Origin: Asterias amurensis
Taxonomy: Eukaryota; Echinodermata; Asteroidea; Forcipulatida; Asteriidae
Assembly: GCF_032118995.1 (NCBI RefSeq)
Contig: NC_092648.1
Span: forward strand, 23,092,450 to 23,156,449
DNA length: 64,000 nt
Direction: 5' to 3'
Under the pieces are notes generated by a model. The model was not told the DNA's origin. It made no database searches and worked only from the letters and a program-made list of their open reading frames with translations. Positions 1 through 64,000 of the stretch are shown here, in pieces (position 1 is the first letter of the stretch; the number at the start of each line of letters is the position of its first letter). The position numbers and the translations under genes are program-made.

Positions 1-100
1 CCCCTCTCTCAAAAACTTCAAAGGAAGTTGTTTCTGACAATGTTTTATAGCAATATAGCTCTTCGTTGCTCGTTACCAAATAAATAATATTTTGAGTTAC

Positions 101-257
101 CAAGCGTGTCAAGTGCTTTAAGACAACGTACCTCATCAAATGGAAAAACCGTGATCATGTTTTGAGCAAAGCATAACGATTCCAAAGATGTTAGGCCACC
201 GATCACACCGGGAACACGTTGCAGTCGATTGGAGCGCATGATTAGGACCGTCAGATT
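101..257 (-). CDS. Leucine-rich-repeat protein, downstream exon (partial gene)
   Basis: On the minus strand this exon encodes about two LRR units (NLTVLIMRSNRLQRVPGVIG then LTSLESLCFAQNMITVFPFD). The acceptor (AG at 258-259 on the complement, after a T-rich tract) and the donor GTAACT at 95-100 bound a 157-nt exon that starts in phase 0. The L-x-x-L-x-L-x-x-N-x-L spacing is typical of intracellular LRR proteins. It is the third of three collinear exons, and the gene continues beyond position 1. LRR arrays usually mediate protein binding; which family this belongs to cannot be told from these repeats. Confidence 0.65.
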
Positions 258-1279
258 CTTTTCAAGTGAAAAAACAATGAGGAAGGAATGAGGGCCATAA
301 AACATGAGGCAATAAGTCATTTGCCAGTTAGATTTGAAAATGTCTGTTACAATGACTTGTTTTTAATAGTCACACCTACCGCTACATTTGAATTCCTCAG
401 ACTAAAGCAAAATAAGTATGCATTTCAAAAGGGTTCCTGGCAAGCTTTTGTATAGCAACCTCCAGATGAGCCAACCCTGGTACCATTCTCCAATACACAC
501 CCATTCAGAATTGTGTAATGGGTCTTCATCGTCTCTTACGAACTACGCAAAATCTTGCCCCGAATCGTGTGACAAGCAACTGTCTCTTATACAGTCTGAT
601 GAATTCAAGTTTAAGCGGGGTGATCAAGCACGTCATTGTACCAGACATTATTCAAATCTAACATGCAAAAAATGTTTCAGGCAATCTCTGTGATGAAAAG
701 CCATCCACATTTCAACGTTCACATCAATTTTCTGAAGGGATGTATAGAGTGCTATCAAAAGTGCTCCTTGTTGATTTTAGTTGCCCTAAGTTGCCAGCAA
801 ATATACGTGCAGCAAATACCTAAGCAAAACGTCTGAGTATCGGTGGAATAAAAACCAATAATTATTTCAACGAAGGAAAAGTGCGCATATAACTATACCA
901 AATAAACCTCAATTGCGATTTTCTCAGTCGAAAGGTTCAGTGCGTCAAATAAAGTGTACCTTCTCATGACTGAGAATTGTCGAGTGTCCAGTAACTGGAC
1001 GACAGTTTTGTTCGGCAAGTTAGCAGGGTTTTGGTTCAAATCCAGATCATGACACTTGTCCACAGTACAGCACAATTGCAGGTAACACACTGTACCTTGG
1101 CTGAGAGACGGCACGGAATAAAACAGGCTCTTGAATGGCCGAATGATAACCTTGACAATCAAGTGAAGCGCACAAACTAGGCAACTGCAGATCAGTCAAA
1201 AATGGTGCCTCATGAGTTTTTGTTTTACAGCAAATGCTATATGAAAAGGGCTCATCGACGAATACCGGTTTAGTCATAC

Positions 1280-1426
1280 CTTCATTTCCTTGATAGTGGG
1301 TGGCACCGCCCTGATCCTATTGCTGGAGAGAGAGAGAAGGCGAATTTCCTTCAATTTGCAGGCTGACTCAGGAAACGTTTCCAGTTGGTTGTTTCCAAGA
1401 TATAGTTCTTCAAGATTTATCAAATT
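1280..1426 (-). CDS. Leucine-rich-repeat protein, middle exon
   Basis: The exon is 147 nt (49 codons), phase 0 at both ends, and encodes NLINLEELYLGNNQLETFPE followed by LKEIRLLSLSSNRIRAVPPT, two canonical LRRs. The acceptor is TTTACAG and the donor GTATGA. Phase-0 exons carrying whole repeats are what is expected of an LRR array that grew by exon duplication. It lies between the exons at 101-257 and 2855-3118. Confidence 0.75.
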
Positions 1427-1617
1427 CTGTAAATGAGGACCTGAAATGCATCAAAAAAAAATGATACCCTGAAACAAGGCTATTTTAAGAGAACGTTAGA
1501 TTGGTGGAAAAGTTGCGGCGACGATAGCGTACCGAATCGACCCTCTCCGCGAATCTCACGACGGTGGTCTCGCGAGACTGCTAGCTCCGGGGATATAGCG
1601 ACTATGGCTCTATTAAA

Positions 1618-1674
1618 CGGTTTCAAACGCTTTTTATAGACCAACTCGTCCGATCCAAGGCAACGTGTTCCTTT
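1618..1674. repeat. Partial copy of the TA-type MITE seen whole at 54039-54463
   Basis: The block from CAAACGCTTTTTATAGACC to CAACGTGTTCCTTTA matches the right end of the 54.0-kb element almost base for base. It lies in the intron between the LRR exons. No left end is visible here. Confidence 0.6.
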
Positions 1675-1695
1675 AACCACGGACACTTTGGGTAA

Positions 1696-1830
1696 TGGGA
1701 GACTTTCGGTGGCGACAGACTTACCAGGTAAAATCCATTGTTCTCGGTAATGTGCTCACGCCCAGAACTACGTAAACAATGGAAATTTACCTGGTAAGTC
1801 TGCTGCCACCTGGCGTTTCAAAGTCTCCCA
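1696..1830. repeat. Foldback MITE, copy 1 of 3
   Basis: Near-perfect inverted repeat opening TGGGAGACTTTCGGTGGC and closing GCCACC-TGGCGTTTCAAAGTCTCCCA. The inner arms (TTACCAGGTAAA / TTTACCTGGTAA and CCATTGTT / AACAATGG) make the whole 135 bp one hairpin. The same element lies just downstream of TMEM26-like copies A (12180-12320) and B (18497-18637). It has no coding capacity. Confidence 0.8.
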
Positions 1831-2391
1831 TTGTCAAAGACCAGTATACTCTCACTTGGTGTATCCCAACACATGCATTAAAACAACAAACCTGTGAAAA
1901 TTGTGGCTCAATTAGTCATCGAAGTTGAAGCTGCCTTATTGCCATTTGTCTATATGCTTCCAGATATCTAAAAAGAGGCTTCAAGCCTGAAGTCTTGTAA
2001 TTTGAGTGAGAAATTCCTTTTTCCTCAAAAAACGTTATTTCAGAGGTAGACGTTTCTTACAATTTATTATACAATCAACAGCTTTCCATTGCCCGTCCAG
2101 TAAGTTTTATGCTAACAATTATTTTGAAAAATTACCAAGTGTCCAGCTCCTTTAAATGGGGCAGTAGTCGAGAACCAGCGGTCTAGTTTTCGCACGAGAG
2201 CAGTAGTCTTACGAGAGAGAAGTCTCCAAAGACGACGGCAGTATCGCGAGAATTGCAGAAGAGCCGTTATAGAATACGCTACCACTGCGACAAACACCAG
2301 CGATGTGTCCAAAAGGGCACATGTGCACGTCAGTTCAAAAGAGGGCGCCACAGTTTGAGAAAATGTTCATTTTTACAATTATTTATATTAA

Positions 2392-2754
2392 AGGCAGTGG
2401 ACAAAGACTAGCCTTCACAGTTAGTGTATCTCAACACATGCATAAAATAACAAACCTGTGAAAATTTGAGCTCAATCGGTCATCAAAGTTGCGAGACAAT
2501 AATGAAAGAAAAAACACCCTTGTCACACAAAGTTGTGTGCGTTTAGATGGTTGATTTCGAGACCTCAAGTTCTAAATCTGAGGTCTCGAAATCAAATTCG
2601 TGGAAAATTACTTCTTTCTCGAAAACTATGTCACTTCAGAGGGAGCCGTTTCTCACAATGTTTTATACCATCAACCTCTCTCCGATACTCATCACCAAGA
2701 AAGGTTTTATGCTAATAATTATTTTGAGTAATTACCAATAGTGTCCACTGCCTT
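2392..2754. mobile_element. TTAA-flanked MITE, copy in the LRR intron
   Basis: The element starts AGGCAGTGGACA after TTAA (2388-2391) and ends AATAGTGTCCACTGCCT before TTAA (2755-2758). An internal foldback (GACCTCAAGTTC / GATTTAGAACTTGAGGTC type) surrounds 2560-2600. It is one of the commonest repeats in the window; paralogous empty sites elsewhere confirm the ends. Confidence 0.8.
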
Positions 2755-2854
2755 TAAATCTACATGTATCCCATGTGAATTCGAAAAATGGTGGGGATTT
2801 GACGAAGACCTACAAACAATTCCGTTTCATTTTGGTCTCCACGTCCTCACCTAC

Positions 2855-3118
2855 TCCATCGGATGTGATTGAGTTGTTCTTCAAGTACAACACTTTCAGC
2901 TCCCTCAACTCAAACACCACATCTGGTATTTCCTTGAATGAATTAAATCCAAGATTCAAGATTTGAAGATTGATCAGGTCAGCGAATTCTTTAGGTAGCT
3001 TGGACATATCGTTGTACGTCAGGTAGAGCCGGGTTAGTTGCGTCATAGATGCAATCGCAAGAGGAACTGTCGACAGCTTGCAATCGGACAGAGAGATGTC
3101 ATGAATTGTCTTGAAGAT
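2855..3118 (-). CDS. Leucine-rich-repeat protein, upstream exon
   Basis: An 88-codon exon, phase 0 at both ends with the chosen acceptor (pyrimidine-rich tract then TATAAAG) and donor GTAGGT. It encodes about four LRRs: HDISLSDCKLSTVPLAIAS, MTQLTRLYLTYNDMSKLPKE, LINLQILNLGFNSFKEIPD and LRELKVLYLKNNSITSDG. A stronger-looking donor (GTGAGG) four bases further on would put the next exon out of frame, so the earlier donor is preferred. Exons further 5' were not found between 3119 and 10 kb. Confidence 0.75.
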
Positions 3119-3755
3119 CTTTATATAAACAAAGAGGGAAAAACCTTGTGATAAAGAAATGAAGTGTTTTCACGTCTTCATACAATCCCGTTCACTCACA
3201 ATTCCAAACACCGTTATCACCACAATATTCCCACTACCACAATTAGCCAAATTCATTCTGACGTCATTCCTGACTGGCCGTTTTCGAAACCACAACTTTG
3301 GCATGGCTCCGGCTTAAAAACAAAACAAATAACGCCATTTAACACCATTGGACATATTGGACATTATTGTCGAATAATTCGGAATATTATCGTTATGATT
3401 TTGTCATTAATGAATGACAGAGCTCGACGTGCCAGTGTTTGGCGCAGGCCCTATAACGCCCATTCTTGTTCGTGCCAGCCATGCCCACTTCAAGCAAACG
3501 GGCCCCCATAGAAGAATCCCATAGAATACACAAAACAAATATGAAAGTCCATAAATAACATGTGAATGGTTTTCAGGGCTCCTGTAAATCACTTGTGCTG
3601 TTTACTTGCACATCAATTAAACATTATTTCACCTTCACTCGCACATTTTGACCAGTGACGGCACCTGATGCACCATCCCATTTAAGTTTCCTTCGAGAAC
3701 CACTACAGGGATTACTTGACTCAAGACTCATGAGTGGTGGTTCACATCCATGTCG
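3119..3755. other. Non-coding stretch, nothing recognised
   Basis: No conserved reading frame, repeat pair or structured RNA is visible. Open frames on both strands here have no family signature and no splice context. Confidence 0.5.
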
Positions 3756-3859
3756 TCCCCGGTAGCACAATCGGTTAGCGCGTTGTACTTATAGACAGTA
3801 ACCAAACGCGTTGCTGTGAGGATATGCAAAGGTTGTGAGTTCGAGCCTCACCTGGGGAA
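3756..3859 (+). tRNA. tRNA-Ile (anticodon UAU) with a 30-nt intron
   Basis: A full cloverleaf can be folded. The acceptor stem TCCCCGG pairs with CTGGGGA (one G-T). The D arm GCAC/GCGC has a single A-C mismatch. The anticodon stem TTGTA pairs with TGCAA around loop CTTATA-A, with anticodon TAT at 3790-3792. The T arm is GTGAG-TTCGAGC-CTCAC, and the discriminator base is A. An intron (3794-3823) sits one base 3' of the anticodon, where animal tRNA-Ile(UAU) genes characteristically carry theirs. A TTTTTTT terminator follows at 3871-3877. The A box (TAGCACAATCGG) and B box (GTTCGAGCC) are intact. The D-stem mismatch leaves some chance of a tRNA-derived pseudogene. Confidence 0.82.
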
Positions 3860-3870
3860 GTATCCGGCAA

Positions 3871-3877
3871 TTTTTTT
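3871..3877 (+). terminator. RNA polymerase III terminator of the tRNA
   Basis: Seven T residues, 12 nt after the tRNA discriminator base, the usual position and form of a Pol III stop signal. Confidence 0.7.
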
Positions 3878-4375
3878 CATAAAAAAAATGAGATAATGTG
3901 TTTTTCTTATAATGGACAGCCATTTTCATTCCACCGCTACAGTGCGGTAGGCCTATCACATTCTTCATCAATGACCGCACAACCCAGAAATCGTGTTCAC
4001 TCCCATCACATTTAACGAGTTTGCTAACTAGTCATAGTTCAACTCTCTACAATAAAATAGTCGACGTTGCCTAATTAAACAGTATAATTTAAAATATACC
4101 TCATTTATAGAATCCTCTAATTCTATTGGTTAAAAATGGAGTCTATGCCCGCTTTTCTATTAAGATGACGTCATAATTGACTATGCCCGGGGCATAGTCA
4201 ATCGACTATACTATGCCTGCCCTGAAAACAACGGTCGCAAATAGGTTGTTCGTGTGTACTGATAATATGTTAAATACGACGTTCCGTGTCACGTCGCGAC
4301 TCCTTTCTTCGCAGACGACCTTTCACCGTTGTCAGTTTTGTTGATTAGTGGAATCTTTATTCGGTATACAAAACA

Positions 4376-4531
4376 AATATTGACTGCTTAGTAATCGGGG
4401 CACAGTTAAAATTATAGGCCCTCGGTGATGACACAACCATGGCTATTCCCTCAGCTTCGCCCTCATGGGGGTTACATCACCTTGGGCCTATAATTTTAAT
4501 TGTGCCCCGCATAGCAGTCAATATTTCCATA
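4376..4531. repeat. Foldback repeat
   Basis: Inverted arms AATATTGACTGCTTAGTAAT and, on the other side, GCATAGCAGTCAATATTT, continuing through GGGGCACA-TTAAAATTATAGGCC / GGCCTATAATTTTAATTGTGCCCC. The loop is about 70 bp. No target duplication was identified. The rest of 3878-4988 holds no recognisable gene. Confidence 0.7.
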
Positions 4532-4988
4532 CTAAATTCTAAACGAGTGCAAACACCTCGCAAAATAAAGTCAATCTGTTTGTGTGCGCAACGGCAAGTC
4601 TTTTGGGCGTATATCTGATAATAAAAAAATAAAAAACACTAGGAAAATGCACATGTGGATAGTCTTAAAACACAAACAGTATTATATTTATTTATTTTGA
4701 TATTACCTCATCGCTTAGACAGTCCCAGTTGGTCTCTTTCGTGACTCTGAACGGTAGATCGGTAGTTGCATAAAAGCCATTTGATCTGACAAAAGCTGAG
4801 ATGTGTTGGGTTTTGCTCTCCTGCACCGGAGTGCTCTCCCGCCGCGCCATCTTAATTAATATACTGTGTGGATCCCGGAAGCTGCTTTTTCAGTGTCGTC
4901 CGTGTAAAGGTTTTGGTAGAATGTACGTCATTTTAGGCCCCTATTATTGTCACTTTTTTTTCTCATGTACACTGAATGTCTCTCAACG

Positions 4989-6594
4989 GTTGCTTGGAAA
5001 CAGGTACAAACAAAAAGAGTATAGGCACTAATTAACAAATGAAATATTCATATAAAATTATCCCATATGAGCCACACATTGAGGAGAACCAGACACAGTG
5101 CTGTAATAATGGTGTTTACGTTTGTGTTGAAATCGTTGTGACAAACCGAATTGCCATCCCATTGTATTTATCCAATTCAAGGGATTCTATGGAAATTCCC
5201 TACAGCGGTGGGTTTCCCCCCAGCACCACCGCAGACATAAATATAGCTCTTTGCACACGACATACAAAAAAATCCCAAACAACAACAACAACAACAACAG
5301 CAGCAACAACAACAAAAACAAAACAAAAACGAAACAATTTCTCAATTGAAGCATGGAGATGAAGGAACTCTCGGAGGAAATGTCAACATTTTTGCGAGAG
5401 AGGACGGGCCGTCGTGTGAAAAGTGACAGAACTTTGCCATTTAAATTCTAAAAATTGTTTACTCAAAATAGCCACCGTGGTGGCAGTAAAGCGTAGCAAA
5501 CACAAAAAAGAGATTCGACATTGATATAAAGATTGTGCCTTTTAGATGACACAGGTATATGCAATTTGGCACACAGTGTAAAGAGTGTGGCATGGAATAG
5601 GTATTTGTCCTTTGAACTTGGCATAATACCAGATGCAAAGTCACGATAAACTAATGGTACTTCCCCCAAATGTTTCCCAAAACTGTTCCACTACTCGCTT
5701 GAACAGATTTGCTGTGCAATGGGTCTCTTTATGTGTACTTAAATCATGGAAATTAAATAATTAATGGTGGTTTCGGTTCACTTTGTTAAGTGTACAGGTA
5801 CCGACTAGGCCTATACTTTCTAACTGTATTTTCTTATAAATTTGTAATATTTCTTAAATTGTTGTGCGTCCAGGAGCACAGTTTCATGGACGGATCGTCT
5901 GCATCTATATTGTCAAAACGTTTCTCATTAATTACGAGACATTTTGCTGATAATTTAGAAAACAAATTCATGGCTTATGATTGTAATTATTGATTCACGT
6001 ATAACACCCTTGTCACACGAAGTTGTGTGCTTTAAGATTCTTGATTATCAATTAAGTTTTTATGCTAACAATGGTGAACGTGGACTTTCGTTGAGTAATT
6101 ACCAATAGTGTCCACTGCCTTTAAATTGCAATTTTCCCTCTCATCACTATCCTCACAATGATAAGCATTTACAAATAAATCAAATAATATTCAATCAGCT
6201 TCATGGTTTCATGTGTATAGCAAGTTAACGGTCACGGTTGAGTACTTGATTTGTGTGGTGAATAGTGTGTTTACTGCCAGTCTACGTGTTACCAAGTAAC
6301 TTTCTTATTGTACTACTGGTTTTTACTATGTGTTGCTAAGAAACGGGACTTGTTTACGGCCATGCCACTCGAAGTAGAGACAAGTTCAATACCGGTACGC
6401 GTACAGACTAAAACCCATACAAAATCAATTTTTTTAAAAGCGGCTCTAGCATAAGGTTTACGGGGGGTATTTTTTGTCTGTGATAAGTTGAATAACAGTA
6501 CAACACAAAAAGGCATTGCACATTGTTATACGCCGACACCATAAGCGAGTAGGCCTATGCTGAACTGATGAGAGGATTTCAACATTGCGGACCT
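4989..6594 (+). other. Copy 0 of the TMEM26 upstream unit: 5' region without a gene
   Basis: Collinear with the region upstream of copy A (7258-10424): the same order of blocks, including the CA/AAC-rich tract, the segment at 5460-5683, and the segment with AAGTAGAGACAAGTTCAAT and GGTACGCGTACAGAC. Homology stops at 6594, just after the block GAGGATTTCAACATTGCGG that precedes the start codon in copy A. No exon follows. It is either a decapitated duplicate or a promoter left by deletion. It lacks the THAP, 730-bp and TTAA elements found in the copy A version, so it supplies their empty sites. Confidence 0.75.
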
Positions 6595-6648
6595 CATATA
6601 AAAAACAGGTTCATAATTAACTACGATTTTTTTATTTTTTGCCTTTTT

Positions 6649-7197
6649 CGGTAATATATAGCAACTTGAAGATGTTTTCAAAGTGTTCAAATTATGTTGT
6701 TCTTCTCCATAAAATATTTTTGGGAAAACAAATTCAGTATCGGGTGCACAAACTTAGCAAGAAAAAAGAGGGTTAGATTCGTTTATCCTTTGGTGCTCAA
6801 ATCAAGCTGAAAAGTGGAAGGGATAAATTTGTTTATCCTTTGCTGCTCAAAACCAACCAAAAAGTAGTAGGGGTAGATTTCTTTATCCCTTGAAACTCAA
6901 ACACGGCAAAATGTGCGATGTATTGTAACAAATAAGTGGAATTTATCTATTTGAAAACGTTAGCATAGCAACATTAGGTTGATTTGTAAAATCTACAGCA
7001 TGTTTTTCACGATTTGGAGGATAAATGGTAAAACAAAAACTTATTGTTTTAAAATCCTGTTTCGAGAGCAATTCTCAGACCATACTGAACATTAATTTTT
7101 ATAAGATATGAACTTGACAAATTTGGTAATATATAGCAACTTTTCTTGAAGATGTTTTCAAAATGTTAAAACTATACTGTTTTTCTCCATAAAATAC
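6649..7197. repeat. Short direct repeats between upstream units
   Basis: A segment of about 70 bp (GGTAATATATAGCAACTT to CTCCATAAAATA) occurs at 6649-6717 and again at 7125-7197. Between them, 6770-6905 is a short tandem array of about three units of about 60 bp, each with GTTTATCCTTTG or a variant followed by CTCAAA. No gene is seen. Confidence 0.6.
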
Positions 7198-7540
7198 CTT
7201 TGACCATTACCAATTAACCCAAGGATTACGTTTGGTTGTCACTCTTAATATTAATTAGTTGCTTGGAAACAGGTACAAACAAAAAGAGTATGGCACCAAT
7301 TAAGAAATGAAATATTCATATAAAATTATCCCATATGAGCCATACATTGAGGAGAACCAGACCCAGTGCTGTAATAATTGTGTTGAAATTTGTGTTGAAA
7401 TCGTTGTGATCGTGACGAACCGAATGGCCAACCCATTGTGTTGATCCAATTCATTGGCTTGTCTGGAAATTCCACGCAGTAGCGGGTTTTCCTCAAGCAC
7501 CACCGCAGACATAAATATAGCTCTTTGCACACGACATAAC

Positions 7541-7566
7541 CCCCCCCCCCCCAAACAACAACAACA

Positions 7567-7610
<44 letters not shown>

Positions 7611-7612
7611 AA
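7541..7612. repeat. Poly-C followed by (ACA)n and (GAC)n microsatellite
   Basis: A C-run, then AAC repeats, then about fifteen GAC repeats. Long open frames on both strands across it are artefacts of the trinucleotide period. In copy 0 (5269-5329) the same position has only AAC and AAA-type repeats, so the GAC tract expanded after duplication. Confidence 0.85.
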
Positions 7613-7733
7613 AAACGAAACAATTTCTCAATTGAAGCATGGAGATGAAGGAACTCTCGAAGGAAATTTCAATTTTTGCGAGAAAGGACGGGCCGTCGTG
7701 TAAAAAGTGACAGAACTTGGCCATTTAAAGGCA

Positions 7734-8165
7734 CCTGGAAATAGGATTTTTTTCCCTTTTAAACATAAGAGTATATGTTTATTAACAATAAAACAATTTT
7801 TTGAGTAATTGTTTGTCACGATTTATATGTTAAAAAAATTAATTAAGTGACTGGGAGTTGACTCCGCCTACCCCTTTTTGTGACGTAGATAAACACGCGT
7901 GCAAAAGTACATGTAATTCTAAGACGTGAGTTTGTATGCTGCGAAAAAGTTTTTTTCTGGCATTTTTCCGGCAATGCCGACCAGGTGTATTGCTGCTGGA
8001 TGCAGCAAAACAACTAAAGATGGGGTCAGTCTTCATCTGTTTCCTGCGGATCCCAAGTATAGGCGGTTGTGGGCTGCGACGTCTTTTTCAGCGCTGCAGC
8101 GAACACTTAGAGCCGTAGTGCTTCGAATCCTGGATACACAACTCATTTGACATGACGAGAAGAGC
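7734..8165 (+). pseudogene. THAP-domain gene remnant, copy 1
   Basis: From the ATG at 7976 the frame reads MPTRCIAAGCSKTTKDGVSL then HLFPADPKYRRLWAA. This is the start of a THAP (C2CH) zinc finger: Cys5 and Cys10 give the C-x4-C pair and the conserved W is present. About 34 bp found in the second copy (39500-39540) are then missing. The frame changes and runs into a stop, so the CxxH half is lost. The region sits where copy 0 has only CATTTAAATTCTAAAAATTG, so it is an insertion. THAP domains bind DNA and occur in P-element-like transposases; which source applies is not determinable. Confidence 0.7.
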
Positions 8166-8402
8166 CATCTCAAAATAGCCAGCGTGGTGGCAGTCAAGCG
8201 TAGCAAACACAAACAAGAGACTCGACATTGATATAAAGATTGTGCCTGTTAGATGACACAGGTATAATGCAATTTGGCACACAGTGTAAAGAGTGTGGCA
8301 TGGAATAGGTATTTTTCCTTTGAACTTGGCATAATACCAGATGCAAAGTCACGATAAACTAATGGTACTTCCCCCAAATGTTTCACAAAACTGTTCCACT
8401 AC

Positions 8403-9132
8403 ACGCCTTGCTCAAGGCAGTCGCATTATTCGCTCTGAAAATACGCAGCTGTAAACCCACCCGCCGTATACCCTGTGCATGGTGTGTGCGATCACACCGA
8501 ATGACCCACCCGTATATACACACTGTCACATCGCACGAATACTGTTCACACAAGTCATCGCACTCGTACACCACTAACCGCATGCGGAGGCCGTCAGGCC
8601 GACAGCCTTGTCGGGTCTGTATCTTCCCGTTTTAATGTGTTGTATTGAAAAAATTCCAATAGTGAACGAAATTGGGGGGGGGGGGGGGCTCTAGGATATG
8701 CTAGTATGCAGCTCATGAATATGTATATCGTTCGTCAGACCTATCAGACAACACAGGATGTGAGGCAAATGAATTATTCATTTTGACGTCCAATCACGCA
8801 CTTCCCTTATCACGACCTTTGGACCCTATCATGCGTCCGTGGTGGTGGTGTGTGAGGTACACATGTCTCGTCTTTCGCGGGCATTATGGTAATGAGCTGA
8901 CCGTGGGAACTCTTCGCTTATTATAGTAATGAGGTCAGTGGCTTCAACACAGATCCTACAAGGCTGTCGGCCTGACGGCCTCCGCATGCGGATAGTGTAC
9001 GGGGGCATCGTGTCGTGCGATGTTACGCACAGTGAATACGGGTGGGTTTTACGCACAGTGAATACGGGTGGGTTTTTATACAGCGGCGGTCTTTTTTCGG
9101 AGTGAATAATTCGACTGCCTTGAGCAAAGCTA
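8403..9132. mobile_element. 730-bp TIR element with a 9-bp target duplication
   Basis: The ends share TTGCTCAAGGCAGTCG and its complement CGACTGCCTTGAGCAA. Inner arms include GCATGCGGAGGCCGTCAGGC / GCCTGACGGCCTCCGCATGC. TTCCACTAC flanks both sides (8394-8402 and 9133-9141) and occurs once in copy 0 (about 5690-5698), which is the empty site. A 9-bp duplication with long imperfect TIRs suggests a Mutator-like non-autonomous element. No coding frame is convincing. Confidence 0.75.
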
Positions 9133-9303
9133 TTCCACTACTCGCTTGAACAGATTTGCTGTGCAATGGGTCTCTTTATGTGTACTTAAATCATTGAAAT
9201 TAAATAATTAATGGTGGTTTCGGTTCACTTTGTTAAGTGTACAGGTACCGACTAGGCCTATACTTTCTAACTGTATTTTTTTTTAAATTGTAATATTTCT
9301 TAA

Positions 9304-9681
9304 AGACAATGGACACTATTGGTAATTGTCAAAATCCAGTCTTCTCACTTGGTGTATCTCAACATATGCATAAAATAACAAACCTGTGAAAATTTGAGCT
9401 CGATTGGTCATCGGAGTTGCGAGATAACTATGAAAGAAAAAACGCCCTTGTCACACGAAGTTATGTGCTTTCAGATGCTTGATTTCGAGACCTCAAATTC
9501 TAAACTTGAGGTCTCGAAATCAAATTCGTGGAAAATTACTTCTTTCTCGAAAACTACGTCACTTCAGAGGGAGCCGTTTCACACAATGTTTTATACTATC
9601 AACCTCTCCCCATTACTCGTTATCAAGTGAGGTTTTATGCCGATAATTATTTTGAGTAATTACCAATAGTGTCCACTGCCT
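9304..9681. mobile_element. TTAA-flanked MITE, complete copy upstream of copy A
   Basis: The left end AGACAATGGACACTATTGG and right end CCAATAGTGTCCACTGCCT are inverted copies of each other. TTAA occurs on both sides (9300-9303, 9682-9685). Copies 0 and B have a single uninterrupted TTCTTAAATTGTTG at this point, which proves the insertion and the TTAA duplication. TTAA targeting is known for piggyBac and Kolobok superfamilies; which one mobilised this element is unknown. Confidence 0.85.
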
Positions 9682-9807
9682 TTAAATTGTTGTGTGCCCA
9701 GGAGCACAGTATCATGGACGGATCATCTGCATCTATTGTCAAAACGTTTCCCATTAATTACTGATTAATTTAGAAAACAAATTCATGGCTTATGATTGTT
9801 TTTACTG

Positions 9808-9938
9808 AATCACGTAACACCCTTGTCACACGAAGTTGTGTGCTTTCAGATTCTTGATTACCAATTAAGTTTTTATGCTAAGAATGGTGAACGTGGACTT
9901 TCGTTGAGTAATTACCAATAGTGTCCACTGCCTTTAAA
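9808..9938. repeat. Internally deleted TTAA-MITE fragment in the upstream unit
   Basis: Contains ACACCCTTGTCACACGAAG and GAGTAATTACCAATAGTGTC typical of the MITE but lacks its left end. The same deleted form is at 5999-6122 and 15133-15252, so this insertion predates the duplications. Confidence 0.65.
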
Positions 9939-10129
9939 TTGCAATTTTCCCTCTCATCACTTTCCTCACAATGATAAACATTTACAAATAAATCAAATAA
10001 TATTCAATCAGCTTCATGGTTTCATGTGGATAGCAAGTTAACGGTCACGGTTGAGTACTTGATTTGTGTGGTGAATAGTGTGTTTACTGCCAGTCTACGT
10101 GTTACCAAGTAACTTTCTTATTGTACTAC

Positions 10130-10447
10130 TGGTTTTTACTATGTGTTGCTAAGAAACGGGACTTGTTTACGGCCATGCCACTCGAAGTAGAGACAAGTTC
10201 AATACCGGTACGCGTACAGACTAAAACCCATACAAAATCAATGTTTTTAAAAGCGGCTCTAGTATAAGGTTTACGGGGGTATTTTTTGTCTGTGATAAGT
10301 TGAATAACAGTACAACACAAAAAGGCATTGCACATTGTTTACGCCGACACCATAAGCGAGTAGGCCTAATTGCGGCTGCTGAACTGATGAGAGGATTTCA
10401 ACATTGCGGACCTCATATAAATTAAAGTAAAACAACGAACACCGATA
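10130..10447 (+). promoter_or_regulatory. Conserved 5' flank of TMEM26-like copies
   Basis: The block CTAAGAAACGGGACTTGTTT, CGAAGTAGAGACAAGTTCAA, CCGGTACGCGTACAGAC and the 3' part GCGGCTGCTGAACTGATGAG / GAGGATTTCAACATTGCGG recurs at 6325-6594, 13560-13905, 15460-15760, 19650-19976, 46360-46760 and 50620-51020. Retention ahead of several copies suggests core promoter and 5' UTR. TCATATAAAT about 30 bp before the ATG is TATA-like. Transcription start sites cannot be read from sequence alone. Confidence 0.45.
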
Positions 10448-12095
10448 ATGGGATGGGTGTCCCTTTTCAAGGCCCTTCTGGCCCGGTTTCTCTTCGCAAT
10501 CCACGGCATTATCACCGTGTGGCGAGTTACGGACATCAATTCGGACCCCTTGTACTATTTGCTTATAATTCCGGTTTGTCTTCTACCATTGGAGATGATA
10601 CTGACGCTAAAATTAACGGACGACGGAGAGTGGAAATGGTAAGAATGTTTCTATGTTTACTACCCTTGTCATATATAAGTAATAGATGAAGCATTATATA
10701 ATGTTGTACAATTTATACAAGTTGATTCAATCAAAACATACATTTTGTCATCGTAGTGGTCATGATTTAAATAGTTTCCCAGAACTGTTAAAACAAACTG
10801 TAATTGTTCCTCAAAGTTATGCGACTCGGTGACGCGGTATCGTGTATTAACTTTCTCCAAAACCCCTAAAACTGTATTGTACGTTTTCTAATTAATGTTC
10901 CAAGGTTTTGTCCAAGTGTGTTCCTGTATCTGAGCAGCGTTGTGCCTGGAATTTGGTTTCTGAACTTTGACATTTACGAAAAGAGGATTGAGTATAGAGA
11001 CTCGATGGGCTGGGAAGATTGTTCAATGGACACCGCTTATAATGAATCTTCACTCAGTGCTGACGTAGCTGGGGTAAGTTTACAAATGGAACTTCAAACT
11101 TTTTTAGTTCAACACGAAACCGTTCGTTGCATGTACGGTACTTTAGAAACGTTTAGCAGCGACGAAAGGGCAACAAGGGCGGTCACATTGGGTGCTCCAT
11201 CCTTTTCTTGGGGTGCACCTTCCTGGCAAATTCAAACCAGTTCCTCTTTGCATTCCCCAAAGTGTATATACGTTTTGACTTACTAATTAAGACACTTAAG
11301 CCTGAAGTTACCACAGAAAGCTTATCACCGTAACATTGTGTTTTCTATATTTCAAAGGGGAGCACTACTCTCCAAGATGTTTTTAAACTTTGTACTTTGA
11401 GTTGCGAAGAGAATTATAATTTTAAATTTGACTATAAATTGAGTACAACAGTGTGAACTGCAATCAAATGGATTTTTGTTTTTGGCGGTTTATCCTCTCA
11501 GTTCCAGGTTGTAGTTCCATTTGCCTTGTCAGACGATTCATGGAGCTTGGCCCTGGAGCAATTCCTTCTTGCTCTTCTTCTCCTGGGAAGATGGCTCCTC
11601 CCCAAGGGCGCCCTCACACGTGACCAGCTCTCACAACTCCTCCTTGTGTACATCGGTATGGCGGCTGACATCTTGGAGTTTTCCTTGGAGACATTGAAGG
11701 AGCAAGCGGTCATCTGTAACCTTTTCTTGATTATTTTGATCCTGGGTCTATGGAGCTGGAGCTTGCTTCAGTTCACCCTGGTCCTCACCTCGGTGTCTGC
11801 CCCGAGAGCCAGGGCAGCTAAGATCTCTGGGGCCAAATCTTGTAAGGGATGTTTCGGATGTTGCGAGAATGAAATCTGGGCTCTATGGATCACCATCGTA
11901 ATGCAAGACGGGCCTTTCTTGGCTATGAGGCTCTACCTTTTGATTGAGTTCAATATCATCAATCAGATGATGTTGTTCTTTACCCTCAAGAACATCTTAG
12001 TAATTATTTTGCAGTTGTATCGTATGATCATCGTACAATGTGGAGACACTAACGCTGTCTCAACTAATGTAGAACCACTGCAAGAAGAACTTTAA
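10448..12095 (+). CDS. TMEM26-like membrane protein, copy A (intact, 3 exons)
   Basis: Exons 10448-10638, 10905-11073 and 11502-12095 give 317 residues. Exon 1 ends in phase 2 (TG before GTAAG), exon 2 in phase 0 (before GTAAGT). Acceptors are TTCCAAG and CCTCTCAG. Matches to vertebrate TMEM26 include HGIITVWRVTD near the N-terminus, KWFCPSVFLYLSSVVPGIW at the exon 1/2 join, GRWLLPKGALTRDQLSQLLL (149-168), AADILEF, MQDGPF (254-259) and the NQMMLFFTLKNILVIILQLY region (274-293). Hydrophobic stretches suggest about eight membrane segments. A Cys cluster C-x2-C-x2-C-C is at 234-241 and an N-E-S sequon lies in exon 2. TMEM26 is a multi-pass membrane protein without an established molecular activity. 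Vertebrate proteins are somewhat longer at the C-terminus. Confidence 0.88.
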
Positions 12096-12179
12096 TGAGT
12101 GTTCAGCTCGTGTTTCCCCAATGCATGGAATTCAATTTAAAACTGACGCTCAGCTACTTCCTCACAACTTTACCCAATA

Positions 12180-12320
12180 GGAGACTTTTGGGACGCTTGG
12201 TGGCAGCAGACCTACCAGGTAAATTCCATTGTTCTCGGCAATGTGCGCATGCTCAGAGCTACGTAAACAATGGAAATTTACCTGGTAGGTCTGCTGCCAC
12301 CTAGCGTTCCAAAGTCTCCC
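12180..12320. repeat. Foldback MITE, copy 2 (3' of copy A)
   Basis: Inverted repeat AGGAGACTTTTGGGACGC ... GCGTTCCAAAGTCTCCC with inner arms GCAGCAGACCTACCAGGTAA / TTACCTGGTAGGTCTGCTGC. It starts about 85 bp after the stop codon, so it is probably in the 3' UTR, where it would form a long RNA hairpin. Shared with copy B at the same place, so it predates the A/B duplication. Confidence 0.85.
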
Positions 12321-13114
12321 ATTTAGATACAATAAGTGCTGAACACTCACATTGAATGAGGTTAAGTGTTATTCGTATCATTTGAAGTGTTTTCAATCGG
12401 TATGAGTGGAAATTAAGTTCAGAAGAGGTTTTTGTAAACATATTCTAGTTGTAAGAAAAACAATAATTTAAAAAACCTTTTTTTCTGAGCTTTACAGAAA
12501 GACTCACGAAAAGGTGACATGTACGTTGTCACTCATGTTACGCAATTCGTTGGAGCTCCGTTTTACGGTATAGCCGCTTTGTTGCATCAGCGAGGTGTAA
12601 CAAAGCAAACTCCCACCAATGACGTCAAATATTAGACTATAATTATATCATTTTGACGCTCGCCTCAACGGCATTTAGTGTCTTAGGTTGGGACTATTTT
12701 TTAACGAACATTACGAACAAATCAGACATGTCAAATGATTAATAAATGATAAATACACACATTATAAGCTAGCCAAAAGAGAATTTCCTGTTTTATCTCA
12801 AGTAGCTGTTGAAGACATTACATCACATTGATATTAAAGGGTCTGGGTATTTTTTTGTTTAATGTGCCTAGTCATAGCATGATTATTTATTTACATACAG
12901 CAGAGCACCAGTCTACTTGAAACAACTTGCTCAACGATGTCACATTAATTCGACAGTTGCTTCGGTTAATTAAACGTATACCCTGACCTAAACATGTTTT
13001 TTGTCTTTTTGTAACGTTTCTTGTTCTTTATATAGGCCTACGTGACATGTTGCTGATAATTTTAAAAAGCAACTTCATTGCACATAATTCTACATCACAC
13101 AATCACATTACCAG
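12321..13114. other. 3' flank of copy A, no gene
   Basis: Aligns with 18638-19441 downstream of copy B, with only scattered differences. It marks the extent of the duplicated unit. No coding frame is conserved. Confidence 0.6.
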
Positions 13115-13356
13115 GGGCCAATTTCATAGAGCTGCTTAAGCAAAAAATGTGCTTAAGCACGAAAATAGCTCGCTTATTTTACACATGTTACTGGCAAAAA
13201 TTTCATGCCATATACATTGCTTATGACTAGTATTTAGCTGTTGTTTACTTAGCATAACAATTGAGTGGAGTCTTGGCCGGTAATCTGATTTTACTAAGCA
13301 ATTAATTTTTTGCTTAAGCAAAATTTTTTGCTTAAGCAGCTCTATGAAATTGGGCC
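13115..13356. mobile_element. MITE with CAG target duplication (PIF/Harbinger type)
   Basis: The ends GGGCCAATTTCATAGAGCTG and CAGCTCTATGAAATTGGGCC are inverted; internal TTGCTTAAGCA repeats occur. CAG flanks both sides (13112-13114, 13357-13359). The paralogous site downstream of copy B (about 19440) reads CATTACCAGGAGGCTAACC with one CAG and no insert. 3-bp CWG duplications are typical of PIF/Harbinger. Confidence 0.85.
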
Positions 13357-13359
13357 CAG

Positions 13360-13925
13360 GAGGCTAACCCGGTATGCTCCTTTAAATAGGGACTTTCCCT
13401 TTCATCACAGCATTTCAATAGCTCAAACATCGTTCAGGCAACTTCATGTTGGATGGGGTTCTGGTCTTGGCTGAATGCATGAGTTTATTATTAGTGAATA
13501 ATGTGTTTACCGTCAGCGTACGCGTTACCAAGGTACTCTATAATATTGTGCTACTGATCACGTGGCACATGTTGCTAAGAAACGGAACTTGTTTACAGCC
13601 AAAGTAGAAACAAGTTCAATATCGGTACGCGATACACAATGAAACCCTTTACAAATCATCATTCACCTCTATAATGTTCACTAAGAAATATTTGTTTTGT
13701 CAGAGCTATACTTTCATCATCGACGTATTTGTGCTACGAGGTCCAGGGGGTATTTTCGTCTGTGAAATTGAATAACATACGAAAAGGCGGGCATCACATT
13801 ATACGCCATTCACCATAATATTGGTATTGCGGCTGAACCCATCACAAGATGATTGTCTGTTGTTTCTGAACGCTAATTGCAAACAAACAAAAAACACACC
13901 AAAAACACCGGCTTTATATTCCAAC
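13360..13925 (+). other. Orphan copy C-type 5' region without exon 1
   Basis: Matches the flank directly upstream of copy C (19440-19960), including AACGGAACTTGTTTACAGCC, GTAGAAACAAGTTCAATATC and ACAAGATGATTGTCTG / AGAAGATGATTATCTG next to the start. The homology ends before the position of the copy C start codon. Copy A was therefore once followed by a C-type gene that is now gone, mirroring the B-C order. Confidence 0.7.
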
Positions 13926-13941
13926 GACCCAAACACGAAAA

Positions 13942-13978
13942 CACCCCTATGTTCCGACACCCCTATGTTCCGACAACA
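13942..13978. repeat. Short inverse copy of the GTCGGAACATAGG repeat
   Basis: Two units of CCCCTATGTTCCGACA in the orientation opposite to the array at 14597-14910. The pair brackets about 620 bp of unique AT-rich sequence, so the whole may be one element with repeat-bearing ends. Confidence 0.6.
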
Positions 13979-14596
13979 TGTACCAATATTTTGTGTTAGC
14001 CATTTTTTTAAACGAAAAACGGTGTGACTTGAAGAAACTATGTTCGCAATTTAGTTCATGAACGTACCAGTACCCTATATTTATGTATAGTCCCACAAAG
14101 GAGTTTAATTTGTATAACAAATTCTATTACAAATATTCGGTTTCTTTAGAAGAGGACTGAGTAATGGAGGGGTGGTAGGACTGAATTATTTATTGTTATT
14201 AATTGTTAACAAATTATTATGATTATTATTATTAAAAAAAATTGTGGTGGGGGGGGGGGGCAAAGGAAAGAAATTACACATCGGCGCAATAAACGCAGGA
14301 GAGGGTTGGAATTTTTATTAATTGAAGGCTCATGAAATGTTATCAACACGGACACGCACCTAACAATAACAAAGTACCGAGTATTTTATTGTCAGCAACC
14401 TCGGGGAGCCATACTCATGTGTATAACCACAAAAAAATGAAATGCATACGTGATTCCATCACTTTTTAAAATAGTACAAATTCATTTCATGAATGTTCAA
14501 ACCTAATCCCGGTCGAACATTAATGGGAAACCTTGCGTAATACAAGTTGTGTTTTTGTTATTGATCAACTGAGTAATAATGTGCGGGAACAACTTG

Positions 14597-14910
14597 TCGG
14601 AACATAGGGGTGTCGGAACATAGGGGTGTCGGAATCTAGGGGTGTCGGAACATAGGGGTGTCGGAATATAGGTTCAGTTGTCGGAACATAGGGGTGTCGG
14701 AATATAGGGGTGTCGGAATATAGGGGTGTCGGAACATAGGGGTGTCGGAATATAGGCTGAGTTGTCGGAACATAGGGGTGTCGGAATATAGGGGTGTCGG
14801 AATATAGGGGTGTCGGAATATAGGGGTGTCGGAACATAGGGGTGTCGGAATATAGGCTGAGTTGTCGGAACATAGGGGTGTCGGAACATAGGGATGTCGG
14901 AATATAGAGC
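14597..14910. repeat. Tandem array of 16-17-bp GGTGTCGGAAYATAGG units
   Basis: About eighteen units, with C/T variation at one position (AACATAGG or AATATAGG) and a higher-order period marked by a TAGGCTGAGTTGTCGG or TAGGTTCAGTTGTCGG variant. Open frames through it (Y-S-D-T-P-x-F-R-H-P repeats) arise from the period and are not taken as genes. Confidence 0.85.
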
Positions 14911-14921
14911 AGTCACTGGTT

Positions 14922-15760
14922 AAGTGTACAGGTACCGACTAGGCCTATACTTTCTAACTGTATTTTCTTATAAATTTGTAATATTTCTTAAATTGTTGTG
15001 CGCCCAGGAGCACAGTTTCATGGACGGATCGTCTGCATCTATTGTCAAAACGTTTCTCATTAATTACGAGACATTTTGCTGATAATTTAGAAAACAAATT
15101 CATGGCTTATGATTGTAATTACTGAATCACGTAACACCCTTGTCACACGAAGTTGTGTGCTTTCAGATTCTTGATTACCAATTAAGTTGTTATGCTAACA
15201 ATGGTGAACGTGGACTTCGTTGAGTAATTACCAATTGTGTCCACTGCCTTTAAATTGCAATTTTCCCTTTCATCACTTTCCTTACAATGATAAGCATTTA
15301 CAAATAAATCAAATAATATTCAATCAGCTTCATGGTTTCATGTGGATAGCAAGTTCACGGTCACGGTTGAATACTTGATTTGTTTGGGTGAATAGTGTGT
15401 TTACTGCCAATGTACGTGTTACCAAGTTACTTTCTTATTGTACTACTGGTTTTTACTAGTTATTGCTAAGAAACGGTACTTGTTTCGGCCATGCCACTCG
15501 AAGTAGAGACAAGTTCAATACCGGTACGCGTACAGACTAAAACCCATACAAAATCAATGTTTTTAAAAGCGGCTCTAGCATAAGGTTTACGGGGGGTATT
15601 TTGTGTCTGTGATAAGTTGAATAACAGTACAACACAAAAAGGCATTGCACATTGTTATACGGCGACACCATAAGCGACTAGGCCTAATTGCGGCTGCTGA
15701 ACTGATGAGAGGATTTCACATTGCGGAACTCTTATAAAAGTAAAACAACGAACACCGATA
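14922..15760 (+). other. 5' region of copy B
   Basis: Collinear with 9233-10447 upstream of copy A but lacking the TTAA MITE at 9304-9681. It contains the same conserved promoter-like block and runs without a break to the copy B start codon. Confidence 0.75.
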
Positions 15761-18412
15761 ATGGGATGGGTGTCCCTTTTCAAAGCCCTTCTGGCCCGGT
15801 TTCTCTTCGCAATCCACGGCATTATCACCGTGTGGCGAGTTTTGCTGATCATTCCGGTTTGTCTTCTACCATTGGAGACAGGGGCGTCAATCCGTCTTGA
15901 AAGGTGGGGGACATAATATTTACGGCGTGGGGTCCGGGGCCCGCTTTAGGGCCCCGGGAATTTTTTAGTCCGTAGATGCTCTCTGGTGCAATTTATGGAG
16001 TCTGAGGGGTGATGTTCCCCCCTCTCAGATTTAATGCATATTTCAAGCTATGATGCACCTATTTTTGCTATCATGGTTATTGTACCTAAAAAACAACTCA
16101 ATTATAGCTTCGTAATATTCATATTGTTTCTGTATTCTAATGCTCAGACGGCAGTTCATCCCTGGTGGGTATTAAAGATGGAGCCTGCTATAGAGCGGAA
16201 CGCGAAGCCTTTTACGGCCTTGGGTCCGGGCCTAAGGGCTCGGAAAAATTTTGCATTCTAGATGCTCTGAGGTGCAATCTAAGGCCAATAAGAGGTATAC
16301 AGAATGGCACAGAACATTTGTAAAATGTGAGCAGCAGTAGAACCTTTTGAGTTAACAGCATCTTCAAGTTCGGATCTATGAACCAAGTTTTAGAGGGAAA
16401 ATCTGTCGAAGAGTGAGCACACGAGTGCGAAACCTTTACGGCATGGGTCCGGGCCCGCTTAAGGGCCCGGGAAAATTTTGCATTCTAGATGTTCTGTGGT
16501 GCAATCTAAGGCCAATAAGAGGCATACAGAATGGAACAGAACATCTGTAAAATGTGAGCAGCAGTAGAACCTTTTGAGTTAAGGGCCCGGGAAAATTTTG
16601 TATTTTTAGATGCTCTGTGGTGCAATCTGTAGGCCATTTAGCGGCCAAATGGCAAACGAAACAGAACAATGGGAACATTGTGTGCCAGTGCTCCACAGTT
16701 CCACAGTGCAAAACATGAGTTTCATGATAAAGGTGGTCAAAATACACGGGGAACAGTTGATACTGTGTCCCCCACCCTTCGAAAATGGGGTTGGGGTTCA
16801 CGTTCCTTCCACTCTTTCAGGGGGGAGGTGCAAATCTGTCAACGATGGACCATGCGTGTGGGAAGCCGATTAAGGGCCCGGGGAAATTTTGCATTTAAGA
16901 TGCTCTGTGATGCAATCTGGGGCCAATTTTGAGGGGGGACATTTTGATATAGTGTCCCCCACCCTTAAAAAAATTGTGTCATCCTTTGCCCACAGGATTA
17001 ATGCCCATATAGGGACACCGGGTTTCGTCTTACACAGGGCAAAACTTGGGCTTCATGATAAAGGTGGTCAAAAAGGTGGGGGGGGGGGGGGACATTTGAT
17101 ATTGTGTCCCCCACCCTCCAAAAGGTGGGGGGGGGGGCATGTCCCCCTGTCCCCCCCTGATTGACGCCCATGATTGAAGATGATACTGACGCTAAAATTA
17201 ACGGACGACGGAGAGTGGAAATGGTAAGAACGTTTCTATGTTTACTACCCTTGTCATATATAAGTAATATATGAAGCACGAGATAATGTTGTACAATTTA
17301 TACAAATTGATTCAATCAAAACATACATTTTGTCATCGTAGTGGTCAGGATTTAAATAGTTTCCCAGAACTGTTAAAACAAACTGTAATTGTTCCTCAAA
17401 GTTATGCGACTCGGTGACGCGGTATCGTGTATTAATTTTCTCCAAAACCCCTAAAACTGTATTGTACGTTTTCTAATTAATGTTCCAAGGTTTTGTCCAA
17501 ATGTGTTCCTGTATCTCAGCAGCGTTGTGCCTGGAATTTGGTTTCTGAACTTTGACATTTACGAAAAGAGGATTGAGTATAGAGACTCGATGGGCTGGGA
17601 AGATTGTTCAATGGACACCGCTTATAATGAATCTTCACTCAGTGCTGACGTAGCTGGGGTAAGTTTACAAATGGAACTTCAAACTTTTTTAGTTCAACAA
17701 GAAACCGTTCGTTGCATGTACGGTACTTTAGAAACGTTTAGCAGCGACGAAAGGGCAACAAGGGCGGTCACATTGGGTGCTCCATCCTTTTCTTGGGGTG
17801 CACCTTCCTGGCAAATTCAAACCAGTTCCTCTTTGCATTCCCCAAAGTGTATATACGTTTTGACTTACTCATTGAGACACTTAAGCCTGAAGTTACCACA
17901 GAAAGCTTATCACCGTAACATTGTGCGCCCTCACACGCGACCAGCTCTCACAACTCCTCCTGGTGTACATCGGTATGGCGGCTGACATCTTGGAGTTTTC
18001 CTTGGAGTCATTGAAGGAGCAAGCGGTCATCTGTAACCTTTTCTTGATTATTTTGATCCTGGGTCTATGGAGCTGGAGCTTGCTTCAGTTCACCCTGGTC
18101 CTCACCTCGGTGTCTGCCCCGAGAGCCAGGGCAGCTAAGATATCTGGGGGCAAATCTTGCAAGGGATGCTTTGGATGTTGCGAGAATGAAATCTGGGCTC
18201 TATGGATCACCATCGTAATGCAAGACGGGCCGTTCTTGGCTATGAGGCTCTATCTTTTGATTGAGTTCAATATCATCAATCAGATGATGTTGTTCTTTAC
18301 CCTCAAGAACATCTTAGTAATTATTTTGCAGTTGTATCGTATGATCATCGTACGATGTGGAGACACTAACGCTGTCTCAACTAATGTAGAACCACTGCAA
18401 GAAGAACTTTAA
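15761..18412 (+). pseudogene. TMEM26-like copy B, disrupted
   Basis: Exon 1 is 15761-15878 plus 17181-17223, split by a 1,294-bp hAT-like insertion. It also lacks 30 bp that encode TDINSDPLYY in copy A; this deletion is in frame. Exon 2 (17490-17658) is intact and almost identical to copy A. Exon 3 has lost its acceptor and about its first 36 codons: intron sequence ending AACATTGTG runs straight into CGCCCTCACACGCGACC at about 17935. The remainder to the stop at 18410-18412 is open and nearly identical to copy A. The reading frame of the remainder is not decayed, so the damage is recent. A truncated product from an inner Met is conceivable but would lack half of the membrane segments. Confidence 0.85.
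15879..17172. mobile_element. hAT-like non-autonomous element in exon 1 of copy B
   Basis: Begins CAGGGGCGTCAATC and ends GATTGACGCCCATG (imperfect TIRs). The flanking 8-mers ATTGGAGA (15871-15878) and ATTGAAGA (17173-17180) are the target duplication with one mismatch; copy A has a single ATTGGAGA there. Inside are about four or five diverged copies of a unit with GGGCCCGGGAAAATTTTG and AGATGCTCTG-GGTGCAATCT (15940-16920), then G- and C-rich tracts. No transposase frame is visible. Confidence 0.88.
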
Positions 18413-18496
18413 TGAGTGTTCAGCTCGTGTTTCCCCAATGCATGGAATTCAATTTAAAACTGACGCTCAGCTACTTCCTCACAACTTTACCCAATA

Positions 18497-18637
18497 GGAG
18501 ACTTTTGGGGCGCTTGGTGGCAGCAGACCTACCAGGTAAATTCCATTGTTCTCGGTAATGTGCGCATGCTCAGAGCTACGTAAACAATGGAAATTTACCT
18601 GGTAGGTCTGCTGCCACCTAGCGTTCCAAAGTCTCCC
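18497..18637. repeat. Foldback MITE, copy 3 (3' of copy B)
   Basis: Same palindrome, same offset from the stop codon as in copy A, with few substitutions. Confidence 0.85.
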
Positions 18638-19976
18638 ATTTAGATACAATAAGTGCTGAACACTCACATTGAATGAGGTTAAGTGTTATTCGTATCATTT
18701 GAAGTGTTTTCAATCGGTATGAGTGGAAATTAAGTTCAGAAGAGGTTTTTTAAACAGATTCTAGTTGTAAGAAAAACAATAATTTAAAAAACCCTTTTTT
18801 CTGAGCTTTACAGAAAGACTCACGAAAAGCTCTGTTACATGTACGTTGTCACTCATGTTACGCAATTCGTTGGAGCTCCGTTTTACGGTATAGTCGCTCT
18901 GTTGCATCAGTGAGGTGTAACAAAGCAAATTCCCACCAATGACGTCAAATATTAGACTATAATTATATCATTTTGACGCTCGCCTCATTGGCATTTAGTG
19001 TCTTAGGTTAAGGCTATTTTTTAACGAACATTGCTAACAAATCAGACATGTCAAATGATTAATAAATGATAAATACACACATTATAAGCAAGCCAAAATA
19101 GAATTTCCTGTTAACAAAGTTTTTTCTCAAGTAGCTGTTGAAGACATTACATCACATTGATATTAAAGGGTCTGGGTATTTTTTTGTTTAATGTGCCTAG
19201 TCATAGCATGATTATTTATTTACATACAGCAGAGCACCAGTCTACTTGAAACAGCTTGCTCAACGATGTCACATTAATTCGACAGTTGCTTCGGTTAATT
19301 AAACGTATACACTGACCTAAACAGGTTTTTTTGTCTTTTTGTAACGTTTCTTGTTCTTTATATAGGCTTACGTGACATGTTGCTGATCATTTTAAAAAGC
19401 AACTTCATTGCACATGATTCTACATCACACGATCACATTACCAGGAGGCTAACCCGGTATGCTCCTTTAAATATGGACTTTCCCTTTCATCACAGCATTT
19501 CAATAGCTCAAACATCGTTTAGTCAACTTCATGTTGGATGGGGTTCTGGTCTTGGTTGAATGCATGAATTTATTAGTGAATAATGTGTTTACCGTCAGCG
19601 TACGCGTTACCAAGGTACTCTATAATATTGTGCTACTGATCACGTGGCACATGTTGCTAAGAAACGGAACTTGTTTACAGCCAAAGTAGAAACAAGTTCA
19701 ATATCGGTACGCGATGAAACCCTTTACAAATCATCATTCACCTCTATAATGTTCACTAAGAAATATTTGTTTTGTCAGAGCTATACTTTCATCATCGACG
19801 TATTTGTGCTACGAGGTCCAGGGGGTATTTTCGTCTGTGAAAGTTGTAACATACGAAAAGGCGGGCATCACATCATACGCTATTCACCATACATAAGCAG
19901 CTTGGTCTGTATTGCGGCTGGACCCACCAGAAGATGATTATCTGCACTGTTTTTTTCTGAACACCGAAAGCAGACC

Positions 19977-20769
19977 ATGGCGGAACAGGCAAACGCAGAA
20001 AACACCCAAAAAGCAGGTATGAATCGGATGACAGTGTTCTTCATGTTCCTGGTCCGGTTTTCCTTCTTCATCCACGGCATCTTCACCGTAAAGCAAGTTA
20101 GTGATGTCAAATCCAACCCCTTGTACTGGTTGCTGATTATTCCGGTTGGTGGTCTACTATTTGAGTTCATACTGACGCTAATCTTTACGGACGATGGAGA
20201 GTCGAAATGGTAAGAAAGTTACAGAGACTTAAAGGCACTGGACACTATTGGTAATTACTAAAAATAATTGTTATCATAAAAAACCCTTGATGATCATTCC
20301 GGTTTGTCTTCTACCATTTGAGACGATACTGACGCTAAAATTTACGAAAGAAGGAAACTGGAAATGGTTAACAGAATGCAGAGATTCAACCGCTTTTTAG
20401 ACTAATTAACACAATGATGGTTTTCTTAAATTGATAAACGATTAAAACAATTGTCATCTTGTTCACTAAATGATTTTAACGTCTGACAAACTTTTTTTGA
20501 AGACACTTTTCCTGAAACTTTTTAAACAAATTGTTATTGAAAATGTCTCTCAAAGAAATGAGAGTCATTGATCTTGTATTCATTTTCTCTTAAACCACAG
20601 GTTTCGTTCAAGTGTGTTCCTGTATCTGAGCAGCGTTGTGCCTGGAATTTGGATTCTGAACTTTGACATTTACGAAAAGAGGATTGCGTTTAGAGACTCG
20701 ATGGGCTGGGAAGATTGTTCAATGGACACCGCTTATAATGAATCTTCACTCAGTGCTGACGTAGCTGGG
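19977..20769 (+). CDS. TMEM26-like copy C, exons 1 and 2
   Basis: Exon 1 (19977-20209) starts at an ATG after CGAAAGCAGACC and encodes MAEQANAENTQKAGMNRM followed by a diverged TM1-TM2 region (RFSFFIHGIFTVKQVSDV, NPLYWLLIIPVGGLLFEF). It has 14 more N-terminal residues than copies A and E. Its donor is GTAAGA in phase 2. Exon 2 (20601-20769, acceptor CCACAG) matches copies A and D closely except FRSS for FCPS at its start. The combined 402 nt join in frame to the exon at 41083-41835, giving a predicted 384-residue protein. The contrast between the diverged exon 1 and the copy A-like exon 2, plus the exon-1 scrap in between, points to a chimera. Confidence 0.75.
20233..20287. repeat. Left end of a TTAA MITE
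   Basis: TTAA then AGGCACTGGACACTATTGG; breaks off after about 55 bp where exon-1 homology begins. Confidence 0.75.
20289..20367 (+). pseudogene. 3' half of an extra TMEM26 exon 1 inside copy C intron 1
   Basis: Encodes MIIPVCLLPFETILTLKFTK followed by EGNWKW, the TM2 end of an A/D-type exon 1, ending TGGAAATG next to GTTAAC where other copies have GTAAG, so the donor is lost. It is closer to copies A and D than to the exon 1 of copy C. It looks like the remnant of the exon 1 that belonged to the exon 2 at 20601. Confidence 0.75.
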
Positions 20770-22695
20770 GTAAGTTTACAAATGGAACTTCAACTTATTG
20801 AGTTCAACAAGAAACCTTTCGCTGCGTGTAGGCCTACTCCCAATGTTCACAGCGATTAGTAGGGTAATATTTTAGGTGTCACATTGGCTGCACTTGTTAT
20901 ACCACAGTTTTTTTCGTTTTTTTTCCCCCGGGGGATAATGGTTTATTTACAACATTTCACAAAATCGTACATCAGATCGTCAAAACAAACATACAGTAAT
21001 AGTGAAAGCAAAACACAGCGTTTTTAAAGAGAATTAACACTTAGAACATTAATCTTGGAAAAGAACAGAATAGTAATCCCATTTATGATAGAAACTGGCC
21101 AACTTATTGTTACAAATGGAAATAAATTTTTCCATGGCATAATAATGCTTGAGTTCTGTTTTGAAAACTAAGAAGGATGGTCTGTTCTTAGACGTTTTCA
21201 TTTTGTAGATATGAACACGGCAAATTAATAAAATAAGGTTAGTAGCTTTACACTTAAAGTCTGTTTTGCCAAATAAAAACGCTTCATGCTCAAGGATGAT
21301 GTTAAGCTTAGTCTTATAATTAATCCATGAAGCAACTGCTGTCCAAAGAGACATTGTAGCGACACATGAGCAAAACAAATGGATAAGAGTCTGCTCTTGA
21401 TTATTACAAAAAGTACATAAATTAGAGTCCAGCCTGTTGATTTTGAAAAGAAACTGTTTGTGCCTAGAATTCTATGAATAAGTCTACACTGGAACCATCT
21501 TAGTCTAGTGTTTATTGTGCAGTTAAAAGGAATATTGAAAATTAACGACAATTTAACAAAACTATGCTCTATTTGCAAACTAAAGTTCCACTTAGGAAGT
21601 AAATGTATAAGTGACTTTCCAGGAGGAGGTCAAGACCGTTAAGATTCTGCTGGAGCCTTTCTTGTCCCTCAAAAGGGTCTTGAAATTGAATGGAATAAAC
21701 GGAAGTTGAACACTCGTTCCTTTCGTAAAAGACAAAATGTTTGGAAAAGCAGACTTAATGGCCCTGACCACACCCCCATATTCCCCAAAAATAGTTTTAG
21801 TATGAAATTTATTTCTGAAATCATTGAAGGACAAAAAAAGTTCCGGCATCATCAACAAGGTTATGAATATAATTGACCCCTGCCGACTCCCAATGTTTGA
21901 AATAGATGCATTTTTTATCCACCTTAATTTTGTCATTGTGCCACAGAGAATTGGTCAATATTTCTTCAGCGGTCTCTGGGCTGTGTGCCATGGTGAATTT
22001 TTACCAGGATGAAAAGATATTTCTCCAAAAAGGGTTCCCATACAAAGTTTGTTTATGTGCATAAAATGATTTCAGGGAACCACCTTCAAAACTGGACAAT
22101 CCAGAAATGTCCATAATCTTTTGGAATAAATGGACCCAACCACAACCATTGTCAGAAATTAGGAGTCTGCGGAGCCAAGTTATTTTAAGAGCGTTCATAT
22201 AATTATTCACGAACATCTATCATACGGAGCCCACCTTGGCTGTAATCTTGAACCATTTGATTTCTGCTAACCCGGTCATGTCCCCTACAAATAAATTTAA
22301 ATAACATAGAGTTCAGTTCGTTAACAGTACTAACAGGTGGATCAGGGATGGTTAAATAAGAAAGGTAAGCTTAGACAAAAGCATAGATTTGGCAACAGTG
22401 ATTCGGCCAAGCACCGTGAGATTCCTTTTGGACCAACTCGAAAACAGGTTACGCAATGAAAGAATAGACGTGTTGTAGTTGAGTAGAACCATGGAATGCA
22501 GATCTATGGAAAACTGAATACCAAGTATTTTAAAAGTTTCTAAAGGTTCCACCCAGTGGGCATTGATCTCTTTACATATCTTGCTATCTTGCCCTTTCTT
22601 TGACCCTATCCAAACCACATTAGTTTTATCTACATTGACTTTAAGTCCGGACATAATGGCAGATGCGTCAAGGATGTTAAATGCAGCAAGCATAG

Positions 22696-23248
22696 GGGCA
22701 ATTCCAAGCAAATATGGACATGACACCAAAAAATCAAGTTTTTGTCAAAACTTTCTTTCCACTTAGAAGTTATAGCTAACATATGAAACCAATTTATTTT
22801 TAGTTGTTGACAAGGAATGAACCCAATTTTGCCAAATAAGAACCCAGCTTGGGCTCCATGTAGGCGTGGCTACATTGTCTGGAAAACTGTAATGCGACTG
22901 ACCACGGTTTTGCCATGTAAACCTAAAAGTTCAAGTTGCTGACCATTTATAAGTATCCTGTTGGATACTCATGTAAAAGAGTTGTGTGTTACATAAATAT
23001 TAACTTTTTCACAAGCTTTTTGATAGAGGATGTCCTTTTTGTGTAATGCGACTGACCGCTTTTTACAACATTATAACATCCAAAGCATAAAGCCCACAAT
23101 ATTTATAAAATTATCAACTCAAAGCCTTGGGTATCAAGTACAAGTCGGTCTATAAACTTAGTGGAAAGAATATCTCACATTGAACTTCCAGCACCAAGAT
23201 CGAGAAATGACACTGAAAAGTGTAATGCGACTGACCGTGGAATTGCCC
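22696..23248. mobile_element. 553-bp TIR element inside the LINE (TSD ATAG)
   Basis: The left end GGGCAATTCCA and the right end TGGAATTGCCC are inverted, flanked by ATAG (22692-22695, 23249-23252). Removing it rejoins the LINE as GSANSM-LAAFNILDAS-MSGLKVN. It carries three direct copies of TGTAATGCGACTGACC (about 22889, 23043, 23220). No coding potential. Confidence 0.8.
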
Positions 23249-23752
23249 ATAGAGTTAGCAGAACCATCAATAAATAAAACAGTGTCATTGGCATACAGGG
23301 ATAAACGAAACTTTTTACCGGCTACCTGAATACCTTTTAAATCTTCATCATTATCTATCATCATAGCAAGAACTTCAACACACAGAATAAATAAATAGGG
23401 GCTTAGACCATCACCTTGCCTGCAGCCCCGTTCTATATTAAATGATTCTGAACGAAAACCATTCACCAAAATCGAAGACGAGGCCTGGTTATAAAAGAGG
23501 TTGATCCACTTTTTATGGATGCACCACCAAAGTTGAATTTATCAAGAACTTTGAGGATTAACTCGTGTGATAGTGAATCGAAAGCTTTTTCAAAATCAAT
23601 GGAAATTAATTGACCAGGTATGTTATTCGAACCGGTGACATCAAGTAAGTCATACATCAAACGAATATTTTCACCAATGAACATTTTTGACGCTCATTAA
23701 CAATGATGGGTAGATAAGTTTTCAGTCTCTCAGCAATACAGTCGTTTGACCA

Positions 23753-26120
23753 GTTCCGGATCACTTTTTGAACTCATGGTTTTTTTTTTGCCTTCTCTTC
23801 AATATTTTTAACAAACAAAGGCAATCAGTTTACCTGAACATTTCATAAAACTCACCAAGTATCCATTAGCAAAAAAAGAATAATACTTTTAAAGTGGCTT
23901 CGAGAATAGTACTGTCACCCGTTTGACCAGTTCCGGACCGGTTGAATTTATTCCGAATCAGTAGAGCGCCCTCTATTGTAACCCAATACTCCCATTCATA
24001 AAACTGTTACACAATAACACAAACTTCAGAAAAGTGTGTTGACATGGACGTGTGGACCTCTCTCTATCGTTATATTGTTATTTATAGTTATTTTAACTGG
24101 CTTGTTTCTATAAAACAAAAGTAAAATATTGTTTTAATTTTTTTTTAGTTATTTACTCTTCTATTATTTACTCTTCTCTTTATTTTATTTTTTTTTTTTG
24201 GTGAAAATGAAGGGGGGGGGGGGTTGCACTATTATTAATGGAGAGATAGAGGGTTATGGAATAAAATAAGGGATACTGGCAATGGGGCAAGTAAACAGTG
24301 TTTATTTTAAATTGGTTTTTGCCTCGTGTAGCATGAAGGAGGGAAGACGTCTTTTAAATCAGGTGATCACAAAACTGTTGCAAAAAACTCCACTGTGTTG
24401 AAATGTCAAACTATAACTTCTTGAGCAAAACATTTATGCAATATCATATAAAAACTCCCGTTTTTTATTTGCCCCCATCTTTATTGTTTTTATTGATTTT
24501 TTTTAAACAAAATAATTTCAGTTATAAAAACAAAATTTGAACTCATTAATCAATTTATTTATTTACTCTCCTTTTTTTGTTTGGTGATTGGAGTGGGCGG
24601 GGGCTAAGGGAAGGTGGCAATACTATTATTGACGGAGGGGTAGGGTGGTTACTGGAATAAATTAAGGAATAGTAGGGCAAGTGAATATTTTTTGGTCGTT
24701 TCCCCTCATGTAGCATATATGGAGGAGGAAAGACTGGTCTTTTAAATCAGGTGATCAAAACTCACTATTTTTGGGAGAAGACAAACTCAACTGTGTTGAA
24801 AGAATGTCGAACTATTTTATTTTGCAAAATAACGATAAAAACTCTTCTGTTTTGTATTTGCCTTGCATAAAAAAGTACAGACAATTGGCAATGGCCCCGC
24901 CTCATTGGCCCAAAGTTTTTTTCAATTCAGAACAAATTTTGTTTACTTGTGAGATTATTTTGCATTACTTATAGCCAAGTCAACTAAAAAACTGTTACTG
25001 CAGGTATTCTGATGAAATCAGAGGGCACCCATTTTCACATAAATTTTAAATTGATACATTGTAATGTATATCATTGAATATTATGAAGAAAACAAAATGA
25101 AAGAATAAAATAACCAGCCTGCTGAGCAGCAATGGTAAAGGATGCAGTTTAGCACAAGGCATATTATCACGAGAGACATACCAACAGTCTTACACAGACA
25201 TAAACTTATTAGCACATAAAACACATTCTTTTTTTGTTAACACAGTTCAATATTTTATTGATACTTGAAAAGTTTCTTTTGTACAGTAATCTACATGTAG
25301 TTTAATATACATCATTGAGCTCAATTCATGAATCCCAAAAAATGAATGGGGTGGTGGTAATTAAAACATAAAAATCATGTAAAAAGAAATTTCTGTCACA
25401 TTAGAAAAAAATCACATATTGAATTATTGCTTTATCAAATATTGCTTAACATGTAGTGTGAGATATAAACTGGGCTTAACCAAGCAGTGCTCCAAGGTGG
25501 AATTGAATTTTGGAAATGAATTTTGGAAAATGCAAATTCCCAGTTGTTTGATCCCCTCTAGGCTGAATTGTGTAAACATTTCTATCTTCACTAATGATTT
25601 ATAATCCACTAATGATGTGTACAAATGAAATATATTCTTCTTTCCCAAATACATTGAATTGACCTTTTGACCCAAACCAAATTCCCTCTTTTAAGGTACA
25701 TGTACAACCCTATTTTTGTACTATGTAGGTCTCTGTAATTTTTCAAAATCTGCTCTTGGCAACTCTGCTCTGGGCAATTAAGAGTACATTGCCTATTTCA
25801 ACATGAGGGTTACTTAGGTTAGAGCAACTAAATATTCCCCACTTTCATAAAGGATGCTATCTATCATTTCTATTGAAAGAGAGTACATCATAAAACTGAG
25901 TTCGTTGACCCTTGGGACCTTTGATCCCCTCTTTAAAGGAACTGAACACGACCGGTAGTTGTCAAAATCCAGTATTTTCACAATATTTTATACTATCAAC
26001 AGCTCTCCATCACTTGTTACCATGTAAGTTTATGTATTTTTACATGTAGTTACCAAACATGTACAGTGCCTTTAACGTAATCTTTTATTAAAAAAGTAAG
26101 ATCATGGACTTTGTGTAAGT
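23753..26120. other. Left interior of the pogo-type transposon, non-coding
   Basis: AT-rich; includes repeated segments with (T)n and G-runs (24180-24240 and 24560-24680 resemble each other, both with GATCAxAAACTxxT and GGTGATCA near AGACxxxTCTTTTAAATCAGG). No frame has a family signature. A decayed TTAA-MITE fragment lies at 25938-26072. Confidence 0.5.
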
Positions 26121-26123
26121 GTT

Positions 26124-26672
26124 TCATCTTTCATCCCAGAGCACTGCTCCATCTTCAGACATTAATTTCATACATTTTCCTTCTGGCATAGCTCTCAAGG
26201 CGGTCACTAGAATATCACCTAGGCCTGGTCTATCTCCGACAACAATATATGTACATGGTATAATCACGCCCCCACCTTTATCAAACACGGATGGCCATGG
26301 AGCAAAACTCTGAACTGGGTCTCCAGTAGTTTGTGCATATATTTTACCCCCAGATTGAATAATTGCTCTAAATGCAGAACCAAGGCCCCTTGGTGCATGC
26401 CCTATTGGCAAACCTGCAACATCCTGTAACTTTAAATGCTTTTTGACATCTGTAATCAAATTATGTACATCATCTGAAAATGAATCCAAAGAAGGGATCC
26501 ACACAAGAGTTGCATCTTGGTCATTGATGTTAGTGTGTTCCAGGTCAACCGGTAGAAATGTTGCAGGAGTTGTTACTGGTGGCTTAATTTGGTATGCATG
26601 ATAGCCTTTAATAACAGAGTTTAGAAGTCTGTACTGCACACCATTCGTGTTGATATTGCTGCTGCTGCCAAG
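26124..26672 (-). CDS. Unidentified protein exon in the pogo-type transposon
   Basis: A 182-codon open exon beginning after the acceptor TTTTCAG and ending at a stop at 26124. It begins LGSSSNINTNGVQYRLLNSV, with VIKGYHAYQIKPP, LPVDLEHTNINDQDATLVWI, LKLQDVAGLPIGHAPRGLGS, GDPVQSFAPWP, GGGVIIPCTYIVVGDRPGL and ALRAMPEGKCMKLM. No stops or frameshifts interrupt it and the Gly/Pro-rich blocks look like a constrained globular domain. I do not recognise the family. It lies downstream of the transposase on the same strand, so it may be a 3' exon of that transcript or a separate accessory gene. Confidence 0.6.
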   Translation of the reverse strand, partial: LGSSSNINTNGVQYRLLNSVIKGYHAYQIKPPVTTPATFLPVDLEHTNINDQDATLVWIPSLDSFSDDVHNLITDVKKHLKLQDVAGLPIGHAPRGLGSAFRAIIQSGGKIYAQTTGDPVQSFAPWPSVFDKGGGVIIPCTYIVVGDRPGLGDILVTALRAMPEGKCMKLMSEDGAVLWDER

Positions 26673-26756
26673 CTGAAAAGAAAAATTGTGTAAACTTAAT
26701 AGTGCTTATTTGTGGTGCTGCCGTATACTGTATAAGCAAGCAAACATGTGTACTAA

Positions 26757-27089
26757 AAGACACTAGACACTATTGGTAATTGTCAAAGGCCAGTCTTCTC
26801 ACTTGGTGTATCTCAACCTACATTGTAGATGCATAAAATAACAAACCTGTAAAAATTTGAGCTCAATCGATCGTTGTGAGATAATACTGAAAGAAAAAAC
26901 ACCCTTATCATCATTCTGAGCTCTCGAAATCAAAATTCATTGAAAACAACTTCTTTCTCAAAAACTAGGTAACTTTAGAGGGAGCCGTTTCTCACAATGT
27001 TTTATACTATCAACCTCTATCCATTACTCATTACATAGTAAGGTTTTATGCTAATAATTTTGAGTAATTACCAATAGTGTCCACTGCCT
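26757..27089. mobile_element. TTAA-type MITE inside the transposon
   Basis: Starts AAGACACTAGACACTATTGG after CTAA (a mutated TTAA) and ends CCAATAGTGTCCACTGCCT before TTAA. It sits in the probable intron between the PHD exon and the exon at 26124-26672. Confidence 0.75.
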
Positions 27090-27251
27090 TTAAATAAAGC
27101 CAGATAAAAGGTGAGATTAGTACATGTAGTAACTTGTTTATTTTGACAGGACCAGGTGGGATCAAATCAATTATACACAATTTGGATTAACCATTTTGCG
27201 GGATGCAACTGCCCCCAAAAGTTATGCCAATGCAAACAAATATCTTGTTAA

Positions 27252-27519
27252 AGACACCAAACACTACTGGTAATTTTCAAAGACTAGTCTTCACAGTTGG
27301 TGTATCTCAACATGCATACAATTCTAAATCTGAGGTCTTGAAATCAAATTAGTGGAAAATTACTTCTTTCTCGAAAACTTCAATGTACGTCACTTCAGTT
27401 GTAGCTGTTTCCCACAATGTTTTATACTAACAACCTCTTCCCATTACTCGTAACCAAGAAAGGTTTTATGCTAACATTAAATAACTATTTTGAATATTTA
27501 CCAATAGTGTCCACTGCCT
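27252..27519. mobile_element. TTAA-type MITE abutting the PHD exon
   Basis: TTAA at 27248-27251 and 27520-27523. Left end AGACACCAAACACTACTGG, right end CCAATAGTGTCCACTGCCT. Internally shortened. It ends two bases from the stop codon of the PHD-like frame. Confidence 0.75.
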
Positions 27520-27524
27520 TTAAT

Positions 27525-27905
27525 TCAAACCACACATTCATGACAAACAAACTTAGTGACACTATGTTCCAACAGTGCATATGGGTCATAGGCAAGGGTT
27601 GAAGGAACACACGTTTGATACATCCATTTAAGGCACCCATCACACTGTATCCACAACAGATTATCCCCCATACGGACATTGTGTTCATAAGAGATGTTGC
27701 ACACTGTGCAAAATGTCTCTGTGCTTGTCGGGTTGACTTTTGCAGAACGACTCAATTTCTTTAGATATCTTTTCTTGGCATTTTTCTCCATCTCTGCTTT
27801 ATGTCTTATCTTCTTTAGCTTGTGCAAGGCCATTTGCCTGAGACATTTAGATGAACTTAAATTGTCAGGCAATGAAGAAACAAGAGTGTTGGTCGAGATG
27901 AGCAA
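27525..27905 (-). CDS. PHD-like zinc finger at the C-terminus of the pogo-type transposase
   Basis: A lysine-rich stretch (MALHKLKKIRHKAEMEKNAK) precedes FCTVCNISYEHN, WIQCDGCLKWMYQTCVPS and KFVCHECVV. This is the Cys layout of a PHD finger, C-x2-C ... C-x2-C-x7-C ... C-x2-C, with the WxxCDxC-type core. The zinc-binding His expected in the C-x-x-W-Y-H-x-x-C block is replaced by Tyr. PHD fingers read histone tails and cap the C-termini of several animal transposases. The frame is one base out from the transposase frame it overlaps (27857-27905), so a frameshift, a short intron or ribosomal slippage separates them. Confidence 0.7.
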   Translation of the reverse strand: MLISTNTLVSSLPDNLSSSKCLRQMALHKLKKIRHKAEMEKNAKKRYLKKLSRSAKVNPTSTETFCTVCNISYEHNVRMGDNLLWIQCDGCLKWMYQTCVPSTLAYDPYALLEHSVTKFVCHECVV

Positions 27906-29263
27906 GATGGTCCAGCTTGTGGGAATGTGAGGGCATCTTGCAAAGTGGAGGATATCATGGATGCTGAGGATGTAGGCTGTGTGGAGTCAGATGGGTTGTT
28001 TGGTGTGCTTCCTATTTGTTCAACTGCAGCAGCAAGCATATCCAGCCCACAGAGCACTTGGCTCTCCTGTGCGGGGGCATACGGTACTGAAGATGTTTTT
28101 GCTGGTACTGCTTTCAGTTTGAGCTGTTTATATGTCTCGAAGCGTGGTGAAACAGTAACAGCCATCTCCCCTCCGTTATCCTCATTAACAATGGACATCC
28201 TCTTCTCATACTTAGTAAGTGTGTCTTTGTCCAAAACTGACTGGAAGACCTGAAATGCTTGATCAGCTCCTTGTACGGGGGCACTTGTGGCAGCCTCAGC
28301 TGTAAGTGTACTTGACTGAAATGTCAAAGATGGCTTCAGCTTGTCATTAGAAATGGCTTGTCTGTTTATTGGATGAATTCCTGATGACTTGAAACTGTTC
28401 ACAATAGTTAGAGGCTTGTAGAATGCAGTAACGGTTTCGTTGAGCTTCCTTGGGAAAGTCGCTTTGTTGATTGGTTTCCCTGGGTTCTCCTTTGTATTTC
28501 TTTTCACCGTTGTATTCCACTGCCTCTTCAAAGCACCAAAAATACCAACATCCAGGGGTTGCATCAGATGAGTTGCATTTGGAACAATTCGAAAGATTTC
28601 GATTCCATGAGCAACCGCATAGTCAAATGTAGTGACATCAATATGGCACGATGCACTGTCAATGAGGAGAATAACTGGTCGCTCAGGACCGGCATGTCTG
28701 TCAAAATGATCCAAGAATTTCAGGAAAGTATCACTATCCATCCATCCCTTCTTTGTGTAGTGGACGGCTGATCCTCTTGCTGACCCAACCAATGGATCAT
28801 ACGCTGTGGGACATGGCTTGGGGAAAACAAAGAATGGTGGCATGAGTGCTCCTTCTGCACTGCCACAAAACATCACCGTCAGTCGCTGCTTCGAGGATCC
28901 CCCAGAGAGATGTGGTAGTGAACTTGGATATTCTGACTTGGTGGGTCCTATCACATGCCCCGATTTGCTCCCCATCTGAAATCCGGTTTCATCTGCATTC
29001 CATACTCTGTGTGGTTTGTCTAACAATTGCAGATCTGACACAAATTCTCTGTAACTATCAAACCATTCATCGACTTTGTCTTGCGTGACTCTTACTCTTG
29101 ATGATTCAAGGACTGAATCCTTTCTCCTTTGCAAGACATCAGAGTTTCTCGCCATGAATGCATAGTACCAAGTGTAGCTGGGTCTGCTCGACTTGAAATT
29201 CCTCTTCTCCTTTATGAGCAGTCCCTCAACAAAATCAAGGAAGTCTCCTGGGGACAATCCCAT
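27857..29263 (-). CDS. pogo/Tigger-type DDE transposase (DDD catalytic triad)
   Basis: A 468-codon uninterrupted frame. The N-terminal part (about 1-75, SYTWYYAFMARNSDVLQRRK, RVTQDKVDEWFDSYREF) resembles a CENP-B/Tc5 HTH. The catalytic core has D in VWNADETGF, D in VILLIDSASCHID, and the third D in NATHLMQPLDVGIFGALK, 36 residues after the second (D35D). All three acidic residues are present. The exon is preceded by TATTTTTCTATAG (acceptor) at 29264-29275, so an upstream exon with the first psq-type HTH is expected; none was recognised to 31.4 kb. The tail (about 370-468) is Ser/Thr-rich, leading to the PHD-like part. Despite the old host LINE, the core is undamaged, so the insertion is young or the frame is under constraint. 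Confidence 0.88.
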   Translation of the reverse strand: MGLSPGDFLDFVEGLLIKEKRNFKSSRPSYTWYYAFMARNSDVLQRRKDSVLESSRVRVTQDKVDEWFDSYREFVSDLQLLDKPHRVWNADETGFQMGSKSGHVIGPTKSEYPSSLPHLSGGSSKQRLTVMFCGSAEGALMPPFFVFPKPCPTAYDPLVGSARGSAVHYTKKGWMDSDTFLKFLDHFDRHAGPERPVILLIDSASCHIDVTTFDYAVAHGIEIFRIVPNATHLMQPLDVGIFGALKRQWNTTVKRNTKENPGKPINKATFPRKLNETVTAFYKPLTIVNSFKSSGIHPINRQAISNDKLKPSLTFQSSTLTAEAATSAPVQGADQAFQVFQSVLDKDTLTKYEKRMSIVNEDNGGEMAVTVSPRFETYKQLKLKAVPAKTSSVPYAPAQESQVLCGLDMLAAAVEQIGSTPNNPSDSTQPTSSASMISSTLQDALTFPQAGPSCSSRPTLLFLHCLTI

Positions 29264-29275
29264 ACCTATAGAAAA

Positions 29276-31440
29276 ATAGAAGAATCAATTACTTAATGCA
29301 AACAAAATTGCACTTAAAAAAGATTCCTAACAAATTATAGTATTGTTGCTCATAGACTACAAAAGCATTCACAATACTATACACTTTTTTTTAAATGCTA
29401 GCTATCCATTTCATAAGTTGCATTGGTTTCATTGAAATTGCACAGTCCGTTGTTTTTTAATTATAACAGATATTAAAACAGGCAATAGGGTTCCTCACAA
29501 ACCCCAACCAGCAAAGCAATTTTTAAATCCTGCTCTGTACATTTTTTGAAACAGTATACTAGTCTAAATAAAAAAAATACACACCCAGCAAAAGGTATGA
29601 AAACATGTGAAAATGTTAGGCCTACAGTTAAACTTAATGTTAAGGGCCTTTGAGACAATAGGGTTAATAATAATAACTTACTGGATAATGACTTATATTA
29701 AAATGTTTTGTAATCGAGTTCAACAAAGAAAAATTAACTAGAAATAGAATAGGATTTGAACCAACAACCTCCCGTTTAACAGGCCACTGGCACTTTTAAA
29801 AAGGCTATGCGTTCTTCGAAACAAAATCCCATAATTGGCATAAATGGGAGCCCCCCCCCCAACATTGTTTGACCCATTCTGCGTTCAACTAGGCCTAGCT
29901 TTTAAATAAACAAGCTAAACTGATCTATTCTATGTGTCCCTAATTATTGATGGCTAATGCGAATGGGCAAGACGTTCATTTCAGTGGGCCCTCATATTCG
30001 TGAAGCTGTCAAGTGTTAAATTTTGCAAGGCTAAACAGATTGAAATGAAAGAAATACAAAGAAAGAAAAAATGAGAAGAAAAAAACAGCCACAGGTTACA
30101 AGCAAAAAGAAATTGTAAAAACTTGCCCCATCACCGCTACGTACAATCTAATTTAAGTAAAGCCTATTTAATTTCACTAATTTTCAGTTTTCTAAATCTA
30201 ATGATTGTGAATGTAAAAATATGATTAAAAAATTAATTCGAAAACCTAGAGACCCAATTCACAGGAACAGTCTCCGACTGCCCCTGTATTTATGTAATCA
30301 TGTTATTGTTAGGCCTAACCCTCATAAAATAAAAATTTATTTTAATATTTAGGTGTTAAATTAATTAATTAATTAAACATTCAAATTAAAATTTACCTCC
30401 AGTCCAGTTCTGATTAGTTTTGAAACCTTGCGTTGAAGATTCGGTGACCAAAGAAACAATGAAAAGATAGGGGTCAAACCACAGAGTACTACAGAGCAAC
30501 TTCCATCCAAATCCATCTGTCCATAAGAAACTGCTTGTTCTTCTGTCCGGCCTGGCCCTGACGACAGCACAGCAGAGCACTGCCGCGACAACGTCGATAA
30601 CAAAACAGCGCAGGCAAGAAAAAGTGAAGCGCGCCTAAAAGCAAAATTGACCCGAATATCTCACTCTTACAGACCTCACTTCTCCTTTTAGACTTTATTT
30701 TCTCACCAAAAAATTAAATCCGTACAAGAATATGCAAAAGTAGTGTAGATTAACAGTCCTATTATTAAACAAAACTGCAGAATTATACTCAAATGTTGCC
30801 GATCGTCTGCTCAAAAAGCCGACCTCCATCTTGAAAACTAAATGTAATCATACCGACGGCTGTTGTATGCAGTAGTTTTAAATTACTTGGACTAGTACAA
30901 AAACGCACGCTTCCTCTGCAACTAAAGAATTAAACTTTGTGCAACAGCCGTATGGTTTTAACTAACGGAGTGCGCCACCATTTGACGTACACCGATGTTT
31001 TCAAAGATTGAGTGATCCGGAACTGGTCACAGGAACAATGCGTCACAACCAACGATTTCGGTAATTTTATCTCGTCAAAAAAAAAAGATGACTGCTCTAA
31101 TTTAGCTATTATTATTTTTTACACCTTTTTACCGTTTGAAATAAATGTTAATCGTCCTAGCGCTGCAATTTGAAAGGTGAGCAGTTTAACAGCGTTTTTC
31201 AACAATGTTTTTTTTTCTTTTTTCTACGATCATTTTTGCCGACAAACTTTAGAAAAATTGCCATAATATATTTTTTCGATGATGTTTGGCACCTTATTTT
31301 GGGTTGGTTGGTTTATTGGATGTGGTTCGGCATATTCATTAACAGAAATTGGTAATGTTACAAGTAATTTAATTATGTGGCTGCTTCAAAGTTTAAGTGA
31401 TCCGGAACTGGTCAATGATCCGGAACTGGTCAAACGACTG
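29276..31440. other. Right interior of the pogo-type transposon
   Basis: No recognisable coding domain. A frame on the minus strand at about 30399-30603 ends at a plausible donor (CTGGAG then GTAAAT) and starts with ATG, so it could be a 5' exon of the transposase transcript. Its residues match no domain I know. TIR-like motifs recur at about 31012 and 31397-31440. Confidence 0.4.
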
Positions 31441-31635
31441 TACACGTCGACGCCAATTTATAGGATGTTCAGCAGAGAAATAGGACGCCAATTTTTTAAA
31501 AATTGCCGGGGTTTGTCCCCTTTAGCTAACAAAGTGATTATGCCGTATTTCTGACTGACTGACAACTTGCCCGAGAAATAAGAAAAGTTAGGTGAACGTA
31601 AGAGGAACCACGATAAATCAGGCGAAAAGAATGTA

Positions 31636-32165
31636 AAGGGACACATCGGCCGAATTGGGCTATTTGGGCTACAAAATAGACTGAGCTATGACTTCAACAG
31701 TCTTCCAGGAATGAAGAAGAACAGTCCTTAAAATGAATCATCAAATTTAGCCGTTGTTGAGCACTTTAAGACAAAAACGCAGGTCGCGTGATTGTTCTAA
31801 CCAAAAAGTGGTACAAACAATCACGTGACCTTCCGGGCTAGTTTTACTTTCAGCCGTCTAAAAGTAACTTACTTAACCAAGTTTAAATCTTTTTTTTACA
31901 AAATTATTTACGAATAATTGACGAAAAAGATCATGTATTCAAACTATCGCTACAAAATGTAAATAATGGTGAAAAACTAACGTAAGATTCACATTCAAAG
32001 AGTCCGTGAAACGGAAGCTTGTTATGTGGCCGCTTTGGTTTTTTAAAATAATTTTTCGCTAAATACGTGACATAAGATGACTTTTTTTACAGCAACCATC
32101 TACAAAAAAATTATTTATGACTCTACACCCCTAAATTGCGTAAACGGTGAGCCGGTGTGTCCCTT
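31636..32165. mobile_element. 530-bp TIR element in the LINE (TSD TA)
   Basis: AAGGGACACATCGGC at the left and GCCGGTGTGTCCCTT at the right, each next to TA. Removing it joins LINE sequence as DGFSFELF-TFFSPDLSWFLL. Inner arms GGTCGCGTGATTGTTC / CAATCACGTGACC form another hairpin around 31780-31830. Non-autonomous; TA target suggests the mariner/pogo group. Confidence 0.8.
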
Positions 32166-32400
32166 TAAACAATTCAAAACTGAACCCATCGGACCTGGGG
32201 ATTTAGCATTCTTGCTATTCTTTAAAGCTTGCATAAGTTCTACATGCGACAAAGGGCCTTCCAGATTATCCCGCATTGTGTCTGTAAGAATGGGAGCATT
32301 GGCTTTCTTGAAAATAGAACTTAAATCAGCCAAGTTATTAACCTTCCGATGAGAATACATACTTTTGTAGAAATTCATGGTTTCGGTAAGAATTTCTTTA

Positions 32401-34000
32401 AGGCCCTGTCACACCATGGCGTATCGCCCAAACGTAAGCCAACGTATGCGAAATATCGAAAATACGTTGGTGTACGCTGATATAAGTTTGGGGTAAGTTG
32501 GGGATTCGTCGTTTACGTTAAGAGCTCGCTGGGATACGCTAATAAAATTTTGAACACGTCGAGCCCGCGATTTTTTTTGGTGCATGTTCAAAATTTCTCG
32601 GCGTGCTGAACGTGTGCTTCATACGTTCTGCATAAGTTCCCCGTAAGTTCATGGTACGTTAGACATATACGTTGACATACGTTGATATACGCTGGCATAC
32701 GTTATAGGGACGTTACTCGTAGGTTGGTATACGTTGATTTAGAAACGTACAACGAACGTAGTGATGACGTACATATTGTGTTCTACAGTACAGCTAGCGT
32801 ATGTGCCGTAGAGCTAGCAAGCATTCGGCGCTTTATGAACTTATGGGGGGGGGGGGGGGTTCAGTATATATATGTGGGTCCCTTGAGTAACTCATCCTCA
32901 TTTCTTTTTTAAAGTTTGCCCCCTTTTTTGACGCAAACAAAATGTGTTCCCAGTTTTCCCACAGTAAAAAATTAAAAACCTAACAACTGCAAAATTCTTC
33001 AATATACTAAAAATATCCTTTATAGTCACCTAAGTAACGGGAAACAGTCAGCAGGGTCACAGCAAACGTGAAGGGTTCATCAAAAAGGAGTTTTAATCAT
33101 GTCACACTTTGCGAAGGTTTTTATTTAAAATGTGCATACAGTTTAACACATTTGATAACTCGTCATTTAGAAAAAACATCTCAAGTTATTTTAAGTTTTT
33201 TTGTTGAAACATTTCCCACCAAACGGAGCGGTTTACTGACGCGCTAATGAACACTCGCATTTTCTCGTGAATTCTCAAAGGGTTCGAGAGCGCTTTTCTG
33301 ATCACGATTTTGCAAAGAAACTCTGCGCGTCAGCTTCATTATCTCGAAGTTGCGCACTGACTGCTGTGTATACGTTCAAAACGCTATGGATACGTTATCA
33401 TCTCGTTATCACTACGTTGGCTGTACGTTTCCCCGTTGGCAGACATACATCAACGCATACCAACCTACGAATAACGTTCCTATAACGTATGCCAGCGTAT
33501 GTCAACGTATTTACACGTATTTCTAACGTACCATGAACTTACGGGGAACTTATGCAGAGCGTATGAAGCACGCGCTCAGTACGCCGAGAAATTTTGAACA
33601 TGCTCAAAAAAAAATTCGGCGGGCTCGACGTGTTCACAATTTTAACAACGTATCCCAGCGTACTCTTAACGTAAACGACGTATCCCCAACTTACCCAAAC
33701 TTATATCAGCATACACCAACGTATTTTCGATATTTCGCATACGTTGGCTTACGTTCAGGCGATACGCCATGGTGTGACAGGGCCTTCACTCATCCTCATT
33801 TCTTCATGGTCAGTCATACGCAATGTATACGTTCAATACACTATTGATACGCTATGGATACGTCCTTTCTAACACCGATGTAGACTTTTTCGATGCAATT
33901 CGTTGGGAAGTTGGACGTTCTTGGACTTTGTAAATTGTAGAACTATTTTGTGCATACGTTGGCAATCGTTCAGGCGGTACGCCATGGTGTGACAGGGCCT
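32401..34000. mobile_element. 1.6-kb PIF/Harbinger-type element in the LINE (TSD TTA)
   Basis: The ends AGGCCCTGTCACACCATGGC and GCCATGGTGTGACAGGGCCT are perfect inverts; TTA flanks both (32398-32400, 34001-34003). Removing it rejoins the LINE as RLTKSKEILTETMNFY. A second internal copy of the right end occurs at 33521-33785, so the element is composite. Many ACGT-centred repeats (ACGTTG, TACGTT) fill the arms. No transposase remains. Confidence 0.85.
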
Positions 34001-35062
34001 TTAGATTTGGTCAATCTGGAATCTGCATCATTAACAACACAATTGATAGATTTACTAACGAAAATAAGTTTCTCCATATTCAGAAAATACTTGGATGGTT
34101 TTTCTCCACATTCCATCCACCGTGTTCTAGATCTTATAAGTACACCATCCATTTTGATTTTACGAACATCTACCAGATCAGCTTGCTTAGCACTTAAGAG
34201 ATCGATTGACTCAATGTCACCTTCGGCCACTTTATTGGAAAGAATAACAATGTTTTATGTTGCCTCCAGGTAAACCTCTGAGTGTGAGGGTTGTGGATAC
34301 GCCACACATCAACCAAATCTAAATCACTGCACATTTCGTTTCCAACAGCGATGCAAAATGTAATTGTGTCGTTAAAATGGCACGTTTTTAGCATACGGGT
34401 CATTCCATGTCAGACCAACGCACTTTTTTACCTCATGCCTTCCGATTTTTATAAAAATTGCTGTGCTTGTAGGTCCTAATACCAATGAATGCACACCAAT
34501 TTTTAGTCCGATCGGACTTACCGTGTGGTCAGGGCAGAAACCACTAAAATCTGACGTTTTTTAGGGTAAAATACCACCTTTTTGGTAAAAATATGTCATA
34601 ACCATGTCAATTCTCATCACACATATGCAAATTTGGTATCAAAATGATGAAAATTGCATGCTGAAATCAATTCTTTTGTCAAAAATAAATTTTCTGAAAT
34701 GTAAGTCACTGTTATCTTTATTATGTTATCGTGACCTTTGACACAGTTTTTAAAATAATGTATCATTCCCAAAATCAACGAAATAAAAATCACTTAATAG
34801 AGCATGTCTTCCTCTATCAGAAACCACTAAGAAACAGTTGGGCTCTTCAAAATTTACAACTTTATGACTATTTTTGTACAAGTCACTGTGATCTTTAATA
34901 TGTTGTCGTGATCTTTGACCCAATTTTTGAAACAATGCACCATTCCAAAAATCAATAAAATAAAAGTCACTTGATAGAGCATGTCTTCCTCTATCAGAAT
35001 CAACCAACAATTTTCTTGTTGATGGCTGATGTGGTTTAACCAGAATCAGAATTTAAATTATC

Positions 35063-37007
35063 AGCAGTGACGCACCCAGGATTTATTAATTTTTGGGGTG
35101 GGCCATATTTCCCCCAAATATTTCTTTCGAAGATTGTAAAACAAAAAAACCAAAACAAAGAAAAACAAAAATTAAACGGCCGTTTACTTCTTGAGATATG
35201 GTGCTACAAAGATTTCCCAATTAAATATGCAAATATGGGTCACATGGTTAATTAATTACGATTTTTAATTTTTTGGGGGTCGGTGGTTTGATGTTTGATC
35301 GAGTACGACTTGATTTCACAGAACTCTTTACCACCAAACTCTGCGCTTATGATCACCATTTTCCGCTTACTGTGTTTTTCAAACATCATCGTGTCATGCA
35401 TGCACACAGGTTATGTTGGGCTAACAATTGAGAAAAAGAAAAGGCAACACTATCGATATAAAGATAAGAATCTAACTTAAATATTACAAAATTAAATATT
35501 TTTTAATTTTGGGGGATAACAAAAATATTGAAGATGTACGGAGATTCGAACTCGCGTAATCGCGACTGATGACCACTAGGCTACAAGGGCCAATGCATAA
35601 ATGAGGGTTTACATGTGTGTATCTATCAACAGAGGGGATTATGATCCGGCGAAATAATTCTCGTTTCATGATTTTGCGAACATTGTCAGTAAATATGAAC
35701 TGCTAACGCCTATAACTATTAAGTAGGGTTGAAATGTAGTATTAGATGCCTTTAGGGGTTTTTGACGACGACGTCGTCGTCGTCAAAAACCCAGATCTAA
35801 ATTACGCACGTTTGTCCCGGACGACGCCACCTCAGAGTCTAAATTTGACATTTTTTCACTCATTTCTCAAAAACTACAACACCACAGCAAGTAATATTTT
35901 AAGGGAAGCTTTCAACTGTCATTATCTTCAAACTGTTTAAGTTTAGTGTAATTCTGTGGACACCATGGTATGTCGTCGTCGTCAAAAACCCTATTTATAT
36001 ACGCACGTTCGTTAAACGAAACCCTACACATTCGTGTGCAAAGTATATTGGTCCAGAACTCGGTTAGGAAACGAATAAAAAGAGACTTCGCTGTGGTCCA
36101 GAACGTAAGTAGACAAACAAGAAAAGGAGACTTGAGTAGACTCCTCTCAAGAAGTCACAACTCATGATAGGTACATACTGTATGGCATTTACCAAAGAGA
36201 ATATTTAACAATAACATGGAGCGACTGCATCCAGTTATATTCAAATGAAGATTACGTGGCTAATTAAAAAAGTTTATAAATTTTGTTTACATTTAAGAGT
36301 AAAGCTTATGTTCTAAGCTTCAATTTGGTATATGATTTCACTCTTTTGAAATTATGGTCTATGAGATTAGGTTTAAAGAAAAAACGTGTGCAATTGCTAT
36401 GGGTTTTAGGCGGAAACAAAGAATAAGAAACAAAAATAAAAATCTCGACAGAAACAATACCTGTTCCGACGGTAGGTCGGAACAGCTAACAAACTGAATA
36501 CTTTGGAGGGGCGGGGATCAATCCCCGGACCGATTGTCCCCCACCCCACCCCCCCCCCCCTTTCGGGTGCACCACTGTGATTATTAGTGATCCCAGTTTA
36601 GAGATTACATCAAAGTTGAGATGGAGAAGCTGTCTGCCTTTCTTCAGTAGATCATGACAAACTTATGCAGTCTTGCTTTAACCCCCTGTGATGAATCTTG
36701 AACAACAAGTTAATGCATAATAACTTTCTGAGAAATCCTCAAGAACAATTTGTTTACCATGCTGCAACTCTGACTTCAGTGCCCATTTTGGTAGAGCTGT
36801 TCAGCAGCAGATTTTGTACTAATTGTGCGACTTCCATTTCATAGCGCCGCTAACCGTATAGCACACGAAAAGGCATGCTAACCTTCCGATGAAGTCAGAG
36901 TTGCAGCATGGTGACATTTTACCATCTTGGAGAGAATTTTGTTTGGGAAATATGCCCCCCCCCCCTCAACCCACAACCCAAAATAAATCCTGGGTGCGTC
37001 ACTGCTG
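35063..37007. mobile_element. TIR element nested inside the 3.4-kb element
   Basis: CAGTGACGCACCCAGGATTT at the left and AAATCCTGGGTGCGTCACTG at the right. The target duplication is not clear because the flanks extend the palindrome (CAG...CTG). Inside are a GACGACGACGTCGTCGTCGTC palindrome region (35765-35785) with a related half at 35971-35986, and an inverted pair CCATGCTGCAACTCTGACTT / AAGTCAGAGTTGCAGCATGG at about 36758 and 36891. Confidence 0.7.
35536..35592 (-). other. tRNA-like fragment
   Basis: The minus strand reads GCCCTTGTAGCCTAGTGG, an A-box-like start, and GAGTTCGAATCTC, a B box, but with too little sequence between them for a full anticodon arm. Probably a tRNA-derived SINE head or decayed tRNA. 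Confidence 0.35.
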
Positions 37008-37961
37008 GTATCTTAAAGTATGATTCAGGTTAGACCACATCAGCCCTCAACATAAACAAATCCCAAACATTTACAGTTTTAGTAACTTTGGAAAGTTTTT
37101 TAATTATTTTTTATTTATAAAGTAAAGTTTATAAATTGACTAATTTGTAACCTAACAACTATATAAAAATAGACTTAAAGTTGTAAAGTTTGAAAAGCCC
37201 AGTTGTTTCTTAGTGGATTCTGATAGAGGACGACATGCTATATCAAGAGATTTTCACTTCCTTGATTTTTGGAATGATGCGTTATTTCAAAAATTGGGTC
37301 AAAGGTCACGATAACATATTAAAGATCACAGTGACTTGTACAAAAATAGTCAAAAAGTTGTAAATTTTGAAGAGCCCAACTGTTTCTTAGTGGATTCTGA
37401 TAGAAGAAGACATGCTCTATCAAGTGATTTTTATTTCGTTGATTTTTGGAATGATACATTATTTCAAAAACTGAAAATTTATTTTTAACAAAAGAATTGA
37501 TTTGAGCATGCAATTCACATCATTTTGATACCAAATTTGCATATATGTGATAAAAATTGACATGGTTATGACATATTTTTACCAAAAAGGTGGTATTTTA
37601 CCCTAAAAATGTCAGATTTAAGTGGTTTCTGCCCTGACCACATGGTAAGTCGGATCGGGCTAAAAATTGGTGTGCATTCATTGCTCATTAGGACCTACAA
37701 GCACAGCAATTTTTATCACAATCGGAAGACATGAGGTAACAAAGTATGTTGGTCTGACATGGAATGACCCATACGGGAAGTAACCATTTTCCAAGTCAGG
37801 TAGTACGTGCGGAATGACGTCATACATGAGCATGCAATAAGCCCAAAGTGGTGACGTCACCTAGAAACAACGCAATTTTTGGGGCGTTCACGGGGACGTG
37901 TGCAGCTAAACCTCGCTAATACGTCGTTAACGTGGCGCTTTGCGTCCTTTTAAAGGACCTG

Positions 37962-38876
37962 GGGTCGATTTCACGAAGCGCTACGACGCGTCGTAGCTCT
38001 AGTTACGATGTATACGCGTCGTAAACTTACGACGTGCTCCCCCATCGATTTCACGAAACTTACGATGCATTCTAGACGTCGCAAATTCCTTGACAACGAG
38101 CTAAGGTACATCGTAACTTACGATCACCCAAAGGGTCGTCTTAACTCACGTTGCTCTAGTCTCAAATGGCGTTAATGCTGCTTCTAGACAGAGAAGCCGG
38201 GCGGGCATTGCGCCGAGAAAGGTTATTTCGTGACCGAAGATGCCCACTTGATACATTATTAACGGACGATGAAATTTACAGGCGCTATCGCTTTACACGA
38301 AATGGAATTGTTGGTTTATTGGAAAGGGTTGAATTAGAACACGACACAAAAGGTTAATTTAAATTAATAAGCATCGATGAAATGTTTAATTTGTTACTTA
38401 TTACATGAACAATTTTAATTTATTTCTGTAAACTTACACAAGTACATGTACTCGACAAAACGCCAGTGATTAAAATCCCTTCAGCAGTAAAAGTAAACTG
38501 TCTAGCGCCACCATTCGTTTGCTCAAAAAACATGAAAAAAAACTAAAACAAACATGGCGGCGTTCACGCAGTGTCTTGCACATTTTGCGCGTCTGTGCCA
38601 TTTCTTTCTCCTCTCTTCGTCTCTTGTTAAACGGCTGTTTCGTTATTACAACGCGTATTTGACATAAAACGGCCGTAGTGCAAAAAGGTCATCCTCGTTC
38701 TAAAACTTCGTTTTATATAAAGGGCATTTTCAATGCGTTGCGATGCGTCGTCCGTACGACGCGTTTCGTGAAATCGTTTATGCAGTTCGTCGGAGCTACG
38801 ATACATCGCAGAGCCGCGATGCATCGTAAACCATACGATGCATCGTAAGTTAAGAAGAGCTTCGTGAAACCGACCC
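37962..38876. mobile_element. PIF/Harbinger-derived element, first copy
   Basis: The left end GGGTCGATTTCACGAAGCG and right end CTTCGTGAAACCGACCC are inverted. CTG flanks both (37959-37961, 38877-38879), a PIF/Harbinger-type duplication. Numerous TACGATGCATCGTA-type motifs lie inside each arm. It contains a Harbinger nuclease N-terminus (38166-38357). Confidence 0.8.
38166..38357 (+). pseudogene. Harbinger transposase (nuclease) N-terminal fragment
   Basis: MALMLLLDREAGRALRRERL, then TDDEIYRRYRFTRNGIVGLL. The R-R-Y-R-F-x-R-x-x-I block is typical of the N-terminus of Harbinger nucleases (DDE_Tnp_4 group). It stops after 63 codons; no catalytic DDE region remains. Confidence 0.7.
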
Positions 38877-38879
38877 CTG

Positions 38880-39163
38880 GGGTCGATTTCACGAAGCGCT
38901 ACGAGGCGTCGTACCTCAAATTACGATGTATACGCGTCGTAAACTTACGACGTGCTCCCCCATCGATTTCACGAAACTTACGATGCATTCTAGACGTCGC
39001 AAATACCTTGACAACGAGCTAAGGTACATCGTAACTTACGACCACCCAAAGGGTCGTCTTAACTCACGTTGCTCTAGTCTCAAATGGCGTTAATGCTGCT
39101 TCTAGACAGAGAAGCCGGGCGGGCATTACGCCGAGAAAGGTTATCTCGTGACCGAAGATGCCC
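38880..39163. mobile_element. PIF/Harbinger-derived element, second copy (truncated)
   Basis: Repeats the first 280 or so bp of the 37962 element, including the MALMLLLDREAG frame, directly after a shared CTG. It breaks off at the THAP-region boundary (about 39163). Nearly identical to the first copy, hence a recent head-to-tail pair. Confidence 0.75.
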
Positions 39164-39780
39164 ACTTGAGTATATGTTTATTAACAATAAAACAATTTTT
39201 TGAGTAATTGTTTGTCACGATTTATATGTTAAAAAATTAATTAAGTGCTTGGGGGGGGGGGTTGACTCCGCCTACCACTTTTGTGACGTAGAAAAAGGAA
39301 GACTTTGCCTCGATGCGTAGATAAACACACGTGCAAAAGTACTTGTAATTCTAAGACGTGAGTTTGTACGCTGCGAAAAAGTTTTTTTTTCTGGCATTTT
39401 TCTGGCAATGCCGACCAACTGCTGGATGCAGCAAAACAACTAAAGATGGGGTCAGTCTTCATCTATTTCCTGCAGATCCCAAGTATAGGCGGTTGTGGGC
39501 TGCGAAAGTCAGATTAACTAGAGCAAAGTGGTCCGGCCCGACGTCTTTTTCAGCGCTATGCAGCGAACACTTCGAGCCGTCGTGCTTTGAATCCGGGATA
39601 CACCACTCATTTGACATGACGAGAAGAGCCATTCTTAAACACGACGCCGTCCCAACAATTTTTCCAGCTAGTGGGAAATCGAAGAAGGTATCTGAAAGAC
39701 GTGACGAACCCAGAGGAGCATTTGCTAAACGTGAAAGTTTGAACTTTGAGGGTACGTTTTTAGCTTTTGCCAAGTGACAC
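39164..39780 (+). pseudogene. THAP-domain gene remnant, copy 2
   Basis: Longer than the copy at 7.7-8.2 kb. The frame to the stop at 39775-39777 contains AGCSKTTKDGVSLHLFPADP, KYRRLWAAKVRLTRAKW, FSALCSEHFEPSCFESG and ILKHDAVPTIFP. This covers the THAP second Cys, the conserved W, the C-x2-H pair (CSEH) and the AVPTIF box at the domain end. About 8 bp are missing at the start relative to copy 1 (CGACCAACTGCTGG), shifting the frame so that the first Cys and its Met are lost. A pseudogene, or a 5' exon of a P-element-type transposase. Confidence 0.75.
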
Positions 39781-40810
39781 GATATTTTTTTGGTACCGCA
39801 TGCGATTCACCGTGCGCGCAGGTCCTATGTGACCGTCCGCACATTATACAACAGCCATAGTGCGTGCGTGCAGTCTGCTCCGTGGCCGTATTTCTATAAT
39901 AATACTCGATATTGAGTTTCAGTTGTCTGATGAGTTGTAATGTTCTATTGAATTTTAATCTTGAGTTATGCTCTGCAGATAAGCAGTTTGAAAACATTCA
40001 TTCATCTTCCAGTTTGAACCGAAGGTGTTATCTTTTCTGTGCAAAATTTTAAGAAAAACCCACAGTTTTACAAGCCTATTCAAAATTGGTGCTGAAATGA
40101 TTAGTAGACTTTTGTGAAACATAAAACTGAAGTCAAGGTCAAATGGGTCACAATCTGTGTAACGTTTGTTGACCTTCAAACGACCTGTCCGATAATGTGT
40201 AGATTGTATAAGTCATCTTGATTTATAATTTCTTTAAAACTATTGAACTTTGGTTCAGTTTCAATCTTGAGTTATGTTGCAGAAAAGAGAAAAGCATAAC
40301 GAAAAACCCCAGAGCAATAACAAGAGGTGTTCGTGTTTGTATTGCGCGAACACATAACCTTATTATATAGCGCTTTTTACAAAATCGATACAAAGCGCTT
40401 AAAGAAATACAAAAGCAACCAAACAAAAAACAACAAACTACACGCCATTTTCTAAATGATGTAGCCTAATAAACAACACTTTTCTGCATGTAAATATAAA
40501 ACACTGGGTACAGGTGGAAAAATACATCAATGGGGTGGGCTGTCCATCCTGAGTGGCAATTGTAATTGGGGACAGGGCAAGCGGGGCAAAGACTTGAAGG
40601 TGTTAATGCATGGATCCATTCTTTTGTGCATGTTCCTGATTTTTGGGGAAAGAGTGAATGAGCCTTCTCCCTGCTCCCCACTGTGGTTATGCCACTGGGG
40701 ACGTAACCTGTGCCCCACTATTAGTTACGCCGCCGCCCTGATAAATGAGTGTAGTTTTTCCTCCGAGACCTACGTCAGTTAAAAGGCAATCTTGACACTT
40801 ATTTATCTTA

Positions 40811-40939
40811 GGCCGTGTCCGAAACGGCGACTTCGGCTACAGCTACGGCTAGATCGCCCGCGTCTGCCTATTCTTCAACACTGGTAGACGCGCTGATCTA
40901 TACGTAGCTGTAGCCAAAGTCGTCGTTTCGGACACGGCC
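40811..40939. mobile_element. 129-bp MITE with TTA target duplication
   Basis: GGCCGTGTCCGAAACGGCGA and TCGTCGTTTCGGACACGGCC are inverted ends, with TTA on both sides (40808-40810, 40940-40942). Inner arms GGCTACAGCTACG / CGTAGCTGTAGCC. It lies about 140 bp upstream of the copy C exon-3 acceptor. Confidence 0.85.
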
Positions 40940-41082
40940 TTATATTACATTACATACAAACAAGACTTGTGATCTTTTTACTTTGATTTACAAAGAGAAT
41001 GATAATTTCCAAGTTAACTATAAAACGAGTAGGCCCGTGTGATCTGCAATAACATGTAAGTGTTTTCCGTCTGCTGTTTCAG

Positions 41083-41835
41083 ATAGCACCTCAGTCACAC
41101 GAGTCTTTGATCCCAGCCCCGGAACAATGGCTTATGTTTCTACTTCTCCTGGGAAGATGGCTCCTCCCCAAGGGCGCCCTCACACGTGACCAACTATCAC
41201 AAATCCTCCTAATGTACATCGGTATGGCGGTTGACATCTTGGAGTTTTCCTTTGAGACATTGAAGGAAGAAAAGGTCATCTGTAACCTTGTCGTGATCAT
41301 TTTGATCATGGGCATATGGAGCTTGACCTTGCTTCAGTTCGGTCTGGTCCACACCTCGATGTCTGCCCCGGACCTCAGGGCAGCTGAGACCTCTGGAGGT
41401 AAATTTTGCAAGGGATGTCTCGGATGTTGCGAGAATGACATTTGGGCTTGGTTCACCATCGTAATGCAAGACGGGCCGTGCTTGGGTATGAGACTCTACC
41501 TTTTGATTGAAATAAAAATCACCAATCAAATGATGTTGTTATTTACTATCAAGAACATCTTAGTAATTTTCTTTATGTTGAAATGTATCCTATTTAAAGA
41601 TTACCCTGTCACCAAAAAGTGTTCAAGCTGTGGTCACGAGAACACTGTGAAAAAAACCGTCAGTGTTGAAGTCCAGACCGTTACAACTGATACCAGTACC
41701 AATACCGAGACCCCGATCCAGGAAATCAAGCCCAGCACCCAGACCATGAAGCAAAACTCTCCCCTCGACACTCTGAAGGACCCCTCTTCTCGAAAACCTT
41801 TTACCGTGAAAGTGAATACATGGACAAACACTTAA
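41083..41835 (+). CDS. TMEM26-like copy C, exon 3
   Basis: Opens after acceptor CTGTTTCAG in phase 0 (IAPQSHESLIPAPEQWLMFL) and runs 250 codons. It keeps GRWLLPKGALTRDQLSQILL, DILEFSFETLKEE, the cluster CKGCLGCCENDIWAW, MQDGPC and NQMMLLFTIKNILVIF. The C-terminus is longer than in other copies and differs in nature: a CSSCGHEN pair of cysteines and a Thr/Pro-rich tail (TVTTDTSTNTETPIQEIKPS). It is the most diverged exon 3 in the array and lies 20.3 kb from exon 2, with only mobile elements between. Whether the two halves are still spliced together needs RNA evidence. Confidence 0.8.
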   Translation: MAPQSHESLIPAPEQWLMFLLLLGRWLLPKGALTRDQLSQILLMYIGMAVDILEFSFETLKEEKVICNLVVIILIMGIWSLTLLQFGLVHTSMSAPDLRAAETSGGKFCKGCLGCCENDIWAWFTIVMQDGPCLGMRLYLLIEIKITNQMMLLFTIKNILVIFFMLKCILFKDYPVTKKCSSCGHENTVKKTVSVEVQTVTTDTSTNTETPIQEIKPSTQTMKQNSPLDTLKDPSSRKPFTVKVNTWTNT

Positions 41836-41967
41836 TACTCCCGAATCAACCTGACTCGGACTCCGGGTCCAGTATGGCCTGACCAAACCCAGGTCAAAGT
41901 GACCCGGAAAGCCAGGTCAAACAAAATTAGCCGGAAACCAGGTCATTTGTACTGACCCGGCCGCGAC

Positions 41968-42649
41968 CCGGTGTGGCGGTTTCAACTTTCCGCTGTGTTC
42001 AGTTTTCCGAATGACCAAATACGGTAGCATTACGTCATGCGATGCCTGCGCACAGCAAGCGAAAGTAGTCAATTTTAAGTGCCGTATTGAGTCATCCGTT
42101 ACCCTCCGGTAGCTGTCATGGCGGCGTCCACGAGTCAAGTATGTGACTATACACAGAAAATAATTGCAATATAAACAATTTGGGGTCACTGCTGAGAGAA
42201 CTGGGTCACTGCTGAGAGAACTACAGTACTCGGCGGTATCTGACAGGTCACCCGGCGTGTTCAGTTTTCCGCCGCGAGTACCCTGGCGAGTACTGTAGTG
42301 TAGTTCTCTCAGTGACCCCAAATGGTTTCTATTACGATTTTTTTCTGTTTAGTCACATATTCTCTTGCCCCATCTTAGTATTCATGTGTACACCACTGCT
42401 TGTGCTACTGGTTAAAATAAATACAGGATAATTTGCTGGGTCTTCACACCAAATTCTCTTATACGATCCACGCGTTCGCCGCTCGTTGTACTCGTGGACG
42501 CCGCCATGACAGCTAACACGGATGACTCAATACGGCACTAAAAGTGGACTACTTTCGCTTGCTGTGCGCAGGCATCGCATGACGTAATGTTACCGTATTT
42601 GGTCATTCGGAAAACTGAACACGGCGGAAAGTTGAAACCGCCACACCGG
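41968..42649. repeat. 682-bp nested foldback element
   Basis: The ends CCGGTGTGGCGGTTTCAACT and AGTTGAAACCGCCACACCGG are perfect inverts, and arms of about 165 bp follow (ATGGCGGCGTCCACGAGT / ACTCGTGGACGCCGCCAT at their inner ends). The loop contains its own palindrome at 42181-42318 (GGGGTCACTGCTGAGAGAAC ... GTTCTCTCAGTGACCCC). It sits just after the copy C stop. Confidence 0.8.
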
Positions 42650-43291
42650 CTTCCAGGTCTCTTTTTCACATTTCATTTGTTACCTATGTTTACACTGTGA
42701 TGACCACAGTATGGCAACTGGCCCGGTCTCTCTTCGCAATCCACGGCATGGCAACTGTGAATCACACTGTGACACTTTTCTAAACCACCATGATAACATC
42801 TAATGTGTTTTCAATGCTATTTTTTCTCTAATGAATAGAATTCAATTAAAACTGACACTGAGTGCCTGACACAGAGCACCGAGAAGTGCCTATTTTAGGC
42901 ACAGGAGTACTCTCCGCCCGAATTAAACTTAAATGACAGCTTTTAACTTTATTGTCATGTCTGGATCTGGATATTATACTCCGATAAAAACGGATACCCG
43001 CAACGCATCAGAGTTATAAAAAAAAAAAGAAAAAAAAGTGTAAAGCGTACAAATTTAGCTTGAATACTTCTCGAGAAAATTGTTTTGCCTTGTGAATCAT
43101 ATCGGAACTAGATTTACCTCACAAAGTTACCAATTATACAAAAAGTATTTTTTTTAACACTAACACCTAATTTCTGCATATGAGGGTAAGTAACAGCTTG
43201 AATGAAAACGGCAACAGAAATTGTATTTGCTAAAATTCATTTGATTTTTTTCAATCGCTGGGGAAATTAAGTTCACTTGGGATATATTTAA

Positions 43292-44395
43292 GGCACTTGA
43301 CCCTACCCAAAATACTCAAAATCATTTTAAGCGAAAAAACTTACTTGGTAATAAGCAATGGAGAGCTGTTGATAGTATACAACATTGTGAGAAACGGCTC
43401 CCTCTGAAGTAACGCAGTTTTTGAGAAAGAAGAATTGTTTACTAAATATTTGGATTTGAAGGGGAAACCTCAGCTGAGGTCTCGAAATCAAGCATCTGAA
43501 AGCACACAACTTGTGCGACAAGGGTGTTTTTTACTTCCATTATTCTCTCGCAACTTCGACGACCAATCGAGTTCAATTTGTTTACAGGTTTGTTATTTTA
43601 TGCATGTTAATAATAATAATAATAATAATAATAATGATGCATTTATAATGCGCCATCTATCTAGTGTACAAGACCCTATTCCGAGGTGCAGAACAAAAAA
43701 CAATACATATACAAAAACAAAGAAATGTAGAACATAATAAAAAATTATACAATGAACAATCTACTGTCAAGACATGTAACGAGCTAAGTGTATGAGTATT
43801 TAAATAAATGAGTTTTCAGCAAGTTTTTAGTAATGGAAGAGAACTACAGCATCTGATGTTATTAGGTTAAGCGTTCCATAGTTTAGGAGCACAAGCGGAA
43901 AAGGCACGATCGCCATATGATGAGGAAGTTCTAGGAATAGTTATTTTGAATTGAATTCGTTGTCGAATGGGAAGCCAGTGAGGTTCCTGCAATATAGGTG
44001 TAATATGATTATGTTTTTTTAAAAGATTTTGTTAAAACACGAGCGGCAGCATTTTGTAGAAGTTGTAGTTTGTGGAGCTGGTGTTCGGTAACACCATATA
44101 ATAGTGAACTACCATTGTCAAGGCGAGAAGTGACCAAAGAATGAATGATAGTAGCAGCAGTTTTATGTGATAAGGTTTTCCGAATGGTATTTACAGTTCT
44201 TTAGTTATAATTATGTCGATTGACAGATTCTGCTGACATGTTTATCCATGGATAGTGTGTAATCAAAAACAACTCCCAAATTACGCGCACAAGGTGAGGC
44301 GTGAATAGAGGCACTGTCAACATGGATGTTAGAATTAATGATTTGAGAAAGGGAAAAGAGTAGTCTTTGACAATTACTAAAGGTGTCCAGTGTCT
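43292..44395. mobile_element. TTAA MITE split by a LINE fragment
   Basis: TTAA at 43288-43291 and 44396-44399. The MITE is in reverse orientation relative to the copy at 9.3 kb and is interrupted at about 43608-44345 by a LINE 3' fragment. Repeated at 47553-48656. Confidence 0.75.
43609..44345 (-). mobile_element. CR1/Jockey-type LINE 3' fragment with (ATT)n tail
   Basis: Read on the minus strand it encodes the end of a reverse transcriptase: LSHKTAATIIHSLVTSRLDN, GSSLLYGVTEHQLHKLQLLQ, NAAARVLT, then out of frame HWLPIRQRIQF, and SSYGDRAFSACAPKLWNA. These are the usual C-terminal motifs of this clade. About 50 residues between the last two are missing. The element ends in nine ATT repeats, its 3' tail. 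Repeated at 47870-48606. Confidence 0.75.
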
Positions 44396-45253
44396 TTAAA
44401 CATTAATTGTCAGAGAATCGATAATTTTTAATACCGTTTCTAAAAATGATATGTATAATAAAGTCCGATTCTTCGGATATCCTCCCTGATAATGCTAATT
44501 CACTGTTGCCAACAAGAGCCTAATTTTAAAACACTGGAGACCTTTGGTAATGGCATTACTTGTTTTACCAAGTAAGTTTGTATGGCAACAATAAGTTTGA
44601 GTACGCCTAATATGATCCAGTGTCTTTATAAGCATGGTCGACACAATGGAAATTAAGATTTTGCATTAAAATGAAGGAATATGAAACCCCCCACAGATGT
44701 AGCTGAATTGTTGGTGGTTTTAAAATAGCTGCCAGATGGTGACTGTATCCATTGAGATAAAGCTTTCCGTAGTTCTACTGGTATCGCCATATAGGATATG
44801 TTGTACAGTGAACTTTTTACTTTGTGTTTTACCATATTTTTTAGCTGTTAGATTTTTATGTACACAGTTTTGGGGACGTTATTTTGAACGTTCTCCATAG
44901 CATTGTAGCTTAGTCGGACGACATATATAGCCATCAGTTTTGGGTAGGTCGGCCTGATTGTTATTGCAAAAATTGGCGCTTTCTACATTTTAAAGTTTCA
45001 TGTCTTTATGTATGGGTTCTCCTCTCGCGGTCGGTTAACCATTTTCTTTTTATTATTCATTGCTTAACGTTTATTGCTTTTATATATTGTACTGTACAAA
45101 TTGAAGCAATTTAGCCATTGGCTAAAATTTTGATTTTAATAAACCATTAATAATAAAATAATAATGAGGTGTGTTTTATATACAAACTGGTTTAACATGC
45201 CTTTTCAATTACATACAGCAGAGCACCAATTGCAGTGCAACATTGCGCAACAA

Positions 45254-46051
45254 TCTATACTCATTAAAGCCGTAAACCTACGCCATCTTGAATTACAAAC
45301 GCAAAACTTTCGGATAGGAACGTCCGCCATCTCGGTTTTCGGTGAGGCGACTTCCCTTCTTTCGAATCCAGTGCGGTCCCCTGATGTGATCGCAGACGGT
45401 TCCCCGGATTGGTTCACTCCTTGCCCTCTGCCTTTTGACCCGCACATTTTTTGTCGAGTGACTCTCCCGTGTTGTACCCCGTAATCGTCGGGTCGATGAG
45501 GGTGCTAGATAGACTCCCAACCCCGCTGAAAACCTCGCCGAATTTGCCGTGTACTGTAATGTTTGATGGTAGAATGATGTGGTGTTTTTTCCCCTCAGTG
45601 CGCCCTTTAAGTTTGGTGACTCCCCTGTTTTACTTTGATTATGGGGTCGAATATGAAGACAAACAGTAATAGGCTCCTACCACTCTATACAAGGAGGTAA
45701 CAGCGAAACTAGCCTAAGACGTCCACAAACAGAGAAACAACAAGACAAAATACACGCCGCAGAAACACAGAAATAAGTCTATAAAAAGGCCGAAATATAC
45801 TGAGAAAGAAATTAAGAGTAGGCCTACACATTATGCTTCGTATTTGGAAAAGGGAACAAAAAGTGTGGGGAGGGGGCAACGTTTCGACTCACAAATTGTG
45901 CATGCTCAAAAATGTATCATGAGACAAAATAGCATTGCGTTCTAACTTCAACTACCATTACCAAGTCAATTTACAATGATTACCTATCTCATTACGTAGG
46001 AATTGACATGCAAAAATCGCTCTCAACTAGCGAGGCGCGGCATCCCGCTAG
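45254..46051 (+). mobile_element. Helitron-like element, 798 bp (left unit)
   Basis: Begins TCTATACTCATTAAAG after an A and ends GCGCGGCATCCCGCTAG before a T. The end carries an imperfect hairpin (CTAGCG / CGCTAG). TC start, CTAG (CTRR) end, 3' hairpin and A^T insertion are the Helitron signature. The 5' part (CCTACGCCATCTTG) and the internal GACGGTTCCCCGGATTGG region match the larger element at 54.5-57.4 kb. No Rep/helicase, so non-autonomous. Duplicated at 49515-50312. Confidence 0.75.
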
Positions 46052-46948
46052 TCTCACAATAATTTTACAGTTGCAGCGGATGGTCAAGCGTGTACACTGA
46101 CCTTGCCAGCTGTCGTCACACTTAAAAGATTCTCTTAAATTACGAGATATTTGCTGATATTTTTAGAAACAAATTCATGGTCCATGATTCCACATCACAA
46201 CATCACGTTACCACCACCAGTAGGCTACACCATCCCGCAAGCATTTAAACAAATAAAACATTCTTCAATCAACTGCATGCTTGTGGATGGGTTCATGGTC
46301 ACGATTGGATAGTTGATTTGTTTCGAGAATAGGGTGTTGCCGTCGTGTTACCACGTATCTGTTTGCGTGGAACGAAAGCGGAACTTGTATTTAGACATTA
46401 CCACTCATCCAAGTAGAAACAATCCAAAACTGGAACGCGTACACAAAATCAACATTTCAAGCGGCTCTATTGTTTACTTGAAGAAAATATTAGACACAGT
46501 TGCCCATTATTTTTTGTCAGACCAAATCTTTTTAGACTCGATGTATTGTGCTACGAAATTCAGGGGTATTTTTAGAGGAAAATCAGGGGGTCTGTGGTAG
46601 TTGAATAAACATGAAAAGGCGTGTACCACATTATTATAACCAATTATACGCCAACACCTTACACAGGTTGGTGCGCATTGCGGCTGAACCGATGAGAGGA
46701 TTTCACATTGTGGAAATCTTATAACTATACGAATAAGCGAGAACGCGCTGTGTCGACACAGGGCAATTATCGGTGAAATAAGCTGAAATTGAATGTTGAA
46801 CTCAATTTACCGATAAACATTGGATGCTTGTATACCCTCTGATGAATGAGTGAGGATTCAGCAAGCTTAAACACTTCTCATGATTGCCTGTGTTGATTTG
46901 TCCTGAGCATCAAACTCCCCAAAACCGAAAAGAAAAATCACCGGTCAT

Positions 46949-47010
46949 ATGGGATGGGTGTCCCTTTTCAAGGCCCTTCTGGCCCGGTCTCTCTTCGCAA
47001 TCCACGGCAT
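46949..47010 (+). pseudogene. Truncated TMEM26 exon 1 at the duplication joint
   Basis: Encodes MGWVSLFKALLARSLFAIHG and then leaves the family sequence at the joint (GGCATGGCAACTG), with a stop soon after. It is the 5' part of copy D exon 1 carried into the tandem duplication, complete with its 5' flank. Confidence 0.85.
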
Positions 47011-50000
47011 GGCAACTGTGAATCACACTGTGACACTTTTCTAAACCACCATGATAACATCTAATGTGTTTTCAATGCTATTTTTTCTCTAATGAATAGA
47101 ATTCAATTAAAACTGACACTGAGTGCCTGACACAGAGCACCGAGAAGTGCCTATTTTAGGCACAGGAGTACTCTCCGCCCGAATTAAACTTAAATGACAG
47201 CTTTTAACTTTATTGTCATGTCTGGATCTGGATATTATACTCCGATAAAAACGGATACCCGCAACGCATCAGAGTTATAAAAAAAAAAAGAAAAAAAAGT
47301 GTAAAGCGTACAAATTTAGCTTGAATACTTCTCGAGAAAATTGTTTTGCCTTGTGAATCATATCGGAACTAGATTTACCTCACAAAGTTACCAATTATAC
47401 AAAAAGTATTTTTTTTAACACTAACACCTAATTTCTGCATATGAGGGTAAGTAACAGCTTGAATGAAAACGGCAACAGAAATTGTATTTGCTAAAATTCA
47501 TTTGATTTTTTTCAATCGCTGGGGAAATTAAGTTCACTTGGGATATATTTAAGGCACTTGACCCTACCCAAAATACTCAAAATCATTTTAAGCGAAAAAA
47601 CTTACTTGGTAATAAGCAATGGAGAGCTGTTGATAGTATACAACATTGTGAGAAACGGCTCCCTCTGAAGTAACGCAGTTTTTGAGAAAGAAGAATTGTT
47701 TACTAAATATTTGGATTTGAAGGGGAAACCTCAGCTGAGGTCTCGAAATCAAGCATCTGAAAGCACACAACTTGTGCGACAAGGGTGTTTTTTACTTCCA
47801 TTATTCTCTCGCAACTTCGACGACCAATCGAGTTCAATTTGTTTACAGGTTTGTTATTTTATGCATGTTAATAATAATAATAATAATAATAATAATGATG
47901 CATTTATAATGCGCCATCTATCTAGTGTACAAGACCCTATTCCGAGGTGCAGAACAAAAAACAATACATATACAAAAACAAAGAAATGTAGAACATAATA
48001 AAAAATTATACAATGAACAATCTACTGTCAAGACATGTAACGAGCTAAGTGTATGAGTATTTAAATAAATGAGTTTTCAGCAAGTTTTTAGTAATGGAAG
48101 AGAACTACAGCATCTGATGTTATTAGGTTAAGCGTTCCATAGTTTAGGAGCACAAGCGGAAAAGGCACGATCGCCATATGATGAGGAAGTTCTAGGAATA
48201 GTTATTTTGAATTGAATTCGTTGTCGAATGGGAAGCCAGTGAGGTTCCTGCAATATAGGTGTAATATGATTATGTTTTTTTAAAAGATTTTGTTAAAACA
48301 CGAGCGGCAGCATTTTGTAGAAGTTGTAGTTTGTGGAGCTGGTGTTCGGTAACACCATATAATAGTGAACTACCATTGTCAAGGCGAGAAGTGACCAAAG
48401 AATGAATGATAGTAGCAGCAGTTTTATGTGATAAGGTTTTCCGAATGGTATTTACAGTTCTTTAGTTATAATTATGTCGATTGACAGATTCTGCTGACAT
48501 GTTTATCCATGGATAGTGTGTAATCAAAAACAACTCCCAAATTACGCGCACAAGGTGAGGCGTGAATAGAGGCACTGTCAACATGGATGTTAGAATTAAT
48601 GATTTGAGAAAGGGAAAAGAGTAGTCTTTGACAATTACTAAAGGTGTCCAGTGTCTTTAAACATTAATTGTCAGAGAATCGATAATTTTTAATACCGTTT
48701 CTAAAAATGATATGTATAATAAAGTCCGATTCTTCGGATATCCTCCCTGATAATGCTAATTCACTGTTGCCAACAAGAGCCTAATTTTAAAACACTGGAG
48801 ACCTTTGGTAATGGCATTACTTGTTTTACCAAGTAAGTTTGTATGGCAACAATAAGTTTGAGTACGCCTAATATGATCCAGTGTCTTTATAAGCATGGTC
48901 GACACAATGGAAATTAAGATTTTGCATTAAAATGAAGGAATATGAAACCCCCCACAGATGTAGCTGAATTGTTGGTGGTTTTAAAATAGCTGCCAGATGG
49001 TGACTGTATCCATTGAGATAAAGCTTTCCGTAGTTCTACTGGTATCGCCATATAGGATATGTTGTACAGTGAACTTTTTACTTTGTGTTTTACCATATTT
49101 TTTAGCTGTTAGATTTTTATGTACACAGTTTTGGGGACGTTATTTTGAACGTTCTCCATAGCATTGTAGCTTAGTCGGACGACATATATAGCCATCAGTT
49201 TTGGGTAGGTCGGCCTGATTGTTATTGCAAAAATTGGCGCTTTCTACATTTTAAAGTTTCATGTCTTTATGTATGGGTTCTCCTCTCGCGGTCGGTTAAC
49301 CATTTTCTTTTTATTATTCATTGCTTAACGTTTATTGCTTTTATATATTGTACTGTACAAATTGAAGCAATTTAGCCATTGGCTAAAATTTTGATTTTAA
49401 TAAACCATTAATAATAAAATAATAATGAGGTGTGTTTTATATACAAACTGGTTTAACATGCCTTTTCAATTACATACAGCAGAGCACCAATTGCAGTGCA
49501 ACATTGCGCAACAATCTATACTCATTAAAGCCGTAAACCTACGCCATCTTGAATTACAAACGCAAAACTTTCGGATAGGAACGTCCGCCATCTCGGTTTT
49601 CGGTGAGGCGACTTCCCTTCTTTCGAATCCAGTGCGGTCCCCTGATGTGATCGCAGACGGTTCCCCGGATTGGTTCACTCCTTGCCCTCTGCCTTTTGAC
49701 CCGCACATTTTTTGTCGAGTGACTCTCCCGTGTTGTACCCCGTAATCGTCGGGTCGATGAGGGTGCTAGATAGACTCCCAACCCCGCTGAAAACCTCGCC
49801 GAATTTGCCGTGTACTGTAATGTTTGATGGTAGAATGATGTGGTGTTTTTTCCCCTCAGTGCGCCCTTTAAGTTTGGTGACTCCCCTGTTTTACTTTGAT
49901 TATGGGGTCGAATATGAAGACAAACAGTAATAGGCTCCTACCACTCTATACAAGGAGGTAACAGCGAAACTAGCCTAAGACGTCCACAAACAGAGAAACA

Positions 50001-51239
50001 ACAAGACAAAATACACGCCGCAGAAACACAGAAATAAGTCTATAAAAAGGCCGAAATATACTGAGAAAGAAATTAAGAGTAGGCCTACACATTATGCTTC
50101 GTATTTGGAAAAGGGAACAAAAAGTGTGGGGAGGGGGCAACGTTTCGACTCACAAATTGTGCATGCTCAAAAATGTATCATGAGACAAAATAGCATTGCG
50201 TTCTAACTTCAACTACCATTACCAAGTCAATTTACAATGATTACCTATCTCATTACGTAGGAATTGACATGCAAAAATCGCTCTCAACTAGCGAGGCGCG
50301 GCATCCCGCTAGTCTCACAATAATTTTACAGTTGCAGCGGATGGTCAAGCGTGTACACTGACCTTGCCAGCTGTCGTCACACTTAAAAGATTCTCTTAAA
50401 TTACGAGATATTTGCTGATATTTTTAGAAACAAATTCATGGTCCATGATTCCACATCACAACATCACGTTACCACCACCAGTAGGCTACACCATCCCGCA
50501 AGCATTTAAACAAATAAAACATTCTTCAATCAACTGCATGCTTGTGGATGGGTTCATGGTCACGATTGGATAGTTGATTTGTTTCGAGAATAGGGTGTTG
50601 CCGTCGTGTTACCACGTATCTGTTTGCGTGGAACGAAAGCGGAACTTGTATTTAGACATTACCACTCATCCAAGTAGAAACAATCCAAAACTGGAACGCG
50701 TACACAAAATCAACATTTCAAGCGGCTCTATTGTTTACTTGAAGAAAATATTAGACACAGTTGCCCATTATTTTTTGTCAGACCAAATCTTTTTAGACTC
50801 GATGTATTGTGCTACGAAATTCAGGGGTATTTTTAGAGGAAAATCAGGGGGTCTGTGGTAGTTGAATAAACATGAAAAGGCGTGTACCACATTATTATAA
50901 CCAATTATACGCCAACACCTTACACAGGTTGGTGCGCATTGCGGCTGAACCGATGAGAGGATTTCACATTGTGGAAATCTTATAACTATACGAATAAGCG
51001 AGAACGCGCTGTGTCGACACAGGGCAATTATCGGTGAAATAAGCTGAAATTGAATGTTGAACTCAATTTACCGATAAACATTGGATGCTTGTATACCCTC
51101 TGATGAATGAGTGAGGATTCAGCAAGCTTAAACACTTCTCATGATTGCCTGTGTTGATTTGTCCTGAGCATCAAACTCCCCAAAACCGAAAAGAAAAATC
51201 ACCGGTCATATGGGATGGGTGTCCCTTTTCAAGGCCCTT
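46979..51239. repeat. 4,261-bp tandem duplication, right unit
   Basis: Second copy of 42718-46978. It runs directly into the full exon 1 of copy D. Contains the second split MITE/LINE (47553-48656) and the second Helitron-like element. Confidence 0.92.
49515..50312 (+). mobile_element. Helitron-like element, 798 bp (right unit)
   Basis: Exact copy of 45254-46051 within the tandem duplication; same A^TC start and CTAG^T end. Confidence 0.75.
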
Positions 51240-53560
51240 CTGGCCCGGTCTCTCTTCGCAATCCACGGCATCATCACCGTGTGGCGAGTTACGGACATCA
51301 ACTCGGACCCCTTGTACTGGTTGCTAGCTAATCATTCCGGTTTGTCTTCTACCATTGGAGATCATAATGACGCTAAAACTAACGGACAATGGAGAGTGGA
51401 AATGGTAAGAAAGTTACAGAGTAGACTTAACGGTTTCTATGTATACTACCCTTCTCACAACAGCTGATGAGGCACGAACGCAAAATGAATCGATACAAAG
51501 TGATTCAGTAAAAAAAACATACACTTTGTCATCTTGTTCATTTCACTACATGTTAATGTCATATTGTTATCTAATTATTGTTCTTTAACTGGATCAGGTT
51601 TTCATTTGTACAAGTTCTTATATGTTTTATGAACAATATGACGCTATGTAACGATTGTGGTTGACATGAAATAAATGTATCTGAAATGAAATGAAATAAT
51701 TGTTGACGTCAGACAACCAAACCAGATTGTTATTGAAAGTGTTCTTAAAAGTTACCGAGTATAATCATAGATTCCAAAAGTGATGCGCTTCACAAACAAA
51801 CAAAAACAAAAAAGCAATTAAACACACTTATAGCAGGAGAAGGTTTTGAGATTGCGTTTGAAAGCATCAACTGTTGGCAATTTTTTCCCAAACCCCAGTA
51901 AAACTGCAAATACTTTCTCTAATTTCTTCAAAGGTTTTGTCCCAGCGTGTTCCTGTATCTCAGCAGCGTTGTGCCTGGAATTTGGTTTCTGAACTTTGAC
52001 ATTTACGAAAAGAGGATTGCGTTTAGAGACTCGATGGGTTGGGAAGATTGTTCAATGGACACCGCTTATAATGAATCTTCACTCAGTGCTGATGTAGCTG
52101 GGGTAAGTTTAGAAATGGAACTTCAACTTTTTTAGTTCCACAATAAGAGAGCGTTTCGTAGAGGGGGTCACATTGGCTGCGCCATTTTGTTTTTAGGGGT
52201 GCACTTGTCTGGCCTTTTTCTTTAATTTTTCCAGCACTCTTGTTTTCCCATGTTATTTACATTTTCACGTAAATTTATCAACACCTGTCTGCATATGAGC
52301 GTTGAAATTACCACAAAACTGATATTGTGAAGGACTTTGGTTGCCGGGGCGCCCTCTACTCCAAACAGATAACCAATGTGTAGTGTACCACAAAACGGTA
52401 AAACTGAAAGTTTAATGCAGAAAGTACTACAACAATAAAGTACAGAACAATAGATTTAAGTACAAAATCTAAATAAAGATTAATAGCACAATAACAACAT
52501 TCGGAATAACAAATAACTAAAAAAGATCACAAAAACCCCACTTATTTAAAGAAATAACAATTTCCCAAGCATGAAATTACTCTTACAGAATTGTTCTCTC
52601 TGCGGGCTCATGATGTCCTCAACTATAATAAACCTCTGCTCAAAACACTACTCTTCTCGTCATCTTCAACCTACAAATCTTCATAGTAACTACAACAAGT
52701 CCAAAAAAAGGCCTACAAGGTGAAAAAGAGGCACTTTCTACGGAGTGGTTTGAAGAAAACTAAACACTTCAGAAAACTTATTGGTGAAGAGCACTGGGGC
52801 AACACGAGAGGGCGCTAGACCAATAGGCGTAACTTGCGGACAGAGATGAACATAACAGATATTACAGACAAACAATTTTTGTTTTGACAAAGTTGACTGT
52901 GATAAACGAGTACTTGTGTGATCTGCAATAACATTGATTTGTATTGTTGGCGTTGTGTCCTCTCAGTTCCAGGTTGTAGTTCCATTGGCCTTGTCAGACG
53001 ATTCATGGAGCTTGGCCCTGGAGCAATTCCTTCTTGCTCTTCTTCTCCTGGGAAGATGGCTCCTCCCCAAGGGCGCCCTCACAAGTGACCAGCTCTCACA
53101 ACTCCTCCTGGTGTACATCGGCATGGCGGCTGACATCTTGGAGTTTTCCTTGGAGACATTGAAGGAACAAGCGGTCATCTGTAACCTTTTCTTGATTACT
53201 TTAATCCTGGGTCTATGGAGCTGGAGCTTGCTTCAGTTCACCCTGGTCCTCACCTCTGTGTCTGCCCCGAGAGCCAGGGCAGCTAAGATCTCTGGGGCCA
53301 AATCTTGCAAGGGATGTTTCGGATGTTGCGAGAATGAAATCTGGGCTCTATGGATCACCATCGTAATGCAAGACGGGCTTTTCTTGGCTATGAGGCTCTA
53401 CCTTTTGATTGAGTTCAACATCATCAATCAGATGATGTTGTTCTTTACCCTCAAGAACATCTTAGTAATTATCTTGCAGTTGTATCGTATGATCATCGTA
53501 CGATGTGGAGACACTAACTCTGTCACACATGATGTAGATCCACTGCAAGATGAACTTTAA
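51210..53560 (+). pseudogene. TMEM26-like copy D, frameshifted in exon 1
   Basis: Exons 51210-51404, 51934-52102 and 52967-53560. Exon 1 is 195 nt instead of 191: PLYWLL is followed by CTAGCTAATC where others have CTGATC, a 4-nt insertion that changes the frame through the TM2 segment to the donor. Exon 2 (EKRIAFRDSMGWEDC) and exon 3 (197 codons, ending DVDPLQDEL) are fully open, with normal splice sites. If the insertion is real, the copy makes no full-length protein. If it is a sequencing error, D would be a fourth intact gene. Intron 2 (52103-52966) holds only short repeats. Confidence 0.75.
52103..52966. other. Intron 2 of copy D
   Basis: Starts GTAAGTTTAGAAATGGAACT like the other copies, then diverges. 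A possible inverted pair GGGGCGCCCTCT / AGAGGGCGCT (about 52346 and 52808) could mark a MITE of about 470 bp. No gene seen. Confidence 0.4.
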
Positions 53561-53634
53561 TGTTTTTTTTTTAATTAATAGTTTCCTCAAAAAACGGAAT
53601 ACAGTTCCGATAAAATTCATTTGAAATTGTTCAA

Positions 53635-53821
53635 CCGAAATCAAGCATCTGAAAGCACACAAATTCGTGCGACAATGGTGTGTTTTCTTTCACTATTCTC
53701 TCGCAACCTCAACGGCCAATTGAGTTCAAATTGTTCACAGGTTTGTTATTTTATGCATATGTTAGTAACACCAAGTGAGAAGACTGGTCTTTGACAACAT
53801 TATCAAAGGTGTCCAGTGTCT
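53635..53821. repeat. TTAA MITE fragment 3' of copy D
   Basis: Contains AATCAAGCATCTGAAAGCAC and AGGTGTCCAGTGTCTTTAA; the other end is missing. Reverse orientation relative to the copy at 9.3 kb. Confidence 0.65.
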
Positions 53822-54038
53822 TTAATGATATTGGCTCTTTTGAAATGCAGTTTCGAGGAGGATAGAACCTAAGCAGCAGCCGCAGCTAAAACAGTGCATT
53901 AGACAAAACCTTGGACCCGTGGACGTCCAGCACGGTTATTTTTATAATTTTTTATAAAGTTTGTCATTTTCAAGGCGCTCTATTAATCTGTTTCTTTTCG
54001 GGGCAGTCGCCACGATTGAAAAGTACAAGCTTGAATTA

Positions 54039-54463
54039 AAGGAACACGTTGCCTTGGATCGGTCGAGTTGGTCTTGTGAGCAGCGTTTGTAAACGTTTGT
54101 TATAAAATGCATATGGTTAAAAAGATGTTGTAAAGTAGAATACAAACATGCCTCGAAATTGCGTGGTTTCCCTTTTACCTCGTCGACTGAAGCCCGGTTC
54201 ATACTTACTGCGAATGCGAATGCGATACGAATGTTGACGTCACAAATTCGCAACGAACCAGTTGCCCTCTGCTCGACTCACTTGGCCGACCGTGTTAGTT
54301 CGCAAAGTAAAAGGGAAACCACTCAATTTCGAAGCAAATTTGTGTGGATCATTGTATTCTACTTTTAAAACATCTTTCCAATCATAAATTATGCATTTGA
54401 TAACAAACGGTTACAAACGCTTTTTATAGACCAACTCGTCCGATTCAAGGCAACGTGTTCCTT
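54039..54463. mobile_element. 425-bp MITE with TA target duplication
   Basis: AAGGAACACGTTGCCTTG at the left and CAAGGCAACGTGTTCCTT at the right, with TA on both sides (54037-54038, 54464-54465). Inner arms AAGTAGAATACAA / TTGTATTCTACTT and GGTTTCCCTTTTAC / GTAAAAGGGAAACC. A partial copy lies at 1618-1674. Confidence 0.8.
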
Positions 54464-54503
54464 TATGTGTTGCTTGATACACCCCGTTTACTAATCGTAT
54501 TAA

Positions 54504-57431
54504 CTAGCGGGATGCCGCGCTTCGCGCGGCACCCCGCTAGGATATAAAAATCCTTTACACAAATATTTCGAAATGTGGGTGAGGGTGTTATACGCCTCTC
54601 TCAATATTTATGCATGGCGTCATAATTCTAACCCAAAATGAAGCTATTTCGCACGTCCACCACTACTTGCAGTGGCTGTACCCACCTCGTTTTGGGTTAG
54701 ACAACGTACCTTATGCATCTAGAAACTATAAGGCTCCCCCGTGATCCTTATAGGGGTCTAATATGTTGGGCCTCCCTAACGTTACACGTTTTTCAAATCA
54801 GCGTTGATAGGTGAAACTGACCGTTAGCCAGCAATAACTAAAGTTTCTTTTGTACTACACTACCAAAACTTTCTCCACACACTCAATATACATTCATAAT
54901 GCTTGCATTTCCTTTTTAAAAAACATCGTCAAAAATGACATTTTTACGTCCCACGATACATAGCGTTGCTACAGCACTATAAGTAAAGCGAGTTTTTGGA
55001 ACATGCTGTGTGCCACAAATCTAATTTATCTACTGTTTTTTTTTCGGGGGGGGGGGCGGGGGTGGTAAGAGCGTAGGCCTCTTTTTAGTTTATTGTCATC
55101 TGAATTGGTCTTGTAAACTTTCTGGTAGGCTGCATGTATAACAGGAGCACTTAACGTGAACGTCAAAAAAGTGTTTTGCAGGCAGAGATGCCAAGTCCAG
55201 AGGCTAGCTATGTGTGAGATTTTTCAAAGCCCAACCCCCATCCCCCGGAAAAAAAATGCCAGTTTAAGAAGGCCTTTTTAAATCGCCGCCCAACCTTTTT
55301 TTTTTTTTTTTTTTTTTTTTATAAATAAATAAAACAATGTGAAATTTAATTGTGGACAAAAAGTGTTTCAAAATGCATCAGAAGCCTCCTCAGAATATTT
55401 AAAACTCACTTGAGGTACACAGGAGATGTTGATGGTTAATGTGCAGGTTCGATTGTGTCAGATTATATCCTTCCAAACATGAAAAAAATAGACTCAAAAT
55501 GATGTCCAAAATCAATCGCTCACTTCTTCTGCCTGTTGTGTCTTCGCTAGTGGAGCGCATTTCAACGAATTTGCTAAAAGAATCGGAACAAACTTGTGCG
55601 CAATAAGCGTTTTGCGCTCTGCCGAATTTGAGCTGAACCTACTGGATGAGCAAAAGCGTGCGCAATCTGCAAATTTGCGCTCTGTTTGTCCAAATTTTGT
55701 ACAAAAAATGTCGTTAATTTTTTTTTCCCGATCTCGCCTCAATAATGGTTGATGTGCGTGTGAGCGCGAGACAGAGCCCAAATGCGTGAGTCTCACGCCT
55801 AATGCGTGAGACTTGGCAGGTCTGGTTTTGTTTTATTGTCACTTTGGGCTTATTGCATCTCGCGAAATTTGAACGACAAACGACACAATTTCTGACCGCG
55901 TTCATGTTCACGCTGCTCTAGGAACAAACCTCCATACATCCCATATCTCTGGAACCCTATATCGTACAAACTAAATAAAAACGATAAACTCGTCCCCACT
56001 CCTTAATTTTCTTCAACTTATTTCACTTTCAGAAAGCATGTCAAGTCATGTTTAGGGTTTGTTACGTCCAGTTTGGGTCAATAGACAAACTCCTAAAAAT
56101 GTACCCTATTCAGCCGCACGAGGTCTCTTTTGTTAATATTATCTCCATCAGTAACCAACCCGACGGGCCGATGGCTAAATTAGGCTTCAAAATGGATTTG
56201 GCAAAATGTACATTCTGAGACCTGACCGACACACTGCTCTAACCAATTTTGTGAATGGACTTATTCAAAAGGAAACTTAATGTCGTTTTGCTTAACAACT
56301 TTGACCAAATGCAAAGCAAAGTTCTTTTTTTACAGCTTCAAAACAGCCTTTGACGTGTGTGTATAAGTTTCACCATAGAGTAAGGAATGGTTTCACAATT
56401 CTCCCTCCATGGTTAAACTCTGAAACTGCAACATTATACCTCCATGAACAGACCGTAATCTAAAACGGTATTCATGTACCCATTTGAGTTTACTGGCAAA
56501 AGGTCCAAGGTCGCCACCCACTGTCAACCTAAAGTGGTCCCACGGCGACCTTCTTCACCAAGCAACAGGTGGCCTGTCTCAAACCAGACAACACACCACT
56601 CACAATACACTGACCAGAATGGCTCTTTGTGTAAGGCCCCCCCCCACCCCCAAAATGTTATTAATTGTAAAGTTCCCCTAGACACCTTCCAACCTATAGC
56701 CGGCCCTACCCAATGTTTCCAAATCATTAAGCTTCCGTTTGATCCCATCCTTGTTCATCATGATAATTTTCATGCCGTTTGGAAGTGAATGCTTTTTTAT
56801 AAATATTCTCCATTTAATCTTTTCAACAAATGAGTCACCCGCAGAAGGATTTCTAGGAAGTCTGATAACAACGTCGACCAGTGGTTGACACATGGTCACC
56901 TGCGAAACATCAATCTACGGTACTTCATCCATTCAATGCAAATTCGGTCAAATTCGTGAGATTGGTTTCGGTTTTGTCCTGGCACCCAGCCTCTTCGACC
57001 CTTTCGACCCTGCGCGGCAATGAATGAACCAATCCGGAGAACCATGCTTAGTACAACACGAAAGTAACCTGACCAAAAAGGGCGGATCGAATGGTGGGTG
57101 GGCGGGCAAGGGGCAATGAATGAACCAATCCGGAGCACCATCTGCGAAACACTGTCTAATGAGTCGCCTGTCAGAAAGATTTCTAGGAAGTCTGGTAACA
57201 ACATCGACCAGTGGTTGACGCACGGTCGCCGCCCAAACTTCCTCCAATCACATGACTTGTAAGTGCGAGTTTGGATCCGGGTTTTGCAGACTTGCAACCC
57301 GACGTCTGAAACCACACAAACGTATTGAATTCCACACAAACAACCGTGTTGGATTCCACAAGGATGCCATACCACTGGACCTTCTAATTTTCAATCCAAG
57401 ATGGCGCAGGTTACGCTTTTAATAGTATAGA
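54504..57431 (-). mobile_element. 2.9-kb Helitron-like element
   Basis: On the minus strand it begins TCTATACTATTAAAAGCG after an A (57432) and ends with CTAG before a T (54503). A 3'-terminal hairpin is at 54504-54540 on the plus strand, GCGGGATGCCGCGC-TTCG-CGCGGCACCCCGC. Internal minus-strand segments are duplicated: the block with CAACCACTGGTCGA and ACTTCCTAGAAATC occurs at about 56840-56895 and 57165-57225, and GGATTGGTTCATTCATTGCC occurs twice. It shares its start and an internal block with 45254-46051. No Rep/helicase frame, so probably non-autonomous. Confidence 0.72.
55182..55823. mobile_element. hAT-like element nested in the Helitron-like element
   Basis: Opens CAGAGATGCCAAGTCCAGAG and closes CTCACGC...ACTTGGCAGGTCTG, an inverted pair in the style of hAT termini. 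Flanks GTTTTGCA / GTTTTGTT suggest an imperfect 8-bp duplication. A T-run of about 30 (55290-55320) lies inside. No transposase frame. Confidence 0.55.
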
Positions 57432-57524
57432 TGTTGGAGATATTCTTCTATTGCGATAATCGTATTTTACAGATTAATTGAAATCTTGCGTCTGCTCTGA
57501 TCGTTTGAGTGAGCCGGTGGTACC

Positions 57525-57763
57525 GATGTCTGACTTTATTTTACTATAAATGCTTCTCTTCACCCAGGGTTATAAATGGGTAACTGCGAGGGTAGAGGTT
57601 GATATTGTGTATGAAAAAGCCACAAGCGCCTTACTGGCAGCTTAGGGCTGTATACTCCCACGGGAGCTGAGAAACATTACAGGGATGTTGTTGGCCCCAT
57701 GACCAGGGCACTAATGTAAAGAGCATTGATACGGTTATTGTGAAATGCGCTATATAAGAATTT
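57525..57763 (+). mobile_element. SINE-like retroposon with ATT tail
   Basis: Runs from GGTACCGATGTCTGACTTT through GGGTAACTGCGAGGGTAGAG, GGCCCCATGACCAGGGCAC and ends GAAATGCGCTATATAAGAAT next to the ATT microsatellite. The 3' end GCGCTATATAAGAATTTGTT(ATT)n is a tail style shared by marine-invertebrate SINE/LINE pairs, and resembles the ATT tail of the LINE fragment at 43.6 kb. A tRNA-like head was not identified. Confidence 0.5.
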
Positions 57764-58688
<925 letters not shown>

Positions 58689-59076
58689 GTGAATTTTTGT
58701 TGTATATATAAATAATTGTGGTAACCTTCCTGTGCGACAAATCGTCGCCTTTTCAAGGTAAATTATTTGTGTTTTAGATTATTGTAAAGTTATGTGTAAA
58801 ATAACAGCAAACCAAATAATGAATATACAAACAAATTATTTTTGAACGAAGTTGTTGAGACGGAGGAAAAAATTTGATTTTTTCTTCAAACCGAAGTTGG
58901 GGAGTCGTTTTCATTATCAGCACTGGTTATCAGTAAATAAAACAATCACCTTCAAGAAGAGTTTTTACATGAGCAAAACGTAGTTATTTACTAAGAAATA
59001 GGCCGTGTAAAATATGCCCTCAATGCGTGCCATTCGACATCGGACCAGTTAAAAATGGAGCCCATTAGAAAATTGT

Positions 59077-59930
59077 CACCACTCTACACTCGTCCCATGA
59101 TAACATGACAACACCACTCTACACTCGTCCCATGATAACATGACAACACCACTCTACACTCGTCCCATGATAACATGACAACACCACTTTACACTCGTCC
59201 CATGATAACATGACAACACCACTCCACACTCGTCCCATGATAACAAGACAACACCACTCTACACTCGTCCCATGATAACATGACAACACCACTCTACACT
59301 CGACCCATGATAACAAGACAACACCACTCTACACTCGTGCAACGATAACAAGACAACACCACTCTACACTCGTCCCATGACAACATGAATACACCACTCT
59401 ACACTCGTCCCATGATAACATGACAACACCACTCTACACTCGTCCCATGATAACATGACAACACCACTCTACACTCGTCCCATGATAACAAGACAACACC
59501 ACTCTACACTAATCCCATGATAACATGACAACACCACTCTACACTCGTCCCATGATAACATGACAACACCAATCTACACTCGTCCCATGATAACATGACA
59601 ACACCACTCTACACTCGTCCCATGATAACATGACAACACCACTCTACACTCGTCCCATGATAACATGACAACACCACTCTACACTCGTCCCATGATAACA
59701 AGACAACACCACTCTACACTCGTCCCATGATAAAATGACAACACCACTCTACACTCGTGCAACGATAACATGACAACACCACTCTACACTCGTCCCATGA
59801 TAACATGACAACACCACTCTACACTCGTCCCGTGATAACAAGACAACACCACTCTACACTCGTCCCATGATAACATGACAACACCACTCTACACTTGCCC
59901 ATGATAACATGACAACACCACCCCACACTG
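59077..59930. repeat. 35-bp minisatellite, about 24 units
   Basis: Unit CACCACTCTACACTCGTCCC + ATGATAACATGACAA. Variants are single substitutions (GTGCAACG for GTCCCATG, AAGACAA for ATGACAA) and recur in non-adjacent units, as expected from unequal exchange. The last two units are degenerate. No spacer diversity, so not CRISPR-like. Confidence 0.93.
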
Positions 59931-59935
59931 GTCCT

Positions 59936-60820
59936 ATGAGCATGGACAACATTTTGCAATGATCAGATTATCAGTCCTAAAATGGTTTTACTATCGAACT
60001 GAAACTTTGAAAGGGTAAGTTAGCCCCAACGCATTTTCTAAAGTGTTGTCTGCTGTCCGCAACGGCGTTCTACCTCCATGGGTCAACAAATGGCCCCGGG
60101 CAGTGGGACGGGCATGCAGGGTGGGCACTGTCGCATAGCGACCGTATTATATACCATTGTTGCCCCTCTATTGTAGAGCGGCCCATTGAAAATCGATTGC
60201 AACCCGAAGAGAGTGGACGCTCCTGAGCGGACCTTGTCGGACTTTCAATAACAGCCGATTAAAAACCAATATCCTCAATACCAGACTGCTCAATACCTAG
60301 AACATGCCTAACTCTATGATCCCTCTCTAACAAAAGACACAATGACGTAATTTCATCCTTCCAACTTAATGCTCTACTGGCTGCCCTGTGGGGTATTTAC
60401 TGAACAGACATCAATTTTTTCGGATGGGACTTTTAGATGCCAGTGAGTGAAAGTTTGAACCTCTTTACAAAAGTGGAATCGCAAATAAAACGAGAACAAC
60501 AACCGGATATACAAATATACACGTAGTAAATCAAGCGTTGACGACGACGGTTTACAAGGTTGAGTAGCAGAGATTAGCAAACTAAGTTGCAACAGATGTG
60601 TGAAGTAGAAGTTGGAGGCGCATTGGTCAATCGATTTTGTTTACTCGTGGTCAGTACAACAAATCAACCACTGACTTAAAATCACACTAAATTATCATAC
60701 ACAACAGACGATCTGCACCACAGCCACCATTTCAGTTATTGGAAAATTGCTTGCAGGATACGTGTTTGAGAACGCGAATTATTGGATTTTCGGAGTTAGT
60801 TGCGAAAACCGACAAGTGCG
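59936..60820. other. 5' flank of copy E
   Basis: No clear homology to the 5' regions of copies A-D and no mobile element with recognisable ends. Copy E may therefore use a different promoter. Nothing coding before the ATG at 60821. Confidence 0.5.
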
Positions 60821-63105
60821 ATGGGGATGATATCTGTCATAAAGGCCATCCTGGCCCGTTCTCTCTTCGCAATCCACGGCATCCTCACCGTGTGGCGAGT
60901 TACAGACGTCAACTCGAACCCCTTGTACTATTTGCTGATCATTCCGATTTGTCTTCTACCATTGGAGATGATACTAACGCTGAAAGCGACGAAAAACGGA
61001 GAGTGGAAATGGTAAGAAAGCTGGAACAAAGTGTACTCTGTTGGTTTACTACAATACCCACTTTATTTCTTTGATTATCCAATTTGTAAGACAACGTTCC
61101 TGGTGACGAGACTCTGTAAACTGGATAAAACCTCGAATATAAAATCCACAATAATTTCACAATGATTTGTTTTTCTTAACAACCAACCCAATTGGTTTTG
61201 GACTAGGTATTGTTGCTTTTGGGAATTTTTAATTTTTCGAATGCAGTCCATTACTTTGATTGCCTACGTAATTCAATATGTACGCCTTTTAGTTTTATAG
61301 ACACAATTTTAAGAAAGTCTCAAATGTTTCTGTCTAGCCGTCGTTTGCGTTGGTGTAAAATGTTTGGAAAAAAATGAAAGATATAATACAAATGTATAGA
61401 TAAACAGAAGATAATCAATAAACCTTTATTTGATGGTTGTTCTTTGTTTATCTAGAGAGTGTAAATAAAACTACACGAAGCAAATAATAACCTACAAATA
61501 TACAGAAATCATACGTTGAATGATATATTTATGGGTTGAACAAGAATATAAACTTTGCCACTCCCGAGCTAGGATGATAGACACGACTCCACGATGACGA
61601 CGTAACCGGTCTTTCCTTACATAAATTAATTTGAATTCAATTTAAATAATTGCATTTTTCCCCTCATAAAATAAAAATGTAAATCACCATCACGTTATGC
61701 AACGCCGGTATACACTTAAAATTGTGCTCCTTTATCTCATAAATAGTTGTCCATATGTTCAAAATGGAATTAGAATTGTGTAATTTTAGACACATGTTTG
61801 AAGATGTAATTCTCAACTCTCCTGGTAGGTTTTGCCCAAGTGTGTTCCTGTACCTCGCCAGTGTTGTGCCCGGGCTGTGGCTCCTCAACTTTGACCTTTA
61901 TGGGAAACGGATCGAGTACCGAGATTCGATGAACCTCGAAGATTGTTCATCTGAAACAGTGTACAATTCATCTTCACTGAGCTCCGACGCTATATCAGGG
62001 GTAAGACACAATCATTTGTTTTAAATGTACCGTGAAAGATTTTTACCCACATCTTGAGAAAGCCTTCATATATACAAGTATATGGCACAGGACAGGGAAT
62101 AAGATAAAATTTCACAAAATCTAAGATTGATTTACCACTTTTAATCGTTGAGTGATGACACAAAGAATTTTACAATGTTGACAGCTCTTCTTGATGTTCA
62201 GAATATTCTGAAGATGAGCTTAGGAGGTAAAACCTTTATACATAAGACAAGATTGTAAGACGGACGGAGCAAAAACAGACTGGCTCGGCTTGAAAGGGGT
62301 GAAGAAAAGGGAAGCGTGGTATTAAACAATAAGATGTCCGGGAAATAGTATAAATAGTAGATCCAGACTCAATTCTGACCGGAGAGTATAGTGTAGGCTA
62401 TACATTGACCCAGCACGGTGTATAAACTTCTCTAATAATTATATTTGTGTATTGTTGTGACTGCAGTTGCAGATAAACATACCAGTTGCTCTGACAGACG
62501 ATTCTTGGAGCTTGGCCTTGGAGCAATTCCTTCTTGCTCTTCTTCTCCTGGGAAGATGGCTCCTCCCCAAGGGATCGCTCACACGTGACCAGCTCTCACA
62601 ACTCCTCCTGGTGTACATCGGTATGGCGGCTGACATCTTGGAGTTTTCCTTGGAGACATTGAAGGAGCAAGCGGTCATCTGTAACCTTTTCTTGATTATT
62701 TTGATCCTGGGTCTATGGAGCTGGAGCTTGCTTCAGTTCACCCTGGTCCTCACCTCTGTGTCTGCCCCAAGAGCTAGAGCAGCTAAGATCTCTGGGGGAA
62801 AATCTTGCAAGGGATGTTTTGGATGTTGCGAGAATGAAATCTGGGCTTTATGGATCACCATCGTAATGCAAGACGGGCCTTTCTTGGCTATGCGGCTCTA
62901 CCTTTTGATTGACTACAATATCATCAATCAGATGATGTTGTTCTTTACTCTGAAGAACTTCCTGGTCATCATGCTGCAGTTGTACCGCATGGCTATTGTG
63001 TGCTGTGCCGACGATAACAAAGTTGGCACCGACGTTGAAGAAATTGTGGGAAAAGACAATAACGAAGAAGATTCCGAGCAAGCTGTCCAAGTAGGCCAAC
63101 CATAA
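60821..63105 (+). CDS. TMEM26-like membrane protein, copy E (intact, 3 exons)
   Basis: Exons 60821-61011, 61829-62000 and 62467-63105; 333 residues. Starts MGMISVIKAILARSLFAIHG; the upstream in-frame stretch has no ATG. Donors GTAAG and acceptors TCCTGGTAG and GACTGCAG are in the family phases; exon 2 has one extra codon (SDAISG). Signatures: WRVTDVNSNPLYYLLIIPIC, KWFCPSVFLYLASVVPGLW, GRWLLPKGSLTRDQLSQLLL, SCKGCFGCCENE, MQDGPFLAMRLYLL and NQMMLFFTLKNFLVIMLQLY. The acidic C-terminus (DVEEIVGKDNNEEDSEQAVQ) is unlike copies A-D. Exons 1 and 2 are clearly diverged, whereas most of exon 3 is almost identical to A, B and D at the nucleotide level. Confidence 0.9.
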
Positions 63106-63496
63106 AATGCATTTTCATTAACTGTCAATTTCTATGAAGAGTCAGTTAAGAGTTGCCCTATTCCCCAATTAAAGCAATACATTGATAAATATTTTTTTTA
63201 ATATTAAAATGATTATATTTTAAGTATCAAATAAGATATTTAACATTGGTTGTTAATGGTTGTGGAATGCAGTGAGATGCTGCCGTTTAGGATGTGTTAG
63301 AATTGCATGCAAGCACCGACTAGGGCGCCATCTATAGCTGTGATGACGTGATCAACCTCCGTTTCGATTAGATTTTTAAGTATAAGTAGAGAGTCATTTA
63401 GACCTTGTCTTTTTTGTTTTCAATACTTATGACCAAATCATACTCCTCATCTTTAGTTATTGTAATGTAATGATGTTCACTTCCGACCGATGTTTT

Positions 63497-63799
63497 AAAG
63501 GTGTGTGATAACATTGGGTGTGAGTAAATTCGGACTCAATTGGTCATTGAACTTGCAAGAGAATATAAAAAAATAAGAAACACCCTTGTTGCATTACGTT
63601 GTGTGCGTTCACATGCATAACAAAATGATTCAGCTGAAGTCTTTCATTATTCGAGTGAGAAATTTTTAGTCTCACAAAAACTATACGTTACTTCAGAGGA
63701 AGCCGTTTCTCAAAATGTTTTAACTATCAACAATTCTCCATTGCTCATACGAAGTAATTGTTTTGAGTAGTTACCAATGTAATAGCGTACAGTGCCTTA
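63497..63799. repeat. Diverged TTAA-type MITE 3' of copy E
   Basis: From TTTAAAGGTGTGTGATAACA to TACCAATGTAATAGCGTACAG and GTGCCTTAA. Older than the other copies judging by its many differences. Confidence 0.6.
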
Positions 63800-63800
63800 A

Positions 63801-63940
63801 CTTCCGGGTCCGAATTGATCCGAATTCCGGGTCCCAGATTGACTGAGCCCATTCCGGCCGAGGAAAGTTATAAAAAAGATGTGATTTTAACTCGGATTCT
63901 CGGAGTCACATTACCCATCAGTCAATTCTGACCGGAAGTG
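63801..63940. repeat. Degenerate foldback at the right edge
   Basis: CTTCCGGGTCCGAATTGAT at the left and GTCAATTCTGACCGGAAG at the right are imperfect inverts; CGGAGT/ACTCGG motifs lie inside. A CGGGTCC-rich stretch after copy C (41845-41960) resembles it. Confidence 0.45.
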
Positions 63941-64000
63941 TTTCGTACCATCCAGGAAAATTAATGTTTTGTCTTTGATAAAGACGATAAGCCCTACCCG

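Follow-up and report, generated by a model that had tools for sequence, protein, structure and literature searches.

Elements of the pogo superfamily have been described as 1.20–5.20 kb in length, with one or two open reading frames, TA target sites in most families and DDE_1 transposases in the spacing range DD29–59D, and within the superfamily the Fot/Fot-like group combines HTH_psq/HTH_Tnp_Tc5 domains with DD35D (Gao et al., 2020; PMC7386202). The window, i.e. the whole stretch of 64,000 nucleotides of Asterias amurensis DNA analysed here (contig NC_092648.1, positions 23,092,450 to 23,156,449 of the forward strand), holds a copy of a large cut-and-paste DNA transposon of this superfamily with a Fot-like domain make-up. 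It has terminal inverted repeats (TIRs) flanked by TA and, in a second copy (C13), both a DDE_1 transposase (57.4 bits) with 35 residues between its last two catalytic aspartates and the N-terminal HTH DNA-binding motif, which is deleted from the window copy; by its domain content, HTH_psq and HTH_Tnp_Tc5 with DD35D, the element is Fot/Fot-like. The element thus fits the described group in domains and target site (PMC7386202), whilst differing from it in size (7.7–8.1 kb, being 7,702 and 8,068 bp for the two copies, against a reported range that is descriptive rather than defining), in a C-terminal PHD-like finger, the term PHD being absent from the main text of PMC7386202, and in an extra terminal exon. 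No such element is described in the open-licence literature as far as titles and the beginnings of abstracts tell.

The element spans 7,702 bp of the window (positions 23739–31440) and ends in perfect 25-bp inverted repeats, CAGTCGTTTGACCAGTTCCGGATCA, with a TA target duplication on both sides; our repeat listing gives these ends as 27 nt, counting the flanking TA. The boundary features are as follows.

23737–23738: left TA target duplication.
23739–23763, plus strand: TIR lying 3′ of the element's genes, with the same ends in all five copies.
31416–31440, minus strand: TIR lying 5′ of the element's genes.
31441–31442: right TA target duplication.

A first-pass annotation, made from the letters of the window, had already called a pogo-type element of unusual size with perfect inverted ends and a TA duplication, and all of this was borne out. 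Its further claim of a restored host frame held in part: the joined flanks do read through the junction (...YKLASTCIAERLKTYLP...), but only locally, with stops and frame shifts nearby regardless, and the host frame around the insertion is a broken reverse-transcriptase fragment (RVT_1, E = 6e-8). A scan of the whole genome for the TIR with up to 3 mismatches gave 348 matches, compared with 0 for the reversed pattern, so chance is excluded as a source of the element ends. Among the matches listed, 10 were without mismatch, and these are the ends of the five copies that carry the extra exon.

Genome searches covered 491,506,623 bases in 23 contigs of Asterias amurensis. The search with the exon product returned eight matches, five of them separate places and the other three small pieces of the C6 places, and a relaxed search with the exon core returned the same five places and one weak hit (L018, E = 0.256), which lies in a frame resembling, by eye and not by any database result, a LINE endonuclease. 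Although the five copies were first picked by the exon, the search with the transposase frame and the TIR scan each lead independently to these five and to no other close copy: they were the only matches above 90% identity in the transposase search, below which came a decayed C10 relative (L039; 65–82% identity, end regions absent) and then distant ones. These five copies represent three insertion events, i.e. the window copy, the C13 copy (L009, positions 634–8701, 8,068 bp, with TA on both sides and flanks different from those of the window copy) and the C6 copy, present three times. The C6 flanks are identical, so these three copies were spread by duplication of the region; they are internally deleted, with most of the transposase gone and the finger region and exon retained. 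Apart from indels, 65 differences in 7,697 aligned bases (0.84%) separate the window and C13 copies.

In the C13 copy a single frame of 700 codons, with its first Met at codon 16 (a transposase of ~685 aa), encodes HTH_psq, HTH_Tnp_Tc5, DDE_1 and a C-terminal PHD-like finger. Against Pfam, DDE_1 and HTH_psq (28.8 bits) were above their cut-offs, whilst PHD (20.0 bits, cut-off 24) and HTH_Tnp_Tc5 (19.1 bits, cut-off 22.2) fell below theirs. The catalytic residues are D212, D323 and D359, giving D-D35D, and the C4HC3 zinc ligands of the finger are complete. The corresponding region of the window copy contains the following.

27534–27710, minus strand: PHD-like finger (frame residues 93–151), the C-terminal transposase domain in C13, with His replaced by Tyr here.
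27857–29284, minus strand: remaining transposase frame, with DDE_1 and DD35D and lacking the DNA-binding N-terminus.
27890–27892, minus strand: site of a 1-base deletion relative to C13, which shifts the C-terminus to another frame.
29270–29272, minus strand: site of a 334-bp deletion in the window–C13 alignment, with acceptor, start codon and HTH region gone.

The window copy is therefore defective and the C13 copy has the open transposase frame. The annotation had read an undamaged D-D35D transposase overlapped by an out-of-frame PHD-like domain. A DDE_1 domain with DD35D is indeed present; the 334-bp stretch of C13 missing at ~29271 took with it the splice acceptor, the start codon and the HTH region, and we accordingly rejected an intact window transposase. 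Likewise the PHD-like domain is real, if below the Pfam cut-off, and a separate overlapping reading frame for it was rejected, the finger being the in-frame end of the 700-codon frame in C13 and out of frame in the window only because one base has been lost at ~27891. Both the apparent integrity and the apparent overlap are thus artefacts of decay. The window finger also has a Tyr in place of the zinc-ligand His that is kept in the other four copies. In L011 and L012 what is left of the transposase end reads in one frame with the finger; in L010 this frame runs into a stop among the last cysteines of the finger.

A C-terminal PHD on a pogo-like transposase is not unique to this element within the genome, two frames in a tandem group on C18 (L041 and L042; 694 and 704 codons) having the same order of HTH_Tnp_Tc5, DDE_1 and C-terminal PHD. 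All three domains are above the Pfam cut-offs in the 694-codon frame and all three below in the 704-codon frame. The C18 frames differ from the element in having, judged by eye, only ~24–29% identity to it over the shared transposase part and some altered catalytic Asp residues, and in matching the exon only at chance level. These related PHD-bearing genes look domesticated, and together with the small number of close copies they could be taken to mean that the window element is itself a domesticated host gene and not a transposon copy. The perfect TIRs and TA, the frame-breaking lesions of the window copy and the existence of a second copy at another site had already set this reading in disfavour, and we regard it as highly improbable.

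Near the ends of the element lie five sites of the form TGACCAGTTCCGGA (GACCAGTTC-type), two at one end and three at the other.

23747–23760, plus strand: site TGACCAGTTCCGGA within the TIR.
23924–23937, plus strand: subterminal site, 177 bp from the first, a spacing of 177 also found in miniatures L051, L052, L053 and L055.
31016–31029, minus strand: subterminal site, third of its end, with a counterpart in L051.
31401–31414, minus strand: subterminal site, 18 bp from the TIR site, with an L051 counterpart at equal spacing.
31419–31432, minus strand: site within the TIR.

Five non-perfect TIR places were chosen for reading from the part of the 348 matches that was listed; four belong to a miniature family (L051–L053 and L055) and one is only a short remnant. 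These miniatures have TIRs with 1–2 mismatches to those of the element and ends 75–82% identical by BLAST, and differ from it in that the stretches read have no match to transposase or exon. L051 has all five sites, spaced almost as in the element; positions 106–1130 were read as one miniature copy of 1,025 bp, a provisional unit given the inverted partial copies around it. Outside the sites, the C13 ends and the L051 miniature are 74% identical. A 10-base core, defined first, was kept at 27 of 30 positions (p = 0.05) and at 18 of 20 (p = 0.27), every mismatch falling on the tenth base, which is changed in each of the five sites. With the core shortened to 9 bases, 45 of 45 positions agree in the miniature copy, and 27 of 27 in the three sites outside the TIRs, which are independent of the search (p = 3e-4). 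As the 9-base core was set after the tenth base had been seen to differ, and one miniature lineage was compared, support for a binding function is moderate. The first-pass suggestion that reiterated motifs near both ends may be binding sites is plausible, and we regard the repeated GACCAGTTC sites, kept in the miniature family, as putative binding sites.

The extra exon lies downstream of the transposase on the same strand, in the following setting.

25935–26084: diverged copy of a short repeat, adjoining the exon (repeat comparison D1–D3).
26084–26089, minus strand: AATAAA, 34 bases past the exon stop, presumably used for polyadenylation.
26124–26672, minus strand: terminal coding exon of no known family, with 182 codons before the TGA, acceptor ttttcag and a weak HIRAN-like core.
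26756–27102: a further copy of this short repeat, separating transposase and exon.
27250–27532: copy of the same short repeat, directly past the transposase stop.
30397–30660, minus strand: predicted 5′ exon region with the donor GAG|GTAAAT at its end (score 7.4), which may be untranslated.

The short repeat flanking the exon also matches L041, L046 and L047. As first annotated, positions 26124–26672 form an open, conserved-looking exon of unknown family, and a fair 3′ splice site stands ahead of it: the acceptor scores 7.8 and is in phase 0. Since the exon opens after this acceptor with no Met close to its start, it needs an upstream exon, for which a phase-matching candidate is the GAG|GTAAAT donor of the predicted 5′ exon (window ~30396). 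The splice scores come from an approximate weight matrix and the phases were derived by hand; for these reasons, and as other GTs in the element outscore the 5′-exon donor (up to 10.3), the splice-site support is weak. The 5′ exon may be untranslated, because in its frame three residues are different between window and C13. Alternatively, the exon could encode the real C-terminal end of the transposase, giving one protein HTH–DDE–PHD–exon spliced just ahead of the stop codon, as its position next in order on the same strand, its phase-0 acceptor and a phase-0 GT directly before the transposase stop would allow. That donor scores only 1.1, however (the best at the transposase end, at 4.8, is out of phase), and the C13 frame has its own stop immediately past the finger, so that we consider a single spliced protein unlikely.

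The exon belongs to the element. It lies inside the same TIRs in five of the five close copies, across all three insertion events, and both C13, the one other full-length copy, and the three deleted C6 copies carry it, in agreement with the first-pass view of the exon as a component of the transposon rather than a one-off capture by the window copy. In the searches of this genome with the exon product and the exon core, in which the best candidates were scored, it was not found outside the element, and neither a host gene matching it nor a host source gene for it was recovered.

Over the 169 codons past a small frame difference, the exon has 15 changed sites among the five copies, 8 of them silent and 7 replacing or stop, an excess of silent changes (p = 0.012, against 119 silent sites out of 507) that holds when the 5 changes private to the C6 copies are left out (10 sites, 6 silent and 4 not; p = 0.014). 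Near its start the exon carries one additional base in the C6 copies, and in L011 it is interrupted by a stop. Between window and C13 there are 5 silent changes and 1 replacing (pS 0.042, pN 0.003), and between C13 and L010 there are 5 silent and 2 replacing in the exon, as against 7 silent and 8 replacing in the transposase end. Low divergence between lineages extends ~850 bp downstream of the exon, where it is nearly as low as in the exon itself. Taken from the excess of silent changes, with the low divergence downstream borne in mind, these counts suggest that the exon has been kept by selection. It could instead be a passenger, i.e. a fragment of another gene or a nested repeat that the common ancestor of the copies picked up on one occasion and that plays no part in transposition. 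The short-repeat copies on both sides of the exon, the small number of insertions carrying it (three) and the almost equally undiverged stretch downstream are what this would predict, as is its presence in only five copies (best candidates scored) against 348 TIR-type ends, from which it follows that the related miniatures do without the exon in cis. Against a passenger stand the silent-change excess, the exon's own 3′ splice site, stop and AATAAA, and the lack of a source gene in the genome searched; we hold a passenger to be possible, if rather improbable, and prefer an exon maintained by selection.

As for what the exon may encode, the product had no match in Pfam (even at E ≤ 10), PHROGs, NCBIfam or PDB, and searches of viral contigs, phages and prokaryotic contigs yielded nothing useful for the element. 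The product is reminiscent of HIRAN domains, a resemblance that we put to the test. The PF08797 (HIRAN) model run over this genome hit 3 places at E ≤ 10, none of them in the element, and an approximate HIRAN-like bait gave no match. A HIRAN profile was built from eight sequences found with a HIRAN bait, 4 of 8 plasmid records and 4 of 41 phage records, of which four are annotated HIRAN, one is hypothetical and three lie where nothing is annotated. When aligned with hhalign, exon and HIRAN core gave a score of 20.8 and a probability of 3.7%, compared with 79% for a host frame picked up by the Pfam HIRAN model, though slightly short of its cut-off, and 0.1% for the reversed exon. Of 400 shuffles 2 scored as well as the exon, and of 128 ORF pieces none did; when the profile also included the host frame, the counts were 3 of 400 and 0 of 128, the ORF pieces being drawn from the analysed loci and including near-duplicates. 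A single-sequence structure model of the exon had a pLDDT of 33. In our wording of the motif, the exon weakly matches the HIRAN core E-x-x-N-x-x-D-x-x-A ... G-x-x-I/L-G-H/Y-x-P-R; it differs from HIRAN domains in scoring below any database cut-off and in having ~25 extra residues within the core. The HIRAN fold is a six-stranded beta-barrel with two helices, and the HIRAN domain of HLTF binds single-stranded DNA and forks, with a suggested recognition of 3′ ends (PMC4666394). The weak core match suggests, as a hypothesis, that the exon product is a HIRAN-like, DNA-end-binding accessory part.

On balance we think it probable that the element is a pogo-superfamily, Fot-like transposon in which HTH domains would act on the repeated sites, a PHD-like finger may guide to chromatin and a second, selected exon would have a HIRAN-like role. 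In such an element the HTH_psq/Tc5 region of the ~685-aa transposase would bind the five GACCAGTTC sites, the DD35D domain would cut at the TIRs and insert at TA, and the C4HC3 finger may guide the transposase to chromatin. The second, terminal exon would most likely add a DNA-end-handling (HIRAN-like) part, either in a product of its own, joined by splicing to the 5′ exon, or as a second possible end of the transposase. A more specific version, which we put forward tentatively and consider doubtful, is a two-part transposon in which a PHD-bearing DD35D transposase and a selected HIRAN-like accessory protein would share the same 5′ exon through alternative splicing, the accessory protein holding on to 3′ single-stranded ends while DNA is excised or repaired. 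If the 8-kb form with its finger and selected exon is borne out, one could ask whether such transposons carry parts of their own for chromatin targeting and DNA-end handling, and such elements would be an unusual source of the host genes that derive from pogo elements.

Three copies of the pogo-type element that carry its terminal coding exon were located on contig C6 of the Asterias amurensis genome:

L010, L011 and L012, C6 3.68-3.80 Mb: internally deleted element, three copies

All three copies share the same flanks and the spacing between them is 51 and 58 kb, which makes this a segmental triplication of one internally deleted element. A short repeat within the window element also gave matches at several further loci of the genome:

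window 25935-26084, 26756-27102 and 27250-27532: copies of the short repeat

A miniature family (L051, L052, L053 and L055) has the terminal inverted repeats and subterminal sites in common with the full element. In L051, none of the five sites agrees with its full-length counterpart at the tenth base.

Other frames of note in this genome:

L049 1363-1764: host frame with a HIRAN match (Pfam)
L044 1667-9434, C6, about 17.82 Mb: three pogo-like frames, head-to-tail
L041 2905-5019 and L042 5894-7978, C18, about 2.39-2.40 Mb: pogo-like genes, each with a C-terminal PHD finger

The HIRAN match fell slightly below the Pfam cut-off (E 0.0138; 23.8 bits vs 24.7). The L044 frames comprise 523, 476 and 708 codons, and in the longest Pfam confirmed DDE_1 and gave no match to PHD. 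The C18 genes lie in tandem and their frames are long and open; some of their catalytic Asp residues, on our reading, appear to be changed, and the genes may be domesticated.
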